This document shows, piece after piece, positions 1 to 64,000 of a DNA stretch of 64,000 nt (within the stretch, counting starts at the first letter, position 1; the number at the start of each line of letters is the position of its first letter). The DNA comes from Paramecium tetraurelia (taxonomy: Eukaryota; Ciliophora; Oligohymenophorea; Peniculida; Parameciidae), in contig NW_001799510.1 of the NCBI RefSeq assembly GCF_000165425.1, forward strand, positions 529,459 to 593,458, in the 5' to 3' direction. The position numbers and the translations under genes are program-made. The notes below the pieces were generated by a model, which was not told the origin of the DNA, searched no databases, and saw nothing but the letters and a program-made list of their open reading frames with translations.

Positions 1-394
1 ATAGACTAGAAGTGGATTTGGTATCTTAACAGATTCAGATGGACAATAAATATATGCTGGATATTGGAAGGACAACTTATATGATGGATAAGGAAGATTG
101 ACAAATCTTCAAACTGAAGAATTGACAGAACCAATTGATTGGAATAATATGACAACTATTGGCAATGGATGGGCATCTTATGAAGGTACATACACTAATA
201 ATTCTATAGGAAACTTTTACCAAGGGAAAATGCATGGATAAGGAACACTAATCTTAACAAATAATGAATAATATTTTGGAGAATTTGAAGATGGGATGGT
301 ACATGGTGATGGAGAATTCACAAATCTTGATGGATAAGTCATTAAAGGTAAATGGGATTAGGGATATTTAATTTAATTATCAGAATAAGAATGA
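1..394 (+). CDS. MORN-repeat protein, 3' end only
   Basis: The frame starting at base 2 is open from the window edge to TGA at 392-394 and gives about 130 residues. It carries several MORN repeats: units of the form YxGxwkdxxxxGxGxl, such as YAGYWKDNLYDGQGRL, then YEGTY...GNFYQGKMHGQGTL and YFGEFEDGMVHGDGEF. MORN repeats are short beta-hairpins that commonly bind membranes or scaffold proteins. The N-terminus lies outside the window, so any catalytic domain (a lipid kinase, for example) cannot be judged. TAA is used for glutamine inside the repeats, as elsewhere here. Confidence 0.85.
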
Positions 395-1069
395 AATCAT
401 AAAAATATATTTTACAAATATTTAATTCATTTTATCAGAACTATATTTTTATGAAGATCTGAATTAGTATAACTATTATAACAATTTTGAACACTCATTG
501 CATCATGTATTTAACATAAATTATTATATTTATTAAAGATTGAAATTGAATTCAAACTGATTAATTAGTTGTAGCAAGAAAGAAAGAAAACAATTAAGAT
601 TGTTTATCAAAAGAAAACCAAGCCATATAATTAATATTAATAAAGTTTTAGATAAAAGCAACTTATTATTTTCTGGTTTGGCTTTATGAGATCAAGTTTT
701 GAGTGTTAATAAAAATAATCAATAGAATAGAATAAAAGATTGAATAAAAAAATATATGTTATAAATTTCAATAAAAGTCTGATTACCTTTAATAACTTTT
801 ATATTTAAAACTATTCTTTAAGTTATTCGATAAATAAGTTAAGTATAAACAAATTTTGAATGAGGATGTGCTATTTGAATAAAAATGAGTGAATAGAACA
901 TTATTAATTCTTAAAAAACTGATTTCAAATCTAAATAATATAAATTAAAGAGCCATTCAAGAGACTTAAAAAGTTAGTTGAGAAGAATTTGCAGAGAAAT
1001 AACCCTCAGTATTCTTTAAACCAGAGATCAAAATGATTCGATGTGAATGTTGAAAATATAATACAGATA
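395..1069. other. Unassigned stretch with short open frames
   Basis: This A+T-rich stretch lies between the MORN gene and the convergent PCID2-like gene. Several frames lacking TGA cross it, for example about 55 codons around 690-860 and a small ATG-started frame at about 885-1045. None is recognisable, and none is longer than chance allows with one stop codon. It may hold 3' UTRs or the debris of a small gene. Confidence 0.4.
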
Positions 1070-2371
1070 TCAATTTTACCAATTAATTTCATTTGGTCTA
1101 TTTTTGAAAGGGTCTGGACTGAGAGTAATAGCATAAACATCTTTTACGTTATTCAAATATATTTGACCTTAAATTAGTTGTAAATATATTAGATTGGCTA
1201 TTATGCAACATACTTCAGAAATAGTAGGGTTGTTATTCTGAGGATGTGATATTCGAAATGCCTGATATACTATATAGTAACAAAAGTACCTTTTAAAATT
1301 GATTCAATAATATTTTATTGCTCTTTTAATTGATCAACCAAACTTTTCTGCATAAATTCCTATAGCAGAGCACTTTCAATTGATCCATCAAAATTAATAG
1401 ACTTCTCTTAATCCAAATTTATCTGTATTTATCTATAGCCTCTTATAAGCCTGCAATATTTCCTTATCTTACACTTGTGCATAATAAATCATATTCTTTA
1501 AATTATTCAATCAATTTCTTTTTTTGGATATCTTCCCAAAAACATATTAATAGGAATTAAATATTTTAAGACTTGTCGAGCACATGATATGCCTTTTTAT
1601 GTTCTTGGACATTCTTATAAAACTTGGGTTAAATGTTGTGATGCATCTACAAATTTAGAATGAAAGATAAGGATCCTACCCTTATAATAATGATAAGTAA
1701 CTTAATCTTATTTAGGTGAAGTAAAGAGAAGATTTTATTCTTTCTCTACTTTATCACAGTCAGCAGCCCTATCAAATTTGAAACCTTTAAAATAAATCTT
1801 CATTTATTAATTTGCATTCAATAATTTAAGCTTTTACATATTTTAAAGATTGATTTCTCTTCCCATTTCTTAAAATATTTGTAAGCTTTTGCTCTCAAGA
1901 GTCTCTTAAGCATGAGAAGCCCTTTTTACTGCTTCAGAATCTTTTGCTTTTTTTTTCATTATCTATACTATTTTGTATTAATTCGGTAACGACTTGCTTA
2001 CACAAAAATTGAAATATTTAATGACGTTACTCATCTAGAAGCCAATTTAGTATTTTTAAAAAGATTTTCAAAATGGTCAATAACATTAGCACTTCCTCTT
2101 TCTCTTTCCACATAATATTAAAGCAAACTGCATAATAATTCCACCCATCCTGGATGACTTTAACGAGCATTATCATTTAATCTCTTGCATGTTTCCGAAT
2201 CATTTTCTAATCTCAATTGTTTCAACGTTTATTCTAAATCTAATCCTAATAGACTTTATTCTTTTCCAGAAAATATACGTTTCAAACAACTCATTGCCTC
2301 TAAGCATTTCCCCTCACGAAAATACCTTAATATTATGAGAAGAGTATTTTCTGATTTTTTGGCAATCATAT
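1070..2371 (-). CDS. PCID2/Thp1-like PCI-domain protein (TREX-2 type), with frame breaks
   Basis: The C-terminal two thirds match PCID2/Thp1, the PCI-domain subunit of the TREX-2 mRNA-export complex. In order there are YHYYKGRILIFHSKF, YLIPINMFLGRYPKK, a stretch like LcTSVRQGNIAGLQEAIDKY, LKVLCYRNLCRKV, and the conserved end SEVCCIIANLIYL. A 28-nt GT...CAG intron near 1247-1274 restores the last segment. Two other frame changes are not explained by GT-AG introns. One is at an A7 tract around 1524-1530, where one base fewer would join the frames. The other is near 2030. Either the sequence has homopolymer errors or this copy is degrading. The start at 2371 lies only 14 nt from the UTP6 start. 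Confidence 0.7.
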
Positions 2372-2385
2372 ATTTTATTTAATTA

Positions 2386-3870
2386 ATGGCTGACAAAATT
2401 AGGTACACTTTAGAAAAGTTTATTCCTGATCTCCTGGCTCTCTAAAAAAAACAGGTATTCTCTAAGGATGAAGTCAAAGATATTCTCCACAAAAGGGAAG
2501 AATTTGAATACATGTTATAGCGTAGAACACACAATCTAAGCAATTACATGTAATTACTTGACTATGAATATGGGTTGGAAAGACTCAGAAGATAACGAAA
2601 TAAGGAACGTTAAGTAAAGAAGGTTACTACTAGGGATTACGCCATTGTGAAAAGAATAATTTATATTTGGGATAGGATCATGAATAAATATCGCTACAAC
2701 ATCGATTTGTGGAAACAATATTTGAGTTTTTGTTATATCATTGAATCCAAAAAACATTTCTTTAAGGTTATTACAAAAGCTTTGAATTTTAATCCATTTA
2801 ATACAGATCTTTGGTTGGCAGGAGCTCTCTTTGAATTAGAAAAAGCTCACAATCCAATTAAAGCAAGGAAAATATTTTATCAGGCTTTGAGAATTAACAA
2901 TAAGAATGTTGATCTTTGGGGAAGCTATTTAGATTTCGAATTAAATCAATTGCAAATTGGACAAGAGTAGAAAGATGAAAGCACAAACGTTGATGGATTT
3001 CTACCTTTAAATACAGTAGAACCTATTACTCAAATTAAATCGAAAAAGCTTGATGGAATTAAATAGATAATTTAATTGGCTTTTGAAAATTGTGATAATT
3101 CTGAGATAAGAAAATTATTTAAATAAATTTTACTTAGACACAATCAAAATGAATTAGCTGAAGAAGTTTAATAAACCACAATTTAATTAGATGATTCAGA
3201 AAAAATAATTTAATTTCTATAGGAAAATAAAGATGATCCTCAAGTATTTGAAAAATTGAATGATTCAAATGTAGAATACAAAAATGAATTATTATCATTA
3301 TTTAGAGATAAAGCTAATTGTTTAGATAGTTTTTGGTTATTAGCTTTTTCATAACCTGATTTAAGATAAAATCTATTAGATGAAATCAAAAACAAATCTA
3401 TTAAATTCAAGATATAACTTGTTGAAAAAGGATACCTAAAAATTGAATAAATAAATTTATAGGAAATTTAAAAATAAAAAAATAAAAAAGAATTACTAGA
3501 CATATTACTATCATTAGTTCATTTATACAAAAAAGAGTTCTCTTTTGATCTTGCAAAATAAAATCTTTTAGGATAAACTGATTTGTTCTCTACTTTTCTT
3601 GATGAATATTATCCTCTATTAAATAATGAAGAATAATAATAACTTCTGAATTGGTTAGAAAAGTAAAAATAATTTTGCCCACTTAAATACCATAAATTAA
3701 GAAATTTAGATTTTGTTTAATTAATAAAATTAACAGAATATCATCCAATTGTAGATACATGGAAATTTGTCTTAGAAGAAACAAAATAACGATTTCCTGA
3801 AAAGATTACTCAAATTATGACTAGTATATAGCTTTTAGACCCTAAAATAAGAATTTAATTGTTAAAATGA
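2386..3870 (+). CDS. UTP6: UTP6, U3 snoRNP (SSU processome) component
   Basis: Single uninterrupted frame of 494 aa. The N-terminus (MADKIRYTLEKFIPDLLAL, then KREEFEYMLQRR) is the typical Utp6 opening. It is followed by HAT helical repeats: LWKQYLSFCY, DLWLAGALFELEKAHNPIKARKIFYQALR, and VDLWGSYLDFEL. The C-terminal part is lysine- and glutamine-rich and less conserved. UTP6 belongs to the UTP-B subcomplex of the nucleolar small-subunit processome, which acts in 18S rRNA maturation. Length is slightly below the usual 570-600 aa. No introns are needed. It is divergent to the PCID2-like gene. Confidence 0.85.
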
Positions 3871-3949
3871 TTGTGTTAATAAGTTTGTATGTATAAAAAT
3901 TCAGATATATGATATTTAAATAAATATTTTGAGATCAAAGTGATTATCA

Positions 3950-4557
3950 TCATTTTATTGATTTAATCTTACCAGCTAAATATTGAGGAATTGTTATTCC
4001 ACATCTTGGAGTTCTTAGACTGTCTCTTAATTGATTACTAAAATAGAGCTCCGCCCTCGTACTTCTGGGTGTCCTTAATTTTTTTGGTTAATCCAAAATA
4101 TTATGATTCAATTATAAATTAACCTCTTTAAAAACCTCTGAATTAATGCTATGGCATCTTTATTTTTCTCTTCTTGAAACCAATAAAGATCTCAATTATT
4201 GTTATCTTTCGTCATTTCTTGTAGGAGTCTACAATCTAGGACATACTCTTGATCTATTACTTTCCTAACAATTAATTTAAGGGATCTGAATTTTTTCTTA
4301 ATACACTATTTTTTTGGACTAATTGATTGACTATTTCTTACAAGCATTTGTGCCATTATGATTGGATTATTCTTTATTTTTCTTGGCTTTATAGTGCAAG
4401 GCATCGCTTTATAAAATCTATCAGCGTGAGTATTATGATATATCTAAAGTTCATTTTAGTTCTCTAGATATTCTTAAAATTGTCTAAAAAGGACAGTATC
4501 TTCTTATTCGCTTTTTTATTAGTCCATAAATTATTAACAGTAATAATTAGTTTTCAT
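3950..4557 (-). CDS. Hypothetical basic protein, 191 aa
   Basis: Starts MKTNYYCQQFMDQQKS. A 32-nt GTAATA...TGTAG intron (4229-4260) joins two open segments and gives exactly 192 codons. The protein is rich in K, R and Q, with segments such as RKIKNNPIIMAQMLVRN and LRTPRSTRAELYF. There is no recognisable domain, signal peptide or membrane segment. It converges on UTP6 with 79 nt between stop codons. The splice that rescues the frame argues for a real gene, but the function is unknown. Confidence 0.55.
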
Positions 4558-4656
4558 TTGTTAATTATGTTCTTCTGATAGGTATGACAGATATATTCAT
4601 ATTCACTAGAGTTATATTTACTAAATTAAAATAATATTATATAAAAATGGGGTGTC

Positions 4657-5316
4657 TAATTTGCGCACCCAATAAATTTTCTAGGAAGAAAAAAATCAAA
4701 AAAAATTGATCATCAAGAACTACCAGTAGGTTTTTATTAAATTATTACGCTATAAAGAATCTTCGTGGGGTTTCTCATGGTCCATTTACAATAACCGGTT
4801 TGAATCTCAAAATTATTAATTTAAAAAATTTGTAAATAACCTAACCTAAGCAGCAAAATATGTTAAGGTATGTATAAAAAATACTGAAAATGAATATTAA
4901 GATTATGATAATAATACAGAATAATGTATAAAACTTCATAAAATTGTTATTCTATTTAGAATACAGAATTATTTGAAATAATTTTTATCGATAAACATCT
5001 TCAAAATTTCATTTGGATTTCCCCACATTTAAAGTGTCTAAAAATCATACTATAATTGTAAAAAATAGTAAGATTAACATGAGGAAACAAATAGATGTTA
5101 TATAATGTTAAAAAATAAGTTAATTTTTTAGTGGACACTTATTTTCTACTTTTCACAGAATATCTAGGCTCAAAAAATTCTCTTCTTGATGTTACAAATA
5201 GACCTCCAGCCTATTTGCATAAAAAACTCAAAAAATTTATGGAACGGAACCAACACAAAACATATAGATTTGTTTAAAAAGTATATATGTTTTATTAATT
5301 AAGCATGCACATATGA
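4657..5316 (+). CDS. Hypothetical protein with MGC N-terminus; splicing unresolved
   Basis: The start MGCLICAPNKFSRKKK is a textbook acylation context: glycine 2, cysteines 3 and 6, then a basic patch. It ends in TGA after about 20 codons unless spliced. Downstream, open segments in different frames look protein-like, for example LLDVTNRPPAYLHKKLKK and FMERNQHKTYRFVQK just before the TGA at 5314-5316. I could not find a unique intron set joining them; a 28-nt GTGGAC...CACAG piece near 5131-5158 is one candidate. Treat the boundaries as provisional. Confidence 0.4.
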
Positions 5317-5456
5317 AATTAATTGTAAAAAGAATATATATTTGTTAGTATGAATACATATGCAACCATATAGATTTTATAAATATTTTAATAAATATTT
5401 AAATGAGAAGCTGACTGAGTTTGCAATTCAACTATCTTAAATTTGTTAGATATCAC

Positions 5457-5948
5457 TCATTTTTTTTAGGATTATACCCATGTTTAAATGGTTTCTTTTA
5501 TACTTAAATTTTTTAAAATCATTTATTGAAATAATCTTTATTGTTGATATTTTCGATATTACTTCAAACAATAAGCTCTTCTTTGCTCTTAAAGTTCTTC
5601 GGTTGTAAAGGATTCAGAAGGCTTTGCATTAAAGATTTTCAGTTGTATTTGAATTGGTTAAATTTAGAACCCCATACTTTTGCCAATTTCTGTCTTCTAA
5701 ATAGCTTGCTTGGATTATAGAGTAGGAAATCTTATTTGCTTTTTGATATTCATTGAGGATTCTTGAGTATCAAATCTGCTTGTGCCTTTCCTCCTCGACA
5801 TAATTCTTGAAAAGTAGGTTCTTGTTATTTAATCATTATCAAAACTATTATTGCTAACAAAGTTGAAAGATAAATCTATTTCTTTTGTTTCAGGTCTTTT
5901 GTGAAAACAATTATACTGTATTCCTATAACATTCGAACTATTAGACAT
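5457..5948 (-). CDS. Hypothetical protein, 163 aa
   Basis: Intronless frame from ATG at 5948 to TGA at 5457. It begins MSNSSNVIGIQYNCFHKRPE and ends with a basic, glutamine-rich helix-prone tail (EELQEQRRAYCLKQYRKYQQQ, most Q from TAA). No known domain. It resembles the many short lysine/glutamine-rich unknown proteins of ciliates. Confidence 0.55.
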
Positions 5949-6460
5949 AAATTTATATACAATATATTATATTTAAAAATAAGAAATTATTTTTTGTTTG
6001 TAAATTTAATTACATCATAAATCAAAGATTTAGATTATCAAGCATAAATAAGAATGAGAATATCAATTATTTTAGCTTTGCATAAAGAGAAAATCTATTT
6101 TATATGTTTCTCAACTAGAAGCATTTTAAAGAATTCTAAAGATTATTGTATTTATATAATAATAACTAATCGGAATATTAATAATTTTAGACTGAAAATT
6201 CGCCTAATACAAAATACTATGTTTTATTCCTTCATTAACGATATTATAAATACCCAAACAATTTATCAGTTAATGTAAACATGGATTCATTGATTTATTT
6301 TTATTTTTCTCCAGACATCCAAATTTCTAAAGACCATTAAGTTTGTATTCAAGAAATCGATTTTTAATGAATTTTAGTCAATGTATTGGTATCAAATATT
6401 ATTAATGACTTAAGGATTTTGAATTCAAGAATAGTTTTTAATAATTTTTATTATTTATTA
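5949..6460. other. Intergenic, A+T-rich
   Basis: This 510-nt interval separates the starts of two divergent genes. A 74-codon frame (6054-6278, +) and an overlapping reverse frame both exist, but neither has protein-like composition, so no gene is called. The promoters of both neighbours must lie here. Confidence 0.5.
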
Positions 6461-7018
6461 ATGAGATAATTTAGCGGGTCACGGAATAGAAGAGGAGGGA
6501 ATAGAAGAGGCAGAGATTTTAGAGGAGGAAACCAAAATTTCAGAAACTCTAGAGGGAACGATTCTAGACCTAATAATTAATAACGAAATTTCAAAAATAA
6601 AAAATTTAGAGGATAGTCAAATTAAAATCAAAATCAAAATCAAGGTTTTGATAGATAAAGAAATCAAAATTAATAAAGAAGAAATTAAACTTAAAGAGGA
6701 GGTGGAAATAATTAAGGATTTTAATAATAAGGTGCTTAGCGAAGAAGAAGACTGGGCTTTAAATAAAAAAATTAAAATGTAATTAATTAGATTTAAAGAA
6801 GGGTGAAAAGAGAGATAATTAAAGATTCATTAAGACAGGAAGAAGAAAGAATTAACTAAATTCTGAAGTTCTTAAAATTGCAAAAGATATCTAGAGTAAA
6901 ATTTCAATATTATCTAGGAAAAAATAAAATGGAAGCACAGTTAGACAAGTATTGGAAGAAAGCAGAACAAAATAATAACGAAGAAAAACCTGCTCAAGAA
7001 ATAAACATTGATAAATGA
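6461..7018 (+). CDS. RGG- and Q/N-rich RNA-binding protein, possible mRNA-export adaptor
   Basis: Intronless 185-aa protein. Residues 1-50 are RGG/RG-rich (RNRRGGNRRGRDFRGGN), about 50-100 are Q/N-rich with many TAA codons, and 100-160 form a basic helical region. The C-terminus contains MEAQLDKYWKKAEQ, which resembles the UAP56-binding motif at the end of Aly/REF and FoP proteins (LDxxLDxYm). An export-adaptor role is inferred from that short motif and the RGG region only. No RRM is present, so classic ALYREF is excluded. Confidence 0.6.
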
Positions 7019-7179
7019 TAAAATTTAAAATAGCATATAAAAAACATCATTTTTCTATTCATTCTTTATTTATTCTTAAATATTTCTATATTATTTTTCA
7101 AAATTTTACAATTGTATAAATAGAAAAAGAGTTTAAATTTATCTGCCCTTTATTTCTATATTATTAACATATAGATCAG

Positions 7180-7468
7180 ATGATCTAAATTATCATCTAA
7201 TAATAATCTAAAATAAATTCAAAAAATAAAATAGAAAAATCAGTAAAAGAATGTTTTATACCCATACCAGTTATTCAATTAAGATCTTTATAATTTTGTT
7301 TTCGATTTGAGTATATCAATCTCTAAGCCAAAGGAATTTATAAAATTTGAATGGTTTATAAAAGATACAATGTAAAGTTCTATACTTTATATCGAAAACA
7401 AATAATTTTAGAAATAAAATATCTAATTTAAATAGTAAGCACCTTATAGATTTGTAATTATAAATTGA
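7180..7468 (+). CDS. Hypothetical small protein, 86 aa
   Basis: ATG at 7180 followed by a TAA-rich segment. A 28-nt GTAAAAG...ACCAG intron (near 7233-7260) keeps the frame to TGA at 7466-7468. Composition is Q, I, F and K. An antisense frame (7316-7582) overlaps it and cannot be ruled out. No domain is recognised. The call rests on the frame-restoring intron alone. Confidence 0.3.
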
Positions 7469-8010
7469 ATAAAAAATATAAATCAGTAGTAAATTTTTTT
7501 GAGTTTGTTTATTGGTAAAACAATTGCATCCTAAAAAACCAACGAAATTTATCAAGAAACAAAAATCACAATATATAAACATTTTAAGAAAACAGGAATT
7601 TTTTTAAATTAAAATTTCTTTCATAATTAACTTAATTTGTTTGAAAAATGAATAGTGTAAATTAGTAGATAAGGAAAGTAAAGAGATGATGATTCAAAGT
7701 AAATTGGGAATATATTTTCCCAAGATTTTAAAAATATATTGAATAAAGTTCATGATTTTTAAAGTCGTTAGAAAGTTTTTGAGTGTTGAATTGATGCAAA
7801 TTTTTAGAGTAATAAATTAATATTTGGATAGCAATTTTCTAGCAATGATATTTATTAATTATGTTTACTTAACTAATATTATAAAGTGTAAAGTATGACG
7901 TTATTGATAAATAAAAAAGTTGAATTGAAATGTTCAATCAATTAGAGGATATTAATAGGTGAGAATTTAGAATGTGACTATATAAATATAATTAATAAAT
8001 AAATTATTTA
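7469..8010. other. Unassigned upstream region with a Q-rich open frame
   Basis: A TGA-poor forward frame from about 7650 runs to the next gene with one TGA near 7788. It could be a short gene starting at 7648 if a 22-nt GTAAAT...GAAAG intron is used, but the protein resembles nothing known. Otherwise this is 5' flanking DNA of the RING-CH/FHA gene. Confidence 0.3.
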
Positions 8011-9447
8011 ATGGGAGCTTGCACATCAACCAAGCAAAAAAGATATGAGATAGTAAGAACATTGATGCCATATAAGTATACTTTATGAGAATCTATTTAG
8101 GGTTCATGTAATGGCAATAATTTGGCCGAAGAATTAACACAACTTATTTGATTTCGAGTCCAGTTCGTATTGTGTGAAGGAGATAGAAGTTGATTTTTCA
8201 GGTAATTTAGTGTGGAATCTATTATTTTAGCTCAATTAGCAACGGTGGATAAGGAACTTGTGGCTTTAACGAAAAGTGAATGGGCTCGTAACTCGATTGA
8301 AATAGCAAACATTACATTAAATGAATAATAAGCTTTTATTAACAGTATATCGTAATAACAGGATCACAAATTGTGGGCTGTGTTGAAATCGGAAACCAAT
8401 TAATTTTAATCGATAGATGTAAGAGTTGTATTAAGTATAAAGCATTGGGATTTAAAAATTGGAGATATTATAAAGTTGGGGAGAGTAAGGATGCATTTGT
8501 TGGAATATGCCTTCATGACTCCTTGTGATGAGGCAACCCAATACCAAGATGATTAGGAAGATGATATTTAAACAATTAGTGATGTTGCCAGTTGTAGAAT
8601 ATGCTTTTCAAGTAAGGCAAGTGAGATAAACCCTTTGATAAGTCCATGTAAATGCGAGGGATCAGTAAAATACATTCATTTGGAATGCTTATAAAAATGG
8701 ATAGGAATTTAACTAAAAATTAAATAAGGCGATCATTTTATTTAATATCTTTGTAAAAGATTGGATTGTGAAATTTGCAAGTTCACATTTAGAAATACAT
8801 ATACCTTTCAAGACAAGAGTTATTCAGTTCTAAAATTACCAAAGCCAAAGTCCTCCTATATCACATTCAAAGTCACAAACGATGATAAATCTAAAGAAGC
8901 AATGATTTATGTAGTTGAAATAGGTGAAAAAACGGAACTGAAAATTGTAATAATTAATTTCTAATAAATCTAGGGTAGAATTCCAGATTGTGATATTAAA
9001 TTGAGGGATATCTCCGTTTCTCGATCCCATGCTATGCTGAAGTTGATACCCACTAGCAAACACACAACCGATAATCCAGATTACACAATCAGAGTTTAGG
9101 ATTGTAAAAGTAAATTTGGTACTTTGGTCTTGGCTCAAGATCAAGATTTACTTATAATACCAGAAGATGGGAAGTCTCCAATCTTATTTTAAACTGGGAG
9201 AGTTCTTTTACAATGTGTTCAAAAAAAAAAAGTAAATTAAAAACCTGCATATAAACATCCTGATAATGTAGTATTGATACAAATCGAAACAAAACCCTAA
9301 TTAGATCAACAAGAGCAAATGCAAGATTCATTTGTAACTCATGATGAACTTACTGCTGGTGATATTATCATTAGTAATTCTTAAAACCCGCATAAACCTT
9401 AACCCAATATGGATGTTAAAGAAGATAGTATCTGCGATGAAAGGTGA
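8011..9447 (+). CDS. RING-CH (MARCH-type) and FHA domain protein, copy 1
   Basis: 460 aa after removal of introns 8076-8100 and 8202-8230. The N-terminus MGACTSTKQKRYE fits an N-myristoylation/palmitoylation signal. Around residue 180 there is a RING-CH finger: CRICFSSKASEINPLISPC, then CKCEGSVKYIHLECL, then a final CEICKF pair. This is the C4HC3 pattern of MARCH-type E3 ligases, but with no transmembrane segments. An FHA domain follows (DISVSRSHAMLKL ... DCKSKFGTLV), a phosphothreonine reader. I infer a membrane-tethered, phospho-directed ubiquitin ligase. A paralogue lies at 35320-36922. Confidence 0.8.
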
Positions 9448-9531
9448 TACAAGGTTAGTATTATTTCATTGATTTATTTTAATATTTATCTATATGATTT
9501 CATATTCGAATTATATGAAAAGATTAATATA

Positions 9532-9774
9532 ATGTTAAACATTAAAATCAAACATATAATCAAACCAATCACATCACTTAATTCACATTCTAATACTAAT
9601 TCATACATCTATCAATCTTATTATAGTACTTCCTTTAGAAAAGTAAATAAATCAAAGTAATTTTGGAATAATCAAATTTTATAGTTTTTTGAATAGTTGT
9701 AACCTAGCTAATTAAGTTAAATTCAATCCTACTAATAAATTAATATCCTTCAAGAATATTATGATCAATTTTGA
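9532..9774 (+). CDS. Small hypothetical protein, 80 aa
   Basis: ATG-started frame MLNIKIKHIIKPITSLNSHS ending at TGA 9772-9774, with serine/asparagine- and then glutamine-rich composition. It sits 34 nt before the next ATG gene and might be its first exon, but no GT-AG intron joining them was found. No known domain. Confidence 0.3.
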
Positions 9775-9808
9775 ACTTATGATAAAAAAACTAAAGTTAC
9801 TGATATGA

Positions 9809-10345
9809 ATGGATCCTATTATATTTAAAGTAATCATTGATTCCTTCAAAAAAACACAAACTTCTTCTATATTTGTTAATGTTTTTCGAGAGTACACTAC
9901 TAATGTGAAATATTCTTGTATGATTTCATAAGACGCACTCTTGGTTATTTCATATCCAATGAAAAGACCCTTTCAAAGAAATATGCTTTAAATAAAAAAT
10001 TATAAAAATCAATGTTTTTAGAGTAGGAATAAACCAGAATATTTTATACTTATTCAATAGAGATAAAGAAGATTTTCTTCTCTAACAGATTTAGATCTTC
10101 TTTTAAGTTTTTTAATAAACAAAATGAATTATCAATTATAAAATAAAATATAGGAATATGGATGCAGCTGCTATTTTACATTTTCATAACTCATATTTCA
10201 ATTGTTTCCAAAATATAATGAAATTGATTAGATTCAAAATGAAAAATAATTGGTTAATAATACAGTACAAAATATCATTCTAGGGATTACTTAGTATTCA
10301 GCTACTTATCTATTTGTAAAATCAAACTTAAAAGAGTAATCCTGA
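9809..10345 (+). CDS. Hypothetical protein, 178 aa
   Basis: Intronless frame starting MDPIIFKVIIDSFKKTQT and ending LFVKSNLKEQS. The first 50 residues (IFVNVFREYTTNVKYSCMIS) look like an ordered beta/alpha segment, followed by a K/Q/N-rich middle and a more hydrophobic end. No family recognised. It converges on the ZC3H15 gene with 87 nt between stops. Confidence 0.5.
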
Positions 10346-10432
10346 CATAATAGTTCCAGATATATAATTGAGCCAATTAACAACTCTAAATTACTCGAAT
10401 AGATAAATAATGAATTATAATGAATATTTTTA

Positions 10433-11581
10433 TCATTATTATTATTACTTAAATTATTAATCAACATCTTCATCTTATTATTAATTATCTTCCCCTTCAT
10501 ATAATTATTATTTATTTTCTTATTCATCTTCCTCATCATTTTCATCGATTTATTCCACTCTTTCATAGTCTTTCTCTGCCTCATCATCATCGATGAATAA
10601 ACTTGGGTCGTACACAAATAAGGCTCTTCCTGTCATTTAAGAATTACCTCCAGTTTATTTGGCACCTAAAATGATTTTAAATATTTTTGTACCTTTTTTC
10701 TTCTATTCTTCTATTTTTTATTTTTCCGCTTCTAATTTTTTTTTTTCAGCTCTCTCTTGTTTCCATTTTTCAAAAACTTCTTTAGTTATTTTAGTTCCTC
10801 CCTTTTATAATTATGAAATTTATTCATCTATTTCTTCTTCTAGATCACCTTCTTGTTTTTGTTTTGACTCTTCTTTCTTTCTAAATACATATCCTTAAGG
10901 TAGGCAATGCTTATAATGGCAGGTCATCCCATTGGGACACACCCATCTCCATCCGTATTTACCTTTCTCCAAGGCGTCTAAGAAATAATCACAGACTTTT
11001 GCTGATGGAATTTGACTAGTCTATTCAATTATAGTATACCTTTTATATGTCTTCTCATTAGCCTCAACGATATCCTTCAAAGTCTTCTCATCCCAATTTT
11101 AGCAGGAGTCCCATTCATCACCCATTTATTCCCTCTAATCAGTATATAAATCAAGCATTGCAGTTTTTTATTCCAAACTCATATCATGAGAATACATACA
11201 TTTCTTACCCTTCTAACACAGACCTAGCCTTATCATATCAACCTACCTTATTTGTAATATTCACATAAAATTGATTTTGGGTCCACTTCCTCTTCAGATT
11301 CTTCCTCCTTTACTTTTTCGACTGTTTTATATAGTGATTGCATTAATCTGTCTTCCTCTTCCAATTGCCTCTCAATTTTTTTTCTTTCATATTCCTCTGA
11401 TTATAATTTTGACAAAGAAACTCCGCTATGCTTCACTTATTGTGCTACTCCTTTACAAAAACTAAAATAATACAGAAAATGAATACTTTTAGACTTGTTT
11501 GCTTTTGTTTTTATTTTTTAGGCCAAAAGTTCTGTCTTCAATAATCTTTTCTTGTTTTTTCTTTTCAGACTTTTTACTCAT
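10433..11581 (-). CDS. ZC3H15: ZC3H15/DFRP1 (Tma46), DRG1 partner, two CCCH zinc fingers
   Basis: 366 aa with introns 11462-11486 and 11224-11246. It starts [20 protein letters not shown] and continues [11 protein letters not shown], the conserved DFRP1 opening. First CCCH finger: [19 protein letters not shown]. Second, family-specific: [18 protein letters not shown] then [16 protein letters not shown]. An acidic, glutamine-rich tail follows. DFRP1 stabilises the translational GTPase DRG1 and associates with ribosomes. All zinc ligands are present. The tail repeats TAA codons (polyglutamine). Confidence 0.9.
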
Positions 11582-11801
11582 TGATGTATTTATTTAAATA
11601 ATTTACTATTTATTTTTTGTGTATCTAGTAAAATTCAATGCACCACCATCTCATTCTACTAATCTAACTATCAATTAACATATTTGATTGACAAATTTAT
11701 TTTTGTTGAAGGTTGAATACGGAAAGTTTGTTTTTGGCATTCTTAAACTTAAAGTATTTTTATTGTAATTCATAATTATAAATAACAAAAAAAGATTTTC
11801 A

Positions 11802-12011
11802 ATGAATAAAGAATAGGAACTCATAGAGAATAGCCTTTACTTTTAGGATATACTTGAAGAGAATATTGAAAGCAACGATTTTTACCTATATGAGACCACG
11901 TAGGTTGTTCAATAACCCGTAGAGAATAAAAACTTCACTTTGATCAATATTCTAGGTTAAATGAACATAAATGAGAATGTAGAGATGTTGATAGAGGAGC
12001 CAAACTATTGA
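11802..12011 (+). CDS. Small acidic hypothetical protein, 69 aa
   Basis: Clean ATG-to-TGA frame MNKEQELIENSLYFQDILEE, strongly acidic, ending at 12009-12011. It converges on the cyclic-nucleotide-binding gene whose stop lies at 12071. No domain recognised. Composition (E, N, D, Q with TAG/TAA glutamine) is protein-like, but length alone is weak evidence. The ZC3H15 start lies 220 nt upstream on the other strand. Confidence 0.4.
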
Positions 12012-12070
12012 ACAGATACTACATGATTTCCTCATACTTACATAATTATTTATATATATATATCGAAAGT

Positions 12071-15000
12071 TCATTGTTATGCAATTTTTCTAAAGGGCAT
12101 TATGGTGTCCAATTGCCTTTTGCTGATTCTAGGACTAAATAAGTGTCTGTGTATATTGATTGTACTCTAAGTGCTGATTTGTCTTGCCGAGTTTTCTTTA
12201 TTTTATCTAGTGGTAGTTGTGCTAATGGTTTTCCTTTCGGTCAATTGCTTCTTGGAAGTGAAGTATTTCTTATCCATATCAAATAAAGGCGTGAAAGTCT
12301 CTGTCATTATTTTTCTGTGTCTTGGTGATATCATTCTAAGTAGTCTTAAATTATACCTTTTTTAAAGCAATTCATGGTTAAAAAGATTTGAATAATCCTC
12401 TCCAAACACTGTCTTATACAACTCAATTGAAGTCTATGTTTTTTTTGAACTAGGCTTCTATATTTTTTTATCGTTTAATAACCTTTACAATCTTGAATGA
12501 TGAAACCTCTTCTCCAAAGATTACGCGTCCTTTTTCTCGAATTATTATATAGTTTCAACAGGTAATAAATATAATTCACACTGAGAAGACTTAGAAACAG
12601 CTCTGTATTCTCTAGGAATGGATTACTAAACCTCTTCATGTCCAAAGACGCAACCTACTTAAAGTAAGGTAATTGAGACAGTTCTGTTCTTAGGAAATAC
12701 TTTGAGCAATTCAATTTCTCCTTGCTTGATAAAATAGATATATTCTGGATTTGAATTTTCCATATAAATGATACTAAACATAGTAGGCTTTTAAACGACT
12801 ATATACTCCAGAATGCCTCTAAGTCGTTTATCATTTAATTTGCTAAAGAGTTCAAAGTTTCTGAGGAGCGAAATCTTTTCATTCTTCACCTGATCATGAT
12901 ATTATTATAAAATAGCTCTGAAATCCGGATTGGCTAAAGTAATCATCGCTGTATCCTAAGTGCACAACACAGTGGCTGTCCTAGTCACATTGCCTATAAG
13001 AGCAATCTCCCCGAATTGGTCTCCTGAACCACACATATTCACTATGTGCAAACTTGGAAAGAGTCTTTTCACCAAATTATCCAACCATTTATCAACTGAT
13101 ATTCTATTGGGATTATTGGTATATTCTTCAATTAAGGATTCTTAATCGACTTTTTGAATATCTACAAAAATCAACTATATAATTGAATAATTACTGATCC
13201 CTAGAAAATTGCCATAAGCCTGTGCCATTATGATATCCTTCAGAGCCCTATTATTAAAGGCTGACAAGCGGGGACTACAGACTGCTGATGATCTTCTTTG
13301 CTGGGTGGGATTAGAATCGATCCCCTTTTAATATTCTTCTATAACTTATTGATGAGTAATGTTTTTATCGTTTGGACATAGAATTGCAACTTACCCCTTT
13401 AGAATTACATAAAACTATTCAACATTATTAGAACCTACCAATTAATGGGATTTTACCATAATGAAATACGACCTCTCCTTTTTATAATTCCTTCAGCTAG
13501 ATTTTTTTAAGCATCTAACAATATAATGCTGGATCAAATAACTACTATTTTTCTCTGAAGAATTTAAGATCCTAAACTCCCTTTGCAATTACATCAATAA
13601 TGTCCTTGCTCCTATTGCGATAAGCCAATGCCTGTTTCAAATCAATCAGACTTTTTTCTTAATCCATTATAATATTATAGTTATAAATCAACAAACTCTG
13701 AAATTCTGGCCACCCACCCACCTAGTCTTGTTTTCATCCCTATGTTTGAAATCTGCCGGATTGCTGTATGGATTGTCATACAAAATAAAGGGAGTCCCCC
13801 CCTTAATAGTGCTCACAACACTCGTCCTGATGCTTCTTGGTCCAATTATTTATTTATCCTTTTATTTCTGATCCAACCTATCCTTTTCCAAATTTGTAAT
13901 ATATGGAGATGAGCATCTGACTATTGGATGTTCTCTGCACAAATCATAATCCTCCTTAGTAGTGCCCTTTGATACTCTGGATTTTGCAGTTTGAACTCTA
14001 GTCAATTTAAATGTCCGACTTTAAGTTGTAGATTAGGGTCTCTATCTAATCCTCTGTCCAGTACTGGCTAACATTGAGGTGTTCATAGTTCCAGGTACCT
14101 ATACAAAATCGAATAACAATAGATACCCACAAAGGCTCATTCTCAGGCAATAATTATTCATCTATATTGGGATGCAACATCTATCTAATTTCAGCAGCTG
14201 TTTTATTGAACTTCTCAGTTGTATCCCTATGTTCATGATTCAATTTGGTTGAAAACTTAGCGAACTTAGACTTCTCCAGATCAGTCTCCTCTGTTGATTG
14301 CTTAGTCCTTGGAGACTGCTTCTATCTCATAGTTTTCATAGCCTCTTGCAATTGTCCTTGATCATTTATAGCATTATTCATAACGATCTCCAATTTCTTT
14401 GCCTTTTTACCTGTGAATCCCACATGCTTAAATTTAGTCAACACTTCAAAATTAAAAACCGTTCTCTCACCCTTCTATTAGCTCTCTGCTTATTATTTAG
14501 TCATATTCTCCAAATCTAATTTGTTTTTTCTTAAATCATTATTAGCTTATTAGATAGTTAATGGTTTATTAACACAAGATCGTATTTAAATCAAATAATG
14601 GATAATGAAATTCCTAAGGATTGATTGTGTTTCTGGATATTTGGGATTAATGTCAAATTGTAAACCCACAATATTTTCATTTACTGTAATGACTTGAGGT
14701 CCTTTTGATGAATCTGCTAAAATAACAAATGTCTTCTTTGGATTTAATACGTTGAATGAATGGATGTCCCATGCATGTTTAGAATGAACTAAAAATTCTT
14801 ACTTTACATCCTTAAATAAGTAATTTTAAACAAAGTTCTTTTTTATCATGCATATTTCCTCATCCTATGTGGATGTATAAAGCCCATAAATTTCCTTTAT
14901 TTTCTAAGGCTTATAAACTGGAGCCTATAACATATACTTTCCAACTGTATTAAACTCTTCAACAGCTCTTCGAGAGTGTATACCACAATTCGCTATTGGT

Positions 15001-15632
15001 ATCCAGCAATTTGCTGATTCAATCTTATCGAAGTAGATTCCATAGAGATCCCCTGTTATGCTGTCTAAAAAATATTCATTCCTTGTTATTTAATCTAGTG
15101 ACTTTTGCAGTTTGCTCATATCACCAAGAGGACCACCTTAGGGACCATTTACTACTTCAACTGGCTAAACATATTAATAAAATTATTCTTACAGTTTCTA
15201 AGTTCGTAGCTACAAAAAACACCAATGCTTGCATGGCTCCAGCTGTGGCCAATAAAACCTTATTAGTTCTTAGACACATTCTAATAAGCACCATAACCTA
15301 ATATATATATATATGAATGAGTTTACTTTTTTTAAATGTTTGGACCATGGTCTAAGGTTTGCATCTATTTCTATGAAAACAAAATCTATGAAGTTAAATT
15401 AATTCGCAGCCTCTTATTTAGAATAACCTGAATCTTGATCGTAAAGGAATTCATCTAAATCATTTGCATCTCTAGAAAAAAATTCAGTCTCCGTGTCCAG
15501 CAATTCTTTTTAATTCAAAAATAACTATTTATATTGCAGAAGGTTTACTTTTCGTATTTATCCGCAATATCGTTCAAATTATTGTTTACCAGTTTCTGAT
15601 TTCCCATATCCATTTACAATTAATATTCTCAT
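12071..15632 (-). CDS. Degenerate class I glutamine-amidotransferase-like domain fused to cyclic-nucleotide-binding domains
   Basis: 1144 aa. Five introns (15298-15326, 15165-15192, 14099-14126, 13698-13717, 13435-13456) bring the length to an exact multiple of three. Residues 1 to about 290 look like a class I amidotransferase fold: MRILIVNGYGKSETG at the start, a strand-loop-helix NKVLLATAGAMQALVFF where the GxCxGMQ nucleophile elbow should be, and VGLQFDINPKYPETQ where GxQFHPE is expected. The catalytic Cys and His are both missing. Cyclic-nucleotide-binding domains follow. The clearest phosphate-binding cassette is FGEIALIGNVTRTATV, with the Glu and Arg needed for ligand. A second CNBD near the end (IKQGEIELLKVF) has a weaker cassette. 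No kinase or channel domain follows. Confidence 0.75.
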
Positions 15633-15960
15633 TATAAAAATTATCAATTATTTTAATAAGTAACATCTTTATTCAACAATTAAAAAAGACTCAAAAACAA
15701 TTCTAACATAAAATAAGATTTAAATACAATCAGATATAAGATTATACGAACTCATTTTCACTACATTATTATAATTTATTGAAATAATATTTTATTAAGA
15801 TCTTGATATAGCTTATTAGTGATTAATTTCTACTTCAATTTCTAATTGTTTTAAACAACAATTTATCAATATTTTAAGTTAATATTGGAGAGAGTATTAA
15901 TTGTTTTCAATTAAGGACAATATTGATAAATTTATTTTATATATGTAAAATCTACGTTTA
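15633..15960. other. Intergenic, A+T-rich
   Basis: About 330 nt upstream of the amidotransferase-like/CNBD gene and downstream of the next reverse gene. No open frame of interest. It contains repeated ATTGTT/TTAATA words and presumably a promoter and a 3' UTR. Confidence 0.6.
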
Positions 15961-17337
15961 TCATTACTATTATTATTATTTCTATAACATTTGTGGAGGA
16001 ATGTTGCCCATCATACCGCCTGGGGGTTATGCAAATGCAGTTTTTCCCAATAATTAAACAACTCCAGTTTCAATTGACTTTAGTAATTCCATCATATCTG
16101 GATCTTAGAATAATTCTAAAATAGTGGGAATATTGTACATGGATTTTCAAGATTTGAAATATAGTCTTCTTCTTCATAGCTATGTTCTTCGAATATCATA
16201 TCTCCCATAACTAAATTTAATACCATTGGAACCAATTATCCTGATTCGTATGTTGTAGGCAATTTGTCAATCATATTCTTCAAGAAATCTTGTTTCTCAT
16301 TTAATAATTTGATTTGATATCTGATGATTTCTTTTGTTGCATTCATCTAAACCTACTTCTACTTTGGTAGTTTGTCCTTGATTCTTTATCTTGCTGAAGC
16401 TTGTAACATGAATACATGTTATCCAAGTCCTCTTTCCATTAACAACATTTCGCTTTGTTCGAGTGTTTATTGTGAAATATCGATTTTCTTGCAGATTTCT
16501 TCTTATGCCTTCATCAAAAGATTTTCAATGTCGTTAACATAATCCAACAATAATTGAACATATTTAGCTCCATCAGAATAAAGGACTTCTCTTCTTGCCT
16601 TTCTGTTTTCCAAAGTAATTCTAATAAATTCAGGTTCAGCCAATTCAACACTGCCTTCAACTATTTAAGTGTATGTCTTAATGCTAATCATGTTATTGGT
16701 GTTTGGGATGTGCATAGTTTAAATTTATGAAGCAATTTCGTTTAATTTGTCACTCTTGAATGTGTAATTGTCTTATGATTAGAATAAATTATGATACTTT
16801 TATCGTTTCCTTCATTTTTTGGTTGCACATCTAGGGTTTTATTAGATTCTTAGGTTTCTTTGGGTTTGAAGACTTCTAATTCAGCTAATTTTGAATCAAG
16901 CCATTCATTGGTTTCTTTGATTTTGTCAGTCACTGACAAGTTATTGCCCACCCAAGGTAATACAATACTATTCACTTATCCTTTAATGAGAGATGGATTA
17001 AGTAATAATTCATCCTTATCATTTTTAAAGGCATATTGAGTGAGTGATTTTAATACAATAGGTTCTAGTTTCTTATCTTTAACCTTTTAGACCAAATCCT
17101 TAGCATCGTATTATCTCAAATTTTTGATGTTTATTAAGAAAACTCTTTATAAGGAATCTTTGAGGGTGTATAATCTCTCAAATAGTTAATCAAAATGTTT
17201 CATTAGGTTATGTTCGGTCTGCTCAACCACTTCCCAGTTGACCCTACAAGATGAAGACAAGAATACATTTTTTCATCACCCAAAGAGGCCAAGACTGTCT
17301 CGATATTAGCTGCCAAATCTTCAACTGTAATGGACAT
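15961..17337 (-). CDS. Conserved-looking hypothetical protein, 434 aa
   Basis: Three introns (17244-17266, 16772-16797, 16116-16138) give exactly 435 codons. It starts MSITVEDLAANIETVLASLG. Much of the middle is long amphipathic helix, for example VELAEPEFIRITLENRKARR and EICKKIDISQQTLEQSEMLL. It ends with a proline/glycine-methionine patch (QPPGGMMGNIPPQML) and a short polyglutamine tail from TAA/TAG codons. No signal peptide or membrane segment. I do not recognise the family. Confidence 0.6.
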
Positions 17338-17487
17338 TCAACCACAAATTAATTAAATTTAATTTATATTTCCCCAACCTTTTATTTTTATATTTCGATA
17401 AATGCAATACTATATCTTGATATAATTTACATCACACAATCTCCAATTCTCTATTTTCAACTAATTATTAAATATATTTTTATAATC

Positions 17488-20288
17488 ATGAGTCTCAGCA
17501 TTCAACTATTTTATCAGCCTTCTCTAACAGCATCCTACCTCCGAAATAATCGTTTCATGTCTGCCTATGATTTTACACTCATATTCCCCTCCATCCCCCT
17601 TTCCTTTGGAATCTCGAGTGATTTGGCTGCAGGATGGTCCAAATTGGTTTACGAGTAAGTGCTAATGAATAAAACTCAGCAAAAGATTGAAGTTGAAATT
17701 TAAGGCCTGACTGAAAAGGAAGCATTTGTGGTTGAACAATGCGTTAAATTATTATTTGGCTTCAAAATTGATTTTTGCATTCAAGACGTCTGGCAAGCCT
17801 TGAAAGTATGCGACATTATTGGCATAACCCAATCGCCACAAATCGAAGGAGTTACAGTCTAAGAACAACTTCTATCATTCGCATTGCAACATATTCAATA
17901 GATCAATCTAATTGAAGGCCTAGATTATGCACAGCAACTATTAGAAGTTGGAGGAGAGGGACTCTTGGTGCATCGAACTGATATTAGATTACTAAGCCAA
18001 TAATTGGTGGACAAAATTAGAGAAATCATTATTTTGAGCAAATTCGAAATACTTACAAATTATGCTCACAATTAAGATCAAAGCATCGATAGCCAAAATA
18101 TTAATAACAATAACAAATTCCTATTAAAAGATTTGAAGAGGGAGCATTACATCCAATTGAGAACTTTGTTTTACAACTTCGTCAATCAATAAAATACAGA
18201 GTTAAGTGCCAATCAAAACATTGTCAAGATCTTATTCGAAGAATTGGATCAATAGTTTGAATTGGACAGCTACATCAATAAATACTTTGAAGAGGTTACT
18301 TCTAAGATGCAGGCCATAGACATATCTGTTAATAAAATGGATAAAAAATACGAAGCTCAATTGACTAAATTGAATGAATTCATCAATTAAGAATTTGAAA
18401 GTCTCAAAAAGGAGAACAAGATGCTAAAAAACCAATTATACTTTGCTCATAGAAGAATAGAATAGCTACAGAATCCTATGATTATTTCCCAATATCAAAT
18501 GAAACTGTTTTGTTTCTCCAATGGAGTCATTAAGTATAAGAACAGTGGAATCATTCATACAGAGAACATGGACAGTTACATCATAAATTGCATTGTCATA
18601 CTAAAAGACAGCACCATAGCTGTAGGAATGCAAGGGGGAGACATTCTCTTATACAACAAACAATTGAAGATCATAACAACTCTTAAACTATCATCGGTTA
18701 TACAAATTAAAAATGCCTATCATGTTATCTGCATGCAAGAGCAGGTGATTAGTAGTAATTAAGGGGAGAAAATATTTTTAATTTCATCTTATTCAAATAA
18801 TATGTATTGCGTCTGGAATGAATAGAAATCGATCTTTCACGAGTAGTTGGAATCATAGGTTAGTGTTATTTTTATCAATCCTTTGTTGGGTAAATTTATT
18901 CTTTTCGGTTGTGTCGATGGTACCATCCGTTTCATCTATCTAAATGAATCTAAATCAAATTACCAAGCAGATCATATTAAAACACTCAAAAATTCAAATA
19001 CTGAGGTATTGAAATTAGAAATTATCCCTCAAAATAATGATTTATTAGTATCAGCTCACACTGATCAATTGATATGTATTTGGAATTGGGAATCAGAAAA
19101 TGTAATGAAAGTACTTAAGACGGAATCACAGATACACGACATCTAGGTGTATTTGGATCTAAAAGATTAGAAGATTTTGAGAGTGCTGTTACAAAATGGC
19201 TATCTCAATGAGTACAATGCGGAATAATAGATTGAATTAATGGAATCTATTTATATTGATAATAAGGCATTCTAATTGGCGAGGGGAAAATGCTTGACAT
19301 ATGATGGGAAGATCAAAAAGATAAAGAATGGACCACTAAATTAATGTAACTATCATCTGCAGCACCAATCTACTTATTTTCATCATCAAGACAATTGTGT
19401 ATATGGACTGTTGTTAATAAACTATCCTTATGTGGCATCCTCAGCTGATGACAAAACTATAGTCATTTTCAATTTGAAGTCACAAGAAAAGTTGGTTTTG
19501 AGAGGACATCTAAGTTATATCAAGGCAATAGGGTTGTTACAAGAAAATAAACATATAATATCAGGGAGTTACGACACAACAATTAAGATTTGGGAAATAT
19601 CAACAGGGATTTGCTAAAATACTTTAAATGGTCATACAAAACCTGTTTTATGTCTATAAGTGCTATAACATACTTAATAGATGGTGGCAAGTGGAGGAGA
19701 AGACGGAGTGATGAGGGTGTGGAATTGGAAGACAGCCATTTGCATTTGGAAGGTGGAAAATAAATATGAAATATGGTCACTTCTAGCAATAAAGGATCAT
19801 TGTACAATTCTATGTGGGAATAAGTAAATAAACAATATTATGATTATAGAGATGGAACCATCAAGGTTATAGGTACTGGCTAGTCTGGGGAGAAGAGTCA
19901 AGACATTAAAGAATGGAAAATTCACAAATAGTATGTTAATTGCATAATTCATTTGAAAGCCTCTATAATTGCAAGTGGGTCATCTGATACTACCATTTAA
20001 ATTACTGATCTATATTCAGGGAAGATTTTAAAGACCTTGATTGGTCATTCAAATATCGTTTGGTCAATCCAAATGATCGATGATGACACTATAGCTTCAT
20101 CCAGTACAGAAGGCAAGATTAAAATATGGAATTGGAAGGAGAGTCATTGCTTGAATAGTTAGGTGGTAGGCAAAGGATCAATCTATACGTTATTGAAGTT
20201 GCCTTTTACCAACAAGATGATTGGGGGCACTGCTTAGGGAGAGATACTCTAATGGAAAATTTGTAAGGATGAATAAAAATTAGTATGA
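17488..20288 (+). CDS. BTB-like plus WD40-repeat protein, 924 aa
   Basis: One 26-nt intron (19824-19849) restores the WD unit NKDGTIKV. Residues about 20-110 resemble a BTB fold (YDFTLIFPSIPLSFG, then LLFGFKIDFCIQDVWQALKV and CDIIGI). About 120-330 is helical, ending in a coiled coil before the repeats. From about residue 340 there are WD40 repeats, best seen at VLRGHLSYIKAIGLL, HIISGSYDTTIKIWEISTG, VASGGEDGVMRVWNWKTA, and IASSSTEGKIKIWNWKES. Several earlier blades are degenerate. A substrate-adaptor or scaffold role is inferred from the architecture only. Confidence 0.75.
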
Positions 20289-20321
20289 TTGTTTATAAAA
20301 TGATAATTAAAATATTAAAAG

Positions 20322-21088
20322 ATGTCTAATTACAGTCTGATGTTTAAGTTTATTATAATAGGGGATACAGGTTAAAACTTTATGTTATGATTAGGAGTGG
20401 GAAAGTCAAGTATTCTTTTGCAATTGATTGAAAATGAAATCAGAGAGTAACACGATGCCACAATCGGAGTTGAATTCGGGTCAAAAATCATTAAAGTGAA
20501 TGGGATGAACATCAAATTGTAAATATGGGATACTGCTGGTTAAGAGAACTTCAGATCTATTATTCGTAGTTATTATAGATCGGCTATTGGTACTGGAATA
20601 TTATATCTGAAGGAGCCTTATTGGTTTATGATATTACGAATAAAAACTCGTTTCATAATCTACAAAGATGGATGGAAGAAATAAAAAATAATGGGAATGC
20701 CAATATGGTAATTGTGCTATGTGGTAATAAGATTGATTTGGAATCCGAGTAATTAGCATTGATTTTATGTAGAGGCGAGCAGTAACATATGAAGAAGGAT
20801 GGTAATATGCCCAATCATAGTCACTGATCTTTCTTGAGATATCTGCCAAACAAGGTATCAATGTGCAATCAGCATTCTATTAATCAACGCAAAGGATCTT
20901 GCAGGAGATTGATGATTAAAAAATAATGCTTGGATAAGATGTAATGATGTTATTTTGATATTCAGCCAGGAATCAAGATTGGGGGATAGTATAAAAAGAA
21001 GGACAAAGAAATTAAAGTTATAAACACTTATGAGGAGGCTGTTTAGTTGAAAACAATAGACACTCCTAATGGAAATAATTGTTGTTGA
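20322..21088 (+). CDS. Rab-family small GTPase
   Basis: About 222 aa over five exons; introns 20371-20394, 20590-20612, one of 24-26 nt starting at 20749, and 20941-20965. All G motifs are present: P-loop GDTGVGKSS, switch I with ATIGVEF, WDTAGQENFRS, NKID, and ISAK. It ends NNCC, a double-cysteine geranylgeranylation site. Only the 26-nt version of the third intron (3' end GAG) gives a multiple of three and the family-like join ESERAVTYEEG. Rab GTPases direct vesicle traffic. The subfamily (Rab2/4/14-like) is not certain. Confidence 0.9.
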
Positions 21089-21146
21089 TACTTGTTATAA
21101 TCTATTCATATTAATAATTATTATTATTATCTATAATAATAAAATT

Positions 21147-21766
21147 ATGAAAAGAATTTTAGGTTTATATAAATTTGGATCAGGTGGACATGGCCATCAC
21201 CATATTAAATTAAACACAGTCTAAAATTGGATTTCAAACGAGAGTGGCAAGCTAGTTTGCATCACTGGCTTTACTGATCTCCATGATCATCCTCACCATG
21301 ACAATACAAATCCATATCAACATCTAGTGGATGCTCCCTTTTTCAGGTTTCAAATACTCTTCATATTCATAGTTTCGAGAGATTCTATTGGTCTGATCCC
21401 TATTTCCATGCTGATGAAACTGATCCCTTAGCAAATTAACCTCATGGCTATTTAGTAATGGATGATGTAAATTTTTATTTGTATCTCTAAGCCCCTTACT
21501 TAATAAAATAATGTCGAGTTACCACTTTATGAATTGATTTTTGTATTTGCTGGAGCACTTGTATGAATAATAACCTTAATCTGTAGGGTCTAATCGTTTT
21601 GTATGGACACTCCAATTTCCTTTATTAAAGCAGAGGTGAACAATTCCTACAGACACACATCACTAGGGAACTCTTGGAAGAAGAAATGAGAAAGATTAGA
21701 GACGAGACATTTGAATTAGAGCAAAGAAAATTAAAACTGCAAGAAAAATTGGGTTAAAACTCTTGA
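21147..21766 (+). CDS. Single-pass membrane protein, 180 aa, histidine-rich N-terminus
   Basis: Three introns (21347-21372, 21467-21491, 21561-21586) yield 181 codons. The N-terminal half is histidine-rich (GHGHHHIKLN, DLHDHPHHDN) with the motif FFSFERFYWSDPYFHADETD. One strong membrane segment follows (LPLYELIFVFAGALGLIVLYG), then a charged coiled-coil tail (LEEEMRKIRDETFELEQRK). The layout is like small accessory subunits of mitochondrial complexes, and complex I B-type subunits come to mind. That is a guess; no family is firmly recognised. Confidence 0.65.
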
Positions 21767-22216
21767 CCATTAAAATAAATCATATTCATATAATACATCA
21801 ACAAAAGTTAGAGTAAATAATCCTTAAATAACCATTCGAGAATTTATTTACATTATTTTATCCCTTTCAGTTTTCAATTTAAATTTATTCAAAATTAACA
21901 TAATATTACTTACTAACTTTTTCTATTATACATCTATGTCTATACTATTGACTTAATGTACTCAATTGAATGTTTTTAATTGACTTTATATATTGTTTCT
22001 CACATAATTCAGGATGTTACATTTTTCATATATATATAAAGAAGAGTAATTAGCGAATGTTTAATTAAAAGATCATTAATATGAGCAAAATTGGATAAAT
22101 GAATAGAAACAAATTTGATTCGAATATATAGATCTATATAGAGAATCAGAGATTTTAAATTTTGAAAGCAAATACAATTTAATTTTTAAGATTAACATTT
22201 ATAATTGTAATTATGT
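21767..22216. other. Intergenic between convergent genes
   Basis: 450 nt of A+T-rich DNA. One 47-codon forward frame (22081-22224) starts MSKIGQMNRNKFDS but overlaps the 3' end of the proteasome gene and is not called. Nothing else is seen. Confidence 0.5.
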
Positions 22217-22851
22217 TCAAATGGTGATTACTTCAATTCCTTATTTGGTAACAATCTTAACGATGAATTTATTTTAGGCAATCAGGAATCTGGTTTATAA
22301 TTCTTTGATGCACTTCTTGATTATTTCAATTCCTTCTTCTTTAATTAGATTCTTATTATAATAATCAATTAAATACAGGTTTATATTAATTATCCAACAG
22401 ACCCAATAGGAAATAGTTTGCATAGCCTTAAGCTCCTCTTGTGATCTTTTATAGGGATCCCAAATAATCAAGCCAATAAAGTGAAGGTGTGCCATCTGAA
22501 TCAACTCCTCCTAATAAGCCATTGCATTAATGAGGACCATCTCTTGATCTGATGGCTTAAGCGTACATTGATCTTATTGAATCACTAAATCAAATACCTA
22601 ACAAAATGAGCAGTTTCTTGGAGATTCATGTATCCGCCTGTTTTATATCTTATAAGACAATGATTCTTATGTACTATTTCCCCAAAAGAGTTTCTGTCAG
22701 CTCCTTCTCCTGAAATCCCAAAAATCTTATGATCATCAAGCTTAAGAATTTTGTCTTCGGTTTCCTTAATCTTTAGGATGCTGTGGGCAATGCTGCCATC
22801 GCATGCGATAATTACAAAATCACCACCTTATAAGCCGAAAATTGAATCCAT
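22217..22851 (-). CDS. PSMB2: Proteasome subunit beta type-2 (beta4)
   Basis: 194 aa after removal of introns 22573-22597 and 22352-22376. It begins MDSIFGLQGGDFVIIACDGS, the non-processed start of beta4 (human MEYLIGIQGPDYV type), so it lacks the catalytic Thr1 and is structural. Other matches are AQAIRSRDGPHQCNGLLGG, SLYWLDYLGSLQ, YANYFLLGLLDNQYKP, and IIKKCIKELQTRF. Length matches the family (about 200 aa). It forms part of the inner beta ring of the 20S core. It is divergent from the AGC kinase with 91 nt between starts. Confidence 0.93.
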
Positions 22852-22942
22852 ATTAATTTAAATATAATTATACCGATGTTAGGAAATTTTAGATTATATA
22901 TACATCATATCTTGAAATGCTCATTACAAATATTATAAATAA

Positions 22943-24017
<1,075 letters not shown>

Positions 24018-24110
24018 GATATCATCATAAATATTAAAATATATTAAATGTGCTAGGATAAAGTAGAGTCTATAAAACTCACATTTTTTAGAATATTAAA
24101 TTATTTATTA

Positions 24111-25301
24111 ATGATCTAAAATGTTTAAAACAAACCTAAACTCTTAAATCAAATACCAGAATACATCCTAAACAATTAAGCCTTGAATAATGCAATAAGT
24201 TAGTTACCCAAACATTACAATTTTGAAATTCATAAGACAATCAGCAGAATTATTGAGACTCAAGAGAGACTGTAAAGACAAAACATCTTAATCAATTTGT
24301 AATTTCCAGAAGGACTATTATTATATTCTTGCATGATATCAGATATCCTAACAACATTTACTGGTTGTGAAACCTTTATAAGTGGAGATGTTACATATGG
24401 TGCTTGTTGCATTGATGATTTGACCGCAGATGAAATGCAAGCTGATTACATAATTCATTATGGTCACAGTTGTTTGGTTCCAATTAATGAATGTGCTGTT
24501 AAAACCTTGTATGTTTTTGTGGAAATTAACATTGACACTAAACACTTATTTGAAACAATCTAAAAGAATTTCACAGATAAGAATATCAAGTATTACTTAA
24601 TGGGTACAATTCAATTTAATACTTATATCCACTTACTCAAGAAATAATTAGAGGAGGATGGTTATAAAATTGCAATTCCACAAGAAAAGCCTAGATCTTC
24701 AGGAGAAGTCTTGGGATGCACTTCCCCTAAATTAGAGGTATCTTAAGATAGTAGAAATATAGTCATCTTTGTATGTGATGGTAGATTTCATATGGAGTCA
24801 ACTATGATTCAAAATCCATAATTTGAATTCTTCTAATATGATCCATACACTTATAGACTTACTATAGAAAAGTACGATAATCCAAAAATGATGAATTTGA
24901 GATATTAATAAATTGTGCATTGCCAAAAAATATAACCGTAATTGGTATGTATTATAATGAGTACACTTGGAAGACAGGGAAGCTCTTAGATTTTGTAGAG
25001 AATTGAAGAATTGTTGAAAAAACATTAGATAAAATATTTTACTCTTTTGATTAGTGAAATCAATTTCGAACAACTAAATTAATTGAATGAAGTAGATGTC
25101 TTTATATAAATTGCTTGTCCAAGACTGTCAATTGATTGGGGAGTGCAATTTTAGAAACCATTGTTAACTCCATATGAAACTTATGTTATGTTGGGGGAGG
25201 CTGATTGGAAACAAATCTATCCTATGGATTACTATTCTAATAATGGAGGGGCTTGGACTAACTACTATCACAAACAAAAAGTTAAATTAAACTATGAATG
25301 A
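24111..25301 (+). CDS. DPH1: DPH1, diphthamide biosynthesis 4Fe-4S enzyme subunit
   Basis: 396 aa, intronless. Conserved pieces: [65 protein letters not shown], and [11 protein letters not shown]. The three cysteines that hold the radical-SAM-like cluster are seen in [14 protein letters not shown] and ACPRLS. DPH1 works with DPH2 to transfer the aminocarboxypropyl group to histidine of elongation factor 2. An in-frame ATG at 24048 would add 21 residues; the later start fits family length better. The last codon abuts the next gene. Confidence 0.9.
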
Positions 25302-25321
25302 TTGATAATTTTTGTAATTTT

Positions 25322-27968
25322 ATGAATATTTAATTGGCACAAAAATTTGTTAATCAATGGAAAAGGTTTGTGGAGAGACGAAAGGAAGTTAGAGGCATTC
25401 TCATTGAATAATACAAATAGAGTTACATAAGAGTTCTTAATTCGTATAAGGATTTGAAGAGGCGAAGGTTTTAGTAATACATTATTAACAATGCATCGAA
25501 TTTAATCTACAAGGCGTTGAAAATCAATTTATGGAAGGTCAAACATCTGAGGCAATTTTTGAATCAGAATCAGGTTAAGCGATTCTATATTTTGAAATCA
25601 TAAGAGCAAATATTTAAAAATGCTTTTAACTTACATGCCAAAGAAGTAAACATCAAAACCATTAGGTTGCATGCTTAAAATAATTGCCAGCATAAAAATC
25701 TTATACCGCTACTATTTCAAAGAATCAAATCTGCAGTCATATTATTCAATTTTCACTCATTGAAGAAATCCTTTGGAGAAACTAATATTAATAGGGATGT
25801 AATAAAATATGAATTTCTTTATTTTTTTATTAAATATGTCAAGGTTAAATTGTCATAAAAGTAATTTGAATTAACTGCTCAGGAACTCTTGAGACATTAG
25901 TAAATGATCAAAAGAATAGATAAATTTTAGTAGGAAGAATACAATTTAATAAAATATATTGAATTAGATAACCTTAAAGTTTTGAAGAAGATCTATCAAT
26001 ATAATTGTCAAAATAGAGATAGATAACTGCATATCTTTTTTGATTTCTAATTAAGAGAAATAGCAGCTGTCTGCAGAATATAAAAGTATTTTAGATCAAA
26101 ACAAAACATTGCTCAAAAGGGTATGAAATATGTTGCTATTATGAAATTTATAAACCAATCCAGAGCTATTTATGTCATCTAAAGATGGTTCAGAAGAATC
26201 CGATGGTATCACAGAAATAACTTCTTTAAAGAAATATCTTTTTATGTTTCACAAATTCCAACACCAAATCTATATCTTGATATGCAAACCTATTAAAAAA
26301 TAGAGGAAATTTTAGGAAATCAAAAACATTCCCTAAAATTCTTGGAATAATATCATACGGTATAATTATAATAATTTTAAGATTATGGCAGATAATGAAA
26401 TTGTCAGATTATAGTTTAAATCTTAAATATCTGATGATTCAATCTAGTCTACATATGCACAATCAGTAGCTTAATTAGATCATTTAAATATTGCTGTTAT
26501 TCCTAAATGGCTTATACAAGAAATTCAAAAGGTACACATCAATGAAGAAAAGATAATTGATTATAGGATAATTAAATAAGATTAAAACTCAACTAAGTGG
26601 AATTGCAGAAATAGAGATTACTTAGGTAAGCATAAAGAATCCTTGAAAGAACTTAAATACTATTAACAGGCTGATATTTATGGATTACTTCATTTCGGAG
26701 CATCTATCTCATTTGAATATATCAACAATAGAGATTACATCAAATTTACTTATGTTTCAACAAGCGAAGCAAAATACAGAGTCATAGCATTGGCTTTGAT
26801 TACGTACAGATTCAAACTAAATGGAACAAAGATTCTTATGTTTAGTGATCATATTTGGGAGAGTCCAATTTAATAAAAAACTATATTTTTATATAAATAC
26901 TATTAGAAAATTTAGAATGTTTATAAATTAGAAGTAACTGCTCAAGATACTTCTTAATTATGTGATAGAAAATAGAATTAAGTAATCTTATGCTTAAATA
27001 ATTCGTAAGCAGATAAATTTAAATATGATTAATAAACCATCCAACTATAATTTTTTAATGAAAATTCTCGTTTAATTGAAAATTTCATTTGGATGTGTCC
27101 TACAAAATCAAATAAATTAAAACCATCAAAAAATAAAACTTCTTTGTAAATTAATTAAAATAGTTTAAAAAATAGTTCTCGTATGTAATAGGTAAACTCC
27201 TCTTTTAGTGATATTTAACAAGAATAATCAGTTATTAAAAATAGTCACCAATAAAGATCTATTGATATATCTCCCTAATCTGGTATAATTGATGGCAGTA
27301 GTAAATCAACTTAGTTGCCTGTGAAATTTTCTATAATGTGTATAGAAAATCCAGAAATTTAATTTTAGCCACCTAAATTTAAGAAAAGAACTGAACAATC
27401 CTATTAAGAATTTGCAATGTCAAGTAGATTTAGAACTCAAAATAGTAGTTTGAAGAATTCAAAAATTAAAGAACAAATTGAGTCCTTAAATAATAGTGTA
27501 ATTCAACCAAAGAAAAAACAATTTCTATTAGAAGATATACATGAAAACATTGAATATTCTTCATTTAAATAAAAATACCTAGAGATGTCTTTAAATGAAA
27601 AAAAAGCAAAAATATAAAGAATAAAATAAAAGAATTAAGATGAAATGAGTTTCATTAGAGAATTTCATAATTTTTCTAATTTAATACAAAGATAAGAATA
27701 AAAGATAATTAATAGATAATTGAAAACTGCTCGAGCGAAAACATTAGAAAAATCTTCAAAAACCAATAGTGTAAAGTAGACAATGAAAAGCTAATCCATA
27801 ACAAAAAGGGAATAATTTTAGGATGTTTCTATTGTTTTTCCTAAAATAGAACCAAAAAGTTCTAAAAAGCAAACTTTAAACTCAAGATTATCTAATTATC
27901 ATAGATATGCTGTTTTTGCTGAAGAATTGTATGCTATTTCTAGCAACAATGAAACTTTAAAGCTTTGA
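25322..27968 (+). CDS. Large IQ-motif protein, 874 aa
   Basis: One 22-nt intron (around 26360-26381, GTATAA...TTAAG) fuses two long frames that would otherwise overlap by 14 nt. The total is then exactly 875 codons. The N-terminal half is helical and basic with an IQ-like calmodulin-binding motif (VIQRWFRRIRWYHR). A middle region has alternating strands (FTYVSTSEAKYRVIALAL). The C-terminal third is S/K/Q-rich, disordered and low-complexity. An earlier overlapping ATG (25298) shares bases with the DPH1 stop. Function unknown. Confidence 0.6.
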
Positions 27969-28218
27969 CATATTTAAATTTATAATTATTGACTTTATTT
28001 TTAGATTTATTAAATTAAATTAATCTGTCTTTATACTTTGTATCACAAAAATTTAAAACCTAAGGAATATATAAAAGGATAATTTATTAATAGATAAATT
28101 AAATATCTTTAAAACAGTAAGTCATTATTATTAATTCTATGTAAAGTTCTTTTGTTAAATTTTTAGTTTTTAATTCATTTCAGTAGCAGCAATAACTTAG
28201 TAGATATTCTTTTATTAT

Positions 28219-28532
28219 TCAATCATTTTGATTTTCAAAACTCTATCGATTTTCTAGAATAAAGAAATCAATTACATTTCGACATAGATAACATTCAGCT
28301 TTGTTTTTCCATAAATCAATTGCACAATTATAGCAGACTCCTCCATGACCACATTACATAAATAATGAATTGGGCTCATTATCAAAACATATACAGCATG
28401 CATTTATAGATGATAATGAGACTGATCCAGGTTGATTGGCCTATTAAAGTAACAATAGATAATATAAAGTACTTATTCAAATTCTTTTAAATTATTTTCT
28501 AATTCTGCATTACTCTGTTGGCCTTCACTCAT
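28219..28532 (-). CDS. Small C3HC4 RING-finger protein, 93 aa
   Basis: Intron 28441-28472 (32 nt). The C-terminal RING is CCICFDNEPNSLFMQCGHGG, then CYNCAIDLWKN and CYLCRNVI, with all eight ligand positions (the C3HC4 form of IAP/MGRN-type RINGs). Only about 25 residues precede the finger. It probably acts as an E3 ubiquitin-ligase module. It could be the last exons of a longer gene, but upstream DNA belongs to the next, divergent gene. Confidence 0.7.
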
Positions 28533-28597
28533 CCCAATGTTAATTAAAGAAGATAATTTGATATTTTCATATTCATTTTATTAAGGTCTTTATATTT

Positions 28598-28915
28598 ATG
28601 ACGATAAGGCCTTATGATGAGTTGGTTTTTTACTATGGAGTTAAACCTCTGACTTTTTATCAGCAAATAGATCATCAAATCCAAAGTAGGTTTTTGATAT
28701 TCTCTTTACGACTTTTGGAATTTAGATGGGACGCTCTATTACCTGACTATCCATTAAATCTTATTTTTTGGATTATTAAAGTTACTCTTCTCCCTATTAG
28801 GTTGGTAGAGTGTTTAATGGATTCACTGAATCACTTAAAGATAGGTAAGACTATAAACTTAAAACTATATCTGGTTTAAATCTAACTGTAAAATAAGAAA
28901 ATATAATTTAGTTGA
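28598..28915 (+). CDS. Hypothetical hydrophobic protein, 105 aa
   Basis: ATG at 28598, frame open to TGA at 28913-28915, 24 nt before the convergent gene's stop. It starts MTIRPYDELVFYYGVKPLTF. The middle (LNLIFWIIKVTLLPIRL) is a possible membrane segment. An optional 20-nt GTTACT...TTAG intron would change the C-terminus and run into the neighbour, so the unspliced form is preferred. No family recognised. Confidence 0.4.
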
Positions 28916-28938
28916 CTATTAGTATAATTCTTGCTGTG

Positions 28939-29818
28939 TCAATGACATTTTTATAATTAATTACATTATAAAAATTTAGTATTATTATTGGGATTAAAAA
29001 AAGCATGAGAGCATTTGACATCATAAAAAATAAAATCCAGAAATTAACGATAACTATTAATAAATGCAAATCTCAAACCTAAATTTTTCTGCCTACTACT
29101 TTGTTCTAAAATTATTTGTATTCCCAATCCCAAAATCACAAAAATACAATAAATCACTATTAATGCAGAAATCCCAAAAAGCATCCAAAACATCCACAAT
29201 GTGTAGAGCCATTCTGTTTGAAAGTACCCTTCAAGTTTTAAGCACAAAAATATTGATGTTATCAATAAAGTAATGTTTCTGAAAACGTGATACATATTAA
29301 TTTATGAAATTGATTCTTTAAAGTATAAATTTCCTTCATTAATTTTTAAAATCATCCAAAGGAGTATATTAACTAAAGGAAGGATGTTTGAATATAATAA
29401 CAAATCTCTTCTCCTTGATATCTAGTAAAAGTTAAGAATAAGTAAATAAGAACCTTCTACTAAAGTCGATAACAGACTAATTAAAATGTGTTTATCTATT
29501 CTAAATAACTTATAAAAAGTGTTATACATGCTGAATTGTAGAAATATTCGATAAAAATATAACTAATGGATCAATTGCAACAGCAATTTTGATTCGATAC
29601 AATAAATAACAGATAGCAGATTGCCATCAAAATTCAACTCAAAGCTAAATAATAAGACTGCAATGACATAAAAAGAATTGGACAGCAATATTGAGCTCAA
29701 TACTTAAATAGCTTATTCAAATCGAAACCTAAATATAAATATGACATTACGTAGGCTGCAACTATGAGATGCTTTCGACAGTTTACGAACTTTATTAAGT
29801 ACTTAAATCTCTTCTCAT
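28939..29818 (-). CDS. Multipass membrane protein, 285 aa
   Basis: Intron 29729-29750 (22 nt) links a short cytosolic N-terminus (MRRDLSTQQSSQTVES) to a mostly hydrophobic protein with about six membrane segments, for example SNSFYVIAVLLFSFEL, ILPLVNILLWMI, VFRNITLLITSIFLCL and LIVIYCIFVILGLGIQ. It ends in a polar tail. No pore or transporter signature recognised; a TMEM185-type layout is possible. An antisense frame overlaps its 3' part but is shorter and less consistent. Confidence 0.6.
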
Positions 29819-29887
29819 TAGAATAGAAAGGTAAGAAAGAGTATTATGATAAATAATTTAATGAAAAATATAGATGTCTATAAAGAA

Positions 29888-31085
29888 TCACAAGTTTTAA
29901 TTAAACTTCCCTATAAGAGAACCAACTACAGTTTTGTTATTATTAGGAGTATGGCTATTCGATTGATTTTTTTTAGGAGTATTTGATAAAACCTTTTTAG
30001 GGGTAGTAACTCTGGGAGGCTAAAATAAATTTATATTTTACAATTATTGTATATGTTTTTCTTAACTTCGGAGTAATAACAGAGACTTAATTTTAATTTT
30101 ATTCTTTAATTTTCTATTCAGTTTATTGTTTTCTATCGTTTAATTATTGCTAAATCAGCATATCGATGCATTTGCCAACATATTAATTATAAGAATTAAA
30201 ACTATCTGGTTTATTCACATTTTAAATTTAAGGAGTAGGTATTATTGCAATATTCTCCTTAATTTATTGAGTTTAATTTTTCATTTCACGTTATTTTAAA
30301 TTTTAATAAAATAATTTTAACCCTTCTTTACCAACCCATTAAAATGCAGGTTTCTTAGATGATGTCAAATGAGTTTTCTTAATTAATCCAATTGATTTTA
30401 AAACATTTGCAATATCATACAATCTTCTTACTTTTGTTTTTAATTTATTTTGATCAACTTCATTTCCTAAATATTTAGCAGCTTCTTCCAATGTCCAAAT
30501 TGATTTTTATTACATAAATAACTTAATAAACCCAGCTGATAGCACTTCCAAAGATTTCTCTCTTTTATGTGTAGTTAAGTCTAAGTCAGATTATTTGTTT
30601 GCATACTAATAAATATATTTTATAATAATACTTATTCAATTGTTTAATAAATAGTTTTGAATCCACTCCAACAATATTTATTTTTACATTTTCTTTTAAC
30701 TACTTGCAAGCTTTCAAGTATATTGATTATATCGTATATTCTTCTTCTTTCAACCCCTAAGATTAAATAATACAATACCCAATTCTTCAGTGATCTAATC
30801 CAAACATATAATTTTCTCATCATAATCAATTAGGCAACTAACAAACTTCTTACTCAATTCCTCCAAACTTTTTTCCTTTCGATTATAAATTTTGTATTTA
30901 ATTAATTATTTACTAAAAGCATACTAAGAATAATCAATACTTGTTTGGATAGATAATTTTGAAAATTTTTTTACTCTTGCTTGAAATTCTTTCTAACAAT
31001 TTCTAATCTTGTTCATCATTGAGTAATGATAATGAGACTAAGTCTAATAAACATTATATATGTATATACTTTGATCTTCTTCCAT
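29888..31085 (-). CDS. Atypical E2F transcription factor with two DNA-binding domains (E2F7/8 type)
   Basis: 375 aa, introns 30757-30778, 30606-30631 and 30020-30041. There are two winged-helix domains. The first is [16 protein letters not shown] followed by [18 protein letters not shown]. The second is [18 protein letters not shown] followed by [17 protein letters not shown]. Both keep the RRxYDIxNVL recognition helix. No dimerisation or transactivation region is evident, which fits E2F7/8/DEL repressors that bind DNA without DP. The C-terminus carries TTPKK, NTPKK and SHTPN sites typical of CDK substrates. Role: control of cell-cycle genes. Confidence 0.88.
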
Positions 31086-31224
31086 CTTTAGATAAAAATT
31101 TTTCCGCTAATTATTATATTCAAATTCAAATTCCAAAAAATTAGGAAATATATAAATAAAATATCTCAAATTTATATTTTACTAAATTACCTACTTTATT
31201 ATTATCTATGCAGCATTAGATATA

Positions 31225-32343
31225 TATTGTCTGGTTATAATGTTCATCCACAAATTAACTAGATATGTTATTCTTTTACTCAGATATCATATGTTTTTAT
31301 AAATTTAGTTATGTTCTTGTTAGCCTTTTTCTTAGTTAAGTTTTTGGTCTATGCCTTATGTAATTCATCTATTAATGACTAATCTTTGGATTTTTTGTCT
31401 CTTTTCTAATCTTTGATATTAATTTCCTGATAGGGAAGGTGTTATTGGATATTTGAGTTCATTATAAATTATTGTAACATTTTTTGATGATTTAAGATTG
31501 TTCCTCAATAAGGAAACGCCATGTGATGTCAAAAATGGCATTTTGACTTTTAATTAAATTTATGAAAATCATTTTTTCAAATTTAAGATCATTAGCAAGA
31601 TCATTAATAATTCTATAGCTGAATTGAATATAATAAATCCTTTGTGTTACGAATAAGTTAATTTAGATGCGTTTTTTAATATACTTGATAAATTCTGTAT
31701 AAATAGTCATGATGAAATTTTTTCAAATTTACTAATTGATTAATTATAATAATAAATGATTCCATCCAAACCCTTATTTAAGTTTAATAGTCTGATATAT
31801 TTTGATTTAATTTCAGTTTTATTGACACAAATTTAATAACCCTTCTATCTTTTCATTAATTAAAACTTTACTTACTTAAAAGGACAATTCAGCATATTTA
31901 GCTTTTCTGAGGGTACACTATCCTAATAATTTAATAGTATAATCAAGTTAATATTTCTAGAAAACTATCATATTCTTATTCTAAACAAAAATATCCCAAT
32001 TTAAGGAATGCATTATTGGAGATATAAATTTACTTACAATAATTTATGTAATAGTTTTAACTCTTTTATTACATGTTTATAATTAATTTAGATCATATCA
32101 AATTTAAATTTTAATTAAAATAAGAATGAGATATGTATTTACATAATTAATTATTTCTCTTTGATACTTTTGGAAAGAACTAAAAGCGAGTTCTTCCTTT
32201 ATAAATTAGAATTAGGAATGAATTTAAGATTAAAACTTATTCCTAATTACATATATAATTAATATAATATAAAAGATATGAATATAACAAACCGCTTATT
32301 GTTGTAAGTATTTCCCTTACGTCAAAATGAGAAGACCTATTGA
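31225..32343 (+). CDS. Hypothetical open frame with unresolved 5' structure
   Basis: One forward frame is open from about 31410 to TGA at 32341-32343 (about 310 codons) and continues upstream to an ATG near 31239 past a single in-frame TGA. The long part has protein-like stretches (FFDDLRLFLNKETPCDVKNG, LDAFFNILDKFCINSHDEIF) but also A+T-driven composition. No domain recognised. A missed intron spanning the TGA would make one gene. Alternatively this is partly intergenic. Confidence 0.35.
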
Positions 32344-32541
32344 AAATTAATAAGTTTTAAAGAAATAATATCAGATTTAAACATCATTTCATCAATATTA
32401 ACAAGTATCTTTCCTTCTATTATGATGAATTGCCATTCTTTTTGTGATGGTCATATGCAGAATTATTTTTATTAGTATTAATAAAATTTATTCTTTTCCA
32501 ACCCGTTAGTATTTCAGCATACATTATTTAAATTAAATAAT

Positions 32542-34459
32542 ATGAAGAGTACTTAAAAAGAAAAGCCCATTCAGGTGGTGAAGTACACTAAAGAAACATA
32601 AAAATTTGAAATAACACAGGAGGCTAGAGAATTTTTTCAATAATTGGATGGAGACATAGGTTTTGTTGTAGTTTGTGGGAAGTACAGAACAGGCAAAAGC
32701 TTCTTGTTAAATAAGTTATTGGATGCAGGAGGAGAAGGAGTAAGTTTATGATTAAAGTTTAAAGTTTAAAGTTGATGCTGCAACTGACTCTTGCACCTAA
32801 GGTATTTGGATGTATACGAAACCGATCATCAATCCAAAGACTAATCTATAGATCTATTTCTTAGATACCGAAGGAAGTGAGTCAATTGAGAGAACCACAA
32901 ACCATGATGCAAAAATATTTGCTTTAGCTATTTTAATGAGTTCTATTTTTGTTTTCAATTCAAGAGGCTGCATAGATGAAACATCCATTTCTCAATTACA
33001 ATTAACAACGACATTAGCAAAGAATATATAGGTTTAGGATTAGAATAAGGAATCTGTTAATGAGTCATAAATCAAATATTTTACGCCTAAATTTGTTTGG
33101 ATTTTAAGAGACTATGTACTTGAAATGAGAGATTAGCAGCAAAGAGAATTGACACCAAAAGAATACATGGAAAATTGTCTAACAGATGAGAGTTAATATA
33201 TTAAATAGAATGAATAGAGCAAAAAAATTAGAAAATCATTACTTAACTTTTTTAAGGAGAGACACTGCTTCCCATTAATCACTCCTGTCGATGATACTCA
33301 ACTCAAAAATGTTGATTAATTAGCTTTGAATCAATTAAGACCTGAATTTTAAAAGACTGTAAATTATATATAATAATCTCAAGTTGATGAAATTGAAGGA
33401 ATACCTTATTAACAACTGTTCTCCAAAATAAATACATTCTGAAAATGTGAACGGGAGAATGTTCTGTGCAATGTTGGATAATTACATAAGTGTAATCAAT
33501 AGGGGAGGTGTTCCTAACATTGATACTGCATGGGATAGTATTCTGAAGAATGAATGTGCTTAAGGATATGAATAAGCAAAAAAAAACTATTCCAATAATT
33601 ACACTAATTTCTTCATTCAAAACAAAAATACAAGAAAATTAGAGGAGACTTTTTAAGTTTTATCATAAATTCGAAGTGAATGCTTTGATACATTTCATCT
33701 TATTGCAGGAGTAAGGGAAATGAACAAGCATTATGAAGATTACAAATAAAAACTCATAGATTTAATGAATAAAACTGAAAGTGAGATTTTAAATTAAAAT
33801 GACGAAATTCATCAATCGTAAATCTTGAATTTTATTTAGAAAAAACCAAGAGATCATAGCGTAAGAAACCAAGAAGGTTTAGGATGATGTGGAAAAGGAG
33901 AATTACACTTATGATGATTTACATTTTTTTTCATCTGATTTCGTAGGGTAATGGCTTAATTAATTTTAGGTTTATATTGAATTATGATAAATAAGCATCT
34001 GGTGTTAGGAAGGCAAGTACACTTTACGATTATTTAAAATTAACTCATTCAAATCTATTAAAAAAATTAGAGAAATCAATAAGGCAAAAATAGAATAAGA
34101 AGGGAGGAACTCAGACTAACATTAATTAAGAATTAGCATAGGAGATTCGAGACTACGATTCTTAATATAAATTATTAGAATAGAATATTACCTAATAAGA
34201 TACCTAATTGAAGAAGTTGGAAGTTGAGAAACAAAAATTGGATGAAGAAAAAAAGAAATTAAAAGATGAATTAGAGAAGCTTCAAATTAGCAACAAGTAA
34301 CAAGGACCTAGCCAAATTAACAATGCTGAAAAATAAAAATTGGATGATGATATAAAGAAGTAGGAAAAGGATAAGCAGGAACTAAGTTTAAGACTAAAAG
34401 TATTTAATTACATTTAAATTTAGAATCTTACAAAAAAAAAGAAGGGCTGTTGTGGATGA
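32542..34459 (+). CDS. Guanylate-binding-protein (GBP/atlastin-like) large GTPase
   Basis: 607 aa; introns 32740-32764, 33359-33383, 33861-33882 and 33948-33969. GB1/RHD3 GTPase domain: P-loop GKYRTGKSFLLNKLL, switch region TQGIWMYTKP, and DTEGSES. The RD-type guanine motif is in VWILRDYVLEMRD. The family linker LKEYLINNCSPKQIHSENVN is followed by NGRMFCAMLDNYISVINRGG. The long C-terminal helical domain ends in a coiled coil and KKKGCCG, a cysteine pair suited to lipid attachment. The family remodels membranes. No transmembrane hairpin is present, so it is closer to GBP than atlastin. Confidence 0.88.
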
Positions 34460-34496
34460 TATTGAATATAATATAATTTATATCTATAAAAATAAA

Positions 34497-35282
34497 ATGG
34501 AATTTGAAGTTTAAGAAAATTAAGCTAATAACTCCATATAAGGAGTTATAAATCTTTAGCCCTAAGTGAATCCAGTCCAAGCTTAGCATTAGGAAATCCC
34601 AATTAAGTAAACTGACCTTCAGGTGTCAAGCACACTTGAAGAAAGTGTAGCAGTCACATTGGTACAAATCAATTTAAAAACTAGCTTCGAGATTTGAGGT
34701 AGATAGGAGTAAAACTGAGATGCGTTTTGGTACCGACAATGTCAACTAACAATGCCAGAGAACTCAGAAATTGTATTTGAATTATTTTTACAATTTTTAG
34801 GGGATTTGTGGGGACCATTGGTATTTTGTTTGATGTTAGCATTGTATATTTTAGTTTGTAGCTTAGAACTTTGAGTATGAGTGGTAATAATGATGATGGT
34901 CCAGGGATATTTGCCACAATATTTGTACTTATTTGGGTTGGCTCCTTTGTAGTTACTCTAAATGCTTAATTATTGGGTGGGAAAGTGTAAATATAGAAAT
35001 AAAATTAAGATCATTTTTCCAATCGGTTTGTGTGTTGGGATACTGTGTATTTCCAATAAATTTGGGAGCCTTGTTTACTTTATTCTTCTCCTTCTTTTAT
35101 TTGAAGATGTTTTTGGTGATTGGGTGTTTCCTATGGTCAACCTACTGTATATTTATATATTGGATTTTATAGCTGCGGTTGGATTTATGAAATTATTGAT
35201 CCCAGAATAGAAAAGAATATTAGCACTTTACCCAGTGATTCTATTCTATTTGTTCTTAAGTTGGTTTGCACTGATAGTTTGA
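34497..35282 (+). CDS. YIPF6: YIPF6-type Yip1-domain Golgi/ER membrane protein
   Basis: 221 aa over six exons; introns 34662-34684, 34773-34800, 34835-34854, 34987-35009 and 35147-35172. Matches to YIPF6 are NWDLWGPLVFCL, the acidic loop GNNDDGPGIFATIF, WVGSFVVTLNAQLLGGK, FFQSVCVLGYCVFP, and ILALYPVILFYLFLSWFAL. It has about five membrane helices and a polar, glutamine-rich cytosolic N-terminus, as in the family. Yip1 proteins bind Rab GTPases and act in ER-Golgi traffic. This is one of the most intron-dense genes here. Confidence 0.88.
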
Positions 35283-35319
35283 ATAACATATTTTATATTA
35301 ATTTATATATTATTTTATA

Positions 35320-36922
35320 ATGGGGAGTTGTCAGTGTCGTAAATTCTGTGAATCTGAGCAAGTTAATTCCAATACACACCTACAAGAAATAGCAACCAAT
35401 GATGATTATAGGGTTAATAATTAGGAAGGAACCGTTAAAGATTTGTTTATCAAGATAAAGACTTGGCAAAAGGAATCATTTTCACTTTTTGATTATGAAA
35501 ACCAAAGTCATTTGAAAGAGTAGAACTTTTAAGTAAATGGATTAATTATAAAAGATAAGCAAGGGAGGATACTTAATTAAAAACAATAACGAATTATAAT
35601 GGATTGATGATGATGTAGATTGGAATAAGAGTGTAATTAAATAGGAACAGATTCTATTCAGAATTGACAAAAATGAAGGAATTTTCAGTATAATAAATAA
35701 AAGAGGAGAATGCAAATAAAATTATGAAGAGGACAAGTAAGAATAAACAACAAAATATCATGGTGATAATAAAGATTTTTAATAATCAGAAAATCTAGAT
35801 TAATTAGAAGGAGATGAATTTCATTAGCCCAATGATTTAATTAAGAAATACAGTCATCATTAAAAAATCAGTATGAGTTAAAGAACTAATACTAAATTAA
35901 TGGAGAAAGGAAGTAAATTATGGTTGGTGGTAAGATCCATGCAATCAATGATGAGCAACAATGGAATCAAATTAAAAGAAGGGGATGTCATCAAAATGGG
36001 CAGAGTAAAATTCAAGATCCGAGAAATTCAGTTAAATTAAAGATAATTGATGTAATCTTCTCTTTTTATTGAAAGATAAGATTCAGATTCTGCAAAATCT
36101 AGTTAATCAGATGCCATTACATGCAGAGTCTGTTGCAGCAGTGCATATAGCAGATCGAATCCACTTGTAAATCCATGCAAATGTACTGGCTCTATTAAAT
36201 ATATACATCTTAACTGTTTAAAAAAATGGTTAAAGTCCAAATTCCAAACAAAATAAAGCGATCATTGTATCATTTATATGTGGAAGAATTTGGAATGTGA
36301 ATTATGTAAATTTAATTATCCACCCATTTTCAAAAGCGATGAAGGAATATTTGATTTAATAGAATTGAGTAAGCCAACAGAATATCCATATATTTTGATG
36401 GAAATCACCCAGAAAAGATATGAAGTATTTATATTTCATAATCATATAGGAAATGTAAGAAAATAATATGAGTGAAGATACTTAATGGAATCAATGCAAT
36501 GGGGTCTATATCATATCTTTTGATAATAATAGTAGTGAGGCAGAAAATATCAGAATCAATGAACTGAAAATTGGAAGAGCTAATGAAACTGAAATTCGAG
36601 TAAATGACATCTCAGTAAGTAGAAATCATGGAACACTTAAATTGATAGAAGGATAAATTTATTTGACTGATAATAAATCGAAATTTGGAACATTAATTCT
36701 CATCCAATAAACTGTAATTCCCTTGATTTCAGAGTTAAATGGCATAGAAATGCAAGTGGGTCGAAGTGTTTTATAATTTACTCTTGGTAATAACAATGCC
36801 AATTAGTAATCATAATAATAATAATACTTAGAATCTGAGATATTCGAGTAATTTAATTGTAATATTATAGTAAAATAATCGGTAGAAATTTTGAGGATGA
36901 CGAATTGGACTATCTTCAATGA
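35320..36922 (+). CDS. RING-CH (MARCH-type) and FHA domain protein, copy 2
   Basis: Paralogue of the gene at 8011-9447 with the same order: [14 protein letters not shown] (acylation context), an FHA-like strand region ([18 protein letters not shown]), [25 protein letters not shown] then [23 protein letters not shown], and [16 protein letters not shown]...DNKSKFGT. Introns include 22 nt near 35533 and 25 nt near 36426. The 3' end is uncertain. TGA at 36920-36922 requires a 26-nt intron ending GAG and gives DDELDYLQ. Reading straight on would stop at 37040 with an implausible tail. Confidence 0.78.
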
Positions 36923-37098
36923 ACTATTAATAATTTATGTTTAACTTTATATCTAATTAATTCATTTAAGATTAATCTAATCCATTGTTGAAAGAATTAA
37001 AACAACAATTTTGTAGACAACAATTACAATTCTAATTTGATTGAATTAAATCAATTAATCTATAAACTAGTAATTAAAGGATATTTATTTATAAATAA

Positions 37099-37978
37099 AT
37101 GTCTGAAACTTATCTTTCTTTAAATGACTTTTATGAGTTTAAACATGTTAGAACATTAAAAAACAGGCTATCAAATTTATCTTAAAAAAAGAAGCTAACC
37201 TTATTTTATTTAAATAAAGCAATGTTAGCAAAGGAGTATGTGAAAACTAATTTGAGTTGCGATTGTACAGAATTTGGAATATGCAATTAATTTATTAGGA
37301 GAATAAAAAAACAATATCCATTCAACGGGACAAGGTACTTAATTAATAAAATATAAAGATGGTAGAGAAGGAAGAAGGTTTTAAAAAGATTTAAAGCAGC
37401 AATTAATGCTATTCTTTTTATTTTATCATATAAAGTGGAGACTATAAAGAAATTCAGAAAAAGGATGCATATTCTTAAAGCTATGCGAAATTTAACAACA
37501 ATTAAAAAATCTTAGATAACTGTGTTTAATCATTAATAGCATAAACCTATAATTAGTATTCCTCAATCTAGATAATCATTGAGGTAATAATTGAAATAAA
37601 AAAATAAGGATAAAAACCACTCCTGATGATGAGACTTTTTTTCATCATACAGCAAATAGTGCTAGAGAACCTAGAAAAAGCCAGGTTTCCTTGTATATGG
37701 ATAAAATGCTAAAAGACGTTATTCCAAAGTTTGTAGCTCATTTGAAACCTTTGAGTTATTTAAATTAGAAGTTGATAAAATAAAATAGTGCAAAATCAAT
37801 AACGCAAGCATCTTTTTCTCAATTCAACAATTTACAAGTTTAATCGAATCTACAGAGGTTCCCAACTGTACATGTTGAGTCAATTGCGAATAATCAATAC
37901 AAAATGAATAACAAGGACCTTTTAAAATTGATAGATTCTCTTAAGGTTAGACATAGAATTATTAGATGTAAGAAATGA
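37099..37978 (+). CDS. IQ-motif protein, 284 aa
   Basis: One 25-nt intron (GTAATAATTG...ATAAG, about 37585-37609) restores the frame, giving 285 codons. It starts MSETYLSLNDFYEFKHVRTL. A basic helix INKIQRWQRRKKVLKRFKAA resembles an IQ calmodulin-binding motif. The rest is K/S/Q-rich with no domain. It lies 63 nt upstream of calcineurin A on the same strand, but no functional link is evident. Confidence 0.55.
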
Positions 37979-38041
37979 TTATATAATTTATAATTTATTG
38001 ATTTTATATACATTCTTCTTTGTTTATAAATTAATTAATAT

Positions 38042-39756
38042 ATGGACCTTCTAAAAGATCCTGTCAATGATCGATAAGTGAAAACTTTGAAGCCTCCACC
38101 TCATCGTCCATTGTCAAGGAATCTAATGTTTCCAGATAAATTGAAAAGTAATCACAGCATTAACAATAGACAAGCCTGATTGGAAATTGTTGAGAGATCA
38201 TTTACAAAAGGAAGGCAGAATTGCCAAAGAGGATCTATTTAAATTGGTTGCCGATTGTAATAAATTGTTGAGTATATACAATGACATTATTACTAGAAAA
38301 CGAAGGAAATGTACTATATTTGCAAGATCCACTAACTGTTGTAGGTGATATACATGGGTAATCTATTAAATTTATCCTTAGTTAATATTATGACTTATTG
38401 AAATTGTTGGAGCCCAAAGTGGGAGGAAATCCTGAAAACACAAAGTAAATTTGAAAATATTAAAATAATAGATATCTCTTTTTGGGAGATTTTGTGGATA
38501 GAGGATCATACTCAATAGAAGTAATAGTATTGATGTATGCAATAAAATTGAATTTCCAAAATTCAGTATATTTCTTAAGAGGAAATCACGAGTGTAGATA
38601 ATTGACGGCATTCTTCAATTTCAAAGAAGAATGTTTATACAAATATGATTAAGAGACTTACGAGATGTTGATGGATTCATTTGACCTGTTCCCTTTGGCA
38701 TGCATAATAAACTCTAAATTCATAGCAATTCATGGTGGAATCTCACCTGATTTGAAATCAATAGAAGATATCAAGAAGATAGAAAGATACCATGAACCTC
38801 CTAGATAAGGATTGTTTTGTGATTTGCTATGGAGTGATCCAGTCGATCAAGAATAGGGTTATTTGGATACTGCATGGAAATCGAATGAAGTAAGAGGATG
38901 CAGTTGGTTTTTTGGAGGGGATTCAGCAAATAAGTTTCTATAAAGGAATAATTTAATTTCTATTATCAGAGCTCATGAAGTAAAATAAATAAATAAGATA
39001 AGGCATAATTGGATGGATATAAAATGCATAGATGGAATGGTGGTTAAGACTTTCCAGTTGTCATAACTATTTTCAGTGCTCCGAATTACTGCGATGTCTA
39101 CAACAATAGAGGAGCAGTCATCAAATTTGAAAATAACACTTTGAATATACAGTAATATCAATACACCCCTCATCCCTATTTATTACCTAATTTTATGGAT
39201 ATATTTACATGGTCAATTCCATTTGTGTCTGAAAAAAGTAAGTTCTTAATTTAATATCATTTTAGTAACTGAAATGTTATATCATATCTTATAAACAGAT
39301 ATTTAGGGAGACGATGATGAGTAAATCAGTGAATCAGATATATAGCAATTCAAATAGTTGACCAAATAGACTGGATTACAAAAATAATCCACCACTGGTA
39401 GTTCACAAGGAGCATAGAAAAGTAAGTTATTAACATATCGTACTTAGACACTGAGAAATTGAAGAATAAAATCAAATTCGTATCTACAATGATGAAAATG
39501 TAAAGAACCCTCAGAGAAGAGAGAGAAAGTATTATCTAATTAAAAGGTGCTTGTCCAGATAAAAGATTGCCAAGAGGCATTCTAATGAAGGGAAAAGATG
39601 CCATTAATGATTGTAAAATTGAATACTATATTGTTAGAGCTTGCTGATTTTACTACTGCCAAAAGTGTAGATCTAATTAATGAAAAAATGCCTTATGCTC
39701 AAATACCACAAGAATCCATTCAAATAAAAAAACCATCAACATAGAGGAAAAAATGA
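38042..39756 (+). CDS. PPP3C: Calcineurin A (PP2B catalytic subunit)
   Basis: 504 aa over nine exons; introns 38148-38169, 38272-38296, 38358-38381, 38445-38471, 38980-39002, 39238-39265, 39422-39447 and 39613-39637. Metal and catalytic motifs: [44 protein letters not shown], and the [11 protein letters not shown] loop. A calcineurin-B binding helix follows. The calmodulin-binding and regulatory tail includes [20 protein letters not shown] and [15 protein letters not shown]. The autoinhibitory-type end reads [15 protein letters not shown]. It is a Ca2+/calmodulin-activated Ser/Thr phosphatase. Confidence 0.95.
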
Positions 39757-39840
39757 TTTCTATATTTTTATGTATATTTATTCAGAAATGATAATTGCAT
39801 ATATAAACTTCAAAAATCTAAAATTATTATTATTATTAGT

Positions 39841-41094
39841 ATGAGTTTAGTAAAATCATTTGAATAGGCCCTAAAATAAAACGATGTTCTATCAAAGGTG
39901 TTACCACTATTGAAGTTCATCAATTAGACTATCCCATTTCCAATAAAAGCATACCTTTGATTAATGAGCCTAGGATAATTAGATTTTTACTATAATTGCA
40001 TGTTCTAATTCCGGATACCATAGATATGATTTAAATTTCCCTACTAAATATATTCAAACACTCTAAGGAATGGGTTGACGGTTGTTTTAAAGCAATTGAA
40101 GAATACGCATAAATTCCAAATCAAGGATAATGGAAAATATGTTGCCTTGGATTTTTAATGGAAACTGTTTTAACTGAAATCTCAGAACCAGAGTAATATA
40201 ATAAGTAATTAATATTAGTTTTGATATCGACGATAAGTGTTATGCTTTCATAATATTTCTTTAACATGCAGAAAACGAGAAATTAGTAAGGGCTGTCATG
40301 AAAAAAGTAGGATAAATCTAGTAACAATTAGGACATAGAATGAAATCTGCAAACCAACTCAATTAGCTAATTGAAGAAAGTATTTTAAAATAATTGATTA
40401 AAGAATAGCTGTATTAAAATTATACCAAGAAGAGGTTTAAAAGAATTCAGATGAATTTCATTATCAAAATGTTGCCATCGAATTATAAGAGAAGGGCAGC
40501 TAAGCAAGGAAGGGATCAAAACCAAAAATGTCATTAATGGCAATGAACATCCTTTAATCTTAGACCTTATCTTCTAAAATGTCCTCCAAGTAGTAGCTCA
40601 TGAATGATCATGTAAATAATAGCAATTCAGATGACTCCATAAAGGGAGGTGATGTGAACATCGATGAAATTTTAATCTAACACAAACCAAGAATTGATTC
40701 AGAGTAAAGTGAATATCTAGCAGACATAGATGCACTATAAAACTTGTTTTCTTATATTACTAATCCTGTGGCAACAGAACCTGGATTGATCTTTGCTACA
40801 GATACCTTAGCAAACGACATTCAATAGCCTTGTGATGATAATCAATACAAATAACATGTAATCAAACCTGATAAATTGACTACTCTTAGATCCTATAAAG
40901 CTATGTTATTCCTAACAGATTACCATAATCATCAAATGATCATGTAAATCAACTAACATACCATGCAAATTGCTTGTAATTCATCAAATCAATTTTAGTT
41001 CGCAGTATCTCTGGATTTTTTCAAAATTCATAATCAAGTGGAAATCTAACCCATATTATTGGTCTACTCTAATTTTATTTAAAGTATGAATTGA
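39841..41094 (+). CDS. Hypothetical helical protein, 389 aa
   Basis: Introns 39915-39949 (35 nt, long for this genome), 40218-40237 and 40380-40408 give 390 codons. Helical segments: RIIRFLLQLHVLIPDTIDM, LIEETVLKLYQEEVQKNSDE and FHYQNVAIELQEKG. A Ser/Lys-rich linker follows. The family is not recognised. The frame continues in register beyond the terminal TGA into the next gene, so the two may be one gene (see findings). Confidence 0.5.
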
Positions 41095-41214
41095 AAGAAA
41101 CCGTCTATAATTTTCTCTACTTTTAATTTCACCAACAATTTTTAGATTATCTTTGTAATAATAATTTTTATTCTATTAGATAATTCCCACTATTTAGAAT
41201 TCCTATTGCGATTT

Positions 41215-43051
41215 ATGGATCCCAATTATTCAAAAATTCCTTAGGATTTAAGGAATTATATTTGGTAATTCCTAAATCGTTAAGGATATGTTTCCCTTCT
41301 TGTAAGTAAAATTACAAATAATGAAAAAGAGGGGGTGTATCACAAAAGGAGAGATATTTCAAAAGAAGCATATTAATTTTTAAAACATATCAATGACTAT
41401 AAATTACAATTAATTCAAGACGATGATTAGGCTGCCATCACTTATTCAATTAGTAGCAACATAGATCAATACCTGGGTCCATTGATTCCAGGAAAAACAT
41501 TGATTTAAAATAAGCAACTCCTAGAGAGAAAAATGCTGCTAAGTTCAAACCTCAGAAGAAGCTCAGACTTATCAAGTTTAGCTAGATAAATCAATAAAGT
41601 TATTATTTAAGAATATATTGATTTATCTGAATTAAATCAATCAGGAAGAGATATAGACAGATTATAGGATGTAGTTTAATTTTATAGGGAAATTAGTACT
41701 CCAGCAGAGACTCCAACTCTATATAATGTATACAGACAAGCATCAGAAGGGATGAAAAATATGTAATTTGGATAGAGATCATAAAGATCCCAAGTAACAG
41801 AACCTCCCTTAAATATTATTTAATTACAAAACTCCATTAAACTACCATCTTTAAATATTTAACCTCCAAACATAATAACTGAATTAACTGCAACCAAAAA
41901 TACTTAACGTAAACAAAAGTCTATGACATTTTCCGAAAACAATCCAACCTAATCTGCTAGTAAGAGATCTGATCAACCTTAGTATATGAGTTTAGTCGGT
42001 ACTAATGGTATTTATTTTATTTATGTTAGATTTTTCAACTGCAAGGTAAATTAATTTAACCTAAACACCAACTTCTTAGGCTAAACTATTTGTTTATTAT
42101 CCAAACTAAGATAATAGTGTTGTAGATACAATAATGAAAGAAGAATATGCAAAATATGAAACTTAAAATGATGAAACAACATCATTAAGAAATAGCAATC
42201 TATTAAAGATTATAGTTTAATCTATGCAAAATTTTGAATATCATTATGCATTCGATGAACTCCTAGATGATTAGTATATCTTATTAGAAAAACTATTTAA
42301 TCATTATTCTCTTACACAAACTGCATTGTTTTAAAGTTCATATGAAGAAAATAGCTCAAATAATTGTTAGATTATCCTTATTCACCTCATTCAAAGGATT
42401 AATAAAAAACCCATGAATGAAAAATTAACCAAACTTTATTTAACATATCTACCAAGAATTTGCAGAAATTTAACGAATATGCATAAAATGCAGAATGAAA
42501 AAAACAGTAGAGAAGAATGTTTTTCTAATTAAAATCATATTGGAAGTATAAGAATTTTTAGCACATAAATAATTGACTTAATTTTAAGAAATTTCAAACA
42601 GAGAAATCATAGAATTTATTTAAAACTCAATGATACCTCTACATTTAATCTAAATGAATAATTTCATCAATTACCTAATCCTTTTTATTAATAGATATTT
42701 TATTCTATTATGAAATAATTATGTTTATTTTCTTAAGAAAAGCAAGTTTAAGCTTTATTATTTAAAGCCAATCTATTGGAAGGAATCAGTTAAGCATTTC
42801 ATAAAAATGTAGTCAACAAAGTAATAGTAAAGTAAGGGAATGTAGAGGCATACCTACTTCATTTAGCTTTGCTAAGTTAATTAATTATTTTAGTTTATGA
42901 ATTGAGGGATGATTTATAGAGCTATAAAACTTCTTTATTAAGATTGCAATGTTTTCAAAACTTAAAAGAAGTTGTTGAAATGTTTAAAAATAATAAACTG
43001 ATTTAATATTAATCCTTGGATATTTAAAAATAGCTTCAGAAAAAAAAATGA
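41215..43051 (+). CDS. Large hypothetical protein, 604 aa
   Basis: First ATG at 41215 (MDPNYSKIPQDLRNYIWQFL). One 22-nt intron (42008-42029) gives 605 codons. The N-terminal third is followed by a Ser/Pro/Gln-rich disordered region. A long helical C-terminal half follows (FEYHYAFDELLDDQYILLEK, AYLLHLALLSQLIILVYEL). The layout is like armadillo/RIH-type helical scaffolds, but I cannot name the family. It is in the same frame as the preceding gene and as an open frame after its stop. Confidence 0.5.
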
Positions 43052-43523
43052 TTTTATAATTTATTAATTAAGTGCTTTTTAGTTTTTATAAAAATAAATC
43101 AAAAATATTCAATTATTACAATTTTAATCAAAATAAGGCTAGCTTTAATTTTAGTTATTAAGAAAATTAGAATTCCTCCCGATAAAGTAAAAGAACAAGA
43201 TTATTAATAATAACTCTAAGTTCTTATTATAAAATTATTTATCAGACGTCGCACAATTTAAAAGTATGTTGAAAATTCAGATTAAGCGAATTTTTTTTAC
43301 TATATCTGTTTATTTTTAGACAATCAAAATAGTGTATTTTATTAGATCTTGAATTTAGTGATTATTAATAAGCAATTTTATGCAACGATCATATTTTCGA
43401 TTTCAAAGCTTTGTCACCTTCCCATTATGAAAATATTTCTGCATTTCATTATTAATTTTTACTTTGATCATTAATTATTAACGATTTTATTTTGTAAAAA
43501 TGAGCAAATATTGCCAATAATAT
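43052..43523. other. Open but unassigned region in frame with the preceding gene
   Basis: After the TGA at 43049-43051, which directly follows an A9 tract, the same frame stays open for about 150 codons to the next gene. It includes a plausible stretch (IPPDKVKEQDYQQQLQVL). It may be 3' UTR with chance openness, or a C-terminal part cut off by the TGA. Confidence 0.35.
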
Positions 43524-44435
43524 ATGATTCATTCAACACATAGTTCTATTCCTTCCAATAGAAATGAACTGAGTTCTTTCCGACGAGTAAATTCTCCTGG
43601 ACTTCCAAATTCTTCTTTAAGAACTAGTTTCAAAAGTGATAATAAAAAATTAGAAATTGGATTAATTACAGATAGAAAACCCAGCTAAAGTCCTGAATTA
43701 AACAAAGCCATTTCTCCTGAGAAATAAAAGATCTCTAAAAGAAATGATAGCATTTTTGAAACATCAGAACCATAGGCACAACCATTTTAGATGGTAGAAT
43801 TTCTAAATAAAAATTTGAAGATGATCGAAAAGATTGAATCCGATAAATTATGCTTGAATATATATATATCTGAGAATGACAAAAATTAAATCGTATTTAC
43901 AGGGATGAGTAAGGAGAAAGCAGCATCTGAAGAAAATAAAAAAGAAATATTATAAAACTTATAACAACTTTTTAAATCTGGAATGGAGAGATAAAATGAA
44001 TATATCAGATTAGAATCTTTAGAATAACAATTCAATTTAGAGAATCATAAGTATTATGGAATAAATACTAAAAATGTTGCCAGTTCAAACAAGAGAATTG
44101 CAACCTAAATAAATGATAATAAATCGATATTTGATAGATCTTTATCAATTTCAAGTATAAAAGATTTGAAATCTTATTCATCTAATAAAATACAAAAAGA
44201 CATTGAAATAATAGAACAAGGAATTATGAAATACAAAATGCAATAGAAAACAAAGTCAAAATAATAGCAGCCTTTTGGATAACATAATTGTACTAATACA
44301 CTCAAATCTAAAAGCTCTGTTTGTAAAAGTCCTTTATTAAGAACTGCTGCTTCACCTTCTTGTAAATCCTAAAGAAAAACTGATTCAAGAGTAACAAATA
44401 AAGCCAAAATTAATACCAAATCCATGCATGCTTGA
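43524..44435 (+). CDS. Hypothetical S/K/Q-rich protein, 303 aa
   Basis: Intronless frame beginning MIHSTHSSIPSNRNELSSFR. Many SP or TP sites (VNSPGLP, QSPELN, ISPEKQ, KSPLLR, ASPSCKS) lie in disordered N- and C-terminal arms. Between them is a helical middle (NKKEILQNLQQLFKSGMERQ) that may form a coiled coil. No domain known. The pattern suggests a phospho-regulated structural protein, but that is inference. Confidence 0.6.
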
Positions 44436-44514
44436 CAAACAAAAATCAATTGTGATTATCTTTAAAAATATGTTCTATAATTATTATATTTTATTATATA
44501 TAATATTATATTTG

Positions 44515-45232
44515 ATGTTTTTGTTTACTAGCGATTGCTCCTCAATGGGCTGTGAACAATAGCAACCGACATTCGATACTAATCTTTCATTAGGTTTCCC
44601 AGAACATTCAAATTCAAAAACTAGAAATTTTTAAGCAATATCAGAACATTTTGGGTGTTTAGGACTCAAAGAAATGAGTAAAACTGTTTGTGAAATCATA
44701 AAAAACCAAAAAAAAACAAATTTATAATTAATTTTATCAGAAATTAAGAAATTACATCCATAAAGTGTAATATTTATATTATTTTTATTAGACAAATACT
44801 GTAAATCAATCTAGAAGGGTTTACGATTGTTTAAATGTTATGATGGCGATGGGAATAATAAAGAAATCTGATAAAGCATACGAATTCATTGAGAACTCAA
44901 ATAATCTTCAGAGTTAAGAAATAAGAAGATAAATTGATAACTTATCAATGGTAAAATTTCTTATTGAGTAAAATTTATAAGAGAAGAAAAAGGTGTTCTC
45001 TCATTTAACCAAAAGATAAGCCAAATTAGATAAATTAGTTAATAGGAATCAGAATTTAGATGTAGAAGAACAAGAATAGATCTTCCAGTTTCCATTGTTA
45101 GTCCTAAAAACTCAAATCCAAGACAATATATAGGTAGGATATAATGAGTAAGAAGTATTAGTTTAATCATAAAACATCATAAATATTTAGTAAGACTTAG
45201 ACGTGATAATTGAGTTGAATTTTGATGATTGA
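44515..45232 (+). CDS. DP: DP transcription factor (E2F dimerisation partner)
   Basis: 230 aa, intron 44767-44791. The DNA-binding domain is GLKEMSKTVCEIIKNQKKTN (compare GLRHFSMKVCEKVQ in animal DP), then QSRRVYDCLNVMMAMGIIKK, the DP version of RRVYDALNVLMAM. A DP-type coiled-coil dimerisation region follows (IRRQIDNLSMVKFLIEQNLQ), then a beta-sandwich segment (FQFPLLVLKTQIQDNIQV) and an acidic end. DP heterodimerises with typical E2Fs. An atypical E2F is also encoded in this window. Confidence 0.85.
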
Positions 45233-45253
45233 TTACAAAATTGATCTTTATTA

Positions 45254-46390
<1,137 letters not shown>

Positions 46391-46406
46391 ATTATTTATT
46401 TTAATT

Positions 46407-47390
46407 ATGGAAGCATATAGTAAATTCGATTTTGATGGAAATGAAAGCTTTTAGCAATATCTACTAAATGTATATCCGTTGCCTCCAAATCTAGATAAAA
46501 TTAAACGCAAATGGTATAAAAAATTTATCGACCCAGAGTTTGATATCAATACAGAATCTCAAAATCCTAATTCAAACCCCTAATCATAAACATAAGAAAA
46601 TCAAAAGCCTTAAAAATAAGAAAATAATTAGTAATCATAGTAATCATAATAATAGTAGTAATAATAGTAATAATAACAATAACAATAATAATAATAACAA
46701 TAATAATAATAATAGTAATAAAATAATTATCGATAATAATTACCTTCAATCCCAATTTTAACAGTAATAGAAGGAATTCTAAAAGTGATTTATTTTCCAG
46801 CATTATTGCTTTTGATTTCCCCTTAATTGCACAAATTTTTAAATTTTGGATCTATCCTTATTTGTTTGCTCGCTATTTATAGATTATAAGGAATACCTAA
46901 AAACAATTACAAAGAATATATTTTCAAAATAATGTAACTTGAATTCACCTCTAATATTTTCTTTGTTGTTTCATTATTTACAATTGATAGTTTTGCATTT
47001 TAAATGCCAATTGCATTACATTTTTTGGTCGGAGCTGCCGAGTTTTGGATATAAATCAATCGGGAATAAGGAATGTCATTGAAAATGGCATAATATATCC
47101 AATATCATAGAAATGAGATAATCCTTACAAAATAAAAAGTTGAAATTTACTTATTCCTCTATTGCTTATTTGGAATATTCTTAAAAAAAACATCCATTTT
47201 TCAAACCTTTGTTATTTTCTAAAATATATTACTCAAAACTAAATTTAATAAAAACATGAGAAATGCTTAAGCATACATTAGAGTGTGGTATGCAGATAAA
47301 TTGAGTGAAAATAGATCAATACCTGAGGGTTTACGTAAAATTCTTAGTTTAATTTGGAAAGGATATGAAAAGTTATTAAACCTTTTCTGA
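46407..47390 (+). CDS. TMEM33: TMEM33/Pom33-family ER membrane protein with polyglutamine tract
   Basis: 327 aa, intronless. The membrane core (FPALLLLISPQLHKFLNFGS; FFVVSLFTIDSFAF; VEIYLFLYCLFGIFLKKTS) and the C-terminal block FNKNMRNAQAYIRVWYADKL match TMEM33 (Krueppel-homologue 2). The family shapes ER tubules and nuclear-pore membranes. The N-terminal about 110 residues are additional: a short acidic start, then an uninterrupted run of roughly 30 glutamines (about 46630-46720) written mostly with TAA and TAG plus a few CAA. Confidence 0.82.
46625..46730 (+). repeat. TAA/TAG/CAA triplet repeat coding polyglutamine
   Basis: A near-continuous run of TAA, TAG and CAA triplets inside the TMEM33-like frame. 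Under the standard code it would read as stops in this frame and as asparagine (AAT/AAC) or isoleucine in the others. It is expected to be length-variable. Confidence 0.85.
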
Positions 47391-48248
47391 GTGATTTATA
47401 TAAAGTTATACGATATCAGTCATTACATCTTGTTTAAATGTATCCATAATATTTTCTAGTTTAATAATATTCTAAACTTATTGTTATTTGGATAATTTTA
47501 AATTATCTGAATTCCGTTGTCAAAAAATTGATTTCAAAAAAAGAATTATTATATTTTAATAATTCTATCCTATAGTCAATCTAAAATTGACTAGTAATAA
47601 AATTTAAGAAAAACATGTTTTTGAAGGTAAATTTTGCACATTTAATAAATGATACTAATGCTATCTTATTTATTTAATCCAATAAATTATTTAATGTTTA
47701 AAGTAAAAACTTTTTCTTCTTGCACAACAAAATTTAAAAAGATATAGAGCAGGTGAGAAATGGACATATTTTTATTCCTTCTGATAAAACTTTTTGCAAG
47801 ATCTATAATTAATATTAAACCTAATGAGGAAAATTGGAGTTTGGGGCATATTTAATCACTTAAAAATATTTTTTAGAAAATTTATTATACTTATCATTCT
47901 CTGAAATTCTGAAATTAGTCAATTGTCCAAAAGTTTATACCTCTTTTTAATTTATCAGAAACATTTTTTTTGATACTTTTGATTTAGTTTTTGAGATAAT
48001 GCTAAAATGATGTATCAGATTTAGGCTAATTTTTTGAATTTAAATCTAAAACACTGAATTTTATAAAAAACATCTTAAAAACAAAGTCTAATTTTCTTTA
48101 TTAAATATAAAAAAAAGACATCTTTTTTTCATTATTTTTATTGTTATCGGAGAAAATAAAGCAACCAACATCAGAAATTAAAATTTAGTTTATTCATGAT
48201 ACATTAACTCAAAACAATAAAAATAATCTAAAATAATTTAAATAATTA
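47391..48248. other. Intergenic or unrecognised gene
   Basis: About 860 nt. A forward frame from ATG 47615 is open to TGA 47825-47827 (70 codons) and then again to about 48009 with the same register. Composition is I/F/L/K, as expected from A+T-rich DNA. No domain and no intron that would remove the TGA. Not called as a gene. Confidence 0.4.
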
Positions 48249-49589
48249 ATGCTTATCTTTTTTTTTCAATAACTCCAATGCTGCTTCTAACTCTAATTAT
48301 AATTTGTTTAAGATGAGAGGGCAAAATGTTTAGATGGTACATTAGGAGTAATTTTCGTAAATATTTATAGTCTTATTACTTTTAATAAGGATTTGAAAGT
48401 GGTTAGAATAAGTTTATCATTTATTTTGAGGGAGGAGAGTAAGTATGCTTTAATAATAAAGGTTTATTTTAGGTAATACTGAAGAATAATTTCTAATGAA
48501 TGCGGTTGAAAAGTTTAAATATGAATTTAATTAAGGACTAAAACTTAGCAAGGAAGTTCATTAAATAGAGCAAGTGCTTTTGAGTTTGATGGAGTATTTT
48601 CTAAGGATAAAATAAAAAATTACTATTTCCACAATTGGAATCTAATCCATATCAATTATTGTGATGGTGTTGGTATTTTTCATCTTTTATAATTTTAGGC
48701 TTCTAAGGGTATAAATCTGATTAGGTTATTTACTAATCAAATGTATTGTATTTTAGAGGTGAATTAATAATAAGAAGCATTTTTGACCATTTTATAACGA
48801 AATTTTAAAAAGCTGAAATAGTAATATTATCAGGTTGTTCAGTTGGAGGGGTTGCAGCCCTGTAATGGGAATAGTACTTTAGTTCATTGATTCCAGAAAA
48901 GATCTCGATATTATGTGTTGCTGACTCAAGTATTTTATATGATATGCAATCAATGAATGGATTTAATTTATTGTAGTAATCGTTAAAGATAATGAATTAT
49001 ATTGCTAATAATGAGACCTAAGTCCCTCAAAAGAATTGTGCATCTGATTTTCCAAATCAGATTTGGAAATGTTTTTATTTCTAAAATTTAATGCATTATA
49101 TTTAACAACCAGTATTTATTATCTAGCCCTTTTATGATATAAGTTTTCTATATAAGTATCTTGAAATAAAATGTATATAAGACTTAACACTAAACAACTG
49201 TTAGAAAAATGAAATGGATTTTATTGATCATGTTTTCTAAACATTTCGCCAAGTGATTAAAGAATCGTTAACTAACAATTCTAATACAGGGTCTTTTGCT
49301 CCCAGTTGTATTGCAGATTGGTATTTCTAAAGATAAAACTAGCTTATTTATAAGTTAGTTATCATTTTCCCCTAATTGGACAATCCCTGAGAGTTCAAAT
49401 AGGACAGTTTATCAAACTTTAGTAAAATGGGTAGAGAATCAAAAATACAATTCTTATTGTTAAATTGATTTTGGATTGATGGATTAATAACCATGGCCCA
49501 AGAATTCTGGCTGTGCTGAAATATCATCTTCAATAAACTTAATTAAATTGATAAATATGATTTTATGGATTATTATTATTTTATTATGA
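48249..49589 (+). CDS. Pectinacetylesterase/Notum-family protein, catalytic His replaced
   Basis: 407 aa over six exons (introns 48348-48370, 48439-48461, 48513-48535, 48673-48698, 49321-49342). Hydrophobic start (MLIFFFQQLQCCF) consistent with secretion. Family motifs in order: KCLDGTLGSYYFQQG, QGSSLNR, HNWNLIHINYCDGVGFQGY, FRGELIIRSI, the nucleophile elbow LSGCSVGGVAALQW, and the end block APSCIADCLF...YQTLVKWVENQ. The family has SCxxHC at that point; here it is SCIADC, so the expected histidine is Asp. A hydrophobic C-terminus (INMILWIIIILL) may be a membrane or GPI signal. Confidence 0.8.
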
Positions 49590-49723
49590 ATAAAATGAGG
49601 TTTCTCAATTAGTAGGCTTTAATTTTCATTTGAATGTAATAAAAAATCTTTATCATGATATGAAAAATTTTTAATTTATTTATACAAAATCAATTATTTT
49701 ACTTAATATAAAAAAATAGTTGT

Positions 49724-51082
49724 TCATCTTCTTTTATTGATGGCTTAAGAATTTTAATGAAGATTTGAAGTTTGTTACATAAACCATTATTTCTCTCTTT
49801 CGTAACTGTCCTCTCTATAACGATTTGGTGTTCTGGTCTTTTGTTACTATTAGTTCTTTCTCTATTACAATTGATTATGGCTATTCTCACGAAAATCCTT
49901 CTAATTATTTTTATGATAAGATTATGTATCATAATAATCCTATCCTTTTTAATGCTAATAATTTCTATTGTTTTAAAGATTGTAATTTTGGTCCTAACCA
50001 TACTAATACTTATCCTAATTAATTTCATTTGGTCTTTGCATTCTGCTCACAGCTGCAATTGGATTGATTTTGGATGATCTCTCATTTTGATTTTATCTAT
50101 AATATTGTTCTGTTTGCGGTATTCTTATATCGACTTATTATTAGAAAATATCATCATTAGGGAGTCTGCTCTTCAATTCGTCCAGATATTGCAATCTTTA
50201 TTGGTATTGCTATTACTTTTGAACTGGATAATCTTGATGTAATCGCTAAGTAGATTAACTTTAATAGGAAGCACATTATTTGGATTATTAAAATTCTCTT
50301 TAAGAATGACTCTCATTTGGATCATTATATTATTGTCTAGTTGAATTTGAGACGTATTTTTGAGGGTTTTGGCTGACTGGCTCTTGTGTAAAATGTTAAG
50401 AATAGGGGAATTGCTGCTATTTTGGTTAATTTTATGATTGCTAATATATCTATTGCTATTCTTAAATTAATCCAAATGAAGGGTTTTCATAAAGACTTTA
50501 ATTTGCTTTCTAGTATTTTTGTATTTAATTTTATGACTATTTATTTTAACCTAATTGCTACTATTCTTATTGATCGAATTAATCCCTGGAATATAGTTTT
50601 GGTGATAAAATCGACTTAAATTAGTGATTTTAGTTATAATAATAATTTTTGACTTCTTGATACCTATCTCTTTATTCGTTGTTGTAATACTAAGAAATTG
50701 GTTCGTTTTACTTTTACTAATTTTAATTTTGGTTATCTCTTTATTATTCATTATTTTAACAATTATCCTGAAGTTTATTTGGTTAATCTAAATATGTTAT
50801 TATAGATCGACTGCAAACCTAATCTAAAGCAGCTCTATTATAATAAGGATTGTTAGAAAATGGATCCTCATTTTTACTATTTCCTTTATAACAATATCGA
50901 TTATTAGTATCTTGAACTTCGTTTTCCAAATAAGCCTATTTTCTTTTTGGAATTTGCACGTAATTTTCAAGATCCCTAGGTTCGTCATTATAGACAGGTT
51001 TATTAGTTTTTTGATAATTATTAGCATTAGCTCTATTATGATAATCACTTTTCGAGAGTGGCTATTCTCTGTAATTAGCCAT
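49724..51082 (-). CDS. Q/N/Y-rich prion-like protein, 452 aa
   Basis: Intronless frame MANYREQPLSKSDYHNRANA... to TGA at 49724. Glutamine (mostly TAA/TAG), asparagine, tyrosine and serine dominate throughout, with blocks like QNNEQQRDNQNQNQQKQNE and YQQSQNQPKQQQFPYSQHF. One more ordered island occurs at QRLQYLDELKSRLPNDD. The C-terminus is basic (RTPNRYREDSYEREKQ). The make-up is that of phase-separating, prion-like RNP proteins, but no RNA-binding domain is visible. Frames on the other strand in this region are shadows. Confidence 0.7.
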
Positions 51083-51348
51083 ATTTTTGAAAAAGATAAT
51101 TTAAAAAAATAATCTGTTAAAGTATTAACAGTTAATAAATTATCAATATAAACTTAGGAGTTTCTGCTAATCTCTATGAATTAGTTACCCATAATAAACT
51201 GTTTCGATATATTTATAGACTCTGTTTCAATCAATGACCTATATTAGAACTCAACTTAAGTTGTTATCTCATTTGGATTAACCTAGATCTTTAACTAAAA
51301 TCACTTTAAAATTTATAATTTGATATAATAAAAAATATATTTTATTTT

Positions 51349-52294
51349 TCACTTAGAGAAAAATTTCTTAATGGGATTCCAAATGGAAGTTTTTATTATT
51401 TTATTGTGAGGTTCTAGATGATCTAAAATATTTTTGTTATTTAGTTGAATTTTACAACAATGACAATATATTTTATCAGAGCACTTTTCACTATTACATA
51501 TTAATAAATTGCCTTCTATTTTACTTTTTAATGGGTTCACATTTAAACAAATAGGACAAGGAATAGCATTTTCAGGCAATTTATCTACTTCAACCCATTT
51601 TCCATTTAATTTTAGATTGCATTATCCATCAAAAGAATTCCCATTATAAAAATGACTAGCTGATTCACATTGTTTTAAGGGTTCTCCACATCTGAAACAG
51701 AAGTATTTTTTGGATTTACAAGTTTTCGATTTACATGTCATAAAATTACAACCTCCAGTCTTTTCTACAACTATGAGACAATGTGGGCAAATTTATTGCA
51801 TTTTAGATTGTTTAACTGTATCCAAAAATAGTATTCTAGTTTTAGATAGTTGGTTCAATCTTAATGCTTGCATACATTTTAAACCATCATGTTTCTTCAA
51901 CTTGCATTTTAAGCAATACTATAATTTGCAATTTGGACATACAAAAGTATCTCGTGATATTGATATTTAAGATACCTGCATCCTTCCATATTATAAAATT
52001 TGAATTACAATCGATATTAAAACAAGAAATCATTCTCTCATTCTGGTTTTATCCAAATATGACACCTTATTTTAAATATTGATCATATTGTGTTTAAAAG
52101 TCTTCAATAAATAAAGATGCCGTTTTTTCAGTTAATTTTCTTCTACATTCATCAAGAGGACAACTAAAATTATCAAGATTAAATTCTCCTTTATTAAAAA
52201 ACATTTTATTTAAACAAGACTTGCAATAAAGATGTCCGCATTCTATTTTCACAATATCTTCAGCTTAGGAGCAAATCTCACAATTTTAAATCAT
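51349..52294 (-). CDS. RBR (RING-IBR-RING) E3 ubiquitin ligase, 306 aa
   Basis: One 25-nt intron (51951-51975; unusual CACGAG 3' end) gives 307 codons. RING1: CEICSQAEDIVKIECGHLYC then CPLDECRRKL. IBR: CFNIDCNSNF ... CPNCKLQYCLKCKLKKHDG. RING2: CPHCLIVVEKTGGCNFMTC...YFCFRCG, where the GGC cysteine is the expected catalytic residue (parkin C431 position). An extra zinc-binding region follows (CPICLNVNPL...CHCCKIQL). RBR ligases use a RING/HECT-like thioester mechanism. There are no UBL or UBA domains; the protein starts almost at RING1. Confidence 0.85.
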
Positions 52295-52689
52295 TGTTTT
52301 TAAAATAATATTTACTTTCTAAGTATAATTCTATTATATATAAATATATTGTTAATGTTGTTTTATATAAAATAATTAAAGTGTAGTGAAATGATTTCTC
52401 TTGAAATTGTAATTGAGGAAAAATGATCATCTTGTAATTTAATTAATTTGCACTTCACAAGAACAATTTGCCATATATTTAAACAATTTTATCGAATTTT
52501 TGAATATCTTAAACTAAGTCAGATGATATCACTTAGTAAAGTATTTGATACCATTTATATATGTAATTTATTGAAACTAATTGAGAATTAGAATTGGAAT
52601 TAGAATAAGTAATGTAAACCCAACTCAAAAATTGTTGTTTATATTTGGTTTAAGAATGAACTAACTTCTAATATAATTGAAACATTTAA

Positions 52690-52887
52690 ATGTCATTCAA
52701 AATCCTATAGGATCCTCATGATCGAACATACAACTATTTATTTATGGAACTAATAAAACTCTAATAAATTTATGATTAATTGTCATTCCTGATGTATGAT
52801 ATTTTTACTAAATATATAAAAATGGTTAGGTCGAAGAGTTAAAGCTAAATCATAAAATAACAACATATTATCTTGAAATATAATTGA
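52690..52887 (+). CDS. Possible small protein, 65 aa
   Basis: Frame MSFKILQDPHDRTYNYLFME... to TGA 52885-52887 with three or four helical turns (LQQIYDQLSFLMYDIFTKYI). It lies alone in the 700-nt gap between the RBR and MYB genes. No family recognised, and a chance frame of this length is possible. The rest of 52295-52994 shows nothing. Confidence 0.3.
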
Positions 52888-52994
52888 TTCTTAGGTAGCA
52901 GTACTAGATGTTAAGCTATCTAGAGTAGATGGCCAAATAACTTCTGTAAAAGACTTAGCTTTTGTTATTTGAAATAATATTAAATATAATATTT

Positions 52995-54232
52995 ATGGAT
53001 CATTTCTAATCATTTGAAAACAATAATTTACCTGAGGGCAATCCAATAACATTAGAATAAAATAAAATTCAACTTGGATAATTAAGTAAATCTTCAAGAA
53101 GAGCATGGGCATAACAAGAAGATGAATAATTGAGACAAGCAATAAAATTACATGGCACTAATTGGTTAGTTGTTGCATCAGCTTTGACAAATAGAAATCC
53201 TTCTCAGTGTGCTCAAAGATGGAAAAGAATAAAACCAAATAACGTAAATTATAATATTACACCAGTTATTTAGTAAAAGACAATCATGGACGCAAAAAGA
53301 AGATAATCTATTGTTAACATTAGTAGAATTACATAACAAAAATTGGGTTTAAATTGCCAAAAAGATACCAAACAGAACAAGTAAACAAGTTAGAGAAAGA
53401 TTTATAAACAATTTAAATCCAGAAATCAATCAAGAACCATTCACAGATGCAGAAGACAAGATGATTATAGATGGCTTTAAGAGTTTTGGGTCTCAATGGT
53501 GTAAAATCTCCAAGCTGCTTCAAGGGAGACCGGTATCAAATTTCAATATTTAGGAAAATGTTATCAAAAATAGATTCTATTCTTATCTACGAAAGCAATA
53601 TTTGAAAATAGATAATCCATACTATGTAATTCCTAAGCAAAATTAAGATATCTCTCATTCAATCATTTCAAATTAAAGGTGCAAACAAAGCAAGAAAAAG
53701 AAGTCAAATAAAAAAGTATACATATATTATAAATATTTTTTAAGTTCTCACAATAAATAGAAAATATAGAGGACAACAATGAATAGAAGAGAATAAAAAA
53801 GTAATGTATTAATAAACACAATAACATATCCAAAAAATCTTATAAAAAAATTGATAAAAGGTTCTCTTAAGCGTCAAAAGTTGAACAATATTAAGAATAC
53901 AATAGTGATCATAAAAATTAGCGAATAACTAGAGGGTTTTTAAATGAATCCTTTGAAATTGTTAAAGAAGAAGAATAATAAGAAAACTATTATTATCATC
54001 CAATCCTGCATTAGGATAATTTTGAACAACTGCCAGCTAATTATTATTCAAGTTCTTGTACTTTAAATGCGGTACAACCTTATGAATAATATATTGCTAC
54101 CCACCTTAGTTTGGAACACCTTATATTCCACCATATGTTATGACTAATCCAATGATATAATATGGTGTTGCAAACTAAGATACATTACTATAAAGGTCTC
54201 AGTAAGCCTAAAAGAACCATTCAAATCAATGA
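52995..54232 (+). CDS. Three-repeat MYB transcription factor, with a 2-nt frame break near 54090
   Basis: Three SANT/MYB repeats: RRAWAQQEDEQLRQAIKLHG...NPSQCAQRW; RQSWTQKEDNLLLTLVELHN...SKQVRERF; and EPFTDAEDKMIIDGFKSFGSQWCKISKLL. Introns: 22 nt (GTAAAT...CACCAG), 21 nt (GTATCA...ATTTAG) and 29 nt in the basic linker. The C-terminal part is Q/N/Y-rich. Just before the end the frame must skip two bases in an ATATAT run (PYEQY to CYPPQFGTPYIPPYV). No intron explains this. The protein resembles c-Myb/MYB3R-type cell-cycle regulators by repeat number. Confidence 0.78.
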
Positions 54233-54993
54233 TCTTTAATAATAATTCAAATAATTATAATTAAATATTAATTTAATAAAAATGGTTAGGACATAACTCT
54301 TGGATTTTAATCTTTAATATTTTATATTTTAAATTCTAATAAAATTAATAACCAAAATTACGTTACTTTTATTCCTTATCTTATTCACAAATTTTTTTGT
54401 TAAAATTTTAGTTATTTAATTAAATTATCAAACCGTTTAAAACTCTTTATAACCTACAACTCCCCTTTCATTTAAATATAACATCTAGTGAGTCTCTCTA
54501 ATTTTCTTTCCTTAGATCTAACGATTTACCAGAAAAATCTTATACCTTTATTAGAAATAGATATTTGTCTTAATAAATGAGAATTCCATCCTTATCAATA
54601 TTAGCACTTTTAATTCATATATGCATAAGCATGTAAATCAGAGTATTTGAATATATTTATTTAGATGCTTATAATATAATTCTGAATTCATTTAATAACT
54701 TGATAGTTGCGTTGAGAGAGAAAGTCATAAAGTTTCAATAAAATTGCATTCATCAAATTATCGATTAAACCACTAGCAAACTTTTGAAATAAATAATTAA
54801 AAACTTTCTTAATTTGCTTGATGAAAATGAATGAGCCATTATTATATTTGTGACTGCTCTTAATTCATATAAAAGTGATATTAATTATTATTCACAACAT
54901 AATTTTAACACGAAATTAAGATTATTTATTATCTATAATTCAATGATTGTAAAATGATAAAATTATATTGAAAAAAAATAATTTATATATTTA
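54233..54993. other. Intergenic, A+T-rich
   Basis: 760 nt with only short frames on both strands, including a reverse piece (about 54690-54840) reading LLKLYDFLSQRNYQVIK, which looks LisH-like but could not be joined into a gene. Promoter of the following gene presumably lies at the right end. Confidence 0.4.
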
Positions 54994-56921
54994 ATGGATA
55001 ATTATATAAATAATATTAATTACCAAAAGTAAATAGTAGAGCATAATTTGTCTACAAACTTACTTCATTCGTTGAATAATAGTGAGCAATAGAATTCATA
55101 TGATACAGAATCAAATGCTATGCTTTTTCAATATTAAGAAGATATTTTAAAAATTGAATATGCTTAAAGTTAATTTAATATAACAAAGTTTGAATTCAGA
55201 TTAAATTATGAAAAATATGAAATTGGGCAAATCTAGTTATTTAGCAATAATAAAGAGATAAAATAGAACTAATTTCAACAAGAAGATTTTAAGTTTAAAT
55301 TCAAAAACCGCACTTTAATCATTGGAATTATGGAAAATGATCTAATATATGATGTATATTTAGGCAATTGCACCTTTCCTAACATTTCATTATATAGGCT
55401 TACAGAAACCTAATAATCAAGTAAAATTTCCTTTGTTTAAAAATCAACAAGAATTGAATATTAGCAGATCGAAATTCATCCATCTATTTAGAATATGTTA
55501 ATTACATTATCTATGCAATCAACTGGGCAATAATTTTCAATATACTAATTACAAGATAGCTCAATTTTGAATCTGTTCTCTCTTAAATCAGAGAACATTA
55601 TTCTTTGTGAGGCAATCAATTTCAACATTGATTATTTTAACCATAGCAATATATATTTTACAAACATTTTTGGCCATCTCTTTTAAATTAACTTTACCGA
55701 AATACTTGAATCAAAATAAAGATAGGACTCTGCAATTATTAATTAATAATATCTATATAAGAAACTTCATATTTTTCATTATAAAAATCTATAGTTCCAA
55801 GTGTACACTTAAACAATTAATGAAAAAAAGGGTGGAGATTGTATATATTTTTAAAAGTTGCCAACAAATGAAGATATTTTTTTATTTTTTTTTTAAACAC
55901 AAGAAGTGATAGAATTAGTGTTAATTAGATTCAATTTAAGCAAAACTATTACTTTATTCAATAAATAAATAACAGCTATTTAGGAATTAGATGAGAAACT
56001 GTAAAAATGCAAAGAGAAATCCTAAATTAGTGATCTTGATGTTTATACATTACAGCATTAAAAAAGTCTACAAAGATAGTTGATTGTTCCAATCTAAAAA
56101 TACCTTCAAAATCAAATAGAGATTGACTATTTGTATTTCTATTGCAAATAAATTCTAATACAAATTAAAATAACTGAGGAGATCAGCGTTAGGACAATGT
56201 CTTTTGATGATAAAGATGTTGATTTAGACTCGGTAGTATTTTCTATCAATCAAGCTATTCCTTTGGACTTTTGCTATTTTCATTTTCTTATCTTGAAGAT
56301 TAATATTGAAGATTATAGTAAATCTGATTTCTCTAATAAATAAAGCCAATATATTTTATTTAAATATTAGACTCTAGAGGAACCCTTGCTTTATGAAAGA
56401 ACTATGGAGAATAGATATCAATATGATACATATAAGAAGAACAAAAGGATAGTTTAATATTTAAGGGAGATGATAGAGAAATGTATTGAATTATATTATG
56501 TATAGATAAATAAGAGATTGCTTAAATAAAAAGTGTTGAAAAGTTGAATGCCATCGAAGGAGAAATCTACACATAAGTTTCTAAGGAATTACTACCAATA
56601 GAGGAAGTGCTTGGTGGAAAAAGGGTTATAGGAAGTAAGAAAAAAACTAATGAACTTATCTTTCAAATATATCAAAACAATAATGAAATTATTCGAATAT
56701 TAAATAAATTTGATTTTTAGGCTAATGTAAGAAAATTTGAATTGAGTTAAATTAAAATAACTCTATTGTTTGATTAGTATTAGATTCAGTAGAATTAATA
56801 TAAAAAAATAAAAGAACAAAATGAATAAAGAAAAAACAGAGATGAAGCCAATTTGAGGAAATAAATTATAAACAAAATATTATCTTTACAATACTAATAA
56901 AATTAAGATAGTTTTAATTGA
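54994..56921 (+). CDS. Hypothetical protein, 634 aa
   Basis: One 23-nt intron (56483-56505) gives 635 codons. It starts MDNYINNINYQKQIVEHNL. The first 300 residues look beta-rich (RTLIIGIMENDLIYDVYLGN, IIFCEAINFNIDYFNHSN type strands). The later part is helical with a charged coiled-coil C-terminus (KKIKEQNEQRKNRDEANLRK). No signal peptide or membrane segment. Family not recognised. It converges on the aspartic protease with 74 nt between stops. Confidence 0.55.
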
Positions 56922-56995
56922 TTAAATAATTAAATTTGTTTTAAAAACTTATTAATTCTAAATTACAATAAATTTAATTTTATGGAATTCCTAGT

Positions 56996-58308
<1,313 letters not shown>

Positions 58309-58356
58309 TTGAAATAACGATTTTGGTAAATTAATAAATCATAAATAAATTAACTC

Positions 58357-59516
58357 ATGAAAGCTTTAATTCTTGTGGGAGGATATGGAACTAGATTGAG
58401 ACCTCTTACATTTAAATGTCCTAAACCTCTTGTTGAATTTGCAAATAAACCAATTCTCATGCATCAAATTGAAGCATTAGTACATCTATCATAAATCTTT
58501 AGGTAAAAGTTGGAGTGCAGGAAATTATTTTAGCCATCAATTATCAACCTGACACCATGAAAGAATAAATCAATAAATTATAAGATCTCTATAAAGTCAA
58601 AATCATCTGCTCTTAAGAAACTGAACCTTTGGGAACAGCTGGTCCTATTAGACTTGCCAAGGATCATATTATCAAGGATAATCCTGATGGTTTGTTCTTT
58701 GTTCTTAACAGTGACATTATCTGCGAATTTCCACTTGATAAATTGTTGCAATTCCACAAATAGCATAATCATGAAGGGTTTAAAATATTTATATTTATAG
58801 AACCATATTCGTCAATGAAGTCGATGACCCATCAAAATATGGAGTCATCTTGGCTGATGAAACCGGCAGAATCAAGGATTTCATTGAGAAACCCTAAGAA
58901 TTCATTAGTAACAAGATCAATTCCGGACTCTATCTATTTAATGTGAGCATGATTGATAGGATTCCTGTAATACTTATCGCTATATCATTAGTTAAAACCA
59001 ACCTCTATAGAAAGAGAAATCTTCCCAATTATGGCTAAGGAAGGACAACTATATCAATATATTCTACCAGGATTTTGGAAGGATGTTGGATAACCCAAAG
59101 ATTACTTGGCAGGCACCGTTCTCATCTTGGAAAGCTATAGAACACACACACCAGATGTCTTGGCAAAGGGTAACAACATTGTAGGAAATGTTTTGATTGA
59201 TGCTTCAGCCTAAATTGATCCTAATGCTGTTATCGGACCTAATGTAATTATTGGACCAGATTGCAAAGTTAAAGAAGGAGTCAGATTGAAGAATTGTGTT
59301 CTTTTAAAGGGAGTAGTAATCAATGCAAATAGTTGGATCAATGAATCCATTATTGGATGGTCATCAACTGTGGGTAAATGGGTCAGAATTGAAGGCGTTT
59401 CTGTATGTGGTGAAGATGTCTAGGTAAAAGATGAAGTCTATATTAATTAAAGTTTTATCTTACCACATAGAGGTATTACAAGTAACATCTATAACAAAAA
59501 TACAGTTATAATGTGA
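58357..59516 (+). CDS. GMPPB: GDP-mannose pyrophosphorylase (mannose-1-phosphate guanylyltransferase)
   Basis: 362 aa, introns 58480-58502, 58778-58800 and 58967-58991. Nucleotidyltransferase start [20 protein letters not shown] with the GGxGTRLRP loop. Then come [46 protein letters not shown] and GFWKDVGQPKDY. The C-terminal left-handed beta-helix has hexapeptide repeats ([20 protein letters not shown]). It makes GDP-mannose from mannose-1-phosphate and GTP for N-glycans and GPI anchors. Length and motifs match GMPPB/Psa1 closely. Confidence 0.95.
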
Positions 59517-59629
59517 AATATTATATTCAAAAATATATTAATATATATTTAATGGAATATTGTATATTTATATAAGATTCTCTACATCTCTACAAACCAT
59601 TTTATTAATAATGTATATTTATATCTAAC

Positions 59630-61010
59630 TCAGATGAGAACAATTCCTATCTCTTCTGGTTGAAGCATGTTGCTTTCTAATTTCCAATTGTATAGATAAT
59701 AACTTAATTCTCCATTTCCTTATTTAAATAATAATTCCTATAAGATTTATATTAAATATACCTTTAAAAATTTTTAATTGTCCATTATATCTAACGCATT
59801 AAAGACATCGTATCCTTCATTCTTTGCTAAAATCAATGCATCCTACATTAACTGAACAAGAGGTGTTTAAGTTGCAACATTATAATAGGAATATGCCGCC
59901 TTAAAGAATTTATTTATAAATTACTTTCACGTGGGTATGCTGAGGTCTTTGTAGCACTGAACTTGGTAAATTAAAATATGACAAGAAATCCGTAATGAGG
60001 CCTTATTCATTTTCTACAACATAGGTAGTAATCACATCCTTTCTAGGTAAGAACCAATGGTTGACTTTTTCTTCGGTGTATTCAAAATATAACTTAAAAT
60101 TTCTAAATAAATAGAATTCTTTTACTTTAAATATTCATTTAATAACTTTGTAATCTAAGCCACATCATTCTATTTCATTGGTCTAAGTCCTGGAGTCTTT
60201 GGTTCTTCAGGTAATTTATAATATTTTTGTTCTCTTGCCATGGTCCATCTGGCTGATAAGTATGAAAATCCAGCTTCAACCAACTTCCTTGGATTCAAAC
60301 TTCTATGGTAATATGAAGCCTAAGAAATTGGAGTTGGGAGGACTGTTCCTGCTGTGTATACGGCTTACCACATATTTTAGGTGTGCACTCTTCTGGTTAT
60401 TTCTTTTATTAAAACAGGAGTTAATCTATTCATCCTTAGATTTTTATGGACACATAAAAAATTAATGTTTGTCATTTTCACCTTATTTTACTCGTTTTCA
60501 ATATTGAGTGTTACTGGAATGCCTGAGATGAATGCAACTATTTACTAATTATTTATCACTGCAACCACCCAATTATCCTATTATCCAGGAGGTAATAATG
60601 CCCACCTTAAAGTTTCAATTGAATAATCAAATCTAAACATATTATCATCATCCTCAACATAATTCTAATTCAAAAAAGTGTAAACCTAACTAATTGATAT
60701 TTCATACTAATTGAGCTTATTCATCATTTTTTAAATCAACATTAAACCATTCAAAATTATTAATTAACATATATGGATCCTATCTGACTTCAGCCAATAC
60801 TCCCTTTTAAATGGGACCAGGCTCTAATTTATCCAACTAATTGATATTGGGCATAGGCTAAGATGACCAAAATAGATGAGGTTTGTTTAATTAGTCAATT
60901 AATGATTAGCTATATTGAACAATTTTTTTGGTGACAATTTATTATAATTATTCATTTTAGATTTCCTTTTATTCATCATCGTTTAATTCCTATTTCTCTT
61001 TTTGTTGCAT
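59630..61010 (-). CDS. NMT: Glycylpeptide N-tetradecanoyltransferase (N-myristoyltransferase)
   Basis: 428 aa over five exons; introns 60686-60707, 60103-60125, 59900-59924 and 59738-59761. Conserved stretches: [59 protein letters not shown] (acyl-CoA binding), [42 protein letters not shown], and the end [12 protein letters not shown]...GIVLI. It transfers myristate to N-terminal glycine. The window also encodes three proteins starting MGxC, plausible substrates. Confidence 0.95.
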
Positions 61011-61804
61011 ATTGTAATAAAAATTAAATTTAATCCTACAAAGAATTTTTATGATTAAATTGAATTTAATTAATTATTTAAAACTAATAGCACCTTTAAG
61101 ATTTCTATAATTAATGTATATCTCTAAATTCAACATTATTATGATCAGATAAAATATTACACGGTTAAAATTCCTATTTCAACTGATATCGTTTAAGACC
61201 AACAAAAAGTAATAAATAAGATAAGTGGTTTGCTAGATAATCATTGGAACTAGAAGTTTTTCAGAAATCTACTAAGTTTTCCATTAAAATTAGGGGCTTT
61301 TAATATTCTTTTATTCCTATCAGTAATTATAAAAATTTATTACATATTCTCATAAATTGAACTCAACACTTTTTTCATCGGTTTTCTTTCTTATATTCAA
61401 TATAACACATAATTTATTATAATATTGGTCAAGCTTCTATTTCTTTATTGATGGCCACCATTTATTGAAACTATCAAAATGGAATTGAATTAAATTTTGA
61501 TTTAGGGCGAAGATAAGAATAAATGAAATAGTGAGTTTAAGGAGATAAAAATTAAAATCAACTTTTGAAGTTCTTAGCAGAACTTTATGAATGTACTAAT
61601 TTTTGATTATAATATAGTTTAAGTTGGTATTAATTTATTGGTGGTTAAATACTGCATCAATTATTTATTAATTTTATATAGCGAAAAAAAATATATTGTA
61701 ATGTAGAAGAATCTTTATAAAAAATTAAATAATGGTTTTGGGTATTTAAAGGCCGATTAATTTGTGCAAGAAATATATAATATTAAAACTATTTATCAAA
61801 TCTA
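61011..61804. other. Intergenic or unassigned
   Basis: About 800 nt between divergent starts. One forward frame (about 61015-61435) lacks TGA and reads plausibly in part (YYTVKIPISTDIVQDQQKVI, then a hydrophobic stretch), but it has no in-frame ATG near its start and ends at TGA. It could be an exon of an unrecognised gene; no gene is called. Confidence 0.35.
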
Positions 61805-64000
61805 ATGAGCAAATCAATAAATATGAGTAAAACATCATATCAGTTTGAAAGTTCTTAGTAAAACTATTAATCCTAAAACAATCAAGGGAAAATTGAGGTA
61901 AAATTTAATGATTATATTTTTAAAGGAGGGTTTCTAGTAAATGGAAGGTTATTTTCACAGCGAAGGAGGGAAAATTTAAACTTAGTAACATTAAAGCAGT
62001 GGTGGAGAGATTAAGTAAAAAGTAAAAATAGTCATTAAAGTCAGTTCATAAATTCGAGTAAAAATGACCACGAAACAATACAATTCGGTTCCTCTCAAGA
62101 ACAAAATAGCTAATCCGCTCTAATAAATGGAAAGGTATTACCATATTCATATTTAGATTTCATCAATGAAACAACAACATGTAAATGAAGATCATGGATG
62201 GAGTGATGGGGGAATGCAAGTCCAAAGTAAGTTTGAATCAAATCCACAAACATCTTCTGTAATATATATCCTAATAATAGAGCACCTAATAGACAAGTTA
62301 TTAAACTCAAACTATAGTAACAAAAACAATTACAACATCGTCACATCAAATATCCAAGTCAAATGATTAAGAATAAGTATAAACAGTACAATATATTTAG
62401 TTCGAAAATGCTGGATTTGAATTGATGAGTGGCCAAGGCAATCTTGAAGGAGAAGCTAATGGGATTGTGTCAGAAGTAAATATATATGATTAACTATTTA
62501 GTCATTGTATAAATATGGCGGGTACAACCTCAAAGCAGATCATGCTTAACTTGGGGGAGAGTTAAAGCTTAATAAATATAATTTTTCAGATGCGTCTTTA
62601 AAGGTTAGTATAAAATAATTAATATTAGGATAAATAATTTAAGAGTTCAGCAGGCAAAATTTAAATGGCATGCGATGTTGCTATGGCTGCTGCTCTAAGA
62701 AAATAAGAAGAATAAGCATCTACAGGTGGAGCTATAGCTAATTGGGAATTATAAATGAACTCCATGGCAGAATTAAAGGCCTAATATTAAATATCAGCTA
62801 AAGTTGCAATATCATAGCGATCTCATCTTTTGTATGGCTATGGCTTTCATGGAAAAGATGGCAAACCACAACAATGTGAGGAAGGAGATTAGGAGAAAAA
62901 GAAAGAGCCTTTGAATATGGCTGTTTGTGATGCTGAATGCATTGAAAAACCTAAGAATAAACTAGAAGAATTAGCAAGTGCTCCATAGGATCCAGAAGAG
63001 TTTACTAAAAGCAAATATGTACCCATTATTCAATCACCTGACACATATTTTAAACCCAGGAGTGAAGATTTTATAAGAATAATCCCAAAAAGTCAATAAT
63101 AAATTGTCTATCCAGTTAATTCAGTTAGAAGCATCATTAAACCACAATTTGTAACTTGCGAATAAGTTCAAGTATTTTTTAATTCAAATATAGGTTGCTA
63201 AATAATCAATTCGAACTAAATGTTCAAGTGTTAGATAGCCTGTCATCATCTAAGAAGAGACTGCACCTACAATTCTACAAAGAACATATGGGGCTCCAAA
63301 TTCAGTAAGACATTAAGAATCCTTTTTTACAGTCTAATCTGTATAATAATAGTTGGTGGCAGTCCAACCTTAGGTTATCCAGTAATAAGCTATTATCTAA
63401 GTTCAACCTTAACCTATTATTTAATAATAAGTGGTTTAAGTCTAAGAAATACAACCATTATAATAAGTTATTATGGTCCAACCAACTCAAAATGCTGAAA
63501 CATATTCATAATAGCATATTCAAATCTAATAACCTCATTTAATTGGTCAAACTGTATAATTAATTGGCCAATAAACTTAATTTGTAAACACTTAAGCAGT
63601 CTAAATGACAACTTAATAACATTAATTAGTGGTTGCTTAACCCTAATAAGTAGTATCTGTTGCGCAACAAGGAGTTTTAAGATAAGGCATATAATAAGAG
63701 ATCATTCCTTAAGTGGCTGTACAATAATAATAAATAGTTTCACACACACAATTAATTTAACAAGATGCTACATCACCAATCAGATAAACCTAAATTATTT
63801 AGTAGCCATAAGTAGTCTTGCAACCATCATCATAATAATAAATAATGTTGGTCTCAACCTAGCCCTTAGTCTAATAATAAACTGCTTAAATACAATAATC
63901 TGTTTATTAAATATAGCCCTAATAGACTATTTAATAAATCTAATCATTTCAATAAGTAAATTATAATTATACGAAACTCTAGGTAACTTCACCTTTGAGG
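61805..64000 (+). CDS. Large Q-rich protein, 5' part (runs off the window)
   Basis: Starts MSKSINMSKTSYQFESSQQN. Introns 61898-61925, 62259-62280, 62476-62501, 62604-62628 and 63172-63193 keep one frame to the window end. A central block looks folded or helical (GKIQMACDVAMAAALRKQEE; ANWELQMNSMAELKAQ). A linker with KYVPIIQSPDTYFKP and VRSIIKPQFVTCEQ follows. From about 63300 the protein is a Q/V/I/P-rich repeat-like tail (QQQAIIQVQPQPIIQQQ, VQMTTQQHQLVVAQPQQ). It may be a cortical or epiplasm-type structural protein by composition, but no motif is diagnostic. The C-terminus is missing. Confidence 0.65.

Follow-up and report, generated by a model that had tools for sequence, protein, structure and literature searches.

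Locus and gene models

The locus analysed here raises the question of whether a reading frame that resembles a glutamine amidotransferase without the catalytic residues and, immediately downstream on the same strand, cyclic nucleotide-binding domains (CNBDs) belong to a single fused protein, and what the amidotransferase-like part could be doing. We addressed this question for a 64,000-nt stretch of Paramecium tetraurelia DNA (C189:529459-593458, hereafter the window) in the context of its own genome (69 Mb, 231 contigs). At this locus, TAA and TAG encode Gln (code 6) and most introns measure 20-33 nt; both features fit Paramecium. In P. tetraurelia, about 98% of all introns fall in the range of 20-30 nt, and a handful of introns near 80 nt contain snoRNAs (PMC5485702).

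An earlier reading of the sequence alone (hereafter, the sequence-only reading) described one frame that runs from the amidotransferase-like part into the CNBDs. The frame starting at 15632 on the minus strand is indeed present, but it ends at a TGA (13690-13688), and the CNBDs follow a new ATG at 13667 in another frame. We modelled the locus as two genes, with C155 denoting the contig that carries a duplicate of both (L041) and C92 the contig with a third relative of gene 2:

13688..15632, minus strand: gene 1, 611-aa protein (spliced translation; 14 relatives modelled in the same genome)
15632 (ATG) and 13690-13688 (TGA), minus strand: start and stop of gene 1, with four introns (24, 29, 28 and 28 nt)
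15525..15548, minus strand: gene 1 intron 1, 24 nt, GTA..TAG (C155: 24 nt, same place)
15298..15326, minus strand: gene 1 intron 2, 29 nt, GTA..TAG (C155: 24 nt, same place)
15165..15192, minus strand: gene 1 intron 3, 28 nt, GTA..TAG (C155: 24 nt, same place)
14099..14126, minus strand: gene 1 intron 4, 28 nt, GTA..TAG (C155: 29 nt)
13668..13687, minus strand: spacer from the gene 1 stop to the gene 2 start, 20 nt (C155: 19 nt)
12071..13667, minus strand: gene 2, 506 aa spliced, two CNBDs (Pfam PF00027; homologues at C155 and C92)
13667 (ATG) and 12073-12071 (TGA), minus strand: start and stop of gene 2
13435..13456, minus strand: gene 2 intron 1, 22 nt
13162..13194, minus strand: gene 2 intron 2, 33 nt (C92-guided spliced alignment; C155: 34 nt, same place)
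12336..12356, minus strand: gene 2 intron 3, 21 nt, in frame (C92-guided spliced alignment; C155: 21 nt, same place)

The five introns of the sequence-only reading fit in length (22-29 nt) and borders (GTA..TAG), and comparison with C92 indicates two additional in-frame introns in gene 2, of which intron 2 is easy to overlook because it is in frame and contains no stop.

A paralogous family of gene 1

A search of the genome with gene 1 identified 36 matching stretches in at least 15 genes, namely, the gene in the window, its C155 duplicate and 13 others. The 14 relatives were spliced by protein-to-DNA alignment, with the tail models guided by the tails of sister genes; their domain part contains 57 introns of 20-33 nt. 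The alignment of all 15 members (A1) includes 40 invariant columns. In the phylogenetic tree, the window and C155 genes group with those on C66, C224, C41, C23 and C226 (7 rows, support 95/93), and the C80 gene forms a long branch. Between the window and C155 copies of gene 1, dN/dS is 0.029 over the first 345 codons, and the protein is, therefore, under strong purifying selection; for five other close pairs in the family, the values are 0.014-0.056.

Gene 1 comprises an amidotransferase-like domain (residues ~1-322) followed by a long tail with conserved motifs. Within the domain, a middle stretch is rich in residues that are invariant across the family (TGDLY..W..N.GIH..GKY..KAP.Y). The tail is poorly conserved apart from an HxGF... 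motif (13/15 members), LHPS.D..WVPG (as LHP...WVPG, in all 15) and a C-terminal F..K.KW....F.V (7/15); intron 4 directly precedes the VPG of the WVPG motif. Directly downstream of the gene 1 relatives on C89 (L050) and C198 (L052), we noticed by eye a protein-kinase-like frame on the same strand, which on C89 shows GIIGKGSYGVVLKGQNKETGE.

Searches of Pfam, PHROGs and PDB sequences with gene 1 returned nothing informative. Three Pfam matches below 0.05, all that the family gave, were each to a single member and were taken as chance: Agglutinin in the domain (0.022) and, in the tail, Trs65 (0.0015) and Ntox15 (0.017), the last two below cut-off. The comparison of A1 with prokaryote genomes produced 30 pattern matches, none of them to a relative, and among the titles and abstract openings of the retrieved literature none describes such a family.

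Remote similarity to class I glutamine amidotransferases

We compared A1, using hhalign, with an alignment of 87 amidotransferases (7 E. coli sequences plus the best 80 of 528 relatives, all GuaA loci). The E value was 1.9e-4 to 2.6e-4, and none of 200 column shuffles did as well (score 35.2 against 21.3 for the best shuffle); with the 7 E. coli amidotransferases alone, E was 0.011-0.013, again unmatched by any of the 200 shuffles (24.0 against 20.2). The profile signal is driven by the C-terminal half of the domain, which by itself gave E values of 6.9e-6 and 1.4e-3 with the two amidotransferase alignments (0/200 shuffles each). The N-terminal half, which includes the nucleophile elbow, is weak by itself because 7/200 and 1/200 shuffles matched it.

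The shared features are the order of elements and, in particular, two segments that lie in the correct order along gene 1, the elbow and a strand-loop resembling GVQFHPE. The closest class I (triad) amidotransferase is GuaA, with TrpG/PabA, HisH and CarA also comparable:

15229..15252, minus strand: elbow equivalent LATAGAMQ (alignment to amidotransferase profiles)
14631..14657, minus strand: FDINPKYPE, equivalent of the FHPE site (alignment to amidotransferase profiles)

Unlike these enzymes, gene 1 carries a long tail, it yielded no synthase domain, and its residues ~124 to 240, which hold FLD..TGDLY...W..N.GIH...GKY..KAP.Y, are unaligned to amidotransferases in the alignments shown.

Among NCBIfam models, the 15 members matched 9 families at E up to 1, and 5 of these are class I amidotransferases, although related models are not independent and all matches are below cut-off where shown; the top amidotransferase match, GuaA with the window protein, had E = 0.0046 and scored 16.4 bits where the cut-off is 172. 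None of the 15 members had a Pfam amidotransferase match with E of 1 or less, the family profile found none at E up to 10 among 177,635 PDB sequences, and the 9 matches of a whole-genome PF00117 search included none at the loci of the family. In single-protein hhalign comparisons with 128 E. coli proteins, from which short or cut genes had been excluded beforehand, the amidotransferases do not stand out, ranking 2 (HisH), 17 (CarA), 64 (PyrG), 67 (TrpD), 82 (GuaA), 87 (PabA) and 109 (PuuD). Global-mode hhalign gave no useful alignment. Scans of viral contigs for further amidotransferases and decoy families yielded 0, 3, 0 and 2 loci, which were not used in the comparison. AlphaFold2 without an alignment, run on the unspliced window reading (pLDDT 31) and on one exon piece (pLDDT 30), added no support for the open alpha/beta flavodoxin-like fold of the superfamily.

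Taken as a claim about ancestry, the amidotransferase plan without catalytic residues proposed by the sequence-only reading is moderately supported by the shuffles and the NCBIfam matches, together with the missing Cys and His described below, against the silence of Pfam, of the PDB profile search and of structure prediction. We conclude that a class I glutamine amidotransferase is the probable ancestor of the gene 1 domain, the similarity being remote. The main competing explanation holds that the domain is another alpha/beta domain, flavodoxin-like or Rossmann-like, with convergent likeness to amidotransferases. The weak N-terminal half, the lack of Pfam and PDB matches and the undiscriminating single-sequence ranking fit such convergence, which nevertheless appears unlikely given the C-terminal half signal, unmatched by shuffles, the several class I models among the NCBIfam matches and the correct order of the segments.

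Loss of the catalytic residues

The two motifs picked out by the sequence-only reading, an elbow with no Cys and an FHPE-like site with no His, read as it had described them, and the alignment extends this to the family. Setting Gln117 of gene 1 on Gln90 of GuaA assigns residue 113 to the place of GuaA Cys86; this position is occupied by Ala in the window and C155 proteins (2/15), Ser in 10/15 and Gly in 3/15, and by Cys in none. The place of the catalytic His is Asp300 in gene 1, and across the family it holds D in 3 members, A in 3, S in 2 and E in 7, with His in 0/15; moreover, there is no His within residues 294-310 in any of the 15. The third triad place is Asn in gene 1 and Glu in 3/15 members. 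Compared with class I enzymes, gene 1 shows Cys to Ala, His to Asp and Glu to Asn replacements. The Glu is dispensable in some enzymes, and CPS and GatD require both Cys and His (PMC5871853). As aligned, both residues that these two enzymes need are missing from all 15 members, and comparison across the family demonstrates their loss. In the C80 protein (L047), Cys residues are present at 112 and 114, flanking the elbow position (window counterpart 15193-15297).

The prevalence of Ser at position 113 suggests a different scenario, in which the sisters would be active hydrolases of the Ser type within the same superfamily, and gene 1, with its Ala, would have branched off from them and lost activity. 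His192 and His264 are invariant in the family and could, in principle, serve such hydrolases; however, His is missing from the canonical place in all members, three of them have Gly instead of Ser, and His264 (in WDIH) aligns with a GuaA His outside the triad. We consider active sisters quite unlikely.

Gene 2, a tandem CNBD protein

Both CNBDs of gene 2 pass the PF00027 cut-off of 27.5 bits (2.5e-13, 50.2 bits; 1.9e-9, 37.8 bits):

12968..13015, minus strand: CNBD1 phosphate-binding cassette FGEIALIGNVTRTATV, Glu and Arg present (sequence; Pfam; aligns to the CNBDs of kinase G, 5dyk)
12593..12646, minus strand: CNBD2 cassette position FGHEEVQQSIPREYRAVS, canonical Glu missing (sequence; Pfam)

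A ligand-competent cassette follows the pattern FGE...R-T/A-A, by which CNBD1 would be competent to bind either cAMP or cGMP; the downstream CNBDs and the one ligand-competent cassette noted by the sequence-only reading are indeed present. A Thr after the cassette Arg leans towards cGMP, and CNBD1 has such a Thr. CNBD2 probably does not bind a cyclic nucleotide because the canonical Glu of its cassette is missing.

The top PDB matches of gene 2 are cGMP-dependent kinases (1.9e-15 for 5dyk). With protein kinase G and PKA-R, it shares the tandem CNBDs and the cassette FGEIAL...RTATV; unlike them, it has a degenerate CNBD2 cassette, an insertion of ~100 residues inside CNBD1, and no kinase domain among the Pfam matches at E up to 10. 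The genome as a whole abounds in CNBDs: a first-look search with PF00027 gave 611 candidates, and all 150 that were scored exceeded the cut-off.

In the C155 copy of gene 2 (L041, C155:208000-217000), one nucleotide is inserted, by comparison with the window copy, at ~212610 of the contig, in the part corresponding to the CNBD1 insertion, which makes this copy either an incipient pseudogene or the product of an assembly error. After the frameshift, dN/dS between the two copies is 0.087 over 361 codons.

Two genes, not one

The boundary between the two genes can be assessed from the duplicate, the paralogues of gene 1 and the free-standing relative of gene 2. In the window, the gene 1 TGA lies 20 nt ahead of the gene 2 ATG, which is in another frame; the C155 duplicate keeps both the TGA and the ATG with a gap of 19 nt, so that the frame relation of the two genes is not kept between the copies. 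We rejected fusion by stop read-through on these grounds: the frame of the ATG differs from that of the TGA, and differently in each copy.

To cover fusion by splicing, we listed every GT..AG intron of 15-119 nt that would join the two frames. Donors were allowed between -150 and +2 nt relative to the first stop base, and acceptor ends between -5 and +89 nt relative to the second ATG. This procedure gave 10 possible in-frame introns for the window copy and 15 for C155, with only 4 site pairs in common, 70-116 nt long. The sole candidate shorter than 56 nt (35 nt, with an AAG acceptor) belongs to the window and is missing from C155. Among these candidates, there is no joining intron of normal Paramecium size present in both copies, and fusion by intron was likewise rejected.

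The end of gene 1 is shared with some of its relatives:

13688..13762, minus strand: C-terminal motif NPADFKHRDENKTRWVGGQNFRVC-stop, natural end of gene 1 (homologous in C155 and five paralogues)

The genes on C66, C224, C41, C23 and C226 have ends homologous to the gene 1 end FKHRDENKTRWVGGQNFRVC-stop, for example, FRVIQKDKWITNKNFKV-stop, with a TGA directly after; together with the window and C155 genes, these make up the 7 of 15 members with the full motif, which is not complete in the other 8. Conversely, the third relative of gene 2 (C92:38130-39637) opens with its own ATG (MFYEHLKQVF..), is preceded by AT-rich DNA (17% G+C over 316 nt) and, across 6.5 kb, lacks any match to gene 1 better than E 5. 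From 13 seeds we built a CNBD profile, which recovers C155 and C92 and detects no CNBD at E up to 1 at the loci of the 13 other gene 1 paralogues.

A gap of 20 nt is tight but workable because Paramecium UTRs average 21.7 nt (5') and 44.6 nt (3') and overlap between UTRs has been described (PMC5485702). In so compact a genome, with as little as 20 nt between neighbours, an apparent fusion can arise from gene prediction, and by the comparisons above the joined architecture is such an artefact. The sequence-only reading had envisaged a possible split into separate genes near 14504; comparative evidence does indicate two genes, with the split at ~13,690-13,667.

Two separate genes might still encode products that cooperate, the tight spacing ensuring co-expression and a cyclic nucleotide bound to protein 2 controlling protein 1. 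The gene order and the spacing (20 and 19 nt) are retained in both duplicates, but order can persist after a duplication without any function. In addition, gene 2 is frameshifted in C155 next to an intact gene 1, the C92 relative has no adjacent gene 1, and the CNBD profile detects none at the 13 other gene 1 loci; we find such cooperation distinctly improbable, and cyclic-nucleotide gating of gene 1 has no support in these comparisons. The original proposal of a single gene, in which an inactive amidotransferase domain and CNBDs, joined in one protein, form a cAMP/cGMP-gated binding module, draws on the shared strand, the 20-nt distance and the order repeated in the duplicate, and is exceedingly improbable in view of the conserved TGA, the shifting frame relation, the lack of a common joining intron under 70 nt, the gene 1 end shared with paralogues and the free-standing C92 homologue.

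A putative pseudo-amidotransferase family

The reading we prefer, with a probability of roughly 0.6, is that the locus consists of two head-to-tail genes, of which gene 1 encodes an amidotransferase-derived, non-catalytic scaffold or binding protein and gene 2 a separate tandem-CNBD protein. Under this reading, the N-terminal domain of gene 1 would be a class I amidotransferase descendant that lost the Cys-His-Glu triad, would no longer produce ammonia from glutamine and might have become a rigid binding or scaffold module, with the tail motifs docking partners; the scaffold role is what we infer from the combination of these features. Gene 2 would function independently, with CNBD1 competent for binding and CNBD2 not.

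A vertebrate precedent is CPS1, in which the amidotransferase-like domain has lost the catalytic Cys and is kept, as a non-catalytic part, for structure or regulation. The gene 1 domain appears to be non-catalytic in the same sense; CPS1, however, retains its synthetase part, and the Pfam scan of gene 1 detects none.

We lean towards the view that the genes described here constitute a ciliate family of pseudo-amidotransferase scaffolds with at least 15 members, which lack Cys and His, share tail motifs, expanded by duplication, evolve under strong purifying selection and are unnamed in the searched libraries. With the fusion rejected, what remains is a sizeable and strongly constrained family of apparent pseudoenzymes. 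If the ancestry holds, a ciliate would here have redeployed the fold of a metabolic enzyme on a large scale for a task other than catalysis, and the 15 paralogues with their conserved tail motifs offer clean targets for localisation and knock-down experiments, the organism being a tractable one.

Elsewhere in the window, reading frames at 10433-11577 on the minus strand show the spacing of CCCH-type zinc fingers, reminiscent of the ZC3H15/DFRP1 family.
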